Shown here piece after piece: positions 1 to 64,000 of a DNA stretch of 64,000 nt (the first letter of the stretch is position 1; the number at the start of each line of letters is the position of its first letter). The stretch is from Actinomycetota bacterium. Its GTDB lineage: Bacteria; Actinomycetota; Acidimicrobiia; Acidimicrobiales; Ilumatobacteraceae. The translations under genes were made by a program, and so were the position numbers. The notes under the pieces were generated by a model. That model ran no database searches. It worked only from the letters and a program-made list of their open reading frames with translations, and had not been told where the DNA came from. The DNA is taken from contig JACQZZ010000103.1 of the NCBI GenBank assembly GCA_016213625.1, positions 1 to 64,000 of the forward strand, written 5' to 3'.

Positions 1-26
1 ACCGCGATGGGAACGGAATCGACAGG

Positions 27-2324
27 TCACTGCTGTGCGGCCGCGATGGCCTGCCACACGCGCTGGGCGGTGCACGGCATGTCGATGTGGCGCACGCCGA
101 GGTGGCTGACGGCGTCGATGACCGCCGACTGCACGGCCGGCGTACTGCCGATGGTGCCGCTCTCGCCGATGCCCTTGGCACCCAGTGCGTTGATGAACGT
201 GGGCGTCTCCATGTGCACGACCTCCACGCTGGGCAACTCGGCGGCCGAGATGAAGGCGTAGTCGGCCAGGTTCGACGTGACGGGGTTGCCGTCGCTGTCG
301 TAACGCACCTCTTCCATCAGCGCCTGGGCCGTGCCCTGCGCGACGCCGCCGTGGATCTGGCCCTCGAGCAGCATCGGGTTCAGCACCGTGCCGGCGTCGT
401 CGCACGCGATGTGGCGCAGGTGACGAACCTGGCCGGTCTCGGTGTCGACCTCGACGACGGCGACGTGAGCGCCGAACGGGAACGTGGCACCGCTGACCGC
501 GTAGTACGCCGCATGGGCGAGGCCCTCGGGCAGGTCGGGGTCGGCCTTCGCCGCAACGGCGAGGTCGCCCCACGTCTTGGCGATGGAGGGCGTGCCCGAC
601 ACGTGGAAGCTGGCGGTGTCCTTGTCGAGCACCACGTCGGCCTCGTCGGCCTCGAGCAAGCGAGCGGCGATGGCTCGGGCCTTGTCGACCAGGTCGCCGG
701 CGGCGAGGAACACGGCGTTGCCGCCCTGCTGCAGCGAGCGCGAGCCGCTGGTGCCAGACCCCTCGGGCACGAGGTCGGTGTTGCCCCACACGACGTCGAT
801 CTTGTCCATCGGGATGCCGGTCTGCTCATGGGCGAGCATGCTCCACGCGGTGAGGTGACCCTGACCATGACCGGAAGTGCCGGTGTAGACGATGGCGCGG
901 CCGTCGTCGAGCACCTCGATCCGAGCGTGCTCGCCGGTGCCCACACCGCCCGTGATCTCCACGTAGGTGCTGACGCCGATGCCCAATTGCTTCACGTCGC
1001 CCGCCGCACGGCGGCGAGCCTGCTCGGCACGCAGGTCGGCGTAGCCCGCCGTGGCGAGCGCCTTGTCGAGCGCGCCCTCGTAGTCGCCCACGTCGTAGGT
1101 CTGGCCGACCATCGTGGTCTTCGGCTCGAGGAACTTCGGGATGAGGTTCTTGCGGCGCACCTCGGCCGGGTCCATGCCGATCTCGGCGGCGAACAGGTCC
1201 ATCGCCCGTTCGGCAGCCGCCGTGGCCTCGGGGCGACCGGCGCCGCGGTAGGCGGTGGTGAGTGCGGTGTTGGTGACCACGCTGGTGGACTGGCACTCGA
1301 TGTTCGGGATGTCGTACACCGCGCTGGCCATCGGCAGGGTCATGAACGGGGCGAGGATGGCGCCGTACTCCACGAAGTAACCGGCGTCCTGGATGACGTG
1401 CAGCTGATAGTGGGTGACCTTGCCGTCGCGGGTGCCGCCGACCGTGAGGGTCTGCACCTGGGCGCGGCCGTGGCCGAGCACCATCATCGACTCGCTGCGG
1501 GTCTCGCGCCAGCGAACCGGACGGCCCACCTTCTTGGCGATGACGCCCAGCAGCGCCTCTTCCGGATCGCACTTGATCTTGGCGCCGAAGCCGCCACCCA
1601 CGTCGGGGGCGATGACGAGCACCTGATCGGCCTCCACACCGTTGGCGGCGACGATGGCGTTCTTGGCGTCCTGCACACCCTGGCTGCTGAGCCACTGGTG
1701 GAGTCGACCTTCCGACCAGGCGGCAGCCGAGCCGCGCACTTCCAGCGGACACGGGGCCACGCGCTGGTTCACGATGCGGTGCGGACCGGACACCACTTCC
1801 ACGCCCTCGAAGAACGCGGGGCCGGTGACGCCGGGGCGCCCGACGAAGGTGGAGTCGAACACGACGTTGCTGCCGGCAGCCTCGTAGAGGAGCGACGTGT
1901 TGGTGAGCGCGTCTTCCATGTCGACCACGGGCGGAAGGGTCTCGTAGTCGATGATCACCTGTTCGGCCGCGTCCTCACCCTGCTCGCGTGTCTCGGTGAC
2001 CACTGCTGCGATGGGCTCGCCGACGAAGCGGACCTTGTCGATGGCCAACAAGCCCTTCGTCACGCCGGGGTTGAACTCGCTCGGCACGGGCTCGAGGCCG
2101 AGGTCGGCCGCCGTGTAGATGGCGAGCACGCCCGGCAACGCGAGCGCGTCGGACGTGTCGATCCCCGTGATGCGTGCGTGGGCGACGGTGGAGCGCACGT
2201 ACGTGACGTGAGCAGCCCCCTCGAGCAACGGCTCGCGAAGATCGTCGACGTAGACGCCGCCGGTCGTGAGGAACTTCGGGTCCTCCTTGCGAAGAACACG
2301 ATTACCCAAAATGCTGCCAGCCAC
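27..2324 (-). CDS. Form II CoxL-like molybdopterin-binding large subunit (xanthine dehydrogenase family)
   Basis: A 765-residue catalytic large subunit of a molybdenum hydroxylase. The N-terminus (GNRVLRKEDPKFLTTGG) opens the aldehyde oxidase/xanthine dehydrogenase a/b hammerhead domain, followed by the long molybdopterin-binding domain with GGGFGAK and DDAGTVLNP. The loop near residue 357 reads AYRGAGR, the form II signature, not the AYxCSFR of true aerobic CO dehydrogenase. The substrate is therefore probably an aldehyde, purine or other heterocycle, not CO; this is family inference. I chose the GTG at 2324, which has an AGGGGG ribosome site about 10 bases upstream, over the in-frame ATG at 2471 whose extra 49 residues look like noise. 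The FAD-binding and 2Fe-2S partner subunits are not seen upstream and could lie beyond the left edge, downstream of this gene. Confidence 0.9.
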   Translation of the reverse strand: MAGSILGNRVLRKEDPKFLTTGGVYVDDLREPLLEGAAHVTYVRSTVAHARITGIDTSDALALPGVLAIYTAADLGLEPVPSEFNPGVTKGLLAIDKVRFVGEPIAAVVTETREQGEDAAEQVIIDYETLPPVVDMEDALTNTSLLYEAAGSNVVFDSTFVGRPGVTGPAFFEGVEVVSGPHRIVNQRVAPCPLEVRGSAAAWSEGRLHQWLSSQGVQDAKNAIVAANGVEADQVLVIAPDVGGGFGAKIKCDPEEALLGVIAKKVGRPVRWRETRSESMMVLGHGRAQVQTLTVGGTRDGKVTHYQLHVIQDAGYFVEYGAILAPFMTLPMASAVYDIPNIECQSTSVVTNTALTTAYRGAGRPEATAAAERAMDLFAAEIGMDPAEVRRKNLIPKFLEPKTTMVGQTYDVGDYEGALDKALATAGYADLRAEQARRRAAGDVKQLGIGVSTYVEITGGVGTGEHARIEVLDDGRAIVYTGTSGHGQGHLTAWSMLAHEQTGIPMDKIDVVWGNTDLVPEGSGTSGSRSLQQGGNAVFLAAGDLVDKARAIAARLLEADEADVVLDKDTASFHVSGTPSIAKTWGDLAVAAKADPDLPEGLAHAAYYAVSGATFPFGAHVAVVEVDTETGQVRHLRHIACDDAGTVLNPMLLEGQIHGGVAQGTAQALMEEVRYDSDGNPVTSNLADYAFISAAELPSVEVVHMETPTFINALGAKGIGESGTIGSTPAVQSAVIDAVSHLGVRHIDMPCTAQRVWQAIAAAQQ

Positions 2325-2385
2325 GCGCAAACCCCCTGGTGATGTCGATGGCACTTGGCGACCGACACTAGACGGTGCCGGCCGG

Positions 2386-2922
2386 TCAGGGTGCGGTCGT
2401 GCCGGCGGTGGCCGCAGAAGTCTGCTGGCGTACGGCGATGATCTGCCCGAGCGCGTCGTACGGCCAGCCACTGGGCATCGTGATGGGAGCGTCGGGAGAG
2501 GGGAGCACCGTGAGGCGGATCTCGCCGCGCTGCACGTATCCGATCTCCTCCCGGGCGGCTTCCTCGATGCCCTCGGGCGTGTTGAGCTTGCTCACTTCGT
2601 CGGCCAGCTCGGCGTTGGCCTGATCGAGTGCTGCCAGTTCGCTGCGCTTCTGATCGATGTCGTCCTGCTGGCGCAGCCACGCCTTCACGGGCAACACGAA
2701 CAACGCCGCCACGAGCGCGGCGGTGATGACGAGTGCCGCGAGGGCGATGATGCCCCGCTTGCCGCGACCCCTGACGAGTTGCTTCTCCCGCGGGATCGGC
2801 TGCGTGAAGTCGGACAGCAATGTGTCGTCGGCGCGCTCGATCGTGGCGGTGTTGCCGCGAGTGGCGTCCTTCGGACGCGGGATCGCTGAGGTCTTGTGAC
2901 CGCCGGAGCTCATCGCGCCCAT
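2386..2922 (-). CDS. Septum formation initiator family protein (DivIC/FtsB type)
   Basis: A protein of about 178 residues with a charged cytoplasmic N-terminus, one membrane segment around residues 55-75 (IIALAALVITAALVAALFVL) and a coiled coil just outside it (residues ~80-110, rich in Q, D, E and L). The conserved C-terminal pattern EEAAREEIGYVQRGE is typical of DivIC/FtsB proteins, which bridge FtsL and FtsQ in the divisome. It lies just downstream of enolase on the same strand, the usual actinomycete arrangement. The start may be the ATG at 2922 or the one at 2913; neither has a decisive ribosome site. Confidence 0.85.
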   Translation of the reverse strand: MGAMSSGGHKTSAIPRPKDATRGNTATIERADDTLLSDFTQPIPREKQLVRGRGKRGIIALAALVITAALVAALFVLPVKAWLRQQDDIDQKRSELAALDQANAELADEVSKLNTPEGIEEAAREEIGYVQRGEIRLTVLPSPDAPITMPSGWPYDALGQIIAVRQQTSAATAGTTAP

Positions 2923-2986
2923 TCTCGCAGTGTCATCGAGCCGAACGCTGTCACACGCGAACTTAAGTTCGCGGGGTGGGCTGGGG

Positions 2987-4324
<1,338 letters not shown>

Positions 4325-4347
4325 TCAAGTCCGCCGATATCAAGTAC

Positions 4348-5319
4348 GTGGCAGCGTCAATGCCTGGATTCCCTCCGCCCGACATGAACGGGCAACAGCA
4401 GGTGGCCACCGTGTCGCCTGATTCGCGTCACCCCGTGCGGCCCACCTGGAACCCCGCCGAGGAGGCGCGTCGCCGCGCAGCGCTGGAAGCGGCGGCGCTC
4501 GAGAAGTTCGAGAGCAAGCGACGGCATCGTCGTGACACTCCCGAACCCACGACCAGCATCCCGCTGGCACAGATCTCTGCGATGTCGGCGGCGCATCGTC
4601 GTGAGGAAGACCACGCCAACGACCGGCACTACGGCACGGTCATCCCGCGCGCCATCTGCGTGACGGGCTTCTTCCTCGCGTTCGCGTTCCCGGCGGTGTT
4701 CCTGTGGCTGAACCAGAACGGCCACGCCGACCTGGTGGACGGCGCGTTCGAGCCGGATGAAATGGCCCGACGCGTCACCTTCACCCTGTTGATCGGCGCG
4801 GCTGTGTGCCAGCTCTTCGGGTGGCTGTGGTGGGGCGTCGCCGCCGCACTCAACGCCAACCGGACCGCCCGCTGGGCGGTGTCGCCCTGGTACGTGCCGA
4901 CCACCTACGTCGCAGTCGCCGCGGCGGCGGTGGCCGCTGGGTATGCCGAGCGTTGGCTGGGCGAGAACGTGATCTACGCCAGGGCGGTCGCGCTCGCCTT
5001 CGGCGTGATGATGTACTTCTCCACGTTGGCCACGTACCGCCGTACTGCACAGTCGCTGGGTGCGAGCACCAAGTACTTCACCCGGCTCATCGCGTGGCCG
5101 TGGGTCGTGGCCGCCTTCGGTGGCGTCTTCGCGTTCTTCTCCGAGTTCTTGCCGGCGCAGGCGGTACTGGGTGCGTACGTGGCCCTTCAGCTGGTGCAGG
5201 GCCTCTACGGCCTGACCATGTATCAGGCAATGGCCTCGTTCGACCGAGCCGCGGTGGGCACCCGGCAGATGCATCAGGATGATCAAGAGTTCGCGAAGTT
5301 TCTCAAGCTGGCGCGCTGA
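4348..5319 (+). CDS. Multi-pass membrane protein of unknown function
   Basis: Not recognised. The ~320-residue protein has a soluble, charged N-terminal third (about 100 residues, many Arg, Glu and His) and then about six hydrophobic segments, such as VTGFFLAFAFPAVFLWL, FTLLIGAAVCQLFGWLWWGVA and VVAAFGGVFAFFSEFL. The C-terminal tail is hydrophilic. The start is uncertain: GTG at 4348, ATG at 4360 or ATG at 4384, none with a clear ribosome site. It is followed 16-79 bases later by another membrane protein of similar layout, suggesting co-expression. Confidence 0.7.
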   Translation: MAASMPGFPPPDMNGQQQVATVSPDSRHPVRPTWNPAEEARRRAALEAAALEKFESKRRHRRDTPEPTTSIPLAQISAMSAAHRREEDHANDRHYGTVIPRAICVTGFFLAFAFPAVFLWLNQNGHADLVDGAFEPDEMARRVTFTLLIGAAVCQLFGWLWWGVAAALNANRTARWAVSPWYVPTTYVAVAAAAVAAGYAERWLGENVIYARAVALAFGVMMYFSTLATYRRTAQSLGASTKYFTRLIAWPWVVAAFGGVFAFFSEFLPAQAVLGAYVALQLVQGLYGLTMYQAMASFDRAAVGTRQMHQDDQEFAKFLKLAR

Positions 5320-5335
5320 GGTCCGATAGCAGGGC

Positions 5336-6277
5336 GTGGGTCCCGTTCAGACCAACTCCGGGGGAGTTCAGCTTCCCGTCCGTTCCATCAGGGCCGGAAT
5401 GCTCGCATTCCTCACCGCGCTCGCGTTCCTCGAGGTCGGTGCAGGGGCAGTCGTCGCGGAGGCGTGGAAGCTCGAACACGATCGTGGCGTCCTGCTGCTG
5501 AGCGATCGCGACGAGCTGAGCCAGCTGCTCGATCGGCTGCGTGTGATGCAGGGTGTGGTCACCGCTGGGGCCATCGCCACCACCATCGTGTGGTCGATCC
5601 TCGCCATCTACAACGCGATGCGCGTGGCTCGGCGTGGCGGCGTGCGCGACGCGGTCGTCGCGTTCGGCGCCTGGGTGGTGTGCCCCGTGTTGGTGCTCGC
5701 GATCGCGACCGGTCGGTACGAGGACCAGACCACGACGACTGCCGTGCTGCTGCTGATGCTCCAGGCCGGCCTGCTGTACCTGCCCTTCGGTGCGACCGGC
5801 AAGGTCTCCGAAGGGATCGGCGGCCAGCGGATGCCCTTCCTGCGCTGGTACCTGGTGGTGCTGGGTGCGTACTTCGTGCAGCACGTGTTCACCGGTCCCC
5901 TCGACCTGGCGAACCCGAAGCCTGCCGATGATCTCGGCCGAACGGCCGTGATGTACTTCGTGAACGCCGTCATCGTCGGCGTCATGGTGGTGATGGCGGC
6001 GGAGGCCTCCCGTTCGATGCAGCAGGCGACGCTCTTGCGGTCATCGCAGCGGCGCCTGCTGCACGACGACGCCCATCAGCGGATGCGGGTGAGTGTGGCG
6101 CTCAACGAGCTGCCGACCGCCGTGCCGTTGAGCCCCATGTTCGCGCCGCCCTCGGTACCGGCCGCCGCCGCCGACGCTTCGACCAGCGCCGAGTCGAACG
6201 TGGTGCCGTTCCCCGCGCCCGGGGCGCCGCAGGCGGACATGTCGAACGTGTCGGTTCCGGTCACTCCCGGGACTTGA
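5336..6277 (+). CDS. Multi-pass membrane protein of unknown function, second of a pair
   Basis: Not recognised. About six hydrophobic segments fill the first 220 residues (AGMLAFLTALAFLEVGAGAV, TAGAIATTIVWSILAIYNAM, WVVCPVLVLAIAT, TAVLLLMLQAGLLYLPFG, AVIVGVMVVMAAE). A low-complexity hydrophilic tail rich in Pro, Ala and Ser follows. The start could be the GTG at 5336 or the ATG at 5399, the latter directly before the first membrane segment. It resembles the preceding gene in layout and length. Its 3' end overlaps the convergent mazG gene by 17 bases. Confidence 0.65.
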   Translation: MGPVQTNSGGVQLPVRSIRAGMLAFLTALAFLEVGAGAVVAEAWKLEHDRGVLLLSDRDELSQLLDRLRVMQGVVTAGAIATTIVWSILAIYNAMRVARRGGVRDAVVAFGAWVVCPVLVLAIATGRYEDQTTTTAVLLLMLQAGLLYLPFGATGKVSEGIGGQRMPFLRWYLVVLGAYFVQHVFTGPLDLANPKPADDLGRTAVMYFVNAVIVGVMVVMAAEASRSMQQATLLRSSQRRLLHDDAHQRMRVSVALNELPTAVPLSPMFAPPSVPAAAADASTSAESNVVPFPAPGAPQADMSNVSVPVTPGT

Positions 6278-7703
6278 CCTCGTCCCACAGCGCGTCGAGC
6301 GCGGCGAGATCGGCCGACCTGAGTTCGATGCCGCGTTGCAGCGCCAGTTGTTCCACCTGCTCGAACCGCCCACGGAACTTGTGCGTCGCTGCACGGAGCG
6401 CGGCCTCGGGCTCGACGCCGAGGTGACGCGCCACGTTGACAACCGCGAAGAGCAGGTCGCCGAGTTCGTCGTGCACGGCGCGCTCGTCGCCGCTCTTCGC
6501 CGCCTCGCGCACCTCGGCCGCTTCCTCGGCGATCTTGGGGAGGGCCCCGTCGACGTCGGGCCAGTCGAAGCCGACCTTCGCGGCCTTGCGTTGCACCGCG
6601 TACGCGTACGACAGCGACGGTTGTCCTGTGGGCACGCCGTCGAACACCGAGGTGCGACCCTTCTCCTCGCGCTTGATGGCGTCCCAGTTGGCCACGACGG
6701 TCTCGGGATCGTCGGCCACGACGTCGCCGAACACATGGGGATGGCGGCGGACCAGCTTGTCGTGCACGCCCTGCGCCACGTCGGCCATCGTGAACCGGCC
6801 CTCCTGTTCGGCGATCGTGGCGTGGAACTCGATCTGGTAGAGCAGGTCGCCGAGCTCCTCGACCAGCGAGTCGTCGGTGGCCGGGTCGTCGGGGTCGAGC
6901 GCCTCGAGCGCATCGACCACTTCGTAGGTCTCCTCGAGCAGGTAGCGCACGAGTGACCGGTGCGTCTGCTCTTGGTCCCACGGGCACTGTTCGCGCAGCG
7001 TGCGTGCCAGCTGGTGGAACCGCACCATCTCGGCACCGACCGGCGCGGCGAGATGGGGCACGTAGATGCACGTGAGGTGGTCGGCCTCCACGGTGCGATC
7101 CAGCTCCGCCCAGGTGGTGTGCGTGACCGCCTCGTCGGGTGCGCCGAGCCGCTGGAGGATGACCACGGGCTCGTCGCCCTCTGCCTGTTCGACGGCGAGC
7201 TTGATGTCGCTGAGCACCCAGTTGGCGTGCGTGTGGGCCACGAGCAGCGGCCCCGGGCTTCCTGCCGCGGCGACAGCGAACTCGTGACCGTCGATCAGGG
7301 TGACCCCGGCCTCGACCGGGTCGATGCCCAGCCGGGCGTAGGCGATGTCGAGGAACGACATCGCCGGGTGCACCACCGTGGTGACCCGCTCGTCGGCCAT
7401 CAGCGCACGGACGGACCGTTCCAGCACCAGCGGCGAACCGGGAACCGCGTAGAGGACCTCGCCGTGCAACTCGGCGGCGGTGACGAGACGCTCGGTGATC
7501 TCGGCGTACACGTCGCCGAAGGTGTCGGCGCGTTCATAGACGTCGTCGAACGACGTCGCGTCGGCCACCAGCTCCGAGCACGGATGTCGCGCGGTGCGCA
7601 GGAACCGATGGGGGACGCGGTCGATCACCTGCAGCGTGTGCTGCGTGACGTACTCGGGCCCACCGGGGCCGAGGCCGACCACGACGACCGTCGGCCGGCT
7701 CAT
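6261..7703 (-). CDS. mazG: MazG: tetrapyrrole methylase-like domain plus nucleotide pyrophosphohydrolase
   Basis: A 480-residue two-domain protein. Residues 1-~210 form a SAM-dependent tetrapyrrole methylase-like domain (VVGLGPGGPEYVT at the N-terminus), and residues ~230-480 are two MazG repeats carrying the acidic EELGDLLYQIEFHA and DELGDLLFAVVNVARHL metal-binding motifs. MazG hydrolyses nucleoside triphosphates to monophosphates, cleaning up aberrant nucleotides. The ATG at 7703 overlaps the stop of the upstream lipoprotein gene by four bases (ATGA), so the two are translationally coupled. Confidence 0.93.
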   Translation of the reverse strand: MSRPTVVVVGLGPGGPEYVTQHTLQVIDRVPHRFLRTARHPCSELVADATSFDDVYERADTFGDVYAEITERLVTAAELHGEVLYAVPGSPLVLERSVRALMADERVTTVVHPAMSFLDIAYARLGIDPVEAGVTLIDGHEFAVAAAGSPGPLLVAHTHANWVLSDIKLAVEQAEGDEPVVILQRLGAPDEAVTHTTWAELDRTVEADHLTCIYVPHLAAPVGAEMVRFHQLARTLREQCPWDQEQTHRSLVRYLLEETYEVVDALEALDPDDPATDDSLVEELGDLLYQIEFHATIAEQEGRFTMADVAQGVHDKLVRRHPHVFGDVVADDPETVVANWDAIKREEKGRTSVFDGVPTGQPSLSYAYAVQRKAAKVGFDWPDVDGALPKIAEEAAEVREAAKSGDERAVHDELGDLLFAVVNVARHLGVEPEAALRAATHKFRGRFEQVEQLALQRGIELRSADLAALDALWDEVKSRE

Positions 7704-8485
7704 CCGTTGCCCAGCGGCACCACCGCGACGGCGTCGGGGTCCCACCGGCCGAAGCGCGGGTTGACGTAGATGTCGGTGGCGGCGAGTCGGTCGCGCACGT
7801 CGGCACTGACGTCTTCGAGGACGAGTTCGGCCTTCTCAGTCTTGTCGAGGTCGTCGAACGGGCGCATCACGACCACCACCGGTCCGCTGCCGAGGTCGAC
7901 CACCACCGGTGTGCCCGGTGTCGCGCCGGCTTCGGACAACAGCGTGATGAGGTCGGGATTGAATCCCGACGGGTCGAGGCAGTTCTTGCCGTTCTGGTCG
8001 ACGACCCGACCGCCGGTCTGAGCAAGGGTGTTGTCGGTGGAGTACTTGGCGGCGGTGTCGGCCAGCGAAGCGCCGCCCTCGAGCTCGGCGATGGCGGCGG
8101 ATGCGTCGGTGTCGGCGCCCACGGGAATGGCACCCAGGCACAACACGGGGCTGCCGTCGAGACCCAGCTCGTACGTGGCTCGGGCCTCGTCCATGAACGG
8201 TGCGGACAGTTCGTCGATCGCGTCGGTGCGGCGCTGTGCCAGGTCTTCTGGCCCGGTGAGGTTGGAGACGTCGCCGCCGAGCACGGCGACCGAGAGCCAG
8301 TTGGTGATGGACGCACGCACCGTGTCGCCGTCGACCGCACCTCCGGTGAGCGTGTTGAGCTCGGTGCGCGTGAGCTCCTCACCGTTCACCTCGGCGGCGG
8401 CGTCGCCGCGGGACACGGTGGTGCAGGACGAGAGGGACGCGGCTGCCACGAGGGCGCCGCCGGCCAGGACGATGCGTCGGATCAC
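7700..8485 (-). CDS. Lipoprotein with SurA/PrsA-like foldase features
   Basis: A 261-residue exported lipoprotein. The signal peptide MIRRIVLAGGALVAAASLSSC ends in the lipobox LSSC. The body starts with AAEVNGEELTRTELNTL, the pattern of SurA N-terminal-like chaperones, and the middle (ASLADTAAKYSTDNTLAQTGGRV) resembles a parvulin-type isomerase region. It probably assists folding of secreted proteins at the cell surface. It is translationally coupled to mazG. The rotamase domain looks diverged, so chaperone activity is more likely than catalysis. Confidence 0.75.
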   Translation of the reverse strand: MIRRIVLAGGALVAAASLSSCTTVSRGDAAAEVNGEELTRTELNTLTGGAVDGDTVRASITNWLSVAVLGGDVSNLTGPEDLAQRRTDAIDELSAPFMDEARATYELGLDGSPVLCLGAIPVGADTDASAAIAELEGGASLADTAAKYSTDNTLAQTGGRVVDQNGKNCLDPSGFNPDLITLLSEAGATPGTPVVVDLGSGPVVVVMRPFDDLDKTEKAELVLEDVSADVRDRLAATDIYVNPRFGRWDPDAVAVVPLGNG

Positions 8486-8540
8486 GGGCGAGACCCTACC
8501 GAAGGAAGGGTGCGCGCCGCGAGCCGCCCATGGCGGATGT

Positions 8541-10259
8541 TCAGGGGGTGCGGTCTTCCCAGTCCACCCACTGCACGTCGTGCGTGCGCAGGTAGGCCTT
8601 CACCGCTTCGCCCGTGGTGCGCGCGGTGTAGTCCGGCATCTCGCCGTGGAACGAGCGATAGCGGTCGACGCGTTCGTGCACCGTGCCCTTGAGTTCGGCG
8701 AATCGCAGCTCGATGCCTCGGCCCGTGAGATCCGAGTGCAGGTCGTGGAGCATCTCGGCCGCGGTGGCGTCGACGTCGGTGATGGGCTCCGCGGTGATGA
8801 TCACGCAGTCCAGCGGGTCAGAGCGTGCCGCGATCCGTCGGTTGAGGTCGTCGGCGAAGAACCGTGCGTTGGCGAAGAAGAGGGGAGCGTCGAATCGATA
8901 GAGCAGCAGCCCGGGGATGATGTGGCCTTCGGGGTGTCTCGCCCGATCGTGGTACCCCTTCATCCCGTCCACCCGGGCGAGCTCGGCCGTGTACGGCTTC
9001 CACGCGAGACGCAGGAAGTTGAGGATGCTGAGCGACACGGCCACGACTGCGCCGGTGACCGGGCCGAGGACCGCCACGGCGAGCATCGCGGCGATGGCCA
9101 GCGCGAACTCGCTGCGACGCACGTGGAAGAGGTTGACCATCGCCGGGATGTCGATCAGCGAGATCGCCGCCGCCATGACGATGGCGGCCAATGTGGCATC
9201 GGGCATGTGGTGGAAGATGGACGGTGCTGCGAGCGCAATGACGATCAGTGCGACGCCGGAGACCACGCCCGTCAGTTGTGTGCGCGCTCCCGATGCCTCG
9301 GCGACCGGAGTTCGGGAACTGCTCGCGCTGATGGGGAAGCCGTGGAAGAAGCCCGCACCGATGTTGGCCAATCCCAGAGCGAAGAGTTCGTCGTTGTTGT
9401 CGACCGTCTCGTGGCGGCGGATCGCCATGGTGCGCGACAGCACGCTCGTGTCGGCGAACGCCACGAAGGCAACACCCAGCGCTGCACCCAACAGGCGCTT
9501 CATGTCGTCCCAGTCGACGTCGGGCCACGCGGGGGAGGGGATGCCGCTCGGCAGATCACCCACCACGGGTACTCCGTGGCTCTCCAGATCCAGCACCACC
9601 GACACGACGATGCCCACGATCACGGCGATCAGCGTGGCCGGGAGCTTCTTCGAGACCGACCTGAGCACGAGGATGATGGCCAGGCACAGCGAGCCGACCC
9701 CGAGCGCCCAGCCGTTGAACAGACCGTCCTGCAGTCCTTCGACGAACGCCTGCAGCTGCTGGAACAGCGATTCGCCGGGCACGGAGAAGCCACAGAACTT
9801 GGCGGCTTGGCTGACGATGATGGTGATCGCGATGCCGTGCAGGTAGCCGTATCGCACCGGTGCCGAGAGGAGCTCGGCGAGGAACCCGAAGCGGGCCAGG
9901 CCCGCCACCATGCAGATCAGGCCGGCGATGATGGCCAACATGCCGGCGACCGCCACGGCCTCGGAGGGGTCGACGGCGATGGCCGGCAGCACCGCGGCGG
10001 CGATGAGCGGCGTGAGCGACGAATCAGGCCCGAGTACCAGGATGCGCGACGGCCCGAAGATGGCGTACACGAACAACGGGATGATCGACGCGTACAGCCC
10101 GTTCACCGGTGGGAGTCCGGCCGCCGCGGCGTATGCCATGCCGGCCGGCGCGAGCAGTCCGGTCAGCACCAGCCCTGCCGCGAGGTCGCGGGTGAACCAG
10201 GAACGTTCGTACGCACGCGCTTGGCGCACCGCAGGGATCCTGTCCCAACCCCAGCTCAC
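8541..10259 (-). CDS. SulP family anion (sulfate/bicarbonate) transporter with STAS domain
   Basis: A 572-residue inner-membrane transporter. The conserved SulP start (WFTRDLAAGLVLTGLLAPAGMAYAAAAGLPPVNGLYASI) is followed by 10-12 membrane segments, and a cytoplasmic STAS domain occupies roughly residues 430-550 (FANARFFADDLNRRI...DCVIITAEPITDVDATAAEML). The family moves sulfate, bicarbonate or other anions; the substrate cannot be fixed from sequence. I start it at the GTG at 10259, which has a GAGG ribosome site five bases before it, instead of the 61-residue longer frame. It is divergent from the glutaminase gene, with 100 bases between the start codons. Confidence 0.9.
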   Translation of the reverse strand: MSWGWDRIPAVRQARAYERSWFTRDLAAGLVLTGLLAPAGMAYAAAAGLPPVNGLYASIIPLFVYAIFGPSRILVLGPDSSLTPLIAAAVLPAIAVDPSEAVAVAGMLAIIAGLICMVAGLARFGFLAELLSAPVRYGYLHGIAITIIVSQAAKFCGFSVPGESLFQQLQAFVEGLQDGLFNGWALGVGSLCLAIILVLRSVSKKLPATLIAVIVGIVVSVVLDLESHGVPVVGDLPSGIPSPAWPDVDWDDMKRLLGAALGVAFVAFADTSVLSRTMAIRRHETVDNNDELFALGLANIGAGFFHGFPISASSSRTPVAEASGARTQLTGVVSGVALIVIALAAPSIFHHMPDATLAAIVMAAAISLIDIPAMVNLFHVRRSEFALAIAAMLAVAVLGPVTGAVVAVSLSILNFLRLAWKPYTAELARVDGMKGYHDRARHPEGHIIPGLLLYRFDAPLFFANARFFADDLNRRIAARSDPLDCVIITAEPITDVDATAAEMLHDLHSDLTGRGIELRFAELKGTVHERVDRYRSFHGEMPDYTARTTGEAVKAYLRTHDVQWVDWEDRTP

Positions 10260-10359
10260 GGCTGCCTCGACGTCACAATCAAACAGATTGGCACGGCAGG
10301 CCACCGTTGTCGTGGGACAGGGATCGACGGCGCGCGACGGTGCGGGTACCGTGACCGCC

Positions 10360-11382
10360 ATGCCCGACCGCTGGTCCGACGTCGACGAAGGCGAACTCGA
10401 TGCGCACATGCTCGTGTCGACGGGGCATCTACCCGCCGACACCGATGTGCAGGCGCTGCTGGAGGAAGGGCACGCGCGGTATCGCTCGCTCGGCGACGGT
10501 GTGGTGGCCGACTACATCCCGGCGCTCGCGTGCGCGTCGCCGGAGTGGTTCGGTGCAGCCATCGTGGGGACACGCGGCGGCGTCTTCCAGGTGGGCGACG
10601 CGAGGCACGAGTTCTCCATCCAGAGCGTGTCGAAGCCGTTCGTGTTCGCCCTCGTGGTCGACTCGCTCGGAGCCGACGAGGCGCGCCGGCGGCTGGGTGT
10701 GAACAGCACCGGCCTGCCGTTCAACTCGGTGATGGCCATCGAGCTGGGTGACGACCGCACCATCAACCCGATGGTGAACGCCGGAGCCATCGCCACCACC
10801 AGCCTGGTCCCCGGCGACACGGCCGACGACAAGTGGAGGTTCGTCCTGCGTGGCCTGTCCCGATTCGCCGGTCGTGCCCTGGCGATCGACGACGAGGTGT
10901 ACGCCTCGGAGATGTCGAGCAATCGCCGCAATCAGGGCATCGCCCATCTGCTCGACAGCTACGATCGGATGTACTTCGATCCCGACGCAGCCACCGACGT
11001 GTACACGCGGCAGTGCTCGGTGCGTGTCAGCGCCACCGATCTCGCGGTGATGGGCGCCACGCTGGCCGATGGTGGCGTGAACCCGGTGACCGGTGAACGG
11101 GTGGTCGCGGCATCCACGTGTCGGCGGGTGCTGGCCGTGCTGGCCACCGCCGGCCTCTACGAGCACTCCGGCGACTGGCTCTACGACGTGGGCCTGCCCG
11201 GCAAGAGCGGCGTCAGTGGTGGCATCGTCACCATCGCGCCGGGAAAGGGAGCGGTGGGCACGTTCTCGCCGCCGCTCGACGTCGCCGGCAACAGCGTGCG
11301 CGGTCAGCGGTTGACGCGGTTCCTCTCGGACCGGCTCGGATTGAACCTGTTCGCCTCGCAGCCCGAGCACGAGCGCGGCTGA
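10360..11382 (+). CDS. glsA: Glutaminase
   Basis: A 340-residue glutaminase hydrolysing L-glutamine to glutamate and ammonia in the cytoplasm. It carries the beta-lactamase-like catalytic SxxK in FSIQSVSKPF, plus the family stretches VDSLGADEARRRLGVNSTGLPFNS, INPMVNAGAIATT and GLPGKSGVSGGIVTIAPGKG. Length is near the usual ~310-330 with a short N-terminal extension. The start is the ATG at 10360, or a GTG three codons earlier. Confidence 0.95.
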   Translation: MPDRWSDVDEGELDAHMLVSTGHLPADTDVQALLEEGHARYRSLGDGVVADYIPALACASPEWFGAAIVGTRGGVFQVGDARHEFSIQSVSKPFVFALVVDSLGADEARRRLGVNSTGLPFNSVMAIELGDDRTINPMVNAGAIATTSLVPGDTADDKWRFVLRGLSRFAGRALAIDDEVYASEMSSNRRNQGIAHLLDSYDRMYFDPDAATDVYTRQCSVRVSATDLAVMGATLADGGVNPVTGERVVAASTCRRVLAVLATAGLYEHSGDWLYDVGLPGKSGVSGGIVTIAPGKGAVGTFSPPLDVAGNSVRGQRLTRFLSDRLGLNLFASQPEHERG

Positions 11383-11430
11383 AGCCCTTCTGTCGCAGGC
11401 CCGTCGTGCCCGCGGATCAGGCGCTGCCGC

Positions 11431-13176
11431 TCAGGTCTTGCCCAGGAACGCCATCAGCCGCTGCGAGTCCTCGATGGTCCAGCCCTCCGGCGGCGCTACC
11501 GCCGCCCAGCCGGGGACGAACGAGATGCTGTAGTCGTGCCCGAACCCCGGCTTGGCGCCGAAGCCGGCCGACAGGTCGGCAACACCCTGTGCCCAGGTGA
11601 CGAACGGGAACCATGCGGCGCGGGACGGGATGTCGTAGCCCTTCGGCTCCTGGATCCACTCCGGCTCGGACCACATCGTCTCCATGTTCCAGAACGTGAC
11701 CGGGTCGCTCGGATGCTGGATGTACAGCACTCGCGGCCCCGTCCAGTCGTCGAGCGGCCGCAGGAGCTCCTCGTTCTGGTTGGCGAACCGCACGGACTCT
11801 CCGTCGCGATACACCGGCAGCCAGGCGGTGGACCCGTCGTCGCGGCCAGCCACGATCTGACCCCACATCGCATTGTCGTTGGTTGGCCCGGTGAAGAGCG
11901 CGCCGTCGGTGCGGTTCACGATGTTCGCCACCGAGGTGCGCACGTCGTGCCCGGCGAACGCGGCCTCGGCCCCCATCGAGCCCAGGCTCTGGCCGAACAC
12001 CAGCAGCTTCGGACGGTCGTCCTCCGGAAGGGCCGACCATGCGGCCGACACCGCGTTGAACAGTTCGGAGCCGGCCGACTGCGCCACATCCGCGTCGACC
12101 AACGTGGAGATCCAGCTGGGCAGGAACGAATACTGGATGGCCACCATGGCGGTGTCGCCGGCGTACAGCTGCTCGATCGCGGTGGCGGCGTCGGGGTCCA
12201 CCCACCCGGTGCCCGTGACGGTGGTGACGACGAGCACCTGTCGATCGAACCCTCCGGCGCGTTCCAGGTCGCGCACGGCCAGCTCGGCGCGAGTCTCGGC
12301 GTCGTCGGCCGAGTTGAGGCCGGCATAGATGCGCACGGGGCGGAACACGTTCGCATCCGCGCCGTGGAACTCGACGAGGTCGGCCTCCGAAGTGGCGCGA
12401 GTGACGAAGTTGCGGCCCTCACGGCCGAGCGTGTCCCAGGCGATGAGCGATTCGGGGCTTCCGGACACGGTGGGGTCGGTGGGCTGCTCGGCGTTGGCGT
12501 CGGTGCCGTCGTCGACCTCACCGAAGGTGCCGCGCGCCCAGTCGTCGAACTCGGAGTACAGGAAGCCGCCTCCCCACTGGGCGAGCAACACGACCACGAT
12601 GAACGTGGCGAGTGTGGCGCCGGTGCGCTGGAAGTGCCGCGACATCCACCGGTCCACGGCTCGCACGCCGCGCCAGACGACTCGGCCGAGCGAGATGAGG
12701 AAGACCGTGAGGATGATCGTGGCGAGCACCATCGGCACCAGCGAGGTGGCCGAGATGTGCTCCATGGCGAACAGGTCGCGCTGTTCGTTCTGCCAGTCGG
12801 TCCACACCCACAGCCCGGTGATGAACACCAGGCCGCCGGCGACACCGATGGCGATCCACAGGCCGCGGCGCACGTCGGCGCGGAGGGTCCAGTGGAACCG
12901 AGCCATCGTGCGGTGCACGACCCAGCCGATGAACGTGCCGACCATGATGGCGAACGCGATGCAGACGGCGCTGATCGTCGCCTGGCTGACCGCGCCACGA
13001 GGCATGAGCGTTGGCGACAGCGACTTCCACCAGAAGAGGATCGCGAGCGCGATGCCGCCCAACGACGGCCGGCGGCGCAGCATGGCCCACCAGCCGATGC
13101 GCTCGGGCGGGGCCGGTTGCTCGACGGTCTCCGGGCTGGAGTCCGGGACGGGTGCGACCTCGTCGACGGTGTTCAT
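11431..13176 (-). CDS. Membrane-anchored alpha/beta hydrolase (Abhydrolase_9 type)
   Basis: A 581-residue protein with an N-terminal membrane domain of four or five segments (residues ~30-200) and a C-terminal extracytoplasmic-looking alpha/beta hydrolase domain. The nucleophile elbow is GQSLGS (LLVFGQSLGSMGAEAAFAG) near residue 400. This matches the actinobacterial two-domain family pairing an N-terminal membrane domain with a C-terminal hydrolase domain; its substrate is unknown. It is transcribed convergently with the glutaminase gene and divergently from the SARP regulator. Confidence 0.85.
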   Translation of the reverse strand: MNTVDEVAPVPDSSPETVEQPAPPERIGWWAMLRRRPSLGGIALAILFWWKSLSPTLMPRGAVSQATISAVCIAFAIMVGTFIGWVVHRTMARFHWTLRADVRRGLWIAIGVAGGLVFITGLWVWTDWQNEQRDLFAMEHISATSLVPMVLATIILTVFLISLGRVVWRGVRAVDRWMSRHFQRTGATLATFIVVVLLAQWGGGFLYSEFDDWARGTFGEVDDGTDANAEQPTDPTVSGSPESLIAWDTLGREGRNFVTRATSEADLVEFHGADANVFRPVRIYAGLNSADDAETRAELAVRDLERAGGFDRQVLVVTTVTGTGWVDPDAATAIEQLYAGDTAMVAIQYSFLPSWISTLVDADVAQSAGSELFNAVSAAWSALPEDDRPKLLVFGQSLGSMGAEAAFAGHDVRTSVANIVNRTDGALFTGPTNDNAMWGQIVAGRDDGSTAWLPVYRDGESVRFANQNEELLRPLDDWTGPRVLYIQHPSDPVTFWNMETMWSEPEWIQEPKGYDIPSRAAWFPFVTWAQGVADLSAGFGAKPGFGHDYSISFVPGWAAVAPPEGWTIEDSQRLMAFLGKT

Positions 13177-13309
13177 GTGCTCGACCTTACCGGTCGGTCG
13201 CGCGTCGAGCGTCGGTGCCCACGAGAGCTTCGGCCGGTCGCGCAGCGGCCGAAACTCGTCCGGTGGCCCGGGCAGTGGGGATCCGTCAGAGCAAGGGTGT
13301 CAGCCTCTC

Positions 13310-13315
13310 TACACT
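13310..13315 (+). promoter_or_regulatory. Probable -10 element (TACACT) of the SARP gene
   Basis: TACACT fits the actinobacterial TANNNT -10 pattern. It lies seven bases before an ATG at 13323, so a transcript would begin essentially at that ATG. No good -35 element is visible. It is the best promoter candidate in the 283-base divergent gap 13177-13459. Confidence 0.45.
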
Positions 13316-13322
13316 CGGCGAG

Positions 13323-13457
13323 ATGGCGCTCGCGCTCGACACCCCAATCGGCCCTGCGCTGGGCGCGGTGGTCCGCGGTGAGCCTGACGACGCGGGTGGA
13401 GCCTCGCGTCGGGCTGCTCCCTGGCGTTGTCACTTCGAGCGGACGCGCGGGGGGTAG
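13323..13457 (+). CDS. Possible leaderless 44-residue leader ORF upstream of the SARP regulator
   Basis: An ATG at the predicted transcription start opens a 44-codon frame beginning ALALDTPIGPALGAVVRGEP. Its TAG stop ends two bases before the ATG of the regulator, and the regulator's ribosome site (GGGGGG) lies inside its last codons. A ribosome finishing the leader would therefore sit on the regulator's start. The sequence could also be a decayed gene start. Translation is unproven. Confidence 0.4.
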   Translation: MALALDTPIGPALGAVVRGEPDDAGGASRRAAPWRCHFERTRGG

Positions 13458-13459
13458 CG

Positions 13460-16372
13460 ATGGCCCGCGGAACGGCGACCGGTGCGCCATCGGGACACCG
13501 CGAGCGTTCTGCGATTCGGGTCGACGTGCTGGGCGAACTCAGGGTGCTGGACGCCGAGGGTGCCAGCGTGGCGCTGCCGTTCCAATTGCGACGACTCCTC
13601 GGAATGATGGTCGCCGCCGGCACCGCATCGGTGACGGCCGCACGCCTTGCCGACCAGATCACCGACGGCCGACCCGACTCCTCGGCGGTGCGGACCGCCG
13701 TCTCCAGGTTGCGGCGGATTCTGGGCGATCGCATCGAGACCGGCCCCACCGGCTATCGCCTGCTGCTGGAGTCGGGTGAACTCGACGCCGAGCGCTTCGT
13801 CGACCTGACCGCGAGGGCGAGCGATGCTGAGGGGGCCGAGCGGCAGCAACTGCTCCGAGACGCACTCGACCTGTGGCGCGGTCCGGCATTCGGCGATCTT
13901 CGTGACGAGTCGTGGGCGCTCGGGCCGGCCCGTCGTCTCGATGGACTGCGCGCGACGGCGATCGAAGATCTCGCCGATGTGTGTGTCGCCAGCGGGCATC
14001 GCTCGGCGGCGATTCGTCTCCTGAGCGAGCTCGTCCTGGTCGACCCCTATCGTGAGCGCCCGGTCGGCCTCTTGATGCAGCAGTTGGCCGAGGATGGGCG
14101 TCTCATCGAGGCGCTCCGCGAGTTTCAACGGCTTCGCTCGGTGCTGGCCGGGGTGGGTCTCGAACCGTCCGCCGATCTCCGACGAATCGAGGCTGCGTTA
14201 CTCGCCGACACCACCGATTCACGCCCGCCGATCGACGTGGTCTCGGGCAATCTTCGTCGCCCGGTCGACGCCTTCGTGGGACGCGAGCGCGAACTGAAGG
14301 CGCTGGTGGAGGTGGTGGCCTCGAGGCGCCTCGTCACGGTCGTGGGAGCGGGTGGCGTCGGCAAGACACGATTGGCCGTGGAGGCTGCCGCCGGATCATC
14401 GCCGACGTTCTCGTCAGGCGTCTGGTTCGTGCCGCTGGTCTCGCTCTCCGAGGACGGCGACGTGTTCGCAGCGACCATGACCGTGCTGAACGTCGGAGCC
14501 GACGCGAGGCGATCATCCATCGACTCGATCATCGACACGATGCGGCGGCGGACTGCGCTCATCGTCCTCGACAACGCGGAGCATCTGATCGAGGGCTGTG
14601 CCGCGCTGGCGTCGGCGCTGCTCCGGGACACCGACGAGGTCCACCTCATCGTGACCAGTCGCGAGCCCTTGGGCATCCAGGGCGAGCATGTTCACTTCGT
14701 GGCACCTCTCGATCCGTTCGACAGTGTCGACCTCTTCTGCTCGCGTGCGTACAGCGCCGATGACCGTTTCGAATGCGGCGATGCCGATCGATCGGTCATC
14801 GAGGACATCTGCAGCCGGCTCGACCATCTCCCGTTGGCGATCGAGCTGGCAGCAGCTCGAACCCGAACCCTCTCGGTCGCCGAACTCGAGGAGCGACTCG
14901 ACGAGGCGTCGGCGATGCCCCGTCGCCGTGACACCGCGGACCACCACGCCACGATGCGCGCGGCGATCGACTGGTCGTATCGACTGCTCGACGACGACGA
15001 GCGGGCCGTCTTCGATGTGCTCGGGCTGTTCGCCGGTTCGTTCGATCTGGCCGCCGCGTCCGAGGTCTGCGGGGCGGGCCCAGGGGGAGAGCCCGACCCC
15101 GCCGTCGTGGTTCCTTCGTTGGTGAACAGGTCCATGGTCATGGCTGATCGAAGCGGTCCGACGACGCGGTACTCGCTCCTCGAGACGATCCGTCGGTTCT
15201 CGCTCGAGCGGTTGGCCAGCGGACCCTCCGAGCGCGAGGTGCGAACGCGATACGTCGCCTACTTCGCAGGCCTCGCCTCGGACGTCCACGGCATGAATGC
15301 TGCCGACCCTCGCCGGGCGGCGACCATCGCCACACTCGACTGGGACAACTTCCGTGAGGCGCTCCATCATGCGCTCGACGACGGTGATGTGGAGCGTGCT
15401 GCTTCGATCGTGGTCAACCTCGCCGTGGCGCTCGACCTCGGACGTCACGAGCACGGGCGCTTCGTGCTCGACGTACTGGCACTGCTTCCCGACGGCCACC
15501 GTCGGGCGCCCATCCTGCATTGCCTCGCCGGGTGGTGGGCAAACCTGTCCGGCGACCACCGTCGAGCGATTCTGCTGGCCGAACGCGGGCTGTGTTGCCC
15601 CACGACCATCCCGACGTTCACGTCCATCCTGCTCCACATCGTGATCGCCGAGGCGCGTGTCCACCTCGGCGATCCGATCGGCGCGCTGGACGCTGTGCAG
15701 GTGGTGCTGGGTCGAAGCGACAACGATCACCAGATCCGTGTCGTGTTCATCCTGGGATGTTGGGCGGCGTGGACCCCCCGACCCGACATGGTCGCCGGCT
15801 TCGCGGCCCGCATCGCCGAGGTGGCCGGACGGACGGGCCGTTACGACGACCTGCATCAGGCGGCGTACTGCGAAGGAATCGCCCTGCTGGTCGAGGGTGA
15901 CGCCATTGCAGCGATCGAGCGGTTCCGAGCTGCACGACGTCACTGTGATGGCTACCCGAACCTCGAGGCAGAGGCGCTGCAGGGCCTGACCCTCGCCGTG
16001 GCGGCCGCGAAGGTGCCGGAAGCGTGCGATGTATTCCTCGACGCCCTTGCGGCCACGGCGTCAGCCCGCATGCTCGCGCATTGGTGGATGGTGATCGAGA
16101 CGCTGGCGATCCACTGGGCCGACGAGGGTCGGTTGGCGCCTGCGGCGGTGCTGCTCGGTGGACTCGAGGCGCACGATCGAGCGTGTGTCTTCCTCGTGCA
16201 CGGACGCGAGCGTGCCGTGGCGCTCGTGGCCGATCTGCCCGAGATCGACGCGTACACGGTGGCCGGGCGTTCGATGAGCCGCACCGAGTTGGCCGATCAT
16301 GCCACGGCGGTCCTGATGGCAGAGCGAGATCAGGTCGTCGGCACTTCGCCCCACACCAAGCGGACCTCGTAG
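13460..16372 (+). CDS. SARP/AfsR-type transcriptional regulator with NB-ARC-like ATPase
   Basis: A 970-residue regulator. Residues ~15-95 are an OmpR-like DNA-binding domain (VDVLGELRVLDAEGASV...RTAVSRLRRILG), residues ~100-245 a bacterial transcriptional activation domain (DALDLWRGPAFGD...LVDPYRERPVGLLMQQLAEDGRLIEALREFQRLRSVL), and residues ~280-560 a STAND-type ATPase with Walker A VVGAGGVGKTRL and a Walker B-like ALIVLDNAEHL. The rest is helical repeats. Such proteins switch on adjacent or distant secondary-metabolism or stress genes, but no biosynthetic cluster is present here. The start is the ATG at 13460 with a strong G-rich ribosome site, not the TTG 33 bases earlier. Its end overlaps the convergent lipoprotein gene by 43 bases. 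Confidence 0.9.
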   Translation: MARGTATGAPSGHRERSAIRVDVLGELRVLDAEGASVALPFQLRRLLGMMVAAGTASVTAARLADQITDGRPDSSAVRTAVSRLRRILGDRIETGPTGYRLLLESGELDAERFVDLTARASDAEGAERQQLLRDALDLWRGPAFGDLRDESWALGPARRLDGLRATAIEDLADVCVASGHRSAAIRLLSELVLVDPYRERPVGLLMQQLAEDGRLIEALREFQRLRSVLAGVGLEPSADLRRIEAALLADTTDSRPPIDVVSGNLRRPVDAFVGRERELKALVEVVASRRLVTVVGAGGVGKTRLAVEAAAGSSPTFSSGVWFVPLVSLSEDGDVFAATMTVLNVGADARRSSIDSIIDTMRRRTALIVLDNAEHLIEGCAALASALLRDTDEVHLIVTSREPLGIQGEHVHFVAPLDPFDSVDLFCSRAYSADDRFECGDADRSVIEDICSRLDHLPLAIELAAARTRTLSVAELEERLDEASAMPRRRDTADHHATMRAAIDWSYRLLDDDERAVFDVLGLFAGSFDLAAASEVCGAGPGGEPDPAVVVPSLVNRSMVMADRSGPTTRYSLLETIRRFSLERLASGPSEREVRTRYVAYFAGLASDVHGMNAADPRRAATIATLDWDNFREALHHALDDGDVERAASIVVNLAVALDLGRHEHGRFVLDVLALLPDGHRRAPILHCLAGWWANLSGDHRRAILLAERGLCCPTTIPTFTSILLHIVIAEARVHLGDPIGALDAVQVVLGRSDNDHQIRVVFILGCWAAWTPRPDMVAGFAARIAEVAGRTGRYDDLHQAAYCEGIALLVEGDAIAAIERFRAARRHCDGYPNLEAEALQGLTLAVAAAKVPEACDVFLDALAATASARMLAHWWMVIETLAIHWADEGRLAPAAVLLGGLEAHDRACVFLVHGRERAVALVADLPEIDAYTVAGRSMSRTELADHATAVLMAERDQVVGTSPHTKRTS

Positions 16373-16947
16373 GTGCCGGAGTTGCCATCCGGGTTGTACG
16401 CCCAGGAGAAGGAGCCGGTGGCGCCCAGGAAGTCACCCGAAGCGCCGACCGCAGGGGTGGTGCCGGGTGCTGCCGGGAGCGTGACGTCCTTCTCGGGCTC
16501 GGTCCACGCCAAGGTACCCTCACCCACGCCGGCCATCGTGGCTCGCAATGTGCCATCCGCGTACGAGGTGACGACCCCGTTGGCGCCCACCGGCGAGACC
16601 CCGATGTCGTAGAGCGCCGTGCCGGTGAGATCGCCGTCGAACACGACGGCCTCACCCAACCACGTGTAGCCCGAGGGCAGGGACACCGTCCCGAATGCCG
16701 CGTCCGCCACGATGGTCCACGTGCCGGTGGCGGTGATCGAACGCGGTTCGGTCGTGGTCGTCGCCGGCACGGTGGTGGTGGCGACAGCGGAGGCCGCGGC
16801 CGTGGATGCCGCGGCCCTCGCCGCCGTTGCCGTCACAGCCGGTGTCGTCGAGCCGGCGGCGGTGTCTTCGGCACAGGCCGTGACCGAGACGAGCAACATG
16901 GATGCGACGACGGATGTGCGCAGGATGTGAGCGACAGGCGTGAGCAT
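16330..16947 (-). CDS. Secreted lipoprotein of unknown function
   Basis: Not recognised. The 205-residue protein has a signal peptide (MLTPVAHILRTSVVASMLLVSV) ending in a lipobox-like VTAC at residues 22-25, a low-complexity Ala/Thr linker to about residue 70, and a beta-rich globular C-terminal domain of about 130 residues (ITATGTWTIVADAAFGTV...). Its last 43 bases lie inside the end of the convergent SARP gene. Confidence 0.7.
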   Translation of the reverse strand: MLTPVAHILRTSVVASMLLVSVTACAEDTAAGSTTPAVTATAARAAASTAAASAVATTTVPATTTTEPRSITATGTWTIVADAAFGTVSLPSGYTWLGEAVVFDGDLTGTALYDIGVSPVGANGVVTSYADGTLRATMAGVGEGTLAWTEPEKDVTLPAAPGTTPAVGASGDFLGATGSFSWAYNPDGNSGTYEVRLVWGEVPTT

Positions 16948-17050
16948 GGTGTACTCCTTGGGGTGGTCGGAGGCCGATCAACCCAAGTGTGAGGGCGCGA
17001 TGTCACTCACTCGTCACCACGAGGTCACGAGATGCTCGCTGCACCGCTCG

Positions 17051-17125
17051 TGGCGCCCTCGGAGAGATTCGAACTCCCGCACACGGTTCCGGAAACCGAT
17101 GCTCTATCCCCTGAGCTACGAGGGC
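17051..17125 (-). tRNA. tRNA-Arg (anticodon CCG)
   Basis: The minus strand folds as a standard tRNA. The acceptor is GCCCTCG paired with CGAGGGC, the D arm GCTC/GAGC, the anticodon loop TTCCGGA giving CCG (reads CGG), then a four-base variable loop and a T arm with TTCGAAT. Discriminator G is followed by an encoded CCA at 17051-17053. The first anticodon-stem pair is a U-U mismatch. Confidence 0.95.
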
Positions 17126-17160
17126 GGGGGTCCCGAAGGACGTCGTCACGATACCGACTC

Positions 17161-17664
17161 TCAGGTGCGCCGCGGCAACCGTCGGGGCCGAGGGGTGCCC
17201 GCGATGGCGTCCTCGCTCGTGTCGCCCTGCAGATACCGGGGGCCGTGCCCCAGCCGGCCGGCCACGTCGTCGGGGTTGTACAGCGCGCAGCGCTCGAGGC
17301 TGAGGCACCCGCACCCGATGCACGAGTCGAGCCGGTCGCGGAGCGACTCGAGCAACTCGATGCGTTCGTCGAGTCGCGATCGCCACGCCGTGGACAACTC
17401 GGTCCAGTCCTCGGGTGTGGGGGTGCGACCGTCGGGCAGCGTGGCGAGGGCGTTGCCGATCTCCTCCAGCGAGAGGCCCACCCGTTGCGCGCTGCGAATG
17501 AACGCCACGCGGCGCAGCGTGTCGCGGGTGTAGCGGCGTCGGCCGGCGTCGTTGCGATGTGACGGTCCGATGAGCCCCTGGTCCTCGTAGAACCGCAACG
17601 CGGAGGCCGCCACCCCGGCGCGGGTGGACAGCTGACCGATGGTGAGCAGTTCCGTGGCGTCCAT
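17161..17664 (-). CDS. soxR: Redox-sensitive MerR-family activator SoxR
   Basis: A 167-residue MerR-family regulator. Residues 7-75 are the winged helix-turn-helix (LLTIGQLSTRAGVAASALRFYEDQGLI), residues ~80-112 a dimerisation helix, and the [2Fe-2S] cluster ligands are C115, C118, C120 and C126 in the canonical CX2CXCX5C spacing. Actinobacterial SoxR responds to redox-active compounds. The divergent gene 75 bases away has a consensus SoxR site in its promoter, so it is the likely direct target. The start is the ATG at 17664. Confidence 0.95.
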   Translation of the reverse strand: MDATELLTIGQLSTRAGVAASALRFYEDQGLIGPSHRNDAGRRRYTRDTLRRVAFIRSAQRVGLSLEEIGNALATLPDGRTPTPEDWTELSTAWRSRLDERIELLESLRDRLDSCIGCGCLSLERCALYNPDDVAGRLGHGPRYLQGDTSEDAIAGTPRPRRLPRRT

Positions 17665-17701
17665 ACCCGCGGTGACCCTTCTGCCGTCGCGAAGAAATCG
17701 C

Positions 17702-17732
17702 TTGACCTCAAGTGAACTTGAAGTAGCAGAGT
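17702..17732 (+). promoter_or_regulatory. SoxR-controlled promoter with 19-base spacer
   Basis: A -35 element TTGACC (17702-17707) and a weak -10 CAGAGT (17727-17732) are separated by 19 bases, the lengthened spacer of MerR-family targets. The spacer carries the SoxR dyad CCTCAAGTGAACTTGAAG (17706-17723), whose core TCAAGT-GA-ACTTGA is a perfect inverted repeat. Initiation about seven bases after the -10 would fall at the ATG at 17740, giving a leaderless mRNA. Confidence 0.85.
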
Positions 17733-17739
17733 ACCGCTC

Positions 17740-18870
17740 ATGATCACCGCTCCCCCCATGTCGTCCGACCTGCGGTCGGCCGCCTCCCCCCGGGTGGCCG
17801 ACGCCGCGGCCCGGGCCGCTGCGACCATCGCGGTCCCCAAGTCGGCGCCCGCCGACTCGTTCGTCCTCCACGCCCCGCTCGAACTGCTGGCCCGCGTCGG
17901 CCTGGTGCCGTACGTGGCTCCTGATCGGCGAGACGACGCGATCGCGATGATCGATCGACTGGCCGACCAGTACGAGGCGTCGGGTGACCCGGTGGCCGAG
18001 CCCGCCCCGATGGCGCTCGGCGATCCTGTCTCGGCTGCTCGTCGGTTGGTGGACGCCCTCGGCGAAGGTGACCTCGATCGGGTCGACTCGTCGGCAGATG
18101 CCCTGCTGTCGACCGTCTCGTTCCCCGAGGCGGCGGGCCTGCTCGCCGGTCACGTGATCACGTCGCTCGCTGCCGCCGGCCATGCGCCGATCGGGTTCGC
18201 GCTCGGCGCACGTGTGCGACCTGCGCTGTCGCCCTCGCTGCTGCGAGGCGCGCTGCGCGGCATCGCGACGCGGCCGGACTGGCAGGTGCGATGGCACGTC
18301 GACCACGTCGACAACGGCGACCCGAATCGGCTGTACGAGGCGCTCCGCTCGGTCCCGCGGCTGGGCTCGCCGGGGTCGGACTTCATCCATCCGCTGATGT
18401 CGCAGGTGCAGGACGGTGGCCTCGCTGAGGCATTGCTGGCACCGGTGCTCGCCGATCGGTTCGACGTGACCGGCGCCGCCCGCACGCTCACGCGGGTGGC
18501 GGCGTGGAGCATGGTCCACGACGACCCGGCCCATGCGCCGTACGGCTGGAGCCACGCGCTCACCATGCCGCAGGCGGTGATGAACCTCGCTGGCGCCGGT
18601 GTGCCTCCTCGCCTCGCGCTGGCGGTGGCAGCGACGTTCACCGCAGGGTTCCGGGCGGCCCACTCGCAGGTCGACCTGCCGGCGGTGATCGTTCCGGGTT
18701 CGATGCCCGACGTCACGGCGGCCGAGTTGGCAACGGCCGCGTCCCTGCACGAGGACGCCCACCTGGTGAAGTTCACGCTCGCCTGCCTGCACGCCGCGGC
18801 GGACGATCCTCGCTATCGCTCCCTGTACCTCTCGGCCGCGCTGCGTCTCGTGACCTGGTGGAACGCCTGA
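17740..18870 (+). CDS. SoxR-regulated protein of unknown function
   Basis: A 376-residue soluble, mostly helical, Ala-rich protein that I do not recognise confidently. It has several conserved-looking His-containing stretches: FVLHAPLELLARVGLVPYV (~residues 42-60), AAGHAPIGFALGARVRPALSP, WHVDHVDNGDP, DDPAHAPYGWSHALTMPQAVMNLA and LHEDAHLVKFTLACLHAA. There is no signal peptide or membrane segment. Scattered conserved His, Asp and Glu suggest a metal or redox enzyme, perhaps modifying redox-active small molecules, but this rests only on its SoxR promoter. The ATG at 17740 coincides with the predicted transcription start. Confidence 0.8.
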   Translation: MITAPPMSSDLRSAASPRVADAAARAAATIAVPKSAPADSFVLHAPLELLARVGLVPYVAPDRRDDAIAMIDRLADQYEASGDPVAEPAPMALGDPVSAARRLVDALGEGDLDRVDSSADALLSTVSFPEAAGLLAGHVITSLAAAGHAPIGFALGARVRPALSPSLLRGALRGIATRPDWQVRWHVDHVDNGDPNRLYEALRSVPRLGSPGSDFIHPLMSQVQDGGLAEALLAPVLADRFDVTGAARTLTRVAAWSMVHDDPAHAPYGWSHALTMPQAVMNLAGAGVPPRLALAVAATFTAGFRAAHSQVDLPAVIVPGSMPDVTAAELATAASLHEDAHLVKFTLACLHAAADDPRYRSLYLSAALRLVTWWNA

Positions 18871-18948
18871 CGACACGCGGCGCTCCGACCGGTGCACGGC
18901 GTCGCGGGGTAAGGTCATCTTCCGCGGGCGCGGAGCAACAGGGAGATC

Positions 18949-19816
18949 ATGCGAAGAGCGTCCATGGCCATCCGCATCGGCTGCGTCGCCGCCTTGGCGG
19001 GCGCGCTCATCGCGGCCCGTCCCGACTTCTCGTCGTCGGCACCGCTCGGCACCGGCGCCGTGGTGTCGCCCGCCAGCGCCGTGCTGCCGGCCGTTCGCAC
19101 CGATGGCCCGTTGCCCGCCACACCCTGTGAACAGGTCGCGTTCCGCGTCGGGTTGCATCGTCCGGGCACCACACAGGTGGTCGTCGTGCTCACCCCGACG
19201 GGCATCTCGACAGCAGGCACACTGCAAACTGGCCCAGCACACGGCCAACGGTTGGCAGTGTGGCCCTTCGATGCCCGCGCGCGTCGGGCGCAACGGGGTG
19301 CGACCACTCGAGCTGCGCCGCAGCGGCGACGGCACCACACCCGCCGGCGTGTTCCCGCTTGGTCGGATGACGGCGTGGGACGGCCAGGCCTTCAGCGTGT
19401 TCGGCAACTCGCCGGACCCGGGTGTCGTGGCGGGTCCGTATCGGGCGGTGCGCGCGGGGGATTGCTTCGGTGCCACGCCCAACCATCCGGACTACGGGCA
19501 TCTGGTGTTCCGCACCGCGGCGAACTGCCCCGGTCCGAACGACGAGTACCTTCCCGCCATCACCGGCGCCTACGAGCACGCGGCGCTCATCGGCGCCAAC
19601 ATGGAGCCGAACGTGAGCGGTGATGCGCCCGGCGAGGTCCCGTACGCGTCGGCCATCTTCCTGCACCGTTTCAGCTACGACGCCTCCGGTGGCACCAAGC
19701 CGACGTCCGGGTGCGTGTCGATCGGTCACAGCGATCTGGTGAACGTGCTCCGTGCGCTCCGCCCCGGCGTGCAGTTCGCCATCGGCGACACGAACTGGTT
19801 GCTGGGCGCCGCCTGA
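18949..19816 (+). pseudogene. L,D-transpeptidase-like (YkuD/ErfK) gene with a frameshift
   Basis: Two overlapping frames together make one ~288-residue exported protein. The first frame starts at the ATG at 18949 (AGGGAG ribosome site) with a signal peptide and reads to about 19228. The second frame continues with HTANGWQCGPSMPARVGRNGV, GDGTTPAGVFPLG and the catalytic-cysteine motif TSGCVSIG near the end. Skipping one A of the AAA at 19226-19228 joins them smoothly. The intact form would crosslink peptidoglycan or attach proteins to it. It may be a true mutation, a sequencing error in the A run, or a rare programmed shift; the perfect conservation after the shift argues that any inactivation is recent. 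Confidence 0.8.
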
Positions 19817-19865
19817 CGCAATCGATCCGGGCCTTGCCAGGGGTGACCGGTACGATCGTGTGCCC

Positions 19866-21605
19866 ATGGCTGATCCGCTGCACACCGTCGCCGCCACCCT
19901 GCGCGAAGCCTTCGCGCAGGCCACCGGCCTGCCCGCCGCCGACATCGATCCGGTGGTGCGACCGAGCGACCGTGCCGACGCGCAGGCCAACGGGGCGCTG
20001 GCCCTCGCCAAGCAGATCGGCAAGAACCCGCGAGAAGTGGCCGAGGCCGTGGTGGCCACCGGCCTGCTCGCCGACGTGTGCAGCGCGGTCGAGGTGGCCG
20101 GGCCGGGGTTCATCAACCTGACGTTCACGCCCGAGTTCCTCGCCGAGCAACTGGCCAGCGCAGCCACCGACCCGCGCCTCGGCGTGCGCCGAGCGGTGCC
20201 GGAGGTGGCGGTGGTCGACTACTCCGCCCCGAACGTGGCGAAGGAGATGCACGTCGGTCACCTGCGCACCACGCTCATCGGCGACGCGTTGGTGAGGATG
20301 TTGGAGTTCGTCGGCCACACCGTCATCCGCGAGAACCACATCGGCGACTGGGGCACTCCGTTCGGCATGCTCATCGAGCACATGGTCGACCTCGGTGGCG
20401 TCGATGCCGAGCTCACCATCGACCTGTCGGATCCCAGCGCGTTCTACCGGCAGGCGCGAGCCAAGTTCGATGCCAGCGACGAGTTCAAGGATCGAGCCCG
20501 CGCCAGGGTCACGCTGCTGCAGAGCCGCACCGATGGCCCCACGATGGCCATCTGGCACAAACTCGTCGACAAGTCGGCCGACTACTTCGATGTCGTGTAC
20601 GGGCGGCTCGGTGTCCTGCTGCGCCGCGACGACATCGTCGGCGAGAGCTACTACCAACCGCTGATGCCGCAGATGCTCGATCGTCTCGACCGTGCCGGTC
20701 TGCTCGCCGAGAGCGACGGCGCCAAGGTGGTGTGGGTGCCGGGCTTCACCAACCGCGAGGGCGAACCGTTGCCGCTCATCGTGCAGGCTCGTACCGGCGG
20801 CTTCAACTACGCCACCAGCGACATCACCTGCGTGCTCGATCGCGTCGAGCGACTGCACGCCACGCTGCTGGTGTACTGCATCGGCACGCCGCAGAGCCAG
20901 CACCTGCAGATGGTGTTCAAGGCCGCCGAGATGCTCGGCGTGCTCGTGCCGCCGGTGCGGGCCGTGCACGTCAACAACGGCAACGTGCTCGGCGACGATC
21001 GCAAGATCCTGAAGAGCAGAAGTGGCGAGCCGACGATGCTGCTCGACCTCGTGGATGGCGCCATTGCTCGCGGCAGTGCCGTCGTCGGTGAGCGCAACCC
21101 AGAGCTGTCGGCATCCGATCGCGACGACCTGGGTCATGTCATCGGCATCGGTGCGTTGAAGTACGCCGAGCTCAGCAGCGACCGCATCAAGGACTACGTC
21201 TTCGACTGGGATCGCATGCTGTCGTTCGACGGAAACACCGCGCCCTACCTGCAGTACGCACACGCTCGCATCTGCAGCATCTTCCGTCGTGCCGAGGTCG
21301 ATCGTGCCTCGGTGCGCACCGTCGTACCAGTGCTGCACGAGCCGCAAGAACGTGCGCTCGCCCTGCAGTTGCTGCAGTTCGACGCGGCGGTGCACGACAC
21401 GCTCGACAAGTTCAGCCCGCACCGCCTGTGCACCTACCTGTTCGAGGTGGCGCAGGCGTTCACCGCGTTCTACGAGGCGTGTCCCGTGCTGAAGGAAGGG
21501 TACGAAGCCACCCGCGAGGGCCGGCTCGCGCTGTGCGATCTCACCGCTCGGGTGCTGCAACAGGGCCTCGCACTGCTGGGCATCGAGGCCCCGGAGCGCA
21601 TGTGA
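19866..21605 (+). CDS. argS: Arginyl-tRNA synthetase
   Basis: A 579-residue class I synthetase charging tRNA-Arg. It has the N-terminal additional domain, the HIGH-equivalent in APNVAKEMHVGHLRTTLIGD (residues ~121-140), a KMSK-like loop DRKILKSRSGEPT (~380), and an anticodon-binding domain ending in the typical ...LGIEAPERM. The start is the ATG at 19866. It heads an amino-acid/translation gene string: lysA begins with a GTG overlapping its stop by four bases, so the two are translationally coupled. Confidence 0.97.
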   Translation: MADPLHTVAATLREAFAQATGLPAADIDPVVRPSDRADAQANGALALAKQIGKNPREVAEAVVATGLLADVCSAVEVAGPGFINLTFTPEFLAEQLASAATDPRLGVRRAVPEVAVVDYSAPNVAKEMHVGHLRTTLIGDALVRMLEFVGHTVIRENHIGDWGTPFGMLIEHMVDLGGVDAELTIDLSDPSAFYRQARAKFDASDEFKDRARARVTLLQSRTDGPTMAIWHKLVDKSADYFDVVYGRLGVLLRRDDIVGESYYQPLMPQMLDRLDRAGLLAESDGAKVVWVPGFTNREGEPLPLIVQARTGGFNYATSDITCVLDRVERLHATLLVYCIGTPQSQHLQMVFKAAEMLGVLVPPVRAVHVNNGNVLGDDRKILKSRSGEPTMLLDLVDGAIARGSAVVGERNPELSASDRDDLGHVIGIGALKYAELSSDRIKDYVFDWDRMLSFDGNTAPYLQYAHARICSIFRRAEVDRASVRTVVPVLHEPQERALALQLLQFDAAVHDTLDKFSPHRLCTYLFEVAQAFTAFYEACPVLKEGYEATREGRLALCDLTARVLQQGLALLGIEAPERM

Positions 21606-22876
21606 ACCCGGTCGATCTGCGGCTGTTGCCCGACACGTCGGCGGTTTCCCCCGACGGCTCGCTGTCCATCGGTGGATGCTCCGTCGTCGACCTCGCCGCT
21701 CAGTACGGCACACCCCTGTTCGTGTACGACGAAGCGCACCTTCGCGCTCGATGCCGCGAGGCCGTCGACACGTTCGGGCACGGCCGCGCCGTGTACGCGA
21801 CGAAGGCGTTCCTGTGCGGAGCCATGGCTCGCCTCGCCCACGAGGAGGGCATGCTGCTCGACGTGGCCAGCGGCGGCGAGTTGTTCGTCGCGCTGCACGC
21901 CGGCGTGCCCGCCGATTCGCTCACCGTGCACGGCAACAACAAGAGCCTGGCCGAGCTGCGCATGGCGCTCACCGCCGGCGTACGCCACATCGTGGTCGAC
22001 AGCTTCGACGAGCTCGACAGACTGGATGCGCTGCACGCAGAAGGGTTGCCGGTGCCGAAGGTGTTGGCCCGCATCACGCCCGGCGTGCACGCGCACACCC
22101 ACGAGTTCATCGCGACCGGTCAGGACGACAGCAAGTTCGGCTTCAACCTCGGCAACGGCGACGCGCATCGGGCCATCGACCGCATGCGTCGGTCGCCGAG
22201 CGTGCAGCTGGAGGGCGTGCACTGCCACATCGGCAGCAACGTGTTCGAGGCCTCCAACTTCGCGAAGGCCGCCGAGGTGATGGCGTCGTTCGCCATCCCG
22301 CTCGACCTGCCCGAACTGGTGCTGGGTGGTGGCCTCGGCGTCGCCTACGTGGAGGGCGAAGAGGCGCCCACCATCACGCAGTGGGGCAACGTGTTGCTCG
22401 ATGCCTGTGAGGCGCTCGGCGTGCGCAGCTCCGTCAGTGTGGAACCGGGTCGCAGCATCGTCGCCTCGGCTGCCATCACGGTGTACGAAGTGGGCACGGT
22501 GAAGCAGATTCCTGGTGTGCGCACCTACGTCAGCGTCGATGGTGGCATGAGCGACAACCCTCGGCCCGTGCTCTACGGCAGCGGCTACGAGGCCTTCCTG
22601 CCGCGCGACGTGCGCGCCGGCCGGCCCAGCCGGGCGCGGCTCGTGGGCAAGCACTGCGAGAGCGGCGACGTCCTCATCTTCGACGCGGCGCTGCCCGCCG
22701 ACCTGCGCGTGGGCGACCTGCTCGCCACGCCGGTCACCGGCGCCTACGGGCACAGCATGGCCAGCAACTACAACAAGCTCACGCGCCCGCCCGTGGTGTT
22801 CGTGCGCGATGGCGAGCACCGACTGGTGGTTCGCCGCGAGACGTACGAGGACCTGGTGTCGTGCGACGTGGACTGA
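21602..22876 (+). CDS. lysA: Diaminopimelate decarboxylase
   Basis: A 424-residue PLP enzyme, last step of lysine synthesis. The PLP lysine is in VYATKAFLC (~residue 63), followed by the HCHIGSN motif, the GGGLGVAY glycine loop, EPGRS (phosphate binding) and the C-terminal CESGDVL active-site cysteine motif. It starts at a GTG overlapping the argS stop (GTGA), the usual actinobacterial argS-lysA arrangement. Its last 16 bases overlap the PemK/MazF-like gene. Confidence 0.97.
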   Translation: MNPVDLRLLPDTSAVSPDGSLSIGGCSVVDLAAQYGTPLFVYDEAHLRARCREAVDTFGHGRAVYATKAFLCGAMARLAHEEGMLLDVASGGELFVALHAGVPADSLTVHGNNKSLAELRMALTAGVRHIVVDSFDELDRLDALHAEGLPVPKVLARITPGVHAHTHEFIATGQDDSKFGFNLGNGDAHRAIDRMRRSPSVQLEGVHCHIGSNVFEASNFAKAAEVMASFAIPLDLPELVLGGGLGVAYVEGEEAPTITQWGNVLLDACEALGVRSSVSVEPGRSIVASAAITVYEVGTVKQIPGVRTYVSVDGGMSDNPRPVLYGSGYEAFLPRDVRAGRPSRARLVGKHCESGDVLIFDAALPADLRVGDLLATPVTGAYGHSMASNYNKLTRPPVVFVRDGEHRLVVRRETYEDLVSCDVD

Positions 22877-23358
22877 TCGGCCAACTGCTCGACGGGCTGC
22901 AGCAGATCCTGCGGCCCACTCGGTCCCGATCGACGTCGTCGAAGCGCGGCCCGGCCGGTGGCGACCGAAGTGGCGCCACCGACGTTCGCGATCGCGACCT
23001 GGCGTTCGAGTACTCCCCGTGCCTCGACGGCGATCCCGACCCCGGCGAAGTGGTGTGGACCTGGGTGCCCTACGAGGACGACCCGTCGCAGGGCAAGGAC
23101 CGTCCGGTGGCCATCATCGGTCGTCGGGGCAGCCATCTGCTGGGCGTGCCGCTCACGTCCAAGGAGAAGCACAACGAGATCCAGGTACCGATCGGTACCG
23201 GGTCGTGGGACCGCGAGGGCCGTGTCAGCTACGCGAAGGTCGAGCGAGTGCTCGAGATCGTGCCCACCTCGGTGCGGCGCGAAGGTGCGGTGCTGTCGCG
23301 GGCGCACTACGACGACATCGTCGCGGGTGTCGAGCGTGCGCGACGACGCGGTCGCTGA
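22861..23358 (+). CDS. PemK/MazF-like protein, no antitoxin alongside
   Basis: A 165-residue protein whose residues ~45-160 (VVWTWVPYEDDPSQGKDRPVAIIGR...LTSKEKHNEIQVPIGTGSWD...VERVLEIVPTSVRREGAVLSRAHYDDIV) match the PemK/MazF fold, a family of sequence-specific mRNA endonucleases. The basic N-terminal 40 residues look disordered. It starts at a GTG inside the lysA end (16-base overlap). No antitoxin-like gene is adjacent, so it may be a domesticated RNase or a toxin neutralised elsewhere. Confidence 0.75.
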   Translation: MRRGLIGQLLDGLQQILRPTRSRSTSSKRGPAGGDRSGATDVRDRDLAFEYSPCLDGDPDPGEVVWTWVPYEDDPSQGKDRPVAIIGRRGSHLLGVPLTSKEKHNEIQVPIGTGSWDREGRVSYAKVERVLEIVPTSVRREGAVLSRAHYDDIVAGVERARRRGR

Positions 23359-23452
23359 CGAGGGGTCCCCCACCCTCGGCGTTGCGGGATCACCTTCGGT
23401 GGCTGTGGGCCATTCGAACCAATTGAATCCCGGCTTCTGTACGTGACGATCG

Positions 23453-24076
23453 TTGACGAATACCGTACGAACCGTGCACGAGGCAGAAGATGGCGGCGAC
23501 GGGACGGACTCGACCCGGCGTCGTGCACCCCGCGCGCTGCGCCTGCTCGCCGCCATTTCGCTCGTGGTCGGGGTGGGTGTCGCCAGTGTCGCCGTACCCA
23601 GTGCCGCGGTCAGGCCCGCTGCAGCGGAAGAGACCTCGTCGAACGACGCGGCGTACGTGCTGTCCGACGTGCACTGCAGCCGCGGTGGCGACGGTGTGCT
23701 CGACCTCACCCTGGTGAACGAGAGTTCGCTCGTCGGCGCGGAGTTCATCGTCGACGGCCACGACGCCGCCAGCTCCGCGGCCGTGCTGGTGGCACCAGCC
23801 TCAGTGCATGCGCTCGCCTACACCGGCCTCGCCGACGGCGAGGTCGAGGTGCCGGTGCGCATCGACGGTGAAGCCCTCCTGGTGCGCGAGGTGGTCGACT
23901 GCGATCCGCCGCGGCTCGGCTCGCGGTTGTCCTCCACCGCCGTGGCCGGCTCAGCGCCCGTCGACACCCCCGAACTGCCGCGTACGGGCGGCGACTCGGG
24001 CGGGTTCGTCATCGGAGGACTGTTGGTCTCTGCCGGCATCGCGGCCTCGCTGTTGGCCCGTCGGCGCTACGGCTGA
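23453..24076 (+). CDS. LPXTG-type surface-anchored protein of unknown function
   Basis: About 207 residues. A signal segment (ALRLLAAISLVVGVGVASVAV) is followed by a small secreted domain with two cysteines that could form a disulfide (VHCSRGG, VVDCDPP). The C-terminus is a complete sorting signal: LPRTG, a hydrophobic stretch and the basic tail ARRRYG. A sortase would anchor it to the wall; none is in the window. The start is uncertain: TTG at 23453 or GTG at 23474. Confidence 0.75.
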   Translation: MTNTVRTVHEAEDGGDGTDSTRRRAPRALRLLAAISLVVGVGVASVAVPSAAVRPAAAEETSSNDAAYVLSDVHCSRGGDGVLDLTLVNESSLVGAEFIVDGHDAASSAAVLVAPASVHALAYTGLADGEVEVPVRIDGEALLVREVVDCDPPRLGSRLSSTAVAGSAPVDTPELPRTGGDSGGFVIGGLLVSAGIAASLLARRRYG

Positions 24077-24145
24077 GCCGCCTGCATCGGCCGGGTCGGC
24101 AATCTTGTTTCCCGACCTGCCCGCCGAACTCGTAGCCTGCACGCC

Positions 24146-25432
24146 GTGACACGGCAGATCAGGCTCGGTGTGTTGGGGTGCGGCAACGTAGGTGCCGCCT
24201 TGGTGAAGTTGGTGGCCGAACAGGCCGCCTCCATCGAGGCGCGCACCGGGGTTCGGCTGGAGGTGGCCAAGGTGGCGGTGCGCAATCTCAGCGCGCCACG
24301 CGAGGTCGAGCTCCCCGAGGGTGTGCTCACTCGCGACTCCATGGCGGTCGTCAACGATCCCACCATCGACCTGGTGGTGGAGGTCATCGGTGGCATCGAG
24401 CCCGCACGCGAGCTCATCACCACGGCGTTGCGCAACGGCAAGCCGGTCATCACCGCCAACAAGGAACTGCTCGCCAACGTCGGTACCGAGCTCTACGCGG
24501 TGGCAGAGGAAGCCGGTGTGGACCTGCTGTTCGAGGCTGCCGTGGCAGGTGGCATCCCGGTCATGCGGGCCTTGCGCGAGAGCCTGCGTGGCGAGCCCAT
24601 CACCCGGGTGATGGGCATCATCAACGGCACCACCAACTTCATCCTCACCAAGATGACCGAGGAGGGCACCGACTACTCGGCCGCGCTGGCGGAGGCACAG
24701 GCGCTGGGCTTCGCCGAGCGCGATCCAACCGCCGACGTCGAGGGGTTCGACGCCGGGGCGAAGGCCGCCATCATCGCCACCATCGCGTTCGGGTCGAAGG
24801 TGGTGGCAGGCGACGTGTACCACGAGGGCATCAGCCGCGTGTCGGCACACGACATCGCCATGGCCACTCGCCTCGGGTACGTGGTGAAGCTGCTCGGCAT
24901 CGCCGAGGCCGACCCGGTCACGGGCGACATCGCGGTGCGCGTGCACCCCACCATGGTGCCGGCCGAGCATCCGCTGGCCAGCGTGCGCTCCAGCTACAAC
25001 GCCGTGTTCGTCGAGGGTGGCGCCGTCGGGTCACTCATGTTCTACGGGCGTGGGGCCGGCGGTGCTCCCACCGCCAGTGCCGTCCTCGGCGACGTCATCG
25101 ATGCGGCGCTGAACCTCACCCATGGCACCCACGGTTCGTTGGGTACCTTCGGCCGGGCCAACATCCTGCCCATCGACGAGACGTCGGCCGAGTACCTCCT
25201 CAGCATGGACGTGGCCGATCGCCCCGGCGTGCTGCACGCGGTCACCGGCGTCTTCGCCCGGCACGACGTCAGCATCCGCGCCGCCGAGCAGGAGGGCAAC
25301 GCGCCTGACGCGCGTCTGGTGTTCATCACCCACGTGGCGAAGGAGTCGGCCATGCAGGCCACGGTGCGCGAGCTGCGCGACCTCGACGTCGTTCGGCAGG
25401 TCGGCAGCCTGCTGCGAGTGATCGGGGCGTGA
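24146..25432 (+). CDS. hom: Homoserine dehydrogenase
   Basis: A 428-residue NAD(P)-dependent enzyme making homoserine from aspartate semialdehyde, the branch to threonine and methionine. The N-terminal Rossmann motif is GVLGCGNVGAAL, the catalytic domain contains GIINGTTNFILTKM and AQALGFAERDPTADVEGFDAGAKAAI, and residues ~350-428 are a regulatory ACT domain (VADRPGVLHAVTGVF), consistent with threonine feedback. It starts at a GTG and its stop overlaps the thrC start, so the two are coupled. Confidence 0.97.
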   Translation: MTRQIRLGVLGCGNVGAALVKLVAEQAASIEARTGVRLEVAKVAVRNLSAPREVELPEGVLTRDSMAVVNDPTIDLVVEVIGGIEPARELITTALRNGKPVITANKELLANVGTELYAVAEEAGVDLLFEAAVAGGIPVMRALRESLRGEPITRVMGIINGTTNFILTKMTEEGTDYSAALAEAQALGFAERDPTADVEGFDAGAKAAIIATIAFGSKVVAGDVYHEGISRVSAHDIAMATRLGYVVKLLGIAEADPVTGDIAVRVHPTMVPAEHPLASVRSSYNAVFVEGGAVGSLMFYGRGAGGAPTASAVLGDVIDAALNLTHGTHGSLGTFGRANILPIDETSAEYLLSMDVADRPGVLHAVTGVFARHDVSIRAAEQEGNAPDARLVFITHVAKESAMQATVRELRDLDVVRQVGSLLRVIGA

Positions 25433-26817
25433 GCGTGCGGTACGTGTCCACACGAGGCGGCGCGCCCGAACTCGGGTTCACCGACGCGTTGCTGGCCGGC
25501 CTCGCCACCGACGGCGGGCTGTACGTGCCGGCCGAGTGGCCCTCACTGCCGCCTCGCGAACCGGGCGCCACCTACGCCGAGCGTGCCGCGCAGATCATCC
25601 AGTTGTTCGTCGGTGACGAGCTGCCCGCCGACACGGTGCTGCGCCTGTGCCGAGAGGCATACGGCACGTTCGCCCATCCGGCGGTGGTACCGCTCGTGCA
25701 GTTGCACGACGACCACTTCGTGGAGGAGCTCTTCCACGGCCCCACGCTCGCGTTCAAGGACGTGGCGTTGCAGCTCGTCGGGCGGATGTTCGACGAAGTG
25801 CTGCGAGCTCGCGGCCAGCGCGTCACCATCGTCGGCGCCACCAGCGGCGACACCGGCTCTGCGGCCATCGACGGTGTGAAGGCCTGCGCCAACGTCGACA
25901 TCGTCATCCTCTTCCCACACGGACGCACCAGCGACGTGCAGCGCAAGCAGATGACCACCGTGCACTCGCCCAACGTGCGAGTGGTCGCCGTCGACGGCAC
26001 GTTCGACGACTGCCAGGACATGGTGAAGGCGATGTTCAACGACGCGCCCTTCCGCGAGCGCATGGGCTTGTCGGCCGTCAACAGCATCAACTGGGCGCGA
26101 GTGATGGCGCAGATCGTCTACTACGTCACCGCGTGCGACGTGCTCGCCACGCCCATCAACGTGTGCGTGCCCAGTGGCAACTTCGGCAATGTGTTCGCCG
26201 GCTGGATCGCGAGACGCATGGGTGCGCCCATCGATCAGCTCGTGGTCGCGTCGAACGCCAACGACATCCTCACCCGGTTCTTCAACGACAACGACATGAG
26301 TGCGGCGCCGGTGCTGCCGTCGCTCAGCCCCAGCATGGACATCCAGGTGTCCTCGAACTTCGAGCGCCTGTTGTTCGAGATGAACGGCCGCGACGGTGGC
26401 ATCACCGCCGAACAGTTGCAGCGATTCCGGTCCACCGGGCTGCTGTCCATCGAGCCCGACCAGCGTGCCCAGTTCCTGGACGGGCAGTTCCAGGCCGAGC
26501 GGCTCGACGACACCGAGACCATCGAGGTCATCGCGCGTACCTACCGCGAAGCCGGCATGCTGCTCGACCCGCACACGGCCGTGGCCGTGGGTGTGGTGGC
26601 CAAGCTGCGTGCCGCCGGGTCCTTGCACGGCACCACGGTCACGCTCGCCACGGCGCATCCGGCGAAGTTCCCCGACGCTGTCGAACGCGCCACGGGTGTC
26701 CGTCCGCTGCTTCCGGCACACCTGGCCGACCTGTTCGACCTGCCCGAACACGTCACCCGCCTCCCCAACGACCTGGCCGCCGTCCAGCACTTCGTCAGCA
26801 CCACCTTCACCCCCTAG
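25429..26817 (+). CDS. thrC: Threonine synthase
   Basis: A 462-residue PLP enzyme converting phosphohomoserine to threonine. The N-terminus YVSTRGGAPELGFTDALLAGLATDGGLYVP is the threonine synthase signature. The PLP lysine is in GPTLAFKDVALQ (~residue 112) and the glycine-rich phosphate loop is SGNFGN. The length is that of the longer class found in Gram-negative bacteria and yeast, not the ~350-residue class usual in Actinobacteria. It starts at a GTG overlapping the hom stop. No homoserine kinase gene follows; a hairpin-rich gap comes before rho. Confidence 0.96.
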   Translation: MSVRYVSTRGGAPELGFTDALLAGLATDGGLYVPAEWPSLPPREPGATYAERAAQIIQLFVGDELPADTVLRLCREAYGTFAHPAVVPLVQLHDDHFVEELFHGPTLAFKDVALQLVGRMFDEVLRARGQRVTIVGATSGDTGSAAIDGVKACANVDIVILFPHGRTSDVQRKQMTTVHSPNVRVVAVDGTFDDCQDMVKAMFNDAPFRERMGLSAVNSINWARVMAQIVYYVTACDVLATPINVCVPSGNFGNVFAGWIARRMGAPIDQLVVASNANDILTRFFNDNDMSAAPVLPSLSPSMDIQVSSNFERLLFEMNGRDGGITAEQLQRFRSTGLLSIEPDQRAQFLDGQFQAERLDDTETIEVIARTYREAGMLLDPHTAVAVGVVAKLRAAGSLHGTTVTLATAHPAKFPDAVERATGVRPLLPAHLADLFDLPEHVTRLPNDLAAVQHFVSTTFTP

Positions 26818-26820
26818 ACC

Positions 26821-26959
26821 CGAGTGCCACGCGGCCGGTCCGAGTGGCAGCAGCCATCCGAGTGTGCACTCGCACCCAGGGTGCGAGTACCCACTCGGAT
26901 GGCACCAAGGCACTCCGACCGGCGGCTCGGCACTCGCACCGGGGGCGACCCACTCGGAC
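26821..26959. repeat. Nested inverted-repeat cluster between thrC and rho
   Basis: In this 139-base stretch the octamer-like unit CGAGTGCC/GGCACTCG and its variants recur on both strands. The core is a hairpin with 25-base arms at 26853-26877 and 26879-26903 around a single loop base, mismatched at only three central positions. Outside it, GTCCGAGTGG (26838-26847) pairs with CCACTCGGAC (26950-26959), and CGAGTGCC (26821-26828) with GGCACTCG (26929-26936). It may terminate the thrC transcript or be a REP-like element. The remainder of the 336-base gap up to rho shows no gene. Confidence 0.8.
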
Positions 26960-27153
26960 GGGAGTGGGGCGTCCGGCGTTGCAGGGTCGGGGGGTGATCG
27001 CTACAGTTCCCCACATCCCCGCTGCTACCGGCCTCAGGCTGATGGCGCGGTGAGGATTCCCTTCGCTCAGGTGGTGGGGCCACCGGGTGCGCCAGCTCAC
27101 ATGGCTGACGCCCCTCGGGGCACACTGCCGTCCCCCCAGAAAGCAGGTGGCCA

Positions 27154-28881
27154 GTGGCCGCGGAAGCGCTCGAGCAATCCATGCTCGAATCGAAGGACAA
27201 GGAACAACTCTTCGCGATCGCCCAGGCGTTGGGCATCAAGACCACGGCCCGCGCGTCGAAGGCGACACTGATCGACAAGATCCTCGAGACCACCGGCGCC
27301 GGATCCTCCACCTCGACACCGGAACGTGAGCCCGAGCCCGCCGCCGAAGCCCCCGAGGCCCCCGCTGCGGAGGCCCCCGAGGTGGTCCTCGGCCCCGACG
27401 GCGAGCCGTTGGCCGACTGGGAGATCGAACTGCTGAAGAAGGGCGAGCTCGAGCTGCCGGCCGCGCCGGCGAAGGCGCCGGCCAACAAGCCGACCCCGAA
27501 GCCTGCGGCGAAGCCGGCCGCTGCGCCGTCGGCCGATGGCGACGACGATGACGACGACGATGACGACGACCAGGCGCCCGGTGAGGGCGAGGGTGAGAGC
27601 CGCAACGCTCGCCGTCGCCGGCGTCGCCGGAACAAGAACCGGGCCAACGGCGAAGGCGGCCAGCCCGATGCGCCCGTCGCTCCCGCCGCGCCGGCCGCGC
27701 AGCAGCGCGAGCCTGGCCGCGAAGTGCGCGAGGGTGGCCCCGATCTCGTGAGCCACGAGCCCGTCGAGGTGTCGGGCTACATCGATCTGCGCGACGAGGG
27801 CTACGGCTTCCTGCGCGTGAACGGGTACCTGCCCAGCCGCGACGACGCGTACGTGCCCGTGCGGCTCACCCGGCAGTTCGGTCTGCGCAAGGGCGACTTC
27901 GTCTCGGGTCTGTCGCGTCCCGCCGGTCGCAACGAGAAGAACCCGGCGCTGCTCGAGGTGCACTCGGTGAACGGTGCCGACCCCGAGCAGGCTCGCGATC
28001 GCAAGCGCTTCGAAGACCTCACCGCGCTGTTCCCCGACAGTCGTCTGCGGCTCGAGTACAGCCGCCACGACATGGCGTCGCGCATCATCGATCTGGTCGC
28101 CCCCATCGGCAAGGGGCAGCGCGGTCTCATCGTGTCGCCTCCCAAGGCCGGCAAGACCACCATCATGAAGACCATCGCCACGAGCATCGAGCAGAACCAT
28201 CCCGAAGTGGTGATGATGGTGCTGCTGCTCGACGAGCGCCCCGAAGAGGTCACCGACATGCGGCGCACGGTGAAGGGCGAGGTCATCGCCTCCACCTTCG
28301 ACCGTCCCAGTGAAGAGCACGTCCACGTCGCCGAGATGGCCATCGAGAAGGCCAAGCGTCTCGTGGAGCTGGGCAAGGACGTGGTGATGATCGTCGACGG
28401 CATCACCCGCCTCAGCCGTGCGTACAACCTGGCTGCGCCACCCAGCGGCCGCATCCTGTCGGGCGGTATCGACGCCGGTGCGCTCTACCCGCCGAAGCGC
28501 TTCTTCGGTGCCGCGCGCAACACCGAGGAAGGTGGCTCGCTCACCATCCTCGCCACCGCGCTCGTCGAGACGAACAGCCGCATGGACGACGCGATCTTCG
28601 AGGAGTTCAAGGGCACGGGCAACATGGAGCTCAAGCTCGATCGTCGCCTCGCCGAGCGGCGCATCTTCCCGGCCATCGACGTCGACGCCAGCAGCACTCG
28701 TCACGAGGAGCTGCTGTTCGATCGCAAGCAACTGCAGCAGGCGTGGAAGCTGCGCCGAGTGCTCAGCGGTCTGGCCGCTGAGGGCAACGCCGGCGCCGGC
28801 ATCGAGTTGTTGGTCGACCGGCTCGCGTCGTTCGCCACGAACGCCGACTTCCTGAACGAGATCGGCAAGCAGCCGAACTGA
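27154..28881 (+). CDS. rho: Transcription termination factor Rho
   Basis: A 575-residue Rho. Residues 1-~45 are the Rho N-terminal helical domain, and residues ~50-200 are an actinobacterial-style insertion, very rich in Ala, Pro, Glu and runs of Asp followed by Arg-rich segments. The RNA-binding domain follows ([27 protein letters not shown]), then the ATPase domain with Walker [22 protein letters not shown], the Q-loop equivalent and the C-terminal ...[12 protein letters not shown]. The start is a GTG at 27154. It lies in the hom-thrC-rho-rpmE-prfA order typical of the phylum. Confidence 0.97.
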
Positions 28882-28887
28882 GCCGCC

Positions 28888-29085
28888 TCATCGTGCCGCG
28901 GCCTCGCCCCGGCGCAGCAACAACACGATGTCGGTCTCGTCGTCGTCGGCATGCCCGCCCGCGACGCTGAGCACACGCGTCACCGTGAGTCCTGCCTCGG
29001 TCGCCATCGATCGGATCAGCGCACCGGCGGCGTCGGTGCCGGTTCGATCGGCTCCATGCGCCAGTCTCGCGTGTCGCCGCCCGTG
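28888..29085 (-). other. In-frame 66-codon open stretch after the winged-helix gene, coding-like
   Basis: Directly after the TGA of the winged-helix gene (29086-29088) the same frame stays open for 66 codons to a TGA at 28888. It reads like a protein C-terminus, including IRSMATEAGLTVTRVLSVAG and TDIVLLLRRGEAAAR. It may be the tail of a decayed gene or a lost fusion. No start codon with a ribosome site is apparent, so I do not call it a gene. Confidence 0.4.
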
Positions 29086-29739
29086 TCAGCGCCGACGTCC
29101 CTCGGGCACCAACCCGAACATGGTGATGTAGGTGCGACGGCCCGGGCCGGGCGTGTCGTTGCCGAACCGTTCGGCCAACGCTCGCAGCGACGATGCGTAC
29201 TCGCGCGCCTCGTCCTCGGTGAGGCGGACCTTGCCCCACCACTCGGTGATGCCGAGGTCGTCGGATGCGGCACCTTCCATGAAGTCGATCTGCATGCCTC
29301 GCACCGGATGGCTCGCCACGCGGATGCCACTGTCGAAGCGCTGCAGCACCTCTCGATCCATTGCCGTGGTGAACTCGGCGAGCACGTGTTGCCTGCTGCC
29401 GTTGAGGAACTGGTCTCTCATGCCGGGCGGCATCGCGTCGAACGGCACCTGGAACTCATCGGCCGTGGCCCGGTACACGGGGATCGGCTTGCCGGCCCGC
29501 GGTTCGCGGCGCACGACTTCGAGCAGCCCGGCGCGCTGGAAACGGGTGACGTAATAGGAGAGCGAACTTGCGGGCATCTCCAGTTCGGCGGCCGCGCTGC
29601 CGAGTGTGTGTTCGGTGCGCATGAACGGCGCCAGGCATCGCGCCGCGGCGAGCTTGAGCAGGAGGTCCACACCGAGGTGGTCGGTGATCGTGACCACCCG
29701 ACGGATCGCCGATGTCTGATTCGAAACATCCTCTGTCAT
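29086..29739 (-). CDS. Winged-helix (ArsR-like) transcriptional regulator
   Basis: A 217-residue regulator. Residues ~20-90 form a winged helix-turn-helix (DLLLKLAAARCLAPFMRTEHTLGSAAAELEMPASSLSYYVTRFQRAGLLEVVRREPRAGK), recognised by the ArsR-like 'SSLSYYVTRFQRAGLL' recognition-helix pattern. The rest is a C-terminal sensor or dimer domain of unknown ligand. It is divergent from an MFS transporter with only 29 bases between the start codons, and a perfect 11-base inverted repeat overlaps its own start codon. The likely role is autorepression and control of the transporter. The start is the ATG at 29739. Confidence 0.82.
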   Translation of the reverse strand: MTEDVSNQTSAIRRVVTITDHLGVDLLLKLAAARCLAPFMRTEHTLGSAAAELEMPASSLSYYVTRFQRAGLLEVVRREPRAGKPIPVYRATADEFQVPFDAMPPGMRDQFLNGSRQHVLAEFTTAMDREVLQRFDSGIRVASHPVRGMQIDFMEGAASDDLGITEWWGKVRLTEDEAREYASSLRALAERFGNDTPGPGRRTYITMFGLVPEGRRR

Positions 29740-29749
29740 TCGAATCAGA
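29715..29749. promoter_or_regulatory. Operator: perfect 11-base inverted repeat over the regulator's start
   Basis: TCTGATTCGAA (29715-29725) and TTCGAATCAGA (29739-29749) are exact reverse complements separated by 13 bases. The right arm includes the first base of the regulator's ATG, and the left arm lies in codons 5-9. Binding would block the regulator's own initiation region and the divergent transporter promoter. Confidence 0.75.
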
Positions 29750-29768
29750 GTAGTCCGATCATGGCCAC

Positions 29769-31019
29769 ATGAGTATTCGATCGCATCGAGACTTCCTCCG
29801 TGTGTGGGCGGGGCAAGTGGTCTCCACCGTCGGCGACGGTGTGCACCGCATCGCCGTGCTGTGGTGGGCACGTCAGGCCACCGGTTCCAACACGGTCGTC
29901 GTACTGGTGGCGTTGGCGACGACGCTGCCCCTCATCGCCGCCGCGCCCCTGGCCGGTTGGCTGGTCGACCGAGTGTCCCGCCGGCGCCTGATGGTGCTGT
30001 CCGACGGGGTGCGGGTGCTCACCAGCGGCCTCCTCGCCGTGTTGGCCGTGACCGACGCGTTGTCGACCGGCGCGGTGCTGGCGTGCGCGGTGGTGGCCGC
30101 CGCGGCCAGCGCAGTGTTCCAACCGGCGTACATGGCATCGATCACGATGCTGGTGCCTGCCGACGACCGACCCACCGCCAACTCGATGGTCGGTCTCAAC
30201 GATGCGCTCGGGGGCATCGTCGGGCCCGCACTCGGTGGACTGCTGATCGGCCTCTGGGGCACGTCGAGTGCGCTGTGGTTCGATGCCGGCACGTTCGTGG
30301 TGTCGCTGTTGCTGGTGATCGCCAGTCGGGTCCCCATGCCGGCGACGGCCACGGACGGCGGCCACGACGACGGTACCGACGACGGCGTGTTCGCCGGCGT
30401 GCACCTGCTGCGACGCGACCGGAACATACGCGATCTGGTGGTGGTGGCCATGGGTCTCAACATGTTCGTCGCCCCGGTACCGGTGATCATCGTCGCTCTT
30501 GCCGCAGGACCGTTCGGCCTGGGCGGCACCGGCTATGGGTTGCTGGAGGCGAGCATCCCCGCCGGCATGGTGATCGGGTTCCTCATCGGACCGCGGGTCG
30601 CCCGCATCCGGCCCGCCACCCTGGTGGCCCTGGTGGTCACCAGCCTGGGCGTGGCGTTGGCCGGTGCCACCACGCTCGCGTTGGTGGGTGGTCTTACGTT
30701 CCTCGCCGCCGGAGTGGGAGTCGGTGTGGCCAACACCATCCTGCCCACCCGATTCCAGGAGGACATCGACCCCGCACTGCAGGGCAGGGTCTTCGCCCTG
30801 CTCGGTGCGCTCATGCAGATCGGGCGCCCTGTCGGGCTCGTGCTGACGGCGCCGCTGCTGGCGATGGTGGGGCCCCGCGGTGGGCTGGCCGTCTGCGGCG
30901 TCTGCATGTTGGCCGTGGCGTGGTTCGGTCGCTCGGGCGTGCTCGGGCCAGTGGTCGAGCCCCACTACAGTCGGCGCGTCCGCGAAGCCCAGACGACATC
31001 GACAGGGAGTGCCACATGA
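29769..31019 (+). CDS. MFS efflux transporter
   Basis: A 416-residue integral membrane protein of the major facilitator superfamily with about 12 segments. The N-terminus SHRDFLRVWAGQVVSTVGDGVHRIAVLWWARQATGS and the loop PLAGWLVDRVSRRRLMVLSDGVRVLTS are the typical motif A region of the MFS_3 drug-efflux subgroup. It is paired with a divergent winged-helix regulator, as for inducible export systems; the substrate is unknown. Its stop overlaps the start of the next gene by four bases (ATGA). Confidence 0.88.
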   Translation: MSIRSHRDFLRVWAGQVVSTVGDGVHRIAVLWWARQATGSNTVVVLVALATTLPLIAAAPLAGWLVDRVSRRRLMVLSDGVRVLTSGLLAVLAVTDALSTGAVLACAVVAAAASAVFQPAYMASITMLVPADDRPTANSMVGLNDALGGIVGPALGGLLIGLWGTSSALWFDAGTFVVSLLLVIASRVPMPATATDGGHDDGTDDGVFAGVHLLRRDRNIRDLVVVAMGLNMFVAPVPVIIVALAAGPFGLGGTGYGLLEASIPAGMVIGFLIGPRVARIRPATLVALVVTSLGVALAGATTLALVGGLTFLAAGVGVGVANTILPTRFQEDIDPALQGRVFALLGALMQIGRPVGLVLTAPLLAMVGPRGGLAVCGVCMLAVAWFGRSGVLGPVVEPHYSRRVREAQTTSTGSAT

Positions 31020-31417
31020 ACCAGGACGAACGTGTCGGTCTGCTCGGCGGGCTCGCACTGTTTCGCGGCTGCTCGAAGCGGCAGTTGAGGGCGCTGGCCA
31101 AGCTCACCCGCGTCGTGCAGATCGAACCGGGGGAGATGCTCATCACCGCCGGTGCGATGTCGTCCGACGCCTACCTCATCAGTGCCGGCTCGGCGGAGAT
31201 GAAGGGCCGTAACGGCCGCACGGTGCAGTTCGGTCCGGGCGACGTGGTGGGCGAGCTGGGCCTGTTGCTCGACCGGCCGCGCAACGCCACGGTGCGGGCG
31301 ACGACGCCGCTCGAGTGCCTGGCGCTCAGCCGCAGTGACCTGAAGGCTGCAGTGGAAACCAGCCCTGAGCTGGGCTGGCGCCTACTCGAGACGGTCGCCG
31401 AGCGCCTGGAAGGGTGA
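31016..31417 (+). CDS. Single-domain cyclic-nucleotide-binding-like (Crp fold) protein
   Basis: A 133-residue protein consisting of one cNMP-binding beta-roll: [48 protein letters not shown], then [38 protein letters not shown]. The phosphate-binding cassette [15 protein letters not shown] is close to the consensus GE(I/L)(A/G)LL...RxAT. There is no DNA-binding domain, so it probably acts by protein contact. It is translationally coupled to the MFS gene and preceded by an AGGGAG ribosome site. Confidence 0.85.
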
Positions 31418-31451
31418 CCCGTCGCCGGGTGGTGCATCACGCTCCTCCCGA

Positions 31452-31457
31452 TACACT
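31452..31457 (+). promoter_or_regulatory. Probable -10 element (TACACT) of rpmE
   Basis: TACACT matches the TANNNT pattern and lies 30 bases before the rpmE ATG, leaving a short leader with a GGAGAG ribosome site. Confidence 0.5.
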
Positions 31458-31487
31458 CACTCGTCTTACTTCTTTTCGGAGAGCCTC

Positions 31488-31700
31488 ATGAAGACCGACA
31501 TCCACCCGAACTACACCGACGTCACCGTGCGCTGCTCGTGCGGGAACACGTTCACCACCCGGTCCACCCGTGGTGGCGATCTCACCGTCGAGCTCTGCAA
31601 CGAGTGCCACCCGTTCTTCACCGGCAAGCAGAAGCTGGTCGACACCGGTGGCCGCGTCGAGCGCTTCAACAAGCGCTACGGCGAGCGCAAGACCAAGTGA
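31488..31700 (+). CDS. rpmE: 50S ribosomal protein L31, zinc-binding type
   Basis: A 70-residue L31 beginning [20 protein letters not shown]16, C18, C37 and C40 form the zinc site, so this is the C+ form used when zinc is plentiful. A zinc-free paralogue elsewhere in the genome would be expected. It sits between rho and prfA as usual, although six unrelated genes have been inserted around it. A GGAGAG ribosome site precedes the ATG and a strong terminator follows. Confidence 0.97.
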
Positions 31701-31735
31701 TCTCCGGCGCCGTCTCGGCGCCACCCGGAATTCCT

Positions 31736-31772
31736 CCACACCCGGTCCACACGGACCGGGTGTGGTCGTTTT
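31736..31772 (+). terminator. Rho-independent terminator after rpmE
   Basis: A perfect 13-base stem (CCACACCCGGTCC, 31736-31748, with its complement at 31753-31765) and a four-base loop are followed by TCGTTTT. It separates rpmE from the DUF1800 gene. Confidence 0.9.
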
Positions 31773-31810
31773 GAGGATGTCCTGACTCATGCACGTGTGA
31801 CGCCCCGCCG

Positions 31811-33145
31811 ATGACCACTGAAACGCCGGGCGACGGGAGGTGCGGCGTGATCGTGGAAGAACTGGCGCACCTGTTGCGTCGCACCGAATACGTGGCCAAG
31901 CCGGACCGCATGACGGCACTCGCCGGTGCCACGCGCTCCGCGGCGGTCGCCTCGGTGCTGGCCATCTCGCCCACGCCCGTGGCGCTCCCCGCGTTCATCG
32001 ACCACGACATCGACGGGCAGGGCTACGACCAGTGGGTGTTCGCGGTGCAGTGGTGGATCGACCGGATGGTCGATTCGCCCACGCCGATGCAGGAGAAGAT
32101 GACGTGGTTCTGGCACGGCCACTTCTGCAGTAGCTGGGAGAAGGTGAACAGCGCGCGGTTGATGATGGGCCAGAACAAGCTGTTCCGCGACATGGCGTTC
32201 GGCAACTTCCGCACGCTCACCCAGGCGATGTCCCTGCAGCCCGCGATGCTGCTGTACCTCGACAACGTCGACAACGTGAAGTCGTCGCCCAACCAGAACT
32301 TCGCCCGGGAACTGATGGAGCTTTTCACCCTCGGCGTGGGCAACTACACCGAGGACGACGTGACCGCCGCGGCTCGCGCGTGGACCGGCCACGGGGTGGA
32401 CTGGAACACCTACGACTACCTGTTCCGGTCCAACCAGCACGACATCACGATGAAGACGTTCATGGGAGTCACTCGGAACTGGAATGGCCCCGACATCATC
32501 GACTTCCTGCTGCGCGAGAACCTCACGACCAAGCGGATCGCGTGCAACTTCCTCACCAGGAAGCTGTGGGACTTCTTCGCCGGCTCGACCCCGTCGCAGG
32601 CCACCCTGGATCAGTTGGCGCAGGTGCTGTTCGACGCCGACATGGAGATCCTGCCGTGGGTGACGGCGATGCTCGAGCACCCCGACTTCTACACGCCGGC
32701 GACGATGCGCGGGCTGGTGCGTTCGCCGGTCGACTTCGTGGTCGCCGTGGAGTACCACACCGGTCTGAGGGGCACCGACCTCAACCCGCAGTGGTACCTC
32801 GACGGCATGGGGCAGGTGCCCTACGCCCCGCCGAACGTCGCTGGTTGGAAGACGAATGCCTATTGGGTGAACACCAGCATCATGGGGGCTCGCGCCGAGT
32901 TCGCCCGCGGGGTGACCTGGCACCTGCGCAACAACAACGCCAATGAGGTGAGCAAGGGTCGCACTCCCGATGAGGTGATCGACTTCGTGGCCCAGATGTT
33001 CGGGCTCACGCTCAGCGCCACCACCCGGACGGCTCTCTCGAACTACATCGCGGTCCAGCGGACGAACGAACCATGGGTCGGCTGGTGGGAGAGCACGAAC
33101 TTGCTCACGATGGCGATGCTCGCCCCAGAGATGCACGTGGCATAG
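31811..33145 (+). CDS. DUF1800 family protein
   Basis: A 444-residue DUF1800 member, recognised by LAHLLRRTEY, MQEKMTWFWHGHFCSSWEKV, FGNFRTLTQAMSLQPAMLLYLDN, the hallmark NQNFARELMELFTLGVGNYTEDDV and PPNVAGWKTNAYWVNT. The biochemical role of the family is unknown; it almost always occurs beside a DUF1501 gene, as here, 6 bases upstream. No classical signal peptide is visible. Confidence 0.9.
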   Translation: MTTETPGDGRCGVIVEELAHLLRRTEYVAKPDRMTALAGATRSAAVASVLAISPTPVALPAFIDHDIDGQGYDQWVFAVQWWIDRMVDSPTPMQEKMTWFWHGHFCSSWEKVNSARLMMGQNKLFRDMAFGNFRTLTQAMSLQPAMLLYLDNVDNVKSSPNQNFARELMELFTLGVGNYTEDDVTAAARAWTGHGVDWNTYDYLFRSNQHDITMKTFMGVTRNWNGPDIIDFLLRENLTTKRIACNFLTRKLWDFFAGSTPSQATLDQLAQVLFDADMEILPWVTAMLEHPDFYTPATMRGLVRSPVDFVVAVEYHTGLRGTDLNPQWYLDGMGQVPYAPPNVAGWKTNAYWVNTSIMGARAEFARGVTWHLRNNNANEVSKGRTPDEVIDFVAQMFGLTLSATTRTALSNYIAVQRTNEPWVGWWESTNLLTMAMLAPEMHVA

Positions 33146-33151
33146 GAGGCG

Positions 33152-35617
33152 ATGATGCTCGATCCCGACATCTCCACACAGGACGCGCTGCGACTGCTCA
33201 CCGTGCGCGATGAGCCGATGCCCGACGACGTGGTCGGCATGGACCGTCGCCGTTTCCTGCAGATGATGGGGTGGGGCGTCGGGGCGGGCGCGGCGCTCGG
33301 CACGCTCGGTGAGGTGATCCTCCCGTCGATGGTGCCCGATCGGTTGCGCGAGGCATGGGCGGCATCGCCGGTGGGACCCAACGACGGCATCCTCGTGCTG
33401 ATCGGGCTGTTCGGCGGGTCCGACGGGCTGAACGTGGTGGTGCCGTACAACAACGGCGCGTACTACCAGCAGCACGGCGCGCTCGCGATTCCCGCAGGGC
33501 AGGTGCTGCCACTCGACGGTCAGGTGGGATTGCACCCGAACCTGCCCTATCTGAAGTCGCTCTACGACAGCGGCGATGTCGCCGTGGTGCAGGGCGTCGG
33601 ATACCCGAACCCCGACCTCAGCCACTTCTCGTCGATGGCGACGTGGATGGACGGCGGACCGATCAGTGGCATGCCCACCTCGGGGTGGATCGGCCGTTGG
33701 CTCGACGGACTCGCCGGTGATGATCTGTTCCGTGCCGCCACCGTGGGCCAGGGCCTGCCGCTGCACCTCGTGGGCAACGTGAAGCGTGGCACCGCGATCC
33801 CACAGTGGGGCATCGGGTTCGGTGGTGGGAGCGATCAGCACGACCTGTGGATGTACAACGCCGTCCGAGCGATGAGCGCCGCACCGGCGGGCCGTGGTCA
33901 ATGGCACGATGCGGTCGCCACCTCCATGCGCGGTGTGATCGACGTGGGCCAGATGGTGGGGCCCGTGTTCGACCAGCCGTTGCCCGACGGCGACCTGGTG
34001 AAGAAGATGACGGTCGCAGCGCGCTTGATCAACGCCGACCTCGGGTTGCGTGTGGTGGACACGGGCTACGACGGCTTCGACACGCATTCCAGCCAGCCCG
34101 GCAACCTCGTCTCGCTGCTGTCGGATCTGGACGCGGCGTTGGCGGCGTTCTTCGCGGCGCTCGACCCTCGCTTCCGGTCACGGGTGACGGTGATGACCTA
34201 CAGCGAGTTCGGCCGTACGAGCTGGGCGAACGACTCGTCCGGCACCGACCACGGCACGGTGAACAACCACTTCGTCGTCGGCGCCGGGGTGAAGGGTGGC
34301 CTGTACGGCCAGCAGCCGAACCTCGCCGGTCTGGGCCGGTGGGATCGCATGGGGTTCAACGTCGACTTCCGGTCCCTGTACGCGACCGTGCTCGACGGAT
34401 GGATGGGTGGCGGATCCAGCTCGGTGCTTGGAGCGAACTACCCGAATCTCGGGTTCTTCGACCAGGCACCGGGCGTGAGCAATGGCGGCAACGGCGTGTC
34501 GCCGCCCACCCAGGTGGGCGACTACGTGGGTGTCAACCCGGCGCGTCTGTACGACTCGCGCACGGCCGATCGCCTCGCACCGCTCGGCCCTGGCACCACC
34601 GTCGAGGTGTCGGTGCTCGGACGTGGGGGAGTCCCCGCCGCCGGCGTGACCGCGGTGGTGCTGAACGTCGTGTCGGTCAACGCCTCGGGTGGGAGCTCGT
34701 TCTGCGTGTGGCCGAAGGGCGAGGCGAAACCCAACGTCGCCAACGTCACCGTGCCCGTCGGGTTCGCCACGGGCAGCTTGGTGGTGTCGAAGGTCGGTGC
34801 GGGCGGCAGGGTGAACATCACCAACGAGTCGAACTCGGCCGACTGCGTGGTCGACGTGGTGGGCTACTTCGGCACGGCGACCGCCAGTCGTCTGCAGTCG
34901 ATCACGCCATTCCGCGCGCTCGACACCCGCAACGGCACCGGTGGCCGCCTCGGAGCACTGGGGCCGAACACCGCGATCGACCTCGCGGTGCGCGGCGTCG
35001 GTGGCGTCCCGGGCGACGCGGACGCGGTGGTGGTGAACGTGACGGCCGTGGCGCCCACGGCGTTCGGCTATGTCACGGTGTGGCCATCCGGAGAGGCCCG
35101 GCCGTTCGCCAGCAGTCTCAACTTCCCGTCGGGCGCGGCGGTGCCGAACATGGTGGTGGCCAAGATCGGGGCCAACGGAAAGATCGGTGTGTTCAACGCC
35201 AACGGCAACACCCACATCGTGGTCGACGTCGTCGGCTACATGTCGGCCACCGCTCCCGGGCGGTACTACCCGCTGCCCGCGGCTCGCGTCTGGGACACGC
35301 GCACGGGTGGGAACTCGCCCGCCGGCCCCGGCACGACGGTGACCCTGCCGGTGCTGGGTGTGGGCGGCGTCCCGGCGAGTGGAGTGTCGGGTGTCGCGCT
35401 CGTGCTGGCGGCGAAAGGACCCACGCAGAACACGTTCGTCACGGCCTGGCCCAGCGGCGTGGCCAAGCCGTACGTCAGCAGCCTGAACCCACGGGTGGGG
35501 GTCGACGTGTCCAACCTCACCTTCGTGAAGGTGGGCGGCGACGGGGCGGTGCAGGTCTACAACGAGAACGGCCTCGTCAACCTCGTGGTCGACATCGTGG
35601 GCTACTTCACCGGCTGA
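33152..35617 (+). CDS. Tat-exported DUF1501 protein with three C-terminal repeats
   Basis: An 821-residue protein. A twin-arginine signal (MDRRRFLQMMGWGVGAGAALG, starting near residue 30) is followed by a DUF1501 domain (residues ~65-450: LVLIGLFGGSDGLNVVVPYNN, GLHPNLPYLKSLYDSGDVAVVQGVGYPNPDLSHFSSM, VTVMTYSEFGRTSWANDSSGTDHG), a member of the sulfatase/alkaline phosphatase-like group. Residues ~464-820 are three repeats of about 115 residues, each starting near R-x-x-D-T/S-R and ending VVDVVGYF/M. The typical family length is 400-450, so the repeat tail nearly doubles it and probably serves surface attachment. GGAGG at 33145-33149 favours the ATG at 33155 or 33152. Confidence 0.9.
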   Translation: MMLDPDISTQDALRLLTVRDEPMPDDVVGMDRRRFLQMMGWGVGAGAALGTLGEVILPSMVPDRLREAWAASPVGPNDGILVLIGLFGGSDGLNVVVPYNNGAYYQQHGALAIPAGQVLPLDGQVGLHPNLPYLKSLYDSGDVAVVQGVGYPNPDLSHFSSMATWMDGGPISGMPTSGWIGRWLDGLAGDDLFRAATVGQGLPLHLVGNVKRGTAIPQWGIGFGGGSDQHDLWMYNAVRAMSAAPAGRGQWHDAVATSMRGVIDVGQMVGPVFDQPLPDGDLVKKMTVAARLINADLGLRVVDTGYDGFDTHSSQPGNLVSLLSDLDAALAAFFAALDPRFRSRVTVMTYSEFGRTSWANDSSGTDHGTVNNHFVVGAGVKGGLYGQQPNLAGLGRWDRMGFNVDFRSLYATVLDGWMGGGSSSVLGANYPNLGFFDQAPGVSNGGNGVSPPTQVGDYVGVNPARLYDSRTADRLAPLGPGTTVEVSVLGRGGVPAAGVTAVVLNVVSVNASGGSSFCVWPKGEAKPNVANVTVPVGFATGSLVVSKVGAGGRVNITNESNSADCVVDVVGYFGTATASRLQSITPFRALDTRNGTGGRLGALGPNTAIDLAVRGVGGVPGDADAVVVNVTAVAPTAFGYVTVWPSGEARPFASSLNFPSGAAVPNMVVAKIGANGKIGVFNANGNTHIVVDVVGYMSATAPGRYYPLPAARVWDTRTGGNSPAGPGTTVTLPVLGVGGVPASGVSGVALVLAAKGPTQNTFVTAWPSGVAKPYVSSLNPRVGVDVSNLTFVKVGGDGAVQVYNENGLVNLVVDIVGYFTG

Positions 35618-35649
35618 GCGGGCAGGGCACACGGTTAGCGTGAGGGGTC

Positions 35650-36624
35650 ATGACCGACCCGTCGCGCCTGGCCCGGCTGAACGCCATCAAGCTCACCACG
35701 CTGGTGCGCGAGCACATCGGTGTCGACGCCGAGTTCGTCCCCGGCGAGTTCCCGGGCGGCGCAGCGCTGCGCCACGGCGACGACGCGTGGGTGCTGCTGG
35801 CCGATCGGCCCGACCGTGGCCGCGGTGCGGCCCTGGCGTGGGCGCTGCGCCAGGGTGCGGGCACGCTGCACGTGGTGGCCGAGTCGGGCACCGGGCTGCT
35901 CGCTCGCCGAGCCGAGCACTTCGCGGTGCCCGTTGTCGTGTGGCACGCCGAGGGCCGCGTGCTGTTGCCGGCCGTGCCCGAGCCATTGCTCGTGCCACCG
36001 CCGGTGCCCGCGGCACACCGCGAGTTCCTCGACGTCATCGTCGACTCCGGTGCCGTGCCGCACGAGGAGTTCGGCGTGCTGTCCGGCGAGGTGCGCGGTC
36101 TGGAGGTGTGCCGAGTGGTGGACGATCCATACCTGCACGCCACGCGCCTGGAAGTGGGCGTGGGCGTGCACGATCGTGAGGCGTTCGCCATGCTGCACGG
36201 CGATCAGCCGGCGCCGGTGGCGTTGGCCCGGGTCGTGGAGGCGGTGCTCCAACATCGTGGCGGCGGTGCCACCGGCCACCCCTTGTCGCGGTTGGCGCAG
36301 GAGCGCCTCCTGCGTGCGCGGTTGGTCGATGATCCGTCGCTCATCGGCGCCACCGCGGTCGAGCTCGCCCAGCCGCCGGTACCCCGTACGAACCTGAAGG
36401 ACCCCGTGCCCTGCGTGGCCGTGGCCACCATCGGCGGCGAACGCGTGGCGGTGGTGTGCAGCATGGGGGTCGACCTCGATGCCGTGCCGTACGCGGTGGA
36501 CGCACGTACGGCGGTGGGCCTCGAGCGCTGCATGTTGGTGGTGCCCACCCGCGACGCCATTCCGGTGCAGCAGCTGTTGGCCGACGCCGTGCGCCCACCC
36601 GTCACCATCGTTCCCGTCGACTGA
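35650..36624 (+). CDS. Conserved-looking protein of unknown function
   Basis: A 324-residue soluble protein that I do not recognise. It has alternating Val/Ala-rich beta and helical stretches (AWVLLADRPDRGRGAALAWALRQGAGTLHVVAESGTGLLARRAEHF), no signal peptide and no clear catalytic motif. It lies 18 bases upstream of the prfA start on the same strand, so co-expression with the release factor is likely. Confidence 0.7.
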   Translation: MTDPSRLARLNAIKLTTLVREHIGVDAEFVPGEFPGGAALRHGDDAWVLLADRPDRGRGAALAWALRQGAGTLHVVAESGTGLLARRAEHFAVPVVVWHAEGRVLLPAVPEPLLVPPPVPAAHREFLDVIVDSGAVPHEEFGVLSGEVRGLEVCRVVDDPYLHATRLEVGVGVHDREAFAMLHGDQPAPVALARVVEAVLQHRGGGATGHPLSRLAQERLLRARLVDDPSLIGATAVELAQPPVPRTNLKDPVPCVAVATIGGERVAVVCSMGVDLDAVPYAVDARTAVGLERCMLVVPTRDAIPVQQLLADAVRPPVTIVPVD

Positions 36625-36642
36625 CCCGTAGCCTGCTCGTCG

Positions 36643-37707
36643 GTGTTCGATCGTCTGCAAGCCGTGGAGGACGAGTTCGTCTCTCTGGAGTCGAGTCTCT
36701 CCGATCCCGAGATCGGCAACGATCAGGCGCGCCTGCGCGAGGTCACGCGCCGCTACAAGGACCTCACCCCGGTGGTCGACTGCGTGCGTCGCTACCGGGC
36801 GCGCACGGCCGACGCCGAGGCTGCGCGCGAGTTGCTGGCGATGGCCACCGAGGACGAGCGCGAGCCGTTGAAGGTCGAGCTGTCGGAGGCGGAGGCCGAC
36901 CTCGAGTCGCTCGCCGAAGAGCTCCGGCTGCTGATGCTGCCGAAGGATCCCAACGACGGACGCGCCGTCATCATGGAGATCCGCGGTGCAGAGGGCGGCG
37001 AAGAGGCCAACCTGTTCGCCGGCGACCTCTACGACATGTACCGAGCCTACGCCGCGTCGAAAGGGTGGACGGTGGAAGTGCTCACCGAGGACCGTAGCGA
37101 TCTGGGCGGCCTGAACCTGCTCGTGATGGAACTGCGCGGTGACACGGTGTGGAGCCGGCTGAAGTTCGAGGGCGGCACGCATCGAGTGCAGCGCGTGCCC
37201 GTCACCGAGAGCCAGGGTCGGATCCACACGTCGTCGGCCACCGTGCTCGTGCTGGCCGAGGCCGATGAGGTGGAGGTGGAGATCGACGACAAGGATCTCG
37301 AGGTCGACGTGTACCGCAGCAGCGGGGCCGGCGGCCAGCACGTGAACACCACCGACTCGGCGGTGCGCATCACGCACAAGCCGTCGGGCATCGTGGTCAC
37401 GATGCAGGACGAGCGCAGCCAGTTGCAGAACCGCGCTCGTGCCATGACGGTGCTGCGCGCTCGCCTGCTGCAACAGGCGCAGGACGAGCAGAACGCGGCC
37501 ATGTCGGTCGAGCGGCGGTCGCAGGTGGGTGGCGGTGGACGCGGCGAGAAGATCCGCACGTACAACTTCAAGGAGAACCGCCTCACCGATCACCGCATCG
37601 GCTTCACCATCTATCGCCTGCAGGACGTGCTGGCCGGCGACCTCGACGAAACCGTCGACGCGCTCGCCGCTGACGAACGAGCGAAGCAGCTCGCCGGCCA
37701 CACATGA
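36643..37707 (+). CDS. prfA: Peptide chain release factor 1
   Basis: A 354-residue RF1 that terminates translation at UAA and UAG. The stop-codon-reading tripeptide is PVT in RVPVTESQGRIHTS, the RF1 form, and the GGQ motif is in SSGAGGQHVNTTDSAVRITH. A coiled N-terminal domain precedes them and the usual EKIRTYNFKENRLTDHRIG follows. It starts at a GTG. The last four bases (ATGA) are the start of prmC, the methyltransferase that modifies its GGQ glutamine. Confidence 0.97.
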   Translation: MFDRLQAVEDEFVSLESSLSDPEIGNDQARLREVTRRYKDLTPVVDCVRRYRARTADAEAARELLAMATEDEREPLKVELSEAEADLESLAEELRLLMLPKDPNDGRAVIMEIRGAEGGEEANLFAGDLYDMYRAYAASKGWTVEVLTEDRSDLGGLNLLVMELRGDTVWSRLKFEGGTHRVQRVPVTESQGRIHTSSATVLVLAEADEVEVEIDDKDLEVDVYRSSGAGGQHVNTTDSAVRITHKPSGIVVTMQDERSQLQNRARAMTVLRARLLQQAQDEQNAAMSVERRSQVGGGGRGEKIRTYNFKENRLTDHRIGFTIYRLQDVLAGDLDETVDALAADERAKQLAGHT

Positions 37708-38567
37708 GCGACACCATCTCGTGGCGTCAGCTGTGGGAGGAGACCGCAGCGCAACACGGCCGGGTGCACGCGCGCTGGCTGTGCGAGGAAGCCAGTGGTG
37801 CGTTCGACGAGGAGTTCGACGAGATCCTCGACACCGGGGTCACCGAGCGCAGCATCGCCCACCTCGACTCGATGCTGGCGCGCTTGGCCACGGGTGAACC
37901 GTTGCAGTACGTGTTGGGGCACTGGTCGTTCCGTCATCTCGATCTGCTCGTCGACCGCCGGGTGCTCATCCCGCGGCCCGAGACCGAGTTGGTCGCGGAG
38001 GTCGCCATCTCCCTCGCCCGCGAACTGCCTCGCCCGGTGCGTGCGGCCGACCTGGGCACCGGTAGCGGAGCCATCGGCCTGTCGCTGCTGCACGAGATGC
38101 CGCCGGGCACGGTGGAGGTGTGGCTCACCGACGTGTCGCTCGACGCGCTCGACGTGGCCCGTGCCAACGCTGCGGGACTGGGTGTGAAGGGCGCGGGTGC
38201 TCGCTTCGCCCATGGCTCATGGTTCGAGGCCGTGCCCGATCACCTGCACGAGTCGCTGGCGCTGGTGGTGTCGAACCCGCCCTACGTCGCTCACGGCGAC
38301 CCGGCGGTCGATGCGTCGGTGCACGAGTGGGAGCCAGCGGGAGCGCTCTACTCGGGTGACGACGGGCTCGATGCCGTGCGCGAGGTGGCGTCCGGCGCCG
38401 CTCGCTGGCTGCAGCCCGGTGGCTGGCTGGTGCTGGAGATCGGCACGGGTCAGGGCCAGGCCGTGCAGCGGATCCTGGAGACGGCCGGGTTCACGGAGGT
38501 GCACATCCGCGCCGACCTGGCCGGTCACGATCGCATCGCGGTCGCCCGTCGCCCCGGCTCGGCCTGA
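37704..38567 (+). CDS. prmC: Release factor glutamine N5-methyltransferase
   Basis: A 287-residue SAM-dependent methyltransferase that methylates the GGQ glutamine of release factors. It shows the N-terminal helical domain (EPLQYVLGHWSFRHLDLLVDRRVLIPRPETELV), the SAM motif ADLGTGSGAIGLSLL and the catalytic NPPYV at ~residue 191. Overlap with prfA (ATGA) gives translational coupling of enzyme and substrate. It ends 12 bases from the convergent hydrolase gene. Confidence 0.96.
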   Translation: MSDTISWRQLWEETAAQHGRVHARWLCEEASGAFDEEFDEILDTGVTERSIAHLDSMLARLATGEPLQYVLGHWSFRHLDLLVDRRVLIPRPETELVAEVAISLARELPRPVRAADLGTGSGAIGLSLLHEMPPGTVEVWLTDVSLDALDVARANAAGLGVKGAGARFAHGSWFEAVPDHLHESLALVVSNPPYVAHGDPAVDASVHEWEPAGALYSGDDGLDAVREVASGAARWLQPGGWLVLEIGTGQGQAVQRILETAGFTEVHIRADLAGHDRIAVARRPGSA

Positions 38568-38579
38568 ATCGCCGGTCGG

Positions 38580-39347
38580 TCAGCGGCGCCGGACGGCCAT
38601 CATCGTGGTGGGCGGCAACTCGGCGGTGAGGAACCGGTCGATGATGGCCGCGGTCTCATCGGCACGTTCGATGGGCACGGTGTGCGAGGCGCCGGGAACG
38701 ACGGCGAGCTGTCCCTGCGGGAGCGCCTGGTACAGCGTGCACGTGTGCTCGAGCGCGATGAGGTCGTCGTCGCCCACCAGCACGAGTGTGGCTGCCTGCA
38801 CCGTGGCGATGTCGTCGGTGGTCCACGTGGGTTCGGTGGTGGACATCTGCATGAACTTGCCGGCGACGACCGAGAAGTGCTCGCCCCCGTCGGGTGACAG
38901 CGCCGCGTACCGGCTGACGATGAGTGCGAGGCCGGGGTCGTCGCCGAGATCCACCGGCAGCGCTCCGTCGTGGTGGAAGTTGGTGCCGATGAGCACCAGT
39001 CGCTGCACCAGGTCGGGTCGGCGCATCGCGACCGCGATGGCCACGATGCCCCCGTCGCTCCAGCCGACGAGATGTGCAGGCGTGCCGACGACCGATTCGA
39101 GCACCGCGATGGTCTCGGTGGCCATGTCGTCGTAGTGGAAGGCGGCCTCCGTGTCGGCGGTGCGACCGTGGCCGCGTCGATCGAAGGCCGTCAGCGAATG
39201 GGTGGCGCCGAGCGAGGCCTCCCAGCCGTCGAGCAGGATCTCGCCGTCGGACAGGCCACCGTGCAGCAGGAGCACGGGCGCCTGGCCGGTTCCGCGTTGA
39301 TCGACCCAGGTGGGGTGACCACCGATGTCGACGTAGCGCGCCGTCAC
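38580..39347 (-). CDS. Alpha/beta hydrolase
   Basis: A 255-residue hydrolase of the classical fold: oxyanion motif LLLHGGLSDG, nucleophile elbow GWSDGG (Ser ~residue 98), acid in LVLVGDDDLIA and the catalytic His in PGASHTVPIE. No signal peptide; substrate unknown. It is followed on the same strand by nothing coupled; the TerB-like gene lies just upstream. Confidence 0.9.
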   Translation of the reverse strand: MTARYVDIGGHPTWVDQRGTGQAPVLLLHGGLSDGEILLDGWEASLGATHSLTAFDRRGHGRTADTEAAFHYDDMATETIAVLESVVGTPAHLVGWSDGGIVAIAVAMRRPDLVQRLVLIGTNFHHDGALPVDLGDDPGLALIVSRYAALSPDGGEHFSVVAGKFMQMSTTEPTWTTDDIATVQAATLVLVGDDDLIALEHTCTLYQALPQGQLAVVPGASHTVPIERADETAAIIDRFLTAELPPTTMMAVRRR

Positions 39348-39356
39348 GACGTGGCC

Positions 39357-39758
39357 TCAGCCGAACCGGGCGGCGATCTGGCCGAGGATGCTCTGTTCGG
39401 CGGGGTCGATGTCGTGGTCCACGCCGGCCACGTCGCGGGCGGCGCTGAACAGTGCGGCGCGGAGGAGGTGGTTGGACACCCGGTCGTCGATGTCGGCGAG
39501 CAGCTCCTCGACGCGGTGCTCGGACACCGCCGAACGCACTTTCGCCATGGCCTGGCCGAGGTACTGGTCGAACGAGAAGGTGGATGACTCCCAGCCGGAG
39601 TCCTCGCTGATCTGGCGGATCTCCTCCAGCTCAGCATCACTGATGTGGTGGTCGCTGGTCATCACGAGCAGCAGCAGATCGATGGCTGCCTCGTGTTCGA
39701 GGTTCGCGGTGGCGTGCACCGAGACGTTGCTGTACAGGTCGATCAAGCGCTGGTTCAT
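39357..39758 (-). CDS. TerB-like protein
   Basis: A 133-residue helical protein matching the TerB fold: HEAAIDLLLLVMTSDHHISDAELEEIRQISED, then LLRAALFSAARDVAGVDHDIDPAEQSILGQIAARFG, with paired acidic residues of the kind that may bind metal. TerB-domain proteins are tied to metal and membrane stress, but the tellurite-resistance label is historical. The start is the ATG at 39758, four codons after a TTG alternative. It lies 22 bases downstream of the peptidase gene and 10 bases before the hydrolase. Confidence 0.7.
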   Translation of the reverse strand: MNQRLIDLYSNVSVHATANLEHEAAIDLLLLVMTSDHHISDAELEEIRQISEDSGWESSTFSFDQYLGQAMAKVRSAVSEHRVEELLADIDDRVSNHLLRAALFSAARDVAGVDHDIDPAEQSILGQIAARFG

Positions 39759-39779
39759 CGTGATCCACAACGTAGTGGG

Positions 39780-41849
39780 TCAGGTGCCGGTGAGCGATCG
39801 TCGCAGGAACTCGAGTTGGTGGAGCAGCAGGTTCTCGGCCACCACTTCCTGCGGCGTCATGTGGGTGACACCCACCAGCGGGAGCACCTCGTGCGGCTTG
39901 CCCGCGGCGAGGAGTGCGCTCGACAGTTGCAGCGTGTGTGCCGCCACCACGTTGTCGTCGGCCAGCCCGTGCACCAGCAGCAGAGGGCGGGTGAGGCGAT
40001 CCGCCAGGGGGAGCAGGCTGGAGTCGTCGTACGGTGTGGGGTCGTCGCCGGGATCGCCGAGGTATCGCTCGGTGTAGTGCGTGTCGTACAGACGCCACTC
40101 GGTGACCGGTGCGCCGGCGATGGCAGCGTGGAACACGTCGGGTCGACGCAACACCGCCAGTGCGGCCAGGTAGCCCCCGAAGCTCCAACCCCGGATGGCC
40201 ACACGCCCGAGGTCGAGCGGGTGGTCCTGCGCGGCCGCGTGCAACGCGTCGACCTGGTCGTCGAGCGGCAAGCTGGCGAGGTCGTGCAGTACGGACCGTT
40301 CCCACTCCGAGCCACGTCCGGGAGTGCCGCGGCCGTCGGTGACCACCACCGCGAAACCCTGGTCGGCGAACCACTGCGAGGTGAGGAAGGCGTTGTGGCT
40401 CTGCACCACACGCAGCGCATGCGGCCCGCCGTAGGGGTCCATCAGCACGGGCAGCGGGGAGCCATCATGGTCGGCGGGCAACAGCACGGCCGTGGCGAGC
40501 GAGCGGCTGCCGTAGCGGTGGAGCGACACGTTCGGTCGCACGAGTGGTGTCTGCGCGAACGACTCGAGCGCAGGGCCGTCGATCACGCGAGTGACCGCGC
40601 CGGCGTCGGCGACGACCGCGCTGCGAAGAACCACTGTGGGTCCACCGATCGAGGCAGAGTGCACGCCGTCGGCGGAGGTGATGGCGGTGAGCACGCCGTC
40701 GCTCGTCCACTTCCACACGTGCTGGACGGTGGCGTCGTCGATCGGGTTGGCCGAGATCCACACCTCGTCGCCCTGCGCGGCGAGCACCGCCCTCACCTGG
40801 AGGTCGGTGGGGGTGACAGGCTCGCCGTCGATGAGCAACCGACGTGCGCCGCCGCGGTCGGCGCACATCACCAGTTGGCCGTCGGCGAGCACCTGGGGTG
40901 TGCCGGGCACCAGTTCCACCCATGCCGCATCGCCATCGGCGAACAGCGGGTCGGTGGCGCCGGTGCCGGGGTCGGCAGCCAGCACCATCAACGAACGCTG
41001 GTCGCGCGACTGCACGGTGAGGAGCAACCGCTGCGGGCTCGCCCACTGCACGTCGGCCAAGTACGGGTAGGTGTCGCGGTCCCAGACGACCGGGGTGGAG
41101 CTGCCGTCGAGGGCCAACACGTGCAGGCTCACGTCGGGGTTCGTGGAGCCGGCGGCGGGGTAGCGCACCTCGCTGGCGGGCGTGGAGGGGTTCGCCGGGT
41201 CGCTGATGTACCACCGCGGCACCGAGGACACATCGACGCGGCAGGACGCGATGGACGCGCCGTCCGGGCTCCACCAGTAGCCGCGGTAGCGGCCCATCTC
41301 CTCGGCCGCCACGAAGTCGGCGCTGCCCCACGAGATGTCGGGTTGGTCGGCCTCGCCGGCGAGTTCCCAGCTGCTGCCGTCCAGTTCGGCGATGCGCAGG
41401 GACCGGCCGCTCACGTAGGCGACGCGCGTCGCCGTGGGGTCGGGCCGGGGGTCGAACACCGGACCATCGACCACCAGTTCGCGCGCCTGGCCGCTGACGA
41501 GTCCGCCCACGAACAATCGCCCGGCGAGCGCGAACGCGGTGACCGTGACCTTCGAGTCGGTGGCGAACGCAGTGACACCGCCGGCACCCTCACGCATGCG
41601 TTCGCGACGGGCTCGTTCCTCGGGGGGGAGCTGGTCGTCGTCGGTGCCGAGCAGTGCGATGGGGTCGCCCACCAGGCGTTCCTGACCGGCGGTCACGTCG
41701 AGCACCCACAGGCAGTTCACCGGGTCGTCGCCGGCGCGGCTACGGGCGAAGACCACGCGCTGACCATCGGGCGACACGATGATGTTGCGCGGCTCACCCA
41801 GCGTGAGTCGCTGTGTGCGTGCGTACTGCCGGGGGAACGTGTCGGTCAT
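39780..41849 (-). CDS. S9 family prolyl oligopeptidase / dipeptidyl peptidase IV-like
   Basis: A 689-residue serine peptidase. The N-terminal two thirds form a beta-propeller (VSPDGQRVVFARSRAGDDPVNCLWVLDV...), and the C-terminal ~240 residues are an alpha/beta hydrolase domain with catalytic Ser in RGWSFGGYLA (~residue 556), Asp in HGLADDNVV (~631) and His in GVTHM (~661). The double-glutamate region AAEEMGRYRGYWWSPDG (EE-x-x-x-R) is typical of DPP-IV-type exopeptidases. No signal peptide; likely cytoplasmic peptide turnover. The start is the ATG at 41849. Confidence 0.93.
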   Translation of the reverse strand: MTDTFPRQYARTQRLTLGEPRNIIVSPDGQRVVFARSRAGDDPVNCLWVLDVTAGQERLVGDPIALLGTDDDQLPPEERARRERMREGAGGVTAFATDSKVTVTAFALAGRLFVGGLVSGQARELVVDGPVFDPRPDPTATRVAYVSGRSLRIAELDGSSWELAGEADQPDISWGSADFVAAEEMGRYRGYWWSPDGASIASCRVDVSSVPRWYISDPANPSTPASEVRYPAAGSTNPDVSLHVLALDGSSTPVVWDRDTYPYLADVQWASPQRLLLTVQSRDQRSLMVLAADPGTGATDPLFADGDAAWVELVPGTPQVLADGQLVMCADRGGARRLLIDGEPVTPTDLQVRAVLAAQGDEVWISANPIDDATVQHVWKWTSDGVLTAITSADGVHSASIGGPTVVLRSAVVADAGAVTRVIDGPALESFAQTPLVRPNVSLHRYGSRSLATAVLLPADHDGSPLPVLMDPYGGPHALRVVQSHNAFLTSQWFADQGFAVVVTDGRGTPGRGSEWERSVLHDLASLPLDDQVDALHAAAQDHPLDLGRVAIRGWSFGGYLAALAVLRRPDVFHAAIAGAPVTEWRLYDTHYTERYLGDPGDDPTPYDDSSLLPLADRLTRPLLLVHGLADDNVVAAHTLQLSSALLAAGKPHEVLPLVGVTHMTPQEVVAENLLLHQLEFLRRSLTGT

Positions 41850-41871
41850 GACCCCCGAGCTTAGGGAAGCG

Positions 41872-42921
41872 TCAGCTGCCCGGGACCACGAGGATCTTGG
41901 CGTGCTGTTCGGGGTTGGCCAGGTCGGCGAACGCCTGCGGCACACCATCCACCGGCACGGTGCCGGTGAGCCAGGGTGAGAGGTCGATCTTGCCCTCGGC
42001 GATGGCCGTGAGCGAGTTGGCGAACTCGTGCGGCTCGTAGCCGAGCGCGAACTGGATGGTGAGTTCCTTGCCGATGCCGAGCATGGGGAAGATGTGGTCG
42101 CTCTGCATGCACGCGCCGACGACGAGCACGCGCGCATGGCGCGGCGCGATGCGCATGGTCTGGTCGATCATGCCGGGCACACCGACGGCTTCGAAGATGA
42201 CCAGCGGCTTCTGCCCGTCGATGCGCTTCCACGCGTCGATGGCGGTCTCCACACGCGGGTCCACCACTTCGTCGGCGCCGAGCAGTGCGGCGAGTTCGCG
42301 GCGCTTGGCGGAGAAGTCGGCCACCACGATGGGGCCGATGCCCTGCATGCGCAGTTCGGCGATGCAGGCCAGGCCCACGGGGCCGGCACCGATGACGATG
42401 GCCGCGTCGCCCTTGGCGATGCGGCTCTTGGCCACGGCGTGGATGCCCACGGCGAGCGGTTCGGTGAGCGCGGCCATGTGCGCCGGCAACCCGCTGGGCA
42501 CCTTCATGCCGAGCATCTCGTTCAGCACCATCAGCTCGGCGTAGCCACCGTTGTACTGATTGCTGTAGCCCACGGCGTGCAGACCGGCGGCGTCGAACGC
42601 CACGGGCATGCTGACCACCACGTCGCCCACCTTCAGGTTCTCGACGCCGGGGCCGAGGTCGACCACCTCGCAGCAGAACTCGTGGCCCATCACCGTGTCG
42701 TGCTCGGGCTCGAAGCTCTTCGGTGACATGGGGTCGGGCGGCGCGTCGCCGTTGATCTCCTTCATCATCGAGCGCACCTCGGCGCCGTGCTGCAGCATGT
42801 GCAGGTCGCTGCCGCAGATGCCGCAGGCGAGCACCTTGGTGAGCACCTGCCCCGGCCCCGGTGTGGGGTCCGGCACGTCGTCGACTCGGAGTTGCCAATC
42901 ACGCATCACGGCTGCACGCAT
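41872..42921 (-). CDS. Zinc-dependent alcohol dehydrogenase (MDR family)
   Basis: A 349-residue medium-chain dehydrogenase: catalytic-zinc Cys in ACGICGSDLHM, GHEFCCEVVDLGPGVENLKVGDVVV, and the nucleotide motif GAGPVGLACIAELR. The structural-zinc four-Cys loop appears to be absent, replaced by GLHAVGYSNQYNGGYAELMV. The substrate is not clear. It lies 22 bases upstream of the S9 peptidase and 22 bases downstream of the nucleoside hydrolase, all on the same strand. Confidence 0.92.
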   Translation of the reverse strand: MRAAVMRDWQLRVDDVPDPTPGPGQVLTKVLACGICGSDLHMLQHGAEVRSMMKEINGDAPPDPMSPKSFEPEHDTVMGHEFCCEVVDLGPGVENLKVGDVVVSMPVAFDAAGLHAVGYSNQYNGGYAELMVLNEMLGMKVPSGLPAHMAALTEPLAVGIHAVAKSRIAKGDAAIVIGAGPVGLACIAELRMQGIGPIVVADFSAKRRELAALLGADEVVDPRVETAIDAWKRIDGQKPLVIFEAVGVPGMIDQTMRIAPRHARVLVVGACMQSDHIFPMLGIGKELTIQFALGYEPHEFANSLTAIAEGKIDLSPWLTGTVPVDGVPQAFADLANPEQHAKILVVPGS

Positions 42922-42943
42922 GGCGGCAGGTTAGGTGAGGCGC

Positions 42944-43879
42944 TCAGTGGGAGAAGTGCTGGACGGACTCGACCACCACATCCCAGGCGGCGTCGGCCTG
43001 GATGTGGGTGAGCCAGTCGCAGTTCGCCTCCGGCACTTCCTTCAGGTCGCGCTGGTCGATGACGGTCATGCCCGCAGTGCGGTGACCCTGTGTCTCGATC
43101 TCCACGTGCGCGGGCCGACGGGAGAACAGGTCGGGATGGGTGAGCGCCATCACCGCGCACGGGTCGTGCACTGCGGCACCACCGATGCCGTGGTGGCGCG
43201 ACCGGTAGGTGCCGCTGAAGAAGTCGAGCAGCCCGGCCAGTACGTCGGCCAGGCGGCCGGGGAGCGAGCGGATCATCTCGATGCGCGGTGGAAGCGCCTG
43301 GAACTGATGGGTGAGGTCGAGCCCCGCCATGATCAGCGGTCCGCCGTAGGAGAACACGACATCGGCGGCCTCGGGGTCGCACCACAGGTTGAACTCGGCC
43401 GCGGCGGTGGTGTTGCCGAACGTGCCGCCGCCCATCAGTGAGATACCCGCGATGCGATCGGCGAGGTCGGGTGCGGCTCGCAGCGCGAGTGCGATGTTGG
43501 TGAGCGGGCCGGTGGGCACCAGCCAGATGCCCTCCTGCGCGCGGCAGGTCTCGATGATGTAGCCGACGGCGTCGGTGCTGGCCGGGGGACCGCTGGGCTC
43601 GGGCAGATCTGCACCGTCCATGCCGCTCTTGCCGTGCACGTACTCGGCGTGGCGCGGCGGGCGGATGAACGGGCGGTCGGCGCCCGAGTGCACCGGCGCG
43701 CTCATGCCGAGCAGGTCGCGCATGATGATGGCGTTGCGGGTGGTGGCCGACAGCGGGGCGTTGCCGGCGACGGTGGTGATGCCGACGACATCGGTGTGGC
43801 GCGCCGCCACGACGATGGCGATGGCGTCGTCGTGGCCCGGGTCGCAGTCGAGGATGATCGGCAACGGTTGGTCAGGCAT
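42944..43879 (-). CDS. Inosine-uridine preferring nucleoside hydrolase family protein
   Basis: A 311-residue N-ribohydrolase. The calcium-binding signature is complete: IILDCDPGHDDAIAI at the N-terminus, with later conserved VPTGPLTNIALALR and the HDPCAVMAL motif. It cleaves ribonucleosides to base and ribose. It overlaps the end of the thiolase-like gene by eight bases, so the two are coupled. Confidence 0.95.
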   Translation of the reverse strand: MPDQPLPIILDCDPGHDDAIAIVVAARHTDVVGITTVAGNAPLSATTRNAIIMRDLLGMSAPVHSGADRPFIRPPRHAEYVHGKSGMDGADLPEPSGPPASTDAVGYIIETCRAQEGIWLVPTGPLTNIALALRAAPDLADRIAGISLMGGGTFGNTTAAAEFNLWCDPEAADVVFSYGGPLIMAGLDLTHQFQALPPRIEMIRSLPGRLADVLAGLLDFFSGTYRSRHHGIGGAAVHDPCAVMALTHPDLFSRRPAHVEIETQGHRTAGMTVIDQRDLKEVPEANCDWLTHIQADAAWDVVVESVQHFSH

Positions 43880-45353
43880 GCAGGGTCCCCTCCGAGTCGA
43901 GCCGCGCCGCCCGACCCACCCATTCTCCCTCGCACATCGCGGCCGCGAGGCCGGGGTCGTTGGTGACGCCCCACGCCCGTCGGCCGTCGGCCAACAGGCA
44001 CGCGGCGATGCCCTGCTCGGGCAGCCCGTCGCGCGAGTGCATCACCGTGTACGCCTCCACCGTGGCCGGGCCCTCGGCGTCGGCGGGCGATGCGAGGTTG
44101 CGACGCGGCATCGCGTCGATCTGGTCCTGCGGGTACGCATGCCGAAACTCACGGGTGGGCGGCGTGGTGCTGTACACGCCGAACGCGTGCTTGGTGGTGT
44201 AGCCGCCGTTCGCCCACACCAGAGCGGTGGTGCCGGCCCCGTTGCGCAGCTCGGCCATGACGGTGGCGATGGAGTGCATGACGTAGTTGTTCCACGGTCC
44301 GCCGGCGAACGACAGGCCACCGGTGCGAGTGAGTTGACGATCGAGCGACAGCCCCAGGCTCTGCGCGCCCAGCTGCACGGCGCTGGGGAAGCACGAGTAG
44401 AGGTCGACGATGTCGATCTCGTCGATGGTGAGGCCCGCCATCTCCAGCGCCAGGCGGCCACCGAGCTCGATGGCGGGTGTCTCGGCGAACGACCACCGGT
44501 GGCTGATGAACTGGTGCTCGTGGCAGTCGGTGCCGCTGAGCGGGAACACCCAGCGGACCTGTGGGATGCCCAGTTCCTGTGCCTTCTCGACGCTGCACAT
44601 GATGAGCGCGGCGCCCATGTCGACATCGTTGTTGGAGTTCATGTACTTCGTGTACGGCATGCCGACCATCCGGTTGGTCGGCCCCGGGGTGCGGATCTCC
44701 TCCGGCGTGTGGAACTCGCGGATCCACGCGAACGGGTTGTCCTCCGCCACCTTGCTGAAGCGCGACCACAGGCCGCTGATGATCTCGAGGTGTTCCTCGG
44801 GAGTCCGACCCGCCGCGGCGCGGATGGCCGTCTCGAACATCGGGTACACCTGCACGGGCATGACGATGCCGCGCTCGCGCTCCTCGTCCATGTTCATCAC
44901 CAGGTCTTCACCCATCAGGCGCGGATGGTCGTCCTCGGCCGCGGCCGGCCACTGGAGCTCGACGCCCTGCTTGCGAGCGCGCATGCGAGTCCGCCACGCC
45001 TCGCCGCCCGTGAGGATGGCCAGGTCGACATCGCCGCGCAGGATGTCGAGCGAGGTGGTGTTCACCAGCGTCTGCGGGCTGTTGCCGCCCATGGTGGTGA
45101 CGGCCAGTTCCTTCGGCGTCAGCCCGAGCTGGTCTGCCACCACGCGAGCGGGGTTGTGATAGCGGTGGCTGAGCAGCCCGACGACGCGGATGGTGTCGGG
45201 ATTCGGCACGTCGGCGAGGCCGGCGTCGGTGGCTGCAGCTCGGATGGCCTCGGCCATCAGCGCCGACGCGTCGAGCGCGTCGTCGAGGCCGGCAGCGCGG
45301 TGGACGTACTGCCCGGCGCCGACGAGAACAGGAGTGCGGGGGTCGATCGACAT
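43872..45353 (-). CDS. Thiolase-fold acetyl-CoA acetyltransferase-like protein
   Basis: A 493-residue thiolase-superfamily protein (SIDPRTPVLVGAGQYVHR, TMGGNSPQTLVNTTSLDILRGDVDLAILTGGEAWRTR, IDIVDLYSCFPSAVQLGAQ, ANGGYTTKHAFGVYSTTPP). The N-terminal nucleophilic Cys of true thiolases is not evident: GGNSPQTLVN stands at the position of the usual GxxCSSG, so catalysis may be different, as in the SCP2-like or acyltransferase branch. It ends in an OB-like C-terminal domain. The start is the ATG at 45353. Confidence 0.85.
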   Translation of the reverse strand: MSIDPRTPVLVGAGQYVHRAAGLDDALDASALMAEAIRAAATDAGLADVPNPDTIRVVGLLSHRYHNPARVVADQLGLTPKELAVTTMGGNSPQTLVNTTSLDILRGDVDLAILTGGEAWRTRMRARKQGVELQWPAAAEDDHPRLMGEDLVMNMDEERERGIVMPVQVYPMFETAIRAAAGRTPEEHLEIISGLWSRFSKVAEDNPFAWIREFHTPEEIRTPGPTNRMVGMPYTKYMNSNNDVDMGAALIMCSVEKAQELGIPQVRWVFPLSGTDCHEHQFISHRWSFAETPAIELGGRLALEMAGLTIDEIDIVDLYSCFPSAVQLGAQSLGLSLDRQLTRTGGLSFAGGPWNNYVMHSIATVMAELRNGAGTTALVWANGGYTTKHAFGVYSTTPPTREFRHAYPQDQIDAMPRRNLASPADAEGPATVEAYTVMHSRDGLPEQGIAACLLADGRRAWGVTNDPGLAAAMCEGEWVGRAARLDSEGTLHA

Positions 45354-45416
45354 GAAGGCCCAGGGTACGGATCGACCCAGCCGCAGGACGAACCCGCGCT
45401 CGGATACGTTGGGCCC

Positions 45417-45659
45417 GTGTTCCACCATGACGTGCAGTTGGACTACCCGCCGCCGTGTTCCATCGAGGAAGCGCAACGCCACGCCGATCGTCTCCGGGAA
45501 GCGGGCATCGAGGTGTCCATCGTGGAGGCCTTCTCGCCCAGCGGCCAGAGCATCCTCACCGGCCGCAGCTCGCTGGCACCCGGCGACCCGCAGCTGTACG
45601 TCCTGAAGGTACCCAAGGCGCAGGCCGAAGCCGCGCAACGCGCCCACGGCATCGAATAG
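45417..45659 (+). CDS. Small protein of unknown function
   Basis: An 80-residue frame from a GTG at 45417 (FHHDVQLDYPPPCSIEEAQRH at the start) with actinobacterial codon usage. It is rich in charged residues, with helix-forming stretches (EEAQRHADRLREAGIEVSIVEAF). It is divergent from the thiolase-like gene, 63 bases away. No family recognised. Confidence 0.6.
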   Translation: MFHHDVQLDYPPPCSIEEAQRHADRLREAGIEVSIVEAFSPSGQSILTGRSSLAPGDPQLYVLKVPKAQAEAAQRAHGIE

Positions 45660-45691
45660 CGATTCGTCGCCGTTGCCCGCGTGTTGATCGC

Positions 45692-45730
45692 GAGCACCAG
45701 GTGTTGCGCTGGGCGCAACATCCGGTGCTC
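45692..45730. repeat. Imperfect 18-base inverted repeat
   Basis: Arms at 45692-45709 and 45713-45730 around a three-base loop pair over 16 of 18 positions. No T-run follows, so it is not a classical terminator. It lies between the small protein and the toxin-antitoxin pair and could end transcription or be bound by a regulator. Confidence 0.6.
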
Positions 45731-45828
45731 ACGATGCGCCGACGAAAACTCCCCTGGGAAGTTCTCTCACGTCCTGTGATCGCGCTTGCGCGCAGGATTG
45801 ACCCGCACCTACCTGCCGTACTGGGCGG

Positions 45829-45856
45829 TTGACGTCCGAGGTCGCGTGACTATGAT
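45829..45856 (+). promoter_or_regulatory. Promoter of the toxin-antitoxin operon
   Basis: TTGACG (45829-45834) and TATGAT (45851-45856) are separated by 16 bases, close to the sigma-70-type consensus. Initiation about seven bases downstream falls at the ATG at 45864. Confidence 0.75.
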
Positions 45857-45863
45857 TCTGGTC

Positions 45864-46136
45864 ATGTCTGACGTGCTGCCGCTCGCCGAGGTCAAGGCCA
45901 AGTTCTCCGAGATGGTTGATCGCGTGGAACAGCAACACGACCGCATCACCGTCACCCGCAACGGCCGGCCGGCGGCGGTGCTGATGAGCGCCGACGACCT
46001 GGCGGCACTCGAGGACACCCTCGAGTTACTCTCGGATCCTGCGGCCATGGCCGACATCGAGCAAGCTCGCCGCGACGTCGTGGCAGGCAACACGGTCTCG
46101 GCCGACGAGATCCGAGCCAAGTACCTGCACCAGTGA
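45864..46136 (+). CDS. Phd/YefM-family antitoxin
   Basis: A 90-residue antitoxin: LPLAEVKAKFSEMVDRVEQQHDRITVTRNGRPAAVLMSADDLAALEDTLELL is the Phd/YefM DNA-binding domain, and the acidic C-terminus would wrap the toxin. The start is the ATG at 45864 because the in-frame ATG at 45852 lies inside the -10 element. This implies a leaderless mRNA. The last four bases overlap the toxin start. Confidence 0.92.
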   Translation: MSDVLPLAEVKAKFSEMVDRVEQQHDRITVTRNGRPAAVLMSADDLAALEDTLELLSDPAAMADIEQARRDVVAGNTVSADEIRAKYLHQ

Positions 46137-46408
46137 ACTCTCCCCAGTGGGTGCTGCGAGTCGCAGCCTCTGCGGAACGACAACTCGCTCGCCTTCCCGA
46201 GCGTGTCGCCGCCGCAGTCGTGGAGTTCCTGGTCGGACCGATGTGCGAGAACCCGCGCAGAGTGGGTCACCCGCTGCAACGCGAGCTCGCAGGAGTGTGG
46301 TCGGCGAGACGCGGGGCGTATCGCGTCATCTACGAGATCGACGACGAAGCCACCACCGTCACCGTCCTTCGAATCGAGCATCGGTCCGACGTCTACCGGC
46401 CCCGGTAA
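46133..46408 (+). CDS. RelE-family mRNA interferase toxin
   Basis: A 91-residue RelE/ParE-fold toxin (VLRVAASAERQLARLPERVAAAVVEFLVGPMCENPRRVGHPLQRELAGVWSARRGAYRVIYEIDDEATTVTVLRIEHRSDVYR). The GVWSARRGAYRVIYEID strand with basic residues is the RelE active-site region, and the C-terminal HRSDVYR is characteristic. RelE toxins cut mRNA on the ribosome. The start is a GTG overlapping the antitoxin stop. Confidence 0.92.
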   Translation: MNSPQWVLRVAASAERQLARLPERVAAAVVEFLVGPMCENPRRVGHPLQRELAGVWSARRGAYRVIYEIDDEATTVTVLRIEHRSDVYRPR

Positions 46409-46449
46409 CTCCGCTCCTATCTGTTGATATTCGTGCCCGCGGGCGCGCT

Positions 46450-46483
46450 GCTGCCACCCCGCTGGTTGGGGGTGGCAGCCGTT
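46450..46483. terminator. Hairpin between the toxin gene and the convergent DUF222-HNH remnant
   Basis: GCTGCCACCCC (46450-46460) pairs perfectly with GGGGTGGCAGC (46469-46479) around an eight-base loop, followed by CGTTT. The stem could stop transcription from both convergent genes. Confidence 0.6.
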
Positions 46484-46497
46484 TGGTGGTGGTGGGG

Positions 46498-47584
46498 TCA
46501 GGCGGCGCGGGGTTGGGGTCTTCGTGTGGGTGGTGCGCCGCGGGGTTGGCTGGTGCGGGTGGTGCCGTCGGGCCAGGTGATCTTCAGGTCCCAGTTGTTG
46601 ATCCATTCGAGTCGCAGGTCGATGCGGTGCACGAGGTGGTGATGTCTCGAGCAGAGCAACGCCAAGTTCGGATAGTCGGTGAGGCCGTGGTGTTCCCACC
46701 AGTGGATGTGGTGGGCTTCGGTGAACTTCACCTGCCGGTTGCACCCAGGGAACCGGCAACCTCCGTCGCGGGCAGCGACCTGTTTGAACAGATGCCGCGG
46801 CACCGTGTACGTGGCCCGACCAAAGGACAACGGTGTGCCGTCGGGGGCGCGCAGGATGGTGTGGATGATGCAATCACACAGCTTCGTGCCGACACAGCCG
46901 GTGTCGATCAGTTCGCCGGTCTGATCGTTCACCGCTGACGGTGCATCCAGGGTGGTGATGTCCATCGACATCGACACGTGGGGATGATGCCGTGGTGTGC
47001 CGTTGCCAGCGTGGTTCAAGTTGAAGAACGCCATGATGTCGAACAACGCATCACCACGCCGTTCCTCCGCGGTGCGGGTCTCTTGTTTGCCGTGCCAGGT
47101 GAGCGCGTTGTCGATCGCGGTCTCGAACTCCAACCGGCCGGCCGGGTCCAGGCTGAACCGGCCGAGCAGGTGACCGTCACCGGCGACGGCGGTGTTCAAC
47201 GTGCGACGCGGTTCGACGGCGGGTTCGTCGTCGTCCACCAGCGCACCCGCCCGTTGGCGCCACAGATCACAGGCGAGCGCGGTCTGTGCTGCATCCAAAT
47301 CGGCGATGTCCGCGGCGAGGTCTTCCTGCAACTCGCCGAGCAGTGACCGGTACTTCCGCCGATCGCACCTTTCCAACTCGCGCAACTGTGATGACGAGAG
47401 TGCACCGGTGACCGCGCATTCAGCGAACGCGTCGTAGCGGTTCAACAGACCAGTGCGCGACCGCCAGCGCGAACACCGCCAGCTGTTGCTCCAACTCGGC
47501 CCAGCGGGCGGCGAGTTCGGTGGGCGTGACCAAGATCTGGTCGGCGAACCGGTCGAGCACTTCCATGTCCACTATCGTACACAT
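46498..47584 (-). pseudogene. Broken DUF222-HNH endonuclease gene
   Basis: Two frames on the minus strand. The first reads from the ATG at 47584 (MCTIVDMEVLDRFADQILVTP) to about 47450; the second, lacking any proper start, holds the rest of DUF222 and an intact C-terminal HNH nuclease (CRFPGCNRQVKFTEAHHIHWWEHHG...LLCSRHHHLVH). The junction AHW|LLNRYDAF seems to lack 30 or more residues expected in the family, so an out-of-frame deletion is more likely than a one-base slip. Members of this repeat family are common in actinobacteria. An SOS-like box covers the start codon. Confidence 0.8.
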
Positions 47585-47590
47585 GTTCGA
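47575..47590 (-). promoter_or_regulatory. LexA (SOS) box over the start of the DUF222-HNH gene
   Basis: On the minus strand the site reads TCGAACATGTGTACGA, matching the actinobacterial LexA consensus TCGAAC-N4-GTTCGA with one mismatch. The gene's ATG (47582-47584) lies inside it. Confidence 0.75.
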
Positions 47591-47650
47591 TCCACGGTTC
47601 AACCGGAAACCCAGGAAACATATGGGTTTCACCTACTTCGGAATCCGAGA

Positions 47651-47854
47651 TCAGAGCAGGATGCTCAGGAGCACGACCACGGCTACCGCGGCCAGCACAT
47701 AGAGCGCTGGGCGCATCATCGATCGCTGGTACTTCCGAGCCCGAGGGTCGTTGTTCATCAACCCTCGCGCGGCGGCGCCGGCCCTCTGGATCTGGCCTTC
47801 GGGGGTGAACACCTCACCGGGCTTGCTGGTGGCGGGTTGCCAGTCCTGGTTCAT
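47651..47854 (-). CDS. Small single-pass membrane protein coupled to the deiminase gene
   Basis: A 67-residue protein: a hydrophilic N-terminus (MNQDWQPATSKPGEVFTPEG), a basic segment (NNDPRARKYQRSMMRPA) and one C-terminal membrane helix (LYVLAAVAVVVLLSILL). The ATG at 47854 overlaps the TGA of the deiminase gene (ATGA), so it is the fourth member of the urease-like operon. No family recognised; it could tether the enzyme complex to the membrane. Confidence 0.75.
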   Translation of the reverse strand: MNQDWQPATSKPGEVFTPEGQIQRAGAAARGLMNNDPRARKYQRSMMRPALYVLAAVAVVVLLSILL

Positions 47855-48894
47855 GTCGACACCTTCGGTTGCTGTTGGGTGATGCAGTGGATGCCGCCCC
47901 CGCAGGCGAAGATGTCGCGGGCGTCGTGGAGCACGATCTCGCGGTCGGTGTACACACGCCGCAGGATGTCGGCGGCCACCTCGTCGTTCGGGTCGTCGAA
48001 GCTGCACAGGATGACCGCGCCGTTGCAGATGTAGTGGTTGAGGTAGCTCCAGTCGACGAAACCCTCGTCGGTTTCCAGCGTTCGCGGCGCCGGCACCTCC
48101 ACCACCTCCAGCGGGCGACCATGCGCGTCGGTGCTGCTGCGCAGGATGCCCAGGTATTCCGTGCTCACCTCGAAGTCGGGGTGAGCCGGGTCCTGCTGCA
48201 CGTGGGCCAGCAACACGCCCGGCTTGGCGAAGCACGTGACGATGTCGATGTGGCCATTCGTGCCGTAGTTGCCATAGTCGGTGGTGAGCCCACGCGGCAC
48301 CCAGATGACGTTGCTCACGTCGAGGAAGCTCTTCAGTTCGGTCTCGACGCCCTCGGAGTTCCACGTGGGATTGCGGCGTTCGTCGAGCTGCACCGTCTCG
48401 GTGACGATGACCGTGCCCTCACCATCGACATGGATGCCGCCACCCTCGTTCACCATGCTCGACGAGAACACCTCGGCTCCAGCGAGCCCGGCGATGAACG
48501 CGCCCGCGTGGCGCTCGTCGGTGGGGTCGGAGAACCCCCGGTCGCCCCAACCGTTGAATGTCCACAGCGTGGCACCGAGTCGGCCGTCGGGGTGCGTGAG
48601 GAACGTCGGCCCGCTGTCGCGGCACCACGCGTCGCCGGTGGGCGTCTCGTGCAACTCGATCGACGGGTCGAGCAACTCGCGGGCGATGGATGACTCGCCC
48701 AGGTTGCACACCATGCTCACCGGCTCGAAGCGGGCGATGGTGTTTGCCACGCTGGCCCACACCCCACGGCAGTGGTCCAGCCACCCGTCGTCGACGGTGA
48801 ACGTGAAGTTGGCGGAGGGGAACTCCATCCAGGTGCGCTCGTGCGGCATCCACTCGGGCGGCATCGAGAATCCGGACAGGCGAGGCGTGCTCAT
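47851..48894 (-). CDS. aguA: Agmatine deiminase / peptidyl-arginine deiminase family protein
   Basis: A 347-residue guanidino-modifying enzyme. MPPEWMPHERTWMEFP at the N-terminus, GDAWCRDSGPTF, NEGGGIHVDGEGTVIVTE, GTNGHIDIVTCF and the C-terminal FACGGGIHCITQQ with the catalytic Cys (~residue 338) are all AguA hallmarks. Agmatine deiminase releases ammonia and leaves N-carbamoylputrescine, a ureido compound. No N-carbamoylputrescine amidohydrolase gene is nearby; instead the urease-like subunits are encoded seven bases upstream. The exact substrate is inferred from family only. Confidence 0.9.
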   Translation of the reverse strand: MSTPRLSGFSMPPEWMPHERTWMEFPSANFTFTVDDGWLDHCRGVWASVANTIARFEPVSMVCNLGESSIARELLDPSIELHETPTGDAWCRDSGPTFLTHPDGRLGATLWTFNGWGDRGFSDPTDERHAGAFIAGLAGAEVFSSSMVNEGGGIHVDGEGTVIVTETVQLDERRNPTWNSEGVETELKSFLDVSNVIWVPRGLTTDYGNYGTNGHIDIVTCFAKPGVLLAHVQQDPAHPDFEVSTEYLGILRSSTDAHGRPLEVVEVPAPRTLETDEGFVDWSYLNHYICNGAVILCSFDDPNDEVAADILRRVYTDREIVLHDARDIFACGGGIHCITQQQPKVST

Positions 48895-48901
48895 GGCGTT
48901 C

Positions 48902-50656
48902 CTAGAGGAAGTAGAGGCGGCTCAGCGAGACCGACTCGGAGGGATCGGAGTACACGGTGTCGCCGTCGAGGGTCACCATGCCGGTGGCGGGGTCCACGTC
49001 GACCGTGCCGAGGCGGTCGTTCAACACCAGGTTGCGCGGCCCGATGTTGCGGTTGTCGCGCACGGCCACTCGTCGGCGACGCGTGGTCATGTGGTCGTCG
49101 CCCGCATCGACCGCTGCCTGGCTGACGAAGGCCACCGACAGGTCGGCGGCCGTCGCACCGAACGACCCGAACTGCGGGCCCAGCACCAACGGCTCGCACG
49201 AGTCGGTCGTGGCATTCGGATCGCCGGTGACGCCGAACGCCGGGAACCCGCTCTTCAGCACCAACTGCGGCTTGGCCCCGAAGTGGTCGGGACGCCAGAG
49301 CACGATGTCGGCCAGCTTGCCCACGTCGAGCGACCCGATCTCGTGCGCCAGTCCGTGGGCGATGGCGGGGTTGATGGTGAGCTTGGCCATGTACTGGCGC
49401 ACGCGGTCGTTGTCGTGCACCGACGCGCCATGGCCGAGGTCCTGCTTGTTCTTCGCCGCCAGCTGGAACGTACGACGCACGGTCTCGCCGGCGCGGCCCA
49501 TGCCCTGCGCGTCGCTCGACGTGATGCCGATGACGCCCAGGTCGTGCAGCACACCTTCGGCACCCATCGTGCCGCCGCGAATGCGGTCCTTCACCATGTG
49601 GTGGTCGCTGTGCGAGTGATGGTTCAGGCCGTGCGCCGAGAAGATCATCTCGTAGTGCTCGTCGAGCGCGTCGCGCCCGAACGGCAGGGTGGGGTTGGTG
49701 CTGCTGCCCAGCACGTTCGGCACGCCGGCCAACTTCAACACGTTGGGCACGTGCCCACCGCCGCACCCTTCGATGTGGAACGCGTGGATGGTGCGCCCGT
49801 CGAGCACGCGCAGCGTGTCGTCCACACTCAGGCACTCGTTGAGTCCGTCGGTGTGCAGGGCCACCTGCACGTCGAACGCCTCGGCCACGTTGAGCGCCGT
49901 GTCGAGGGCACGTGCGTGGGCACCCATGTCCTCGTGCACCTTGAACCCGACGGCGCCGCCCTCCACCAGTGCCTCCACCAGCGGGGACTCGTCGCTGGAC
50001 GACCCGCGCGCCAGGAACCCGATGTTCACCGGCCACTGGTCGAACGCGTTGAACGCGTGACGCAGCGCCCACGGCGAGTTCACGCCCACGCCCCACACCG
50101 GCCCGAACTCCTGGCCGATGATGGTGGTGACGCCGGCGGCGAGCGACGCCTCCATGATGCGCGGCGACAGCAGGTGCACGTGCGTGTCGATCGCACCCGC
50201 CGTGGCGATGAGCCCTTCGCCGCTGATGATGGTGGTGCCGGTGCCGACCACCACGTCGACGTCGTCCAGCATGTCGGGGTTGCCCGCCCGACCGATGCCC
50301 GAGATGCGCCCCTCGCGAATGCCGATGGACACCTTGCCGATGCGACACGTCGCGTCGATGACGACCACGTTGGAGATGACGATGTCGCACGTCGCCTTCA
50401 CCGCGGCCGCCTTCAACAGCAGCCCGTCGCGTGCGGTCTTGCCGAATCCGGCCAGGAACTCGTTGCCGCGTTCCTGCGCGTCGTACTCGATCTGGATGAC
50501 GAGCCCGGTGTCGCCCAACCGCACCCGATCGCCCACGGTGGGGCCGTGGATGGCGGCGTAGTCGTCGGGCAGGATCTCGTCGGGGTGCGTGTGGCTGTGC
50601 GGCACGCCACCGTGCTCGTGGCTGTGCTGGAACTCGCCATGCGTGTGCTGACTCAC
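48902..50656 (-). CDS. ureC: Divergent urease alpha subunit with His-rich N-terminal extension
   Basis: A 584-residue amidohydrolase-fold UreC. Nickel-site residues are present: H159 and H161 (DTHVH), the carbamylated K239 (GFKVHED), H268 (VALHTD), H294 (HAFHIEG) and D382 (SSDAQ). The flap differs: MVCHHL of canonical ureases is replaced by FSAHGL (A341 for the usual Cys; the His is retained as H342), followed by a histidine cluster (H346, H347, H349, H352, H353). Residues 1-24 carry eight His, a nickel-storage-like tail usually seen on accessory proteins. The start is a GTG overlapping the ureAB stop (GTGA). No ureD, ureE, ureF or ureG is in the window. Confidence 0.92.
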   Translation of the reverse strand: MSQHTHGEFQHSHEHGGVPHSHTHPDEILPDDYAAIHGPTVGDRVRLGDTGLVIQIEYDAQERGNEFLAGFGKTARDGLLLKAAAVKATCDIVISNVVVIDATCRIGKVSIGIREGRISGIGRAGNPDMLDDVDVVVGTGTTIISGEGLIATAGAIDTHVHLLSPRIMEASLAAGVTTIIGQEFGPVWGVGVNSPWALRHAFNAFDQWPVNIGFLARGSSSDESPLVEALVEGGAVGFKVHEDMGAHARALDTALNVAEAFDVQVALHTDGLNECLSVDDTLRVLDGRTIHAFHIEGCGGGHVPNVLKLAGVPNVLGSSTNPTLPFGRDALDEHYEMIFSAHGLNHHSHSDHHMVKDRIRGGTMGAEGVLHDLGVIGITSSDAQGMGRAGETVRRTFQLAAKNKQDLGHGASVHDNDRVRQYMAKLTINPAIAHGLAHEIGSLDVGKLADIVLWRPDHFGAKPQLVLKSGFPAFGVTGDPNATTDSCEPLVLGPQFGSFGATAADLSVAFVSQAAVDAGDDHMTTRRRRVAVRDNRNIGPRNLVLNDRLGTVDVDPATGMVTLDGDTVYSDPSESVSLSRLYFL

Positions 50657-51342
50657 GACGACGCCCCCAGGTAGCCCTGCTCGGCAGCTCTGGCCAGCGC
50701 GGCCGCCTTCGCCCCCGGTGCGTCGAGCGGACCGTCGACCAGACCGGCGAAACCGATGGCGATGCGCGCCCCACCGATGGGCAGCAGCGGGGCCTCGGTG
50801 GGCTCGCCCGGTTCGAACCGCTTCGCCGCCCCGGCCGGGATGGCCAACCGCATGCCGTACGCGACGGCCCGGTCGAACGACAGTCGCGAGTTGACCTCGA
50901 AGAAGTGGAAGTGCGACGTGATGCTCACCGGTACGTCGGACGTGTTGGTGACGGTGACGTACACGAGACCCGCGGGAGCGACGGACTCGCGCTCGGCGGC
51001 CAGCACCGCGCCCGGCGCATCGGCGCCCATGCCCGCATCTTCGCCGAACGGATCGCGCACCACCACCATGCGGGTGCCGTCGTCGAACACGGCCTCCACC
51101 TTCACCTCGCGCACGATGTCGGGCACGCCCGGCAGCACATCCGCCTCGGTGAGCACCGACGCACCCAGTGCCGCTGCCTCCATCAGTCGCCGGCCGTCGC
51201 GAGCCGCTTCGCACACGGTGTCGGCGATGAGCGCCGTGGCCTCTGGCACATTGAGCAACAACCCTCGGGCGCGACGAGCGCGGGCCAGTTCTGCGGCGGT
51301 GAAGATGAGCAACCGATCGCGGTCGGTCGGCGTGAGGCGCAT
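50653..51342 (-). CDS. Fused urease gamma-beta subunit
   Basis: A 229-residue UreA-UreB fusion. Residues 1-100 are the gamma part (MRLTPTDRDRLLIFTAAELARARRARGLLLNVPEATALI...) and residues ~105-229 the beta part (VYVTVTNTSDVPVSITSHFHFFEVNSRLSFDRAVAYGMRLAIPAGAAKRFEPG). Such fusions occur in Helicobacter and some actinomycetes. It starts at an ATG at 51342 and its stop overlaps the ureC start. A gap of only 44 bases separates it from the divergent VOC protein. Confidence 0.93.
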   Translation of the reverse strand: MRLTPTDRDRLLIFTAAELARARRARGLLLNVPEATALIADTVCEAARDGRRLMEAAALGASVLTEADVLPGVPDIVREVKVEAVFDDGTRMVVVRDPFGEDAGMGADAPGAVLAAERESVAPAGLVYVTVTNTSDVPVSITSHFHFFEVNSRLSFDRAVAYGMRLAIPAGAAKRFEPGEPTEAPLLPIGGARIAIGFAGLVDGPLDAPGAKAAALARAAEQGYLGASS

Positions 51343-51386
51343 GTCCCCAAACTAGGCGGTGCGAGCCGAGGGGTACTGTCCTGACC

Positions 51387-52103
51387 ATGCCCGACGTGCA
51401 GTTCAAGGACTTGGTCATCGACGTCACCGCCGGCGACGGCCGCGCCGCGGCGGTGGCGCGCTTCTGGGCGACAGCCCTCGGGCAGGAGTCGGCGGTCAGG
51501 AAGGACGGCTCGTTCTACCTCGTCGCCCCCGAGGGAGCGCCCACACGCACCGTGCGGCTCGACGAGGTGCCGGAATCGCCCGCCGGCAAGAGCCGCGTGC
51601 ACATCGACATCCGCGTGGCCGACGGCGACCCCGCCCCGCTGCTGGCCGCCGGGGCCACCGTCGTTCGGGCACCGGGCGACGACCAGTGGTGGGTGTTGAA
51701 CGACCCCGATGGCGTGCCCCTCTGTGTGTTCGCTCCCCACCCGATGGCGCCCGACGCGCTCGGTCCGTTCGAGCTGGTGGTCGACGCCCACGACCCATCG
51801 GCCATCGCCGAGTGGTGGGCCGCCCGCACCGGCGGCACCGTGGGCCGACGCGAGGGGACGACCTTCGCCTGGGTGGAGGGGGCGGCAGGGTTCCCCTACA
51901 TGTTCTGGGTGTTCACCGAGGTGCCCGAACCGAAGACCGTGAAGAACCGCGTGCACTGGGATGTCACCCTGGTCGACGCATCGCTCGACGACCTCCTGGC
52001 CGCAGGCGCCACCCTGGTGCGCGCCCGCGACCCGGAGATCTCGTGGACGGTGCTCGCCGACCCCGAGGGCAACGAGTTCTGCGTGTTCGAACCGCGTCAG
52101 TAG
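51387..52103 (+). CDS. VOC superfamily protein, two-domain
   Basis: A 238-residue protein of two glyoxalase-like beta-alpha-beta-beta-beta modules (VQFKDLVIDVTAGDGRAAAVARFWATALGQE... and LGPFELVVDAHDPSAIAEWWAARTGGTVG...). The second module ends DPEGNEFCVFEPRQ, the typical metal-ligand end. The substrate is unknown. It is divergent from the urease-like genes, and its 3' end overlaps the convergent baeRF-like gene by seven bases. Confidence 0.88.
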   Translation: MPDVQFKDLVIDVTAGDGRAAAVARFWATALGQESAVRKDGSFYLVAPEGAPTRTVRLDEVPESPAGKSRVHIDIRVADGDPAPLLAAGATVVRAPGDDQWWVLNDPDGVPLCVFAPHPMAPDALGPFELVVDAHDPSAIAEWWAARTGGTVGRREGTTFAWVEGAAGFPYMFWVFTEVPEPKTVKNRVHWDVTLVDASLDDLLAAGATLVRARDPEISWTVLADPEGNEFCVFEPRQ

Positions 52104-53113
52104 CGGGCCACTGCGGCGATCCGCTCGTGATCGGACAGCACACCGTCGCCCACGATCACCGCGCCACCACCGTGGCGGAGCACGGCCTCGATGATCTCGT
52201 CGACCACGTCGTCCACGACATCCGGCGCGTCCGCACGATCGGTGGGCTCGAGATGACCGTCGAGCACCCGGGCTGCGACCGCGTAGGTGTCCTCCACCAC
52301 GACCAGCTCGATGCGACCCTCCATGGCCATCGTCCACACTTCATCGACGCCGGCGGCGAACCGTCGCTGCGAGCGGGCGGAGTCGAGCCGCTCGATCGCC
52401 TTCATCTGCTGCTGGTCGATCCACCCCGCCACCAGCGGCCATGCTGCCCGGTGCAGATCGCTCCAACCGGAGCGGTCGTGGTTGCCGGCCACGACACCGA
52501 TGGCGTCGAGCTCAGCTGTGCCGATGGCCCGCCGAACGGAGCGTTCCACGCCCGCCACGACGGTGGGCACCGCGTGTCGACGCTGTTCAGCACGCAACGC
52601 GTGCACCACTGCGCGGGTCCACGAGGCGACCGACTGATCCTCCTCGCGGATGAGCGGCCATTGGTCGTCGACCGACTCGGCGAGGCGCCGTTCGTTGCCG
52701 TAGAGCATGCGAACGACGTGCTCGCTCACGGTGACGACCCGGAAGGTCGCAGTGCGATGGAGATCAGCGACGAGGTCGCGAGTGGCGAACGTGTCGTCGA
52801 TCACCACCCGTTCCACGACGCGGCGACCGAGACGCACGGCCACGGAGTACATGGGCGAGGCGCAGATGGCGATCGCCTCCGTGCCCACCGCGGCCTCCTC
52901 TTCGGCGAAGTGACGTCGGAGGGTGCCCACCACGTGCTCGCGCGTGTCGTGGTCGACGTCGTCGCGGAGGCGGCGATCCGCCTCGTCGATCAGTCGGTGG
53001 ATGGTGATCCGCTGTGACTGGTCGAACCAGTCCCCGGGAGTGGTGTTGGCCAGGATGGTGACCGAGGGGTAACCCACCTGGAGCTGCAGTTCGTGGAGCA
53101 GCGCGCGTTGCAT
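52097..53113 (-). CDS. baeRF-like (bacterial archaeo-eukaryotic release factor fold) protein
   Basis: A 338-residue protein matching the baeRF pattern: YPSVTILANTTPGDWFDQSQRITIHRLIDEADRRLR at the N-terminus, EAIAICASPMYSVAVRLGRRVVERVVIDDTFATRDLV in the middle and GGGAVIVGDGVLSDHERIAAVARY at the C-terminus. The family shares the eRF1 domain 2/3 fold and has been proposed to act on stalled ribosomes or in cellular conflict; function is unproven. The start is the ATG at 53113 with an AAAGG ribosome site. The 159-base upstream region holds a near-palindromic operator next to a regulator gene. Confidence 0.75.
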   Translation of the reverse strand: MQRALLHELQLQVGYPSVTILANTTPGDWFDQSQRITIHRLIDEADRRLRDDVDHDTREHVVGTLRRHFAEEEAAVGTEAIAICASPMYSVAVRLGRRVVERVVIDDTFATRDLVADLHRTATFRVVTVSEHVVRMLYGNERRLAESVDDQWPLIREEDQSVASWTRAVVHALRAEQRRHAVPTVVAGVERSVRRAIGTAELDAIGVVAGNHDRSGWSDLHRAAWPLVAGWIDQQQMKAIERLDSARSQRRFAAGVDEVWTMAMEGRIELVVVEDTYAVAARVLDGHLEPTDRADAPDVVDDVVDEIIEAVLRHGGGAVIVGDGVLSDHERIAAVARY

Positions 53114-53254
53114 GACGGACCTTTCGATGAGGGGTTCATCGAAGGTCTCTCCCACTCCACCGGAGTGGAGCCTGGTTGCCGAGCCGCCATGGGGACGACC
53201 GTGCTGACGGCAACCTGGTGTCGGGATACTCCCCTTCAGAGAGGAACACTAACA

Positions 53255-53272
53255 CATGTTCCATGAAACATG
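53255..53272. promoter_or_regulatory. Near-palindromic operator upstream of the baeRF-like gene
   Basis: CATGTTCCATGAAACATG is palindromic at 16 of 18 positions. The half-site CATGTTCCA recurs at 53628-53636 upstream of the winged-helix gene, suggesting that the regulator controls both genes. Confidence 0.6.
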
Positions 53273-53584
53273 CTAGTCGTTGCGGATGAGCGGTCCGAAG
53301 ACCTCCGTGAGGCGGTGGCCGGCCTCCAGCGGATGACGCAGGTTGCGGTCCATCCGCACGGCATACACGTTGTGTCGGCCCTGCTTGGCCCGCAGCACGT
53401 ACCCAGCCTCGACCAGATCCTGCACGATGCCGTGAACAGCACGTTCGCCAATGCCCACGCGACGGGCGATCTCGGCCAGGCGGATCTCCGAGTCCTGGGC
53501 GATACACACCAGCACGTGGGCGTGGTTGGTGAGGAACGTCCACGACGGGACCTCCGCAGGACGGGAAGCGAGCGCCTTTGCCAC
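53273..53584 (-). CDS. Small winged-helix (MarR/ArsR-like) regulator
   Basis: A 103-residue winged-helix protein (TNHAHVLVCIAQDSEIRLAEIARRVGIGERAVHGIVQDLVEAGYVLRAKQGRHNVYAVRMD); the recognition-helix region is RLAEIARRVGIGERAVHGIVQDL. It has a GTG start at 53584 and its TAG stop directly abuts the 18-base operator. Downstream on the same strand lies the baeRF-like gene. Probable autoregulation through the shared CATGTTCCA half-site upstream (53628-53636). Confidence 0.8.
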   Translation of the reverse strand: MAKALASRPAEVPSWTFLTNHAHVLVCIAQDSEIRLAEIARRVGIGERAVHGIVQDLVEAGYVLRAKQGRHNVYAVRMDRNLRHPLEAGHRLTEVFGPLIRND

Positions 53585-53675
53585 GACGCAACCGTAGCTC
53601 AGTCGTCGTGTTCAAAGAATCATCTGACATGTTCCACACTTCATGTGTTCATGTGCAAACTCGAGGACTGAGCCC

Positions 53676-54830
53676 TCAGCCAGCGAGCGCGGCGATGCGG
53701 GCGACGATCTCCTCCGCCTTCGGCATGGCGGACACGGCGGCGGACACCTCGACGCATCGGGCCCGCAGGAGGAGGTCGTCGAGGCCGCGTTTCATCGCGT
53801 CCTCGAGCGCGTCAGCCGAGCGATCCGCCGGCGACACCGCGACCGCGATGCCCGCCGCCTCGCCGGCTCTCGCGTTGTCGAACTGATCCGCCCCGAGCGG
53901 GATGACAACCTGTGGGAGCGAGATCGCCATCGCTGCGGCCAACGTGCCGGCACCGCCGTGCGACACGGCCAGCGACGAGGGGCCGAGCACGTACCGCTGC
54001 GGCACGTACTGCTCCACGCGCACATTGGCGGGCACCTCACCGTGCGCCGAGAGGTCCAGACCGACGCCCGTGGTGACGAGGGCATCGGCGTCGAGCCTGC
54101 CCAAGGCCCCCAGTAGCGCGGGCCACGGCGCCATCGGCCCCATCTCCGTGCCGAACGTGACGTACACGAGTGGCCGGTCGCGCCCGAGTGACCCCGTCCA
54201 ATCGGGTGCGTCGCCTGTCGCGCCGTCGAAGCCCATGTGCCACGTCGAGACGACCTCGGCGTGCGCCGGTCGGCCACCGAGCGCATCGGGCCACGGGTGC
54301 AGGTACAGGTGCTGGAACCAGCCGAAGTACGGGTCGGCCTGCAGCCCCTCTGCCTCCCACAGTCGACCGACGGACTCGCGTGCCGTGTCCATCATCGCCG
54401 GGGACGCCTCGCCGCTGAAGGCGACGGTGACGTACGGGATACCCCGGGCACTGGCCACCGGCGGTGTGGCCAGTTCGCACAGCTCGTGCACCATCACGTC
54501 GGGTCGGAACTCGTCGACCACCGACACGAGTTGCTCGCGCATCGCCGGTGCAGCGATGTCGGCGAACAGGCCCTTGAAGAACACCGGTCGAGCGGTCGAC
54601 ATGTCGACACCGCGAAGGTCGACCGACGAGCGGAACGCAGCGCCGCGATCGGCGAGCGTCGCTCCGGCCGGCACGGCGTCGAACCCGTACGACCGCACAC
54701 GCTCGACGGCGTCCGGTGCCACGGCCCAGCGCACCAGATGCCCCTGACGCACGCACTCGGCGGCGATGGGGACCAACGGATGGATGTGCCCGATACCGGG
54801 AGTCGACGTGAACAACAGCCGAAGGCCCAT
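53676..54830 (-). CDS. GT1-family glycosyltransferase (macrolide/UDP-sugar type)
   Basis: A 384-residue GT-B glycosyltransferase: FTSTPGIGHIHPLVPIAAECVRQGHLVRWAV at the N-terminus and a C-terminal donor-binding domain with RPLVYVTFGTEMG and VSHGGAGTLAAAMAISLPQVVIPLGADQFDNA, the GT1 signature. It transfers a sugar to a small molecule, natural-product style; donor and acceptor are unknown. No other natural-product gene is adjacent. It is divergent from the next gene. Confidence 0.92.
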   Translation of the reverse strand: MGLRLLFTSTPGIGHIHPLVPIAAECVRQGHLVRWAVAPDAVERVRSYGFDAVPAGATLADRGAAFRSSVDLRGVDMSTARPVFFKGLFADIAAPAMREQLVSVVDEFRPDVMVHELCELATPPVASARGIPYVTVAFSGEASPAMMDTARESVGRLWEAEGLQADPYFGWFQHLYLHPWPDALGGRPAHAEVVSTWHMGFDGATGDAPDWTGSLGRDRPLVYVTFGTEMGPMAPWPALLGALGRLDADALVTTGVGLDLSAHGEVPANVRVEQYVPQRYVLGPSSLAVSHGGAGTLAAAMAISLPQVVIPLGADQFDNARAGEAAGIAVAVSPADRSADALEDAMKRGLDDLLLRARCVEVSAAVSAMPKAEEIVARIAALAG

Positions 54831-54893
54831 GGGGCATTGTGCCAGACTGGTGAACGGGTGGACGTCGTACTACGGATTTCGGAGGTACACGTC

Positions 54894-55664
54894 ATGAGTG
54901 TTCGCATCATCGAGTCATCGCTCGCCCACCCGCAGAACCGCCGAGGCACTGCCGTGTCGGCGACTGCGCATCTCGACACGTTCCCACCGGTGCTGATGGC
55001 CGCGTTCGGCGAGCGATGGTTCGAGGAGGGCTGTCTGTCACTCGAGTTCCGGTCGGTCACCGACCACTGCGACCCGGTTCGTGCCGGCCTGGTGGTCGAC
55101 GACACCGGCGTCGCAGCCGCGTCGCTCGTCACGCCCGAGGGCGTGGTGGTGGCCGACGGCACTGCGGCAGTCGGCCGCGAAGCGTCGCGATCGATGCTCG
55201 CCGCACCCCGTGGCGACGACACGCGGGACATCGCCCCGGCGCTCGTCCACTGCCCGTCCATCGCGCAGTCACGGCGCATCGTCGATGGGCTGATCGCCTC
55301 ACCGATCGAGTGGTACCACGGGCCGTCCCCGTGGGGTCCGTCGGTCACCGCGCCGAGCAGCGTGATCGAGATGTTCTCGCAGGTGGCCGAGGCGCACCTC
55401 ACGTCGGACACCGCCGGCGTCATCACCGCAGTGGAGATCCGCTATCACGGCGAACCCATCGTGTGCGACACCGAGTACGCGGTGGAAGGACGGCTGGCGA
55501 GAGTGGACGGAGCACCGAACCACGACGTGCTGTGGTGCGACATGACCGCGAGCGACGAACAGGGTTACGTCGTGGCAAGTGCGCGAGTACTCGCCGAGTT
55601 CCCTAGGGCTGCAACTCCAAGCCCTCGAGGCGATCGTTCTCGCGCCACTGTTCGAGCACTCTGA
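54894..55664 (+). CDS. Protein of unknown function, possibly double hot-dog fold
   Basis: A 256-residue protein from an ATG at 54894 with a strong GGAGG ribosome site. The order of segments (RSVTDHCDPVRAGLVVDDTGVAAASLVTPEGVVVADGTAAVG and later AVEIRYHGEPIVCDTEYAVEGRLARVDGAPNHDVLWCDMTASDEQGYVVASARVLAEFP) resembles a pair of hot-dog modules of the thioesterase/dehydratase type; this is a low-confidence structural guess. The last 62 bases overlap the convergent monooxygenase gene. Confidence 0.6.
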   Translation: MSVRIIESSLAHPQNRRGTAVSATAHLDTFPPVLMAAFGERWFEEGCLSLEFRSVTDHCDPVRAGLVVDDTGVAAASLVTPEGVVVADGTAAVGREASRSMLAAPRGDDTRDIAPALVHCPSIAQSRRIVDGLIASPIEWYHGPSPWGPSVTAPSSVIEMFSQVAEAHLTSDTAGVITAVEIRYHGEPIVCDTEYAVEGRLARVDGAPNHDVLWCDMTASDEQGYVVASARVLAEFPRAATPSPRGDRSRATVRAL

Positions 55665-57384
55665 TGAACGCCGGTGAGCCGGCTCCATAGCTGCCGTTGC
55701 GCACGGTGCGATCGGCGGGCCTGCCCTCGTTGTTGTAGTAGCCCGGCGTGCACGCCTCCAGGAACTTCACGTTGTACTGGGCCATGTCGACGATGGTCTG
55801 CACCCACGCGTCCTCGGCCTCCTGCGTGGCCTCCACCAGCGTGACACCACTGCGCTGCACCTTGTCGAGCACGTAGGCGAGGTGCTTGCTCTGCTCGTCG
55901 AGCATGTGCGGGAAGTTCGCGGAGAAGCCCGATTGCACCACACTGACGATGAAGCAGTTGGGGAAGCCGCGGCTGAAGAAGCCGTGGTACGTCGCCGCGC
56001 CGTTGGCCCACTTCTCGGTGAGGGTGATGCCGTCGCGACCATGCACCTCGTAACCCGCGCGACGCGTGTACTCGGTGCCCACCTCGAAGCCGGTGGCGTA
56101 CACCAGGCAGTCGAGGTCGAACTGCTGACCGTTCACCACCACGCCGCGCTCGTTGATCTCCTGCACGCCCTTGCCGTCGGTGTCGACGAGGGTGACGTTC
56201 GGACGGTTGAACGTGGGCAGGTAGTCGTCGTGGAAGCAGGGGCGCTTGCAGAACTGGCGATACCACGGCTTCAGCGCCTCGGCCATGACGGGGTCGAGCA
56301 CGATCTCGTCGACACGAGCGCGGATCTGTTCCATCTTCTCGAAGTCGGCCAGCTCCATCGTGCGGGCGATGCCGTCGGGCGTCATCTCGCCCTGACCCTT
56401 GCGCATGCGGATGAGCAGGTTGCCGATGATGTCGGTCCAGCCGTCGTTCACCAGGTCCTCGGCCTCGGGGATGCCCGACACGAGGTTGTTGAAGTTGTCC
56501 ATCCGGCGGCGGTGCCAACCGGGTTCGAGGCTCGCCGCCCAGTCGGGGTCGGTGGGCCGGTCGTTGCGCACGTCGATGCTGCTGGGCGTGCGCTGGAACA
56601 CGTACAGATGCTTGGCCCCTGCGCCGAGGTGCGGCACGCACTGCACCGCGGTGGCCCCGGTGCCGATGATGCCGACCACCTTGTCGCTCAACCGATCGAG
56701 CCCGCCGCTGGCATCGCCACCGGTGTACTCGTAGTCCCAGCGACTGGTGTGGAACGAGTGGCCCTCATAGCGTTCGATGCCGGGGATACCGGGCAGCTTG
56801 GGCCGGTGCAGCGGGCCGTTCGCCATCACCACGAAGCGGGCACGCATGCGGTCGCCGCGGTTGGTGCTGATGACCCAGCGGCGGTCGGCGTCGTCCCACG
56901 TGAGGTCGGTGACCTCCGTGCTCAGGCAGGCGTTGTCGTAGAGGCGGAAGTGGCGAGCGATGTTGCGGCTGTGCTCGAGGATCTCGGGCGCCGTGGCGTA
57001 CTTGCGGCTGGGCATGAAGCCCACTTCCTCCAACAGCGGCAGGTACACGTAGCTCTCGATGTCGCACGCGGCACCCGGGTAGCGGTTCCAGTACCAGGTG
57101 CCCCCGACGTCGCCGCCCTTCTCGATGATGCGCAGGTCTTCCACGCCGGCCTCGCGCAGACGCGCGCCCACCAGCAGGCCACCGAAGCCGCCACCGATGA
57201 TGGCCACCTCCACCTCGTCGAAGAGCGCTGGGCGTTCCTGCACCTCCACGTAGGGGTCGTCGAGATAGTGGGCGAACTGCCCCTTCATCTCCACGTACTG
57301 CTCGTTGGCGTCGCCGCGCAGTCGCTTGTCGCGCTCGCTGCGGTACCTGTCGCGCAGCAGATCGGGATCGAACGTCTCGGTCAT
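55603..57384 (-). CDS. Flavin-containing (Baeyer-Villiger-type) monooxygenase
   Basis: A 593-residue FAD/NADPH enzyme inserting oxygen into ketones or S/N substrates. An FAD Rossmann motif (VAIIGGGFGGLLVGARLREAG, ~residue 58), the fingerprint YEGHSFHTSRWD (BVMO F-x-G-x-x-x-H-x-x-x-W-D pattern) and the NADPH Rossmann motif (VVGIIGTGATAVQ) are present. The start is the ATG at 57384, six codons after the longer frame's start. It is divergent from the SRPBCC gene. Confidence 0.93.
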   Translation of the reverse strand: MTETFDPDLLRDRYRSERDKRLRGDANEQYVEMKGQFAHYLDDPYVEVQERPALFDEVEVAIIGGGFGGLLVGARLREAGVEDLRIIEKGGDVGGTWYWNRYPGAACDIESYVYLPLLEEVGFMPSRKYATAPEILEHSRNIARHFRLYDNACLSTEVTDLTWDDADRRWVISTNRGDRMRARFVVMANGPLHRPKLPGIPGIERYEGHSFHTSRWDYEYTGGDASGGLDRLSDKVVGIIGTGATAVQCVPHLGAGAKHLYVFQRTPSSIDVRNDRPTDPDWAASLEPGWHRRRMDNFNNLVSGIPEAEDLVNDGWTDIIGNLLIRMRKGQGEMTPDGIARTMELADFEKMEQIRARVDEIVLDPVMAEALKPWYRQFCKRPCFHDDYLPTFNRPNVTLVDTDGKGVQEINERGVVVNGQQFDLDCLVYATGFEVGTEYTRRAGYEVHGRDGITLTEKWANGAATYHGFFSRGFPNCFIVSVVQSGFSANFPHMLDEQSKHLAYVLDKVQRSGVTLVEATQEAEDAWVQTIVDMAQYNVKFLEACTPGYYNNEGRPADRTVRNGSYGAGSPAFIRVLEQWRENDRLEGLELQP

Positions 57385-57446
57385 GGTGGTGCACCCCCGC
57401 ACGGGATTGTGGCAGCCCGTCGGTTCGCCGGTCGTACGCTGCGCAC

Positions 57447-57908
57447 ATGAGTGATCTCAGCACCGGCAGCGCCTCCGTCGTCGTCCATCGTCCGCCCGTC
57501 GATGTGTGGGCCGTGTTGGCCGATGTCACGCGGATGGGCGAATGGAGTCCCGAGTGCGTCGCATGCCGATGGGTGGGCGACGCCACCGGCCCGGCCGTGG
57601 GCGCGAGCTTCGAGGGCGACAACGTCGCCAAGGTGGGAGGTCGCGTGATGAAGCGCTGGACCACCACCTCGCTGGTCACCGCGTGCGAGCCCGGTGCCGT
57701 GTTCGAGTTCGTCGCCGAGGGCTACACCACCTGGCGCTACGAGTTCACCGCGGAGGGCGATGGCACACGGGTCACCGAACGGTTCTCCTATGTGCCGAAG
57801 GGCTTCCAGGGGTTCATGTACGACACGGTTCTACGTCGGCGGTCGATGATGACCAAGGGCATGCAGGCGACGCTCGAACGGGCAAAGGCCGCCATCGAAG
57901 CGAGCTGA
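57447..57908 (+). CDS. SRPBCC (START-like) family protein
   Basis: A 153-residue helix-grip protein of the polyketide cyclase/dehydrase superfamily: ASVVVHRPPVDVWAVLADVTRMGEWSPECVACRWVGD, ...EFVAEGYTTWRYEFTAEGDGTRVTERFSYV. It probably binds a hydrophobic ligand. Same strand as the LLM gene 18 bases downstream. Confidence 0.88.
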   Translation: MSDLSTGSASVVVHRPPVDVWAVLADVTRMGEWSPECVACRWVGDATGPAVGASFEGDNVAKVGGRVMKRWTTTSLVTACEPGAVFEFVAEGYTTWRYEFTAEGDGTRVTERFSYVPKGFQGFMYDTVLRRRSMMTKGMQATLERAKAAIEAS

Positions 57909-57926
57909 GGGTGCCAGACTGACCCG

Positions 57927-58805
57927 GTGCCCCATGACCTGAAGTTCGGCTGGCTGAGTCCCGTGATCGGCAATCGGTGGAGCGACCACCAGCCGATCGT
58001 CGTGTACCAGGACCAGCACATCCTCCCCACGGCCCTCCCCCACTTCGACTCGGTGTGGATCGCCGACCACTTCTACGGGTTCGACGCCAAGACCGACCCG
58101 TTCCTGGAGGCGTGGACCACGCTCACCTGGCTGGCCGCCCGCTACCCCGACGTGGAGTTGTGCCATCACGTGCTCGGCCACGGCTACCGGCCACCGGCGC
58201 TCACCGCGAAGATGGCCGCCACCCTGCAGGTGCTGTCGGGCGGTCGGTTCATCCTGGGCATCGGCGCCGGCTGGCGCGACGACGAGTACCGCGCCTACGG
58301 CTACGACTTCCCGAAACCATCGGTGCGATTCGCCCAACTGGAAGAGGTGATCACCATCTGCCGACTGATGTGGACCGAGGACGAACCCTCCTTCGAGGGC
58401 ACGTACTTCCGCATCGACGGCGCATCGGCACCGCCCCTGCCGAACCCCGTGCCACGCGTGTGCATCGGTGCGAGCGGCGAGCAGATCGGGCTACCGATGG
58501 TCGGTCGTCTGGCCGACCTGTGGAATGGCTGGTACCGGGGTGACGACGACTGGAACCGGCGCATCGGCATCGTGCGCGCGTCGGCGGAGAGGGCCGGGCG
58601 CGACCCCGGAGCCATCGAGATCACCAACACGGTGGAGAAGGCACTGCCCGAGACCGACGCCGAGTCCGAGCAACTCGTCGAACTGTTGCGCCACCGCCAG
58701 TCGCTGGGCATCACCCACTTCGTGATGGACTTCGGACACCCGCAGTCCACCGAGCCGGTCCTGCGATTCGCGGAGCAGGTGATCGCCCCGTTGAGGGCCG
58801 GCTGA
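57927..58805 (+). CDS. LLM-class (F420/FMN-dependent) oxidoreductase
   Basis: A 292-residue luciferase-like TIM-barrel protein (FDSVWIADHFYGFD, CHHVLGHGYRPPALTAKMAATLQVLSGGRFILGIGAGWRDDEYRAYGYDFP, LEEVITICRLMW). In actinobacteria these usually use F420, but FMN cannot be excluded. It starts at a GTG and its TGA shares its last base with the ATG of the acetyltransferase gene. Confidence 0.93.
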   Translation: MPHDLKFGWLSPVIGNRWSDHQPIVVYQDQHILPTALPHFDSVWIADHFYGFDAKTDPFLEAWTTLTWLAARYPDVELCHHVLGHGYRPPALTAKMAATLQVLSGGRFILGIGAGWRDDEYRAYGYDFPKPSVRFAQLEEVITICRLMWTEDEPSFEGTYFRIDGASAPPLPNPVPRVCIGASGEQIGLPMVGRLADLWNGWYRGDDDWNRRIGIVRASAERAGRDPGAIEITNTVEKALPETDAESEQLVELLRHRQSLGITHFVMDFGHPQSTEPVLRFAEQVIAPLRAG

Positions 58806-60013
58806 TGGATCTCGTCGTCCGCCCCGCCGAACCCGACGAGCTCCGCGACGTGGCCAACGCCATGCGAGTGGGGCTGCTCAACGCACACGTGGGTGACGAG
58901 GAATGGGACAAGTGGCGACTGGGGTGGGAGACAGGTCACCTCGCCATCGGCGCCTGGGACGGTGATCTGTGCGTCGGACACGCCGGGGCGTTCCACTTCG
59001 ACACGCTCGTGCCCGGTGGTGCATGGCTGCCCACCGCCGGCATCACCCGCGTGGGCGTGCTGCCCACGCACACCCGGCGCGGCCTGCTCACGCGCATGAT
59101 GCGCCGCCTGCTCGACGACGAGCGGGCTGACGGCAAGGTGCTGTCCAGCCTGCGCGCCAGCGAGGCGGTCATCTACCCACGCTTCGGGTTCGGCCTCGCC
59201 GGTGAAGCCGTCAGTGTGCTGGTGCACCCCCACCGGGTGGCGTCGGTGAGCGGTGCGGCGCCTGGCTCGATGCGCCTGCTCCCACCCGACGATGTCCTGT
59301 CGACCATCCCCGACATCTACCGTCGATCCTGCCAACGGCCCGGCGCGCTGTCGCGCAGCGAGTTCGTCTGGACTCGTGTGCTGAAGGACGCGGCGGATGC
59401 CGAGAAGGCCACGTTCGTCGTGGTGCACACCGCCCCCGACGGCGTGGACGACGGCTACGCGATGTATTCGGTCGAGTGGACCGACCGGTCGTTCGCCGAC
59501 AACGTCGGCGCGTGCGACCTGTTCGATCTGTTCGGCACCACCCCCGCTGTCGAGTTGGCCTTGTGGCAGTACATGGTGAACATCAGCCTGCTGCGCAGCA
59601 TCGAGGTGGAGAACCGGCCGCTCGACGACATCGTGCGGCTCGCCATCCCCGACTTCCGCGCCTACGAGGTCAAGCAGCGGTGGGACGAGCAATGGATGCG
59701 ACTGCTGCAGGTGGAGGCCGCGCTCTCTGCGCGCACCTACCGCGACGGGTCACCCGTCACCATCGCGGTCGACGATCCCTGGTATCCGGAGAACTGCGCG
59801 ACGTTCCGCATCGGTGCCGACGGGGTGCGGCGAACCGACGCCACCGCGGAACTAATCGCACCCATCGAGGCGGTGAGCGCCGCCTACATGGGCGCGATGT
59901 CGTGGACCGACCTGCTGTCCACCGGTCGGGTCTCCGGCGATCGACAGGCGGCGGCACGAGCCGACGTGCTGTTCGCCCAACGTCCCACCACCTGGTCGGG
60001 AACGTTCTTCTAG
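58805..60013 (+). CDS. Eis-like GNAT N-acetyltransferase
   Basis: A 402-residue protein, exactly the size of the Eis family: a GNAT acetyl-CoA site (TRVGVLPTHTRRGLLTRMMRRLLDDERADG), a second degenerate GNAT module and an SCP-like C-terminal domain. Eis enzymes acetylate amines of aminoglycosides and protein lysines. The last residues FF (C-terminal carboxylate) match the Eis catalytic C-terminus. It overlaps the LLM gene by one base. Confidence 0.9.
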   Translation: MDLVVRPAEPDELRDVANAMRVGLLNAHVGDEEWDKWRLGWETGHLAIGAWDGDLCVGHAGAFHFDTLVPGGAWLPTAGITRVGVLPTHTRRGLLTRMMRRLLDDERADGKVLSSLRASEAVIYPRFGFGLAGEAVSVLVHPHRVASVSGAAPGSMRLLPPDDVLSTIPDIYRRSCQRPGALSRSEFVWTRVLKDAADAEKATFVVVHTAPDGVDDGYAMYSVEWTDRSFADNVGACDLFDLFGTTPAVELALWQYMVNISLLRSIEVENRPLDDIVRLAIPDFRAYEVKQRWDEQWMRLLQVEAALSARTYRDGSPVTIAVDDPWYPENCATFRIGADGVRRTDATAELIAPIEAVSAAYMGAMSWTDLLSTGRVSGDRQAAARADVLFAQRPTTWSGTFF

Positions 60014-60951
60014 GCCTGCGGCCGCCAGGCGTCGCCCAGCTCGGAGGCGAACGGCGGCTGCGCTCCCACGCGCGTGCAGCTGATGGCCGCGACGTGCACG
60101 GCAGCGGTGACGGCGGCGGTGAGCGCCTCGACATCGCGCAGATCCGCTCGGCCGAGTTGGGCTTGCTGCCACCACGCGGCAAAGGCGCCACCGAACGAGT
60201 CGCCGGCACCGATGGTGTCGACCACCTGCACACGCGGCACCGGCACGTCCACCCGTTCGCCGTCGAGGCGAACGCGCACTGCGTCGCCGCCGTCGGTGTG
60301 GAGCACCACGGTGGCGCCACCGGACAGCAGCGACTGAACACCCGCCTCGTGGTCGCCGGGGGCGATGAACTCCAGGTCGTCGGTGCTCACCTTCACCACG
60401 TCGGCCCGCGCGCCCATGCGCGCCAGCCGCGGCAGGTACGCCGAGCGGTCGGGGGTGACCCGGGGTCGGCAGTTCGGGTCGAGCAGCACCAGCAGATCGT
60501 CGGGCGCCGCGGCCACGAGTCGCTCCATCGTGGCGGCCATCGGCTCGAGCACCATCCCGAGCGTGCCCACGTGGAAAATGCGCGTGCCGGCCGGCAGCAC
60601 GGCGTCGGCCACGGTGGGCGCCGACGTGTGGTCGAGGTAGAAGTGGTAGGTCGCGGAGCCGGACTCGTCGAGCTCTGCGGCGGCGAGCGTGGTGGGGTAC
60701 TCGGTGCGTTGCACCAGCGAGGTGTCCACGCCGTCGGCGGCCAGTTGGGCCAGCAGCAGCCGACCGAACCGATCGTCGGAGAGCGCACCCAGGAACGACA
60801 CCGGGCTGCCCAATCGACCGGCCGCGCGTGCGGCGTTGAACGGGCCACCTCCGAGCTTGGCGACCACCTGACCCAGCGGGTCGATGACAAGGTCGACCAG
60901 TGCTTCTCCACCCACGACGATCACGGGCGGCAGGCTACTGTCTTCGTTCAT
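60010..60951 (-). CDS. PfkB-family carbohydrate kinase
   Basis: A 313-residue ribokinase-like sugar kinase: GGEALVDLVIDPLG and GGGPFNAARAAGRLG at the N-terminus and the ATP/anion-hole motif DTIGAGDSFGGAFAAWW (catalytic Asp ~residue 255) at the C-terminus. The substrate is likely a fructose- or ribose-type sugar. The start is the ATG at 60951, which overlaps the ATG of the divergent gene inside one CATG. It overlaps the 3' end of the Eis-like gene by four bases. Confidence 0.93.
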   Translation of the reverse strand: MNEDSSLPPVIVVGGEALVDLVIDPLGQVVAKLGGGPFNAARAAGRLGSPVSFLGALSDDRFGRLLLAQLAADGVDTSLVQRTEYPTTLAAAELDESGSATYHFYLDHTSAPTVADAVLPAGTRIFHVGTLGMVLEPMAATMERLVAAAPDDLLVLLDPNCRPRVTPDRSAYLPRLARMGARADVVKVSTDDLEFIAPGDHEAGVQSLLSGGATVVLHTDGGDAVRVRLDGERVDVPVPRVQVVDTIGAGDSFGGAFAAWWQQAQLGRADLRDVEALTAAVTAAVHVAAISCTRVGAQPPFASELGDAWRPQA

Positions 60952-61609
60952 GTCCGATCTCGTCCGCACACTCATCCTGTGCGGCATCCTCAGTGGCACG
61001 CAGCCGGTCACGGTGATGGGCCTGCTGCTGGTGATGGCCGGCGGTCAAGGTTCGAAGCGCAAGGGATTGGCCTATCTGGCGGGCGCGTTCCTCGTGGAGT
61101 CCAGCATTCTGTTGTTCTCCGCGCTGGTCCTCGGCGACAGCGTCAGCAACGCTTCCATCCCCGGTCGCCTGTTCCTCATCATCCGACTCACCCTCGGCGT
61201 GCTCCTCCTCGTGGTCGGCATCCGCATGCGCAAGCCACCGAAGGAACCGGCGCCGGAGATCCCGAAGTCGCTCGAGAAGCTGCAGGGGATGGGCCCCGGC
61301 AAAGCGTTCATCGCCGGTCTGGCGTTGGCCGACTACCAGGGTCCGCTCATCGGGTCCATGGCGCTCGCCGCCGCGACGGTCGACCGCAGCGGACGCCTCG
61401 CTGCATGGGGCCTGTACACCCTGCTCGCCACCGGCATTCCGTTCGCCATCTACATCGCCGTGCTCCGCTCGCAGCGGGCCATGGACAAGATGAACAGCGC
61501 CACCGGCTGGGTGATGAAGAACCGCCGCAAGATCGTGAGCTGGTTCGGCATCGTGATGGGCACGTTGCTCGTGGGCGACGCGATGTTGGGCTGGATCTTC
61601 AAGGGCTAA
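60950..61609 (+). CDS. GAP-family (Sap-like) membrane protein
   Basis: A 219-residue protein with about six membrane segments (LILCGILSGTQPVTVMGLLLVMAGG, AYLAGAFLVESSILLFSALVLG, LFLIIRLTLGVLLLVVGIRM, AFIAGLALADYQGPLIGSMALAAATV, WFGIVMGTLLVGDAMLGW). It resembles the GAP family, including mycobacterial Sap proteins linked to export of glycolipids; role here unknown. Its ATG shares two bases with the divergent kinase ATG. Confidence 0.8.
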   Translation: MSDLVRTLILCGILSGTQPVTVMGLLLVMAGGQGSKRKGLAYLAGAFLVESSILLFSALVLGDSVSNASIPGRLFLIIRLTLGVLLLVVGIRMRKPPKEPAPEIPKSLEKLQGMGPGKAFIAGLALADYQGPLIGSMALAAATVDRSGRLAAWGLYTLLATGIPFAIYIAVLRSQRAMDKMNSATGWVMKNRRKIVSWFGIVMGTLLVGDAMLGWIFKG

Positions 61610-61619
61610 CGTCGGCCGG

Positions 61620-61889
61620 GTGCCGAGGATCGCCTTCACCTCGAACCTGCGTCGCCACGTCGACTGTCCTCCTGCCGAGGTGCAGGGCGCCACGGTCGCT
61701 GAGTGTCTCGCCGCGTACTTCGCGGTGCAGCCACAGGTGCGCACCTATGTGCTCGACGACCAGGCCCGGGTGCGCCGGCACGTGGCCGTGTTCGTCGGGG
61801 GCGAGCAGATCCGCGACCCACGCTCCCAATCCGATCCGGTGACCGCCGACACCGAGATCACCGTGATGCAGGCCCTGTCAGGAGGATGA
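61620..61889 (+). CDS. MoaD/ThiS-like ubiquitin-fold protein
   Basis: An 89-residue beta-grasp protein ending in the diglycine SGG (MQALSGG), the site of adenylation/thiocarboxylation in sulfur carriers. The central VQGATVAECLAAYFAVQPQVRTYVLDDQARVRRHVAVFVGG is the MoaD-type core. It starts at a GTG and its TGA overlaps the start region of the BNR gene. It may carry sulfur or be attached to partners; no E1-like gene is in view. Confidence 0.88.
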   Translation: MPRIAFTSNLRRHVDCPPAEVQGATVAECLAAYFAVQPQVRTYVLDDQARVRRHVAVFVGGEQIRDPRSQSDPVTADTEITVMQALSGG

Positions 61890-61891
61890 CC

Positions 61892-62995
61892 ATGTCGTTG
61901 TTGGTGGGTACCAGGAAGGGTCTGTTCACACTCGATCGGGGCGCCGCCGGGTGGGACATCACCGACGTGTCGTTCCTCGGCGAGCCGGTCACCGCCGGGG
62001 TCGTCGGTCACGACGGCACCGAGTACGCCGCGCTCGGCACCGGGCACTTCGGCTCGCACATCTGGCGACGCTCACCCGGGGGTTCGTGGTCGGAGGTGGG
62101 AGCGCCCGCATACCCGCCGCGCCCGGACGACGCCACCGATGTGTCGCCCATGACACAGGAGCCGTGGCCGTGGACGGTGCAACTGCTGTGGACGCTGGAG
62201 AACGGCCCCGTCGAGCGACCCGACGAGCTGTGGTGCGGCACCATTCCCGGTGGCCTGTTCCGGTCACACGACCGCGGCGACACGTGGGAGCTCGTCCGCT
62301 CGTTGTGGGACATGCCCGAGCGCACGCAGTGGTTCGGCGGTGGCTACGACTTCCCTGGCATCCACAGCATCTCGTTCGATCCACGCTCGCCCGACACGCT
62401 GCTCATCGCCATCTCGTGCGGCGGTGCGTGGATCTCCGACGACGCCGGCGCCAGCTGGGCGCCCACGCACGGCATGCGCAACGAGTACATGCCACCGGGC
62501 GAGGAGTACACCCCCATCGTGCAGGACCCTCACCGAGTGGCCCGCTGTGTGGCGAATCCCGACATCGTGTGGAACCAACACCACAACGGCGTGTTCCGCT
62601 CTGTCGACGGAGGGCGCAACTGGACCGAGATCACCGAACGCCCGCCGGCCGTGTTCGGCTTCGCGGTGGTCGCGCACCCGACGAACCCCGATGTCGCCTG
62701 GTTCGTGCCCGCCGTGAAGGACGAGATGCGCGTGCCGGTCGGTGGCCGGTTGGTCGTCAGTCGCACCCGCGACGGCGGGAAGTCGTTCGACGTGCTGGGC
62801 GAGGGTCTGCCCGCCGAGCACGCGTACGACCTCGTGTATCGCCACGCGCTCGACGTCGATGCGACGGGTGAGGTGCTGGCCATGGGTTCCACGACCGGTT
62901 CGCTGTGGATCAGCGAAGATGGCGGCGACCACTGGGACGCCGCCGCACCGAACCTGCCGCCCATCCATTTCACTCGCTTCAAGGACGTTCTGTGA
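61892..62995 (+). CDS. BNR/sortilin-like beta-propeller protein
   Basis: A 367-residue beta-propeller of the exo-alpha-sialidase/VPS10 type with several Asp-box-like repeats (S/A-x-D-x-G-x-x-W: SHDRGDTWELV, SDDAGASWAPT, SVDGGRNWTEI, SEDGGDHWDAA). It has no signal peptide. GGAGG at 61881-61885 lies six bases before the ATG at 61892, so that ATG is preferred over the one at 61886. It is coupled to the MoaD-like gene. Confidence 0.88.
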   Translation: MSLLVGTRKGLFTLDRGAAGWDITDVSFLGEPVTAGVVGHDGTEYAALGTGHFGSHIWRRSPGGSWSEVGAPAYPPRPDDATDVSPMTQEPWPWTVQLLWTLENGPVERPDELWCGTIPGGLFRSHDRGDTWELVRSLWDMPERTQWFGGGYDFPGIHSISFDPRSPDTLLIAISCGGAWISDDAGASWAPTHGMRNEYMPPGEEYTPIVQDPHRVARCVANPDIVWNQHHNGVFRSVDGGRNWTEITERPPAVFGFAVVAHPTNPDVAWFVPAVKDEMRVPVGGRLVVSRTRDGGKSFDVLGEGLPAEHAYDLVYRHALDVDATGEVLAMGSTTGSLWISEDGGDHWDAAAPNLPPIHFTRFKDVL

Positions 62996-63672
62996 CGCAA
63001 CCCAACGGTGTGCACCACCTGGCCATCACCACGGCCGACATCAAGACCCAGATCGACTACTTCAACGACGTGCTCGGGTGCGAACTCGTGGCGTTGTACT
63101 GGATGCACGGCGTGCAGGGCGCGTGGCACGGCTTCATGAAGCTCAACGACGCGTCGTACGTGGCATTCGTGCAGATGGACGCCATCAAGGACATCGAACC
63201 GATCCCCGGCGTCACCCACGCCGGCAACGGCGGCGGCACGTCGGCCGCGGGCACCATGCAGCACGTCGCGTTCAACGTCGACACCTACGACGACCTGCTC
63301 GCCATGCGCGACCGCATCCGGTCGCGTGGCATCAACGTGATGGGGCCCATCCACCACGGCATGTGCGATTCCATCTACTTCGCAGGGCTGGAAGGGCTGA
63401 CGCTGGAAGTGGCCACGTCCACCGAGGCGATCGACGGCAATCACTGGATCGACCCGGAGGTGGTGGGGCTGGCGAACATCGACGCCGCCGAACTCGCCCG
63501 CTTCCGCGCGCCCGCTCCGTTCGAGCGTCCCGCCGAGGCCGTGCCGAACCCGCCGATCGATCCCACCAAGCCGCACATGGTGTACCAGCCCGCGGTGTAT
63601 CAGGCCATCATGTCGATGCCCGACGACGAGCTCGCCGATCGGTTCAGCGTCACCACGCCGCCAGTGCCCTGA
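62992..63672 (+). CDS. VOC (glyoxalase-like) dioxygenase-fold protein
   Basis: A 226-residue VOC protein: GVHHLAITTADIKTQIDYFNDVLGCELVALY, ...QHVAFNVDTYDDLLAMRDRIRSRGINVMGPIHHG...SIYFAGLEGLTLEVATSTEA. Metal-binding H and E are in place (HH in GVHHL, H in QHVAF, E in TLEVA), so it may be an active metalloenzyme. It starts at a GTG overlapping the BNR gene stop. Confidence 0.85.
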   Translation: MTQPNGVHHLAITTADIKTQIDYFNDVLGCELVALYWMHGVQGAWHGFMKLNDASYVAFVQMDAIKDIEPIPGVTHAGNGGGTSAAGTMQHVAFNVDTYDDLLAMRDRIRSRGINVMGPIHHGMCDSIYFAGLEGLTLEVATSTEAIDGNHWIDPEVVGLANIDAAELARFRAPAPFERPAEAVPNPPIDPTKPHMVYQPAVYQAIMSMPDDELADRFSVTTPPVP

Positions 63673-63700
63673 GACCCACCTCGGCATACAGTCATCAGCG

Positions 63701-64000
63701 ATGACGTCGTCGAGCCGAGTGCTGCAGACCATGCTCGGCTCGCGCCTCGACTGGCGGCTCGAGGTCCCTCGCCGCCCGCGGCCACCCATCGCCGGGTTGC
63801 ACTGGCTGGGGCCGATGGCCGTCGTCCTCACCGTCGTCGCCATCTGGCCGGCCTTCTCCAGCGCCGTCGGCGAAGAGGACGACGCTGCGTTCGCGCTCTA
63901 CATCGGCGCCGTGTCCATCACCCTCATGGCGTGGAGCTTCTTCCTCGCTGTTCGCATGCGATTCCTCGAGCCACTGTTCGGCGGGTTGGACCGGATGTAT
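63701..64000 (+). CDS. N-terminal part of a probable ferric-reductase-like membrane protein
   Basis: The frame is open from the ATG at 63701 and is cut by the window edge at 100 codons. Two membrane segments are seen (LHWLGPMAVVLTVVAIWPAF and FALYIGAVSITLMAWSFFLAV), followed by RMRFLEPLFGGLDRMY. That ending resembles the loop before the heme-binding core of ferric-reductase-like transmembrane proteins. The identification depends on this one motif. Confidence 0.6.
   Translation, partial: MTSSSRVLQTMLGSRLDWRLEVPRRPRPPIAGLHWLGPMAVVLTVVAIWPAFSSAVGEEDDAAFALYIGAVSITLMAWSFFLAVRMRFLEPLFGGLDRMY

Follow-up and report, generated by a model that had tools for sequence, protein, structure and literature searches.

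According to the accessible part of PMC3816311, bacterial ureases need accessory proteins for their activation, and the canonical nickel enzyme is accompanied by UreDEFG. The UreABC proteins considered here have in common with it the subunits, the fold (TM about 0.90), the metal ligands and the catalytic histidines; however, their UreC belongs to a separate lineage in which Cys319, Ala363 and the GGG loop are replaced, it falls below the equivalog cut-off, and UreDFG were not found in the host genome. A precedent for the use of another metal is the iron urease of Helicobacter mustelae (UreA2B2), with which the urease fold is shared; this enzyme is not known to depend on accessory proteins, and we know of no AguA partner for it.

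The AguA-AguB pathway has the same net chemistry as the one proposed below and begins with an AguA-like enzyme whose catalytic Cys motifs are also found here. However, a urease-fold complex would stand in for the AguB nitrilase (N-carbamoylputrescine amidase), and our AguA-like protein does not reach the equivalog cut-off and carries Gly where Glu or Asp would occupy the Glu214 position. Agmatine deiminase and putrescine transcarbamylase of E. faecalis likewise combine AguA with subsequent removal of the carbamoyl group, which the transcarbamylase conserves as carbamoyl phosphate (PMC3282769, in the part available), whereas here it would be lost by hydrolysis.

In Streptomyces, the SCO5525-5526 and SAV2715 clusters were reported to contain ure(AB)C only (PMC2492869, published in 2008); they are probably the same kind of locus as our L051-L065, S. 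coelicolor itself being outside the sample. The available part of that paper treats them as urease and makes no mention of an AguA neighbour. In the accessible text of PMC3293853, SCO5525-5526 are described as urea-utilizing and SCO5527, presumably an AguA homologue, is placed among the arginine decarboxylase pathway homologues, with no pairing made between them; the part of PMC4991794 at hand names SCO5524-5526 nrdABS, in conflict with both other papers. The preliminary description of the present DNA had mentioned such accessory-free loci in streptomycetes, and they were indeed found in named species as well as in the portion of PMC2492869 just cited. Accessory-free ure(AB)C in Streptomyces has been on record since 2008; in the open-licence PMC literature searched, its pairing with an agmatine deiminase was nowhere described.

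Organisation of the operon

The window, that is the whole stretch of 64,000 nucleotides that was analysed, carries UreAB, UreC and an AguA-like gene as a tight operon (Table 1), and these three genes form a unit that is conserved across loci. All four reading frames and their junctions, initially described as GTGA or ATGA overlaps or a 7-base gap, were recovered exactly as proposed, the gap lying between the UreC stop and the AguA-like start. Pfam assigned Urease_gamma (PF00547, 1.7e-35) and Urease_beta (PF00699, 1e-28) to UreAB, Urease_alpha (3.9e-36) to UreC and PAD_porph (PF04371, 7e-100) to the AguA-like protein. UreAB also belongs to the NCBIfam bifunctional urease gamma/beta subfamily (310 bits, cut-off 243).

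Table 1. Features of the operon (47651-51342) and the evidence for them
Feature	Position	Strand	Size, evidence and remarks
Fused urease gamma-beta subunit (UreAB-like), first operon gene	50653-51342	-	229 aa; Pfam, NCBIfam
Divergent UreC-like subunit	48902-50656	-	584 aa, GTG start; Pfam, NCBIfam, residues, trees, AlphaFold2/Foldseek
Agmatine-deiminase-like (PAD_porph) guanidine-modifying enzyme	47851-48894	-	347 aa; Pfam PF04371, PDB agmatine deiminases, linkage
67-residue protein with hydrophobic C-terminus	47651-47854	-	4-base ATGA overlap with the AguA-like gene
GTGA start/stop overlap between UreC and UreAB	50653-50656	-	4 bases; read from sequence
UreC residues 159 (first metal ligand, Klebsiella H134) through 385 (Klebsiella 363)	49502-50182	-	codon arithmetic from site positions; spans every metal ligand, the replaced loop GQEFGPVWGVGVN and the flap, with Ala at 319 and His320 retained

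The UreC lineage

Although UreC matches its broad family strongly, it scores below the cut-off of the urease-alpha equivalog TIGR01792 (606 bits against 680). In what we take to be the Klebsiella site numbering, the divergent UreC proteins keep the six metal ligands (H134, H136, K217, H246, H272 and D360) together with H219, H320 and R336, and for this reason they are expected to be working dinuclear hydrolases. The window copy has Ala for Cys at 319, Gly for Ala at 363 and GQEFGPVWGVGVN where a GGG-type loop would be.

These replacements were compared in 72 UreC frames from named relatives, the set being the best 80 of 423 relatives by likeness, 8 of which yielded no frame; the 19 divergent loci in it are accordingly a non-random sample. 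Val or Ala at 319, Gly363 and loss of the GGG loop occur together in 19/19 divergent proteins, while Cys319, Ala363 and GGG are kept in all 53 others. The motif GGGHxPD reads GGGHxPN in 18 of the 19. The UreC of a plasmid NRPS group retains Ala363, and L033 and L041 have Gly363 together with Cys319, such a UreC being accompanied by UreDFG in G302.

The suggestion that this UreC represents a lineage of its own is borne out by a fully supported branch apart from canonical UreC. One separating branch held 24 of 41 tree rows (support 100/99), 22 of 92 rows lay behind it in a larger tree (SH-aLRT 100), and the split was unchanged once the defining columns had been removed from the alignment. An AlphaFold2 model of the window UreC found ureases in Foldseek at the TM given above, among them Klebsiella Cys319 variants such as C319A with bound acetohydroxamate and the H. 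mustelae iron urease (3qga, TM 0.89); allantoinase, hydantoinase and dihydropyrimidinase came next. The window protein also has a His-rich N-terminal tail of about 30 residues. This tail was considered as a built-in metal store, but none of the other 22 loci compared, out of 25 selected, has a comparably His-rich tail, which leaves it no part in explaining the lineage.

Accessory genes in the host and in related genomes

The lack of maturation genes that had been remarked on at this locus extends, for UreD, UreF and UreG above cut-off, to the genome as assembled. Pfam and NCBIfam recognised no ureDEFG among the window neighbours, and a search of the whole host assembly (92% complete) gave no UreF match, no UreD match and a single UreG family match below the cut-off (43 bits against 204); an unlinked UreDFG set was therefore not found in the host either. 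Nickel may be delivered in this host by HypA/HypB-type proteins.

UreF, UreD, UreG and AguB were also searched for in hand-picked samples of 28-29 genomes. UreF was absent from 4 of 28 and UreD above cut-off from the same four; the result for the host, no UreD, UreF or UreG above cut-off, was also that for G030, G297 and G266. UreG above cut-off was missing from 5 of 29, namely the four genomes without UreF and G153, which was included in the UreG search only; in these five, and no others, the divergent UreC is the only intact one. The other 24 of the 29 possess UreF and UreG; the residue marks were checked in nine of the 24 UreDFG genomes (L005-L010, L033-L035), L033 being a variant. In G266, rated 100% complete, the other UreC is split by an IS200/IS605 element while the divergent operon is kept; UreF was not found in this genome, and its UreD match stays below the cut-off. 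Accessory genes are nevertheless present in most carriers, since 13 of the 14 sampled in genus g103 hold a second UreC with UreD, UreF and UreG, this second UreC being called canonical, as in G140 and G214, at 44-47% identity.

Concerning AguB, the preliminary description had the pathway operate without it, which is true for the strict family only. The best host match, on another contig, reaches 247 bits against a cut-off of 410, but TIGR03381 is still its best NCBIfam family, and the host has C-N hydrolases of the AguB superfamily. In G002, from the host's family, an AguB above cut-off adjoins the AguA-like gene.

Linkage and distribution

Linkage of ureAB-ureC with an aguA-like gene reaches well past this one strain. 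In genus g103, inferred from named relatives and the tree to be Streptomyces, an AguA-like gene lies within 3 kb of UreC at 78 of 78 places in 71 genomes (E<=1e-200, a limit that returned copies of at least 73% identity and tends to leave out groups like that of the NRPS clusters), and at 76 of them it is downstream on the same strand. Genes in most loci were called with a simple purpose-made codon-usage caller. The divergent UreC occurs in at least 71 of 121 species of the genus; this is a lower bound, because at most 11 first-look candidates were scored per genome and at least one copy (L179) was left out. A first survey of this genus found the divergent UreC in 14 genomes at 15 places; the AguA-like neighbour was present at 15 of 15 loci inspected, and so it was at 15 of the 19 named divergent loci from the best 80 of 423 relatives. 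No AguA-like gene was found nearby in the other four, nor in the NRPS-cluster group. The idea of a unit peculiar to this strain was rejected, its relatives being widespread.

The linkage is present in Thermoactinospora (L081) and in G297, and G471 and G537 have the genes in a different order, AguA-like, UreAB, UreC. In G030, UreABC lies with arginase-family, AguA-like, AguB-like, amidase and YtcJ-like genes. UreC is not required by the deiminase: at nine loci of genus g103 the AguA-like gene has been retained and UreC was not found. The proteins that we tentatively regard below as decarbamoylases are named 'urease subunit alpha' in more than half of the sampled Streptomyces species, and they would also have been recruited into NRPS gene clusters.

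The AguA-like protein

The AguA-like protein has the PAD_porph fold, matches agmatine deiminases of the PDB and contains the Cys, Glu, His and Asp motifs, whose residues we take to be catalytic. Its broad-family match is strong, but it scores 275 bits against the cut-off of 382 for the agmatine-deiminase equivalog TIGR03380. This test is a weak one, because the G002 protein, which stands beside a cut-off-passing AguB, is also below it (285 bits).

Agmatine, which had been put forward as a possible substrate, has become a less convincing candidate. The position of Glu214 in the E. faecalis enzyme, presumably the residue that holds the amine of agmatine, is Gly in 31 of 34 UreC-adjacent AguA-like proteins, the window included; the four different reference proteins in the alignment carry D or E there. 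Judged from this residue, the guanidine substrate of the main group is probably not agmatine. Of 17 AguA-like proteins whose locus had no UreC called, 14 have Gly as well, so that it marks the AguA lineage and not the pairing with UreC. Clusters of a second type (L054, L085, L089) contain an AguA-like protein that lacks a signal-like N-terminus and has Glu at the main-group Gly position, and one substrate may not fit all.

Proposed pathway and alternatives

The family labelled 'urease' usually has an AguA-like neighbour and occurs in genomes where UreDFG were not found, so that its substrate is probably another molecule, from which it would take off a urea-like group. We propose, with a probability of about one half, that the operon encodes a two-step pathway from a guanidine to an amine. 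The AguA-like cysteine enzyme would convert a guanidino compound into a ureido (N-carbamoyl) compound and ammonia. As a two-metal hydrolase of urease fold whose pocket has been remodelled, the UreAB-UreC-like complex would then split off the ureido group as carbamate (ammonia and CO2) and release the amine. Neither the metal nor the lysine carbamate of UreABC would depend on UreD, UreF and UreG. We infer from these data the order of the reactions, the use of an N-substituted urea and a metal centre that assembles by itself. Somewhat more tentatively, the lineage as a whole might consist of N-carbamoyl-amine hydrolases (decarbamoylases) with a self-assembling dinuclear metal centre, and not of ureases; next to AguB and putrescine transcarbamylase, they would be a further way of finishing guanidine deimination.

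That UreABC is a genuine urease, hydrolysing urea with few or no accessory proteins while the AguA-like enzyme makes urea from free guanidine or the pairing simply pools nitrogen, seems to us unlikely. In its favour, all residues for urea hydrolysis are retained, and the fold matches include both the Klebsiella Cys319 variants, C319A with acetohydroxamate among them, and the H. mustelae enzyme (TM 0.89), iron-containing according to the accessible part of PMC3816311. Against it, 19/19 divergent proteins have replaced Cys319, Ala363 and the GGG loop, which 53/53 others keep, and the second UreC with UreDFG in 13 of 14 g103 carriers would make another plain urease redundant. It is less probable still that the genes form a conserved neighbourhood but serve separate pathways, as genes for nitrogen scavenging controlled by a single TetR repressor might. 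In Streptomyces the unit often sits in a fixed neighbourhood, leuB-ilvE-[unit]-cimA, where vertical inheritance could keep genes adjacent, but the linkage persists in the window, in L081 and G297, and in the reordered G471 and G537.

The steps could also run the other way, with the UreC-like protein opening, as hydantoinases do, a cyclic guanidine or ureide imported by an NCS1 permease, and the AguA-like enzyme deiminating the product. An NCS1 permease adjoins the unit in L056, at 5 of the 19 named loci and at the G471 locus with its different gene order, which suggests a heterocyclic substrate instead of a ureido compound; allantoinase, hydantoinase and dihydropyrimidinase follow the ureases in fold, and AguA loci without UreC fit this order equally. 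Yet UreAB has been retained together with every urease-type residue, and we know of no hydantoinase with UreAB-type subunits. Moreover, Pfam recognised no NCS1 gene among the neighbours of the window copy, and in other clusters ABC systems or an MFS transporter lie near the unit. We consider this reversed order improbable and favour deimination followed by decarbamoylation. If this reading is right, many Streptomyces genes annotated as urease are misnamed and urease gene counts overstate ureolysis, while guanidine and polyamine metabolism gain a decarbamoylation step. For an enzyme believed to require its own maturation system, there would then be a natural sister lineage without one, and the need for UreDFG could be tested directly with two lineages of one fold.

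The 67-residue protein and the origin of the window copy

The 67-residue protein, initially counted with the operon, does share its location and the ATGA overlap, but it is not conserved with the unit. It belongs to no Pfam family, searches of the other fetched loci gave nothing better than E 0.4, and in 79 genomes of the order nothing was found beyond the window copy itself and a single weak match interrupted by two stops; we therefore rejected it as a member of the conserved unit.

The window copy of the operon looks horizontally acquired. A foreign base composition was considered, but GC and third-position GC of the operon are within 2 standard deviations of the window's genes; the composition being ordinary, the case for transfer rests on distribution and identity, the unit occurring in 1 of 298 genomes of the host's order (E<=1e-160) and the window UreC being 73-79% identical to copies in another family.

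Organization of the operon

The four genes of the window operon, joined by GTGA and ATGA overlaps and one 7-base gap, and their Pfam domains confirm the tightly coupled urease-like/guanidine-deiminase operon claimed in the preliminary description, whose observations were confirmed overall and whose interpretation was supported in part. Against the NCBIfam equivalog models, UreC scored 606 bits (cut-off 680, urease alpha) and the AguA-like (agmatine-deiminase-like) protein 275 bits (cut-off 382, agmatine deiminase); the two are classed as relatives and not as clear members. The first 30 codons of this UreC encode a His-rich N-terminal tail (MSQHTHGEFQHSHEHGGVPHSHTHP), of low confidence in the predicted structure, which could bind metal; no comparably His-rich tail was found among the other 22 loci compared.

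Coordinates of the window operon and of other features discussed
Feature	Position	Strand	Assignment
UreAB	window 50653-51342	-	Pfam urease gamma + beta domains
UreC	window 48902-50656	-	Pfam urease alpha domain
AguA-like protein	window 47851-48894	-	Pfam PAD_porph
67-residue protein	window 47651-47854	-	ORF
Two small genes	window 45798-46408	+	Phd/RelE-like antitoxin-toxin pair in appearance (by eye)
ORF adjoining the putative pair	window 46498-47445		DUF222/HNH-like, slightly below Pfam cut-offs
Split second UreC of genome G266	L170 5407-8954		Interrupted by IS200/IS605 (genes for Y1 transposase and OrfB)
Second AguA-like gene of the host	L171 (contig 97) 9379-10395		AguA-like

A divergent UreC lineage

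The window UreC had been proposed to represent a lineage of its own, and both trees strongly support a single branch: 24 divergent UreCs lie on one side of it in the 41-row tree (support 100/99) and 22 share it in the 92-row tree (SH-aLRT 100). The branch persists after the defining columns are taken out of the alignment; the positions of loci L046 and L004 are unsure because of their long branches. In the alignment, divergent UreCs retain all six metal ligands together with His219, His320 and Arg336, but the surroundings of the pocket differ (we take the site numbers, including Cys319 and Ala363, to be those of the Klebsiella enzyme). The best 80 of 423 relatives' loci gave 72 UreC frames, of which 19 are divergent; the 53 canonical frames come from many phyla, archaea included. 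Among these listed relatives, every divergent frame (19/19) has Val or Ala at 319, Gly at 363 and no GGG loop, while every canonical one (53/53) has Cys319, Ala363 and the loop; GGGHxPN occurs in 18 of the 19, against GGGHxPD in canonical UreCs. Exceptions occur elsewhere: the plasmid copies in NRPS gene clusters retain Ala363, L067 and L046 retain the Asp of GGGHxPD, and the loop is deleted in L046. Loci L033 and L041 (genomes G302 and G184) combine Cys319 and Gly363 with a shortened loop (GGGLGPVTVGITSSG); the contig that carries the G302 variant also holds UreF, UreD and UreG. Structural matches to the predicted window UreC (mean pLDDT 81.6) are ureases, at TM about 0.90, followed by allantoinase and hydantoinase at about 0.45.

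The divergent UreC was found in one of the 298 genomes of the host's order, the host itself (E<=1e-160), and copies 73-79% identical to it are common in genus g103 (probably Streptomyces), so horizontal acquisition is the simplest reading; the operon's composition carries no foreign signature.

Accessory genes

Of the maturation genes claimed to be missing, UreD, UreF and UreG were sought in the host assembly (4.5 Mb, rated 92% complete): family searches gave no UreF or UreD match and a single UreG-family match of 43 bits (cut-off 204). The host has one full UreC; a second Urease_alpha match, from a different contig, extends over 45 of 121 model positions at 24 bits. The UreF and UreD searches covered 28 genomes chosen by hand, the UreG search 29; in drafts, absence of a gene is weaker evidence than presence. 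Five of these genomes have the divergent UreC as their only intact one, namely the host, G030, G266, G297 and, in the UreG search only, G153. The first four all lack UreF, and none has UreD above cut-off (G266 has a UreD match of 23 bits, cut-off 27), and none of the five has UreG above cut-off, G030, G297 and G153 giving zero UreG-family matches at E<=0.001. In each of the remaining 24, matches to UreF and UreG pass the cut-offs, and there is a non-divergent UreC 44-49% identical to the window's. The most telling of these genomes is G266, rated 100% complete, where UreF is missing, the divergent UreAB-UreC-AguA unit is intact and a second UreC is split by an insertion element.

The similar accessory-free streptomycete loci named in the preliminary description have a parallel in the clusters of only ure(AB)C stated in 2008 for S. 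coelicolor and S. avermitilis (PMC2492869). PMC3293853 counts SCO5525-5526 as urea-utilizing and SCO5527 as one of the arginine decarboxylase pathway homologues; neither responds to ArgR or to arginine. The available text of both articles does not pair SCO5525-5526 with SCO5527, and searches of open-licence papers showed no text on a ure(AB)C-agmatine deiminase pairing.

Linkage to the AguA-like gene

A survey of ureAB-ureC-aguA linkage, suggested in the preliminary description, found the pairing widely. In genus g103 the AguA-like gene follows UreC in 15/15 loci (14 genomes). A scan of the genus at E<=1e-200, a limit that returned copies of at least 73% identity and therefore tends to leave out groups like the NRPS one, placed the divergent UreC in at least 71 of 121 species and at least 78 places; an AguA-like gene lies within 3 kb at 78/78, downstream on the same strand in 76 (median gap 47 bases). 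Among the relatives listed, 15 of the 19 named divergent loci have the gene (one cut by a contig end), and it is absent from L096, L097, L114 and L127. Conversely, 14 high-scoring AguA-like genes had no listed UreC. Contig ends (L174, L182, L187), a broken frame (L177) and a UreC copy omitted by the scan (L179) account for five; for the other nine no UreC was found in the locus, and eight of these occupy the usual leuB-ilvE-cimA place. The dependence is one-way, as the AguA-like gene occurs without UreC.

Substrate and proposed pathway

In the window AguA-like enzyme the catalytic motifs are intact, and the modelled fold (pLDDT 88.9) matches agmatine deiminases from plants and from E. faecalis. 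The position just ahead of the TNGH motif holds Glu214 in E. faecalis, and Glu or Asp in the three further distinct reference proteins of the alignment. Of 34 UreC-adjacent AguA-like proteins, 31 have Gly there, two Ile and one Glu; Gly is also present in 14 of the 17 whose locus has no called UreC gene. Since this acid presumably holds the amine of agmatine, agmatine, the guanidine offered earlier as an example, appears doubtful as substrate in the main group. The host's second AguA-like protein shares 44% identity with that of G030 and likewise has Gly here; no UreC gene was found in its 19-kb locus.

A Glu version exists in a second cluster type (streptomycete loci L054, L085 and L089), beside paralogues with N-termini that look twin-arginine-like by eye. 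These clusters hold two to four AguA-like paralogues near divergent UreABC, several N-termini being twin-arginine-like or lipobox-like by eye, and an SBP5-type gene lies next to them in L085 and L089. Deimination may possibly take place outside the membrane in this type, followed by uptake.

Families, conserved residues, lineage, linkage and the failure to find UreD, UreF and UreG are results of the analysis. The best-supported pathway for the unit is that the AguA-like enzyme would deiminate a guanidino compound to a ureido product, which the urease-fold UreABC complex would then hydrolyse. It is also possible that the complex is a plain urease fed by urea derived from guanidine, or that ring opening comes first and deimination second. 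For deimination followed by ureido hydrolysis, it is the substrate, step order, metal and self-assembly of the divergent UreABC that we infer.

Other genomic contexts

Many units of the main Streptomyces type are flanked by an NCS1 permease and a TetR regulator, and in G471 the order is NCS1 permease, AguA-like, UreAB, UreC. In G030, genes near UreC, UreAB and an amidase include arginase-family, AguA-like, AguB-like and YtcJ-like members, one for an aminotransferase and those of an ABC system of the SBP5 type; in G297, UreC and the AguA-like gene are near an SBP5-type gene. UreABC of G153 adjoins an ABC importer that has TOBE_2 and SBP_bac_8 domains and might carry polyamines. A YtcJ-like gene follows UreC in L114 and in a plasmid copy, L192, the latter also with an MFS transporter.

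On plasmids of Embleya, two Streptomyces and Kitasatospora (L047-L050), a 64-65% identical UreAB-UreC pair, at about 7.3-9.7 kb, lies beside NRPS genes; these 17.6-kb loci yielded no AguA-like gene. The pair is flanked by a 527-528-residue protein, with a weak radical-SAM-type hint (E 0.0008, L049), and a 2OG-Fe(II)-oxygenase-like protein. Phosphotransferase genes are also present, and the L049 NRPS protein carries a nitroreductase domain.
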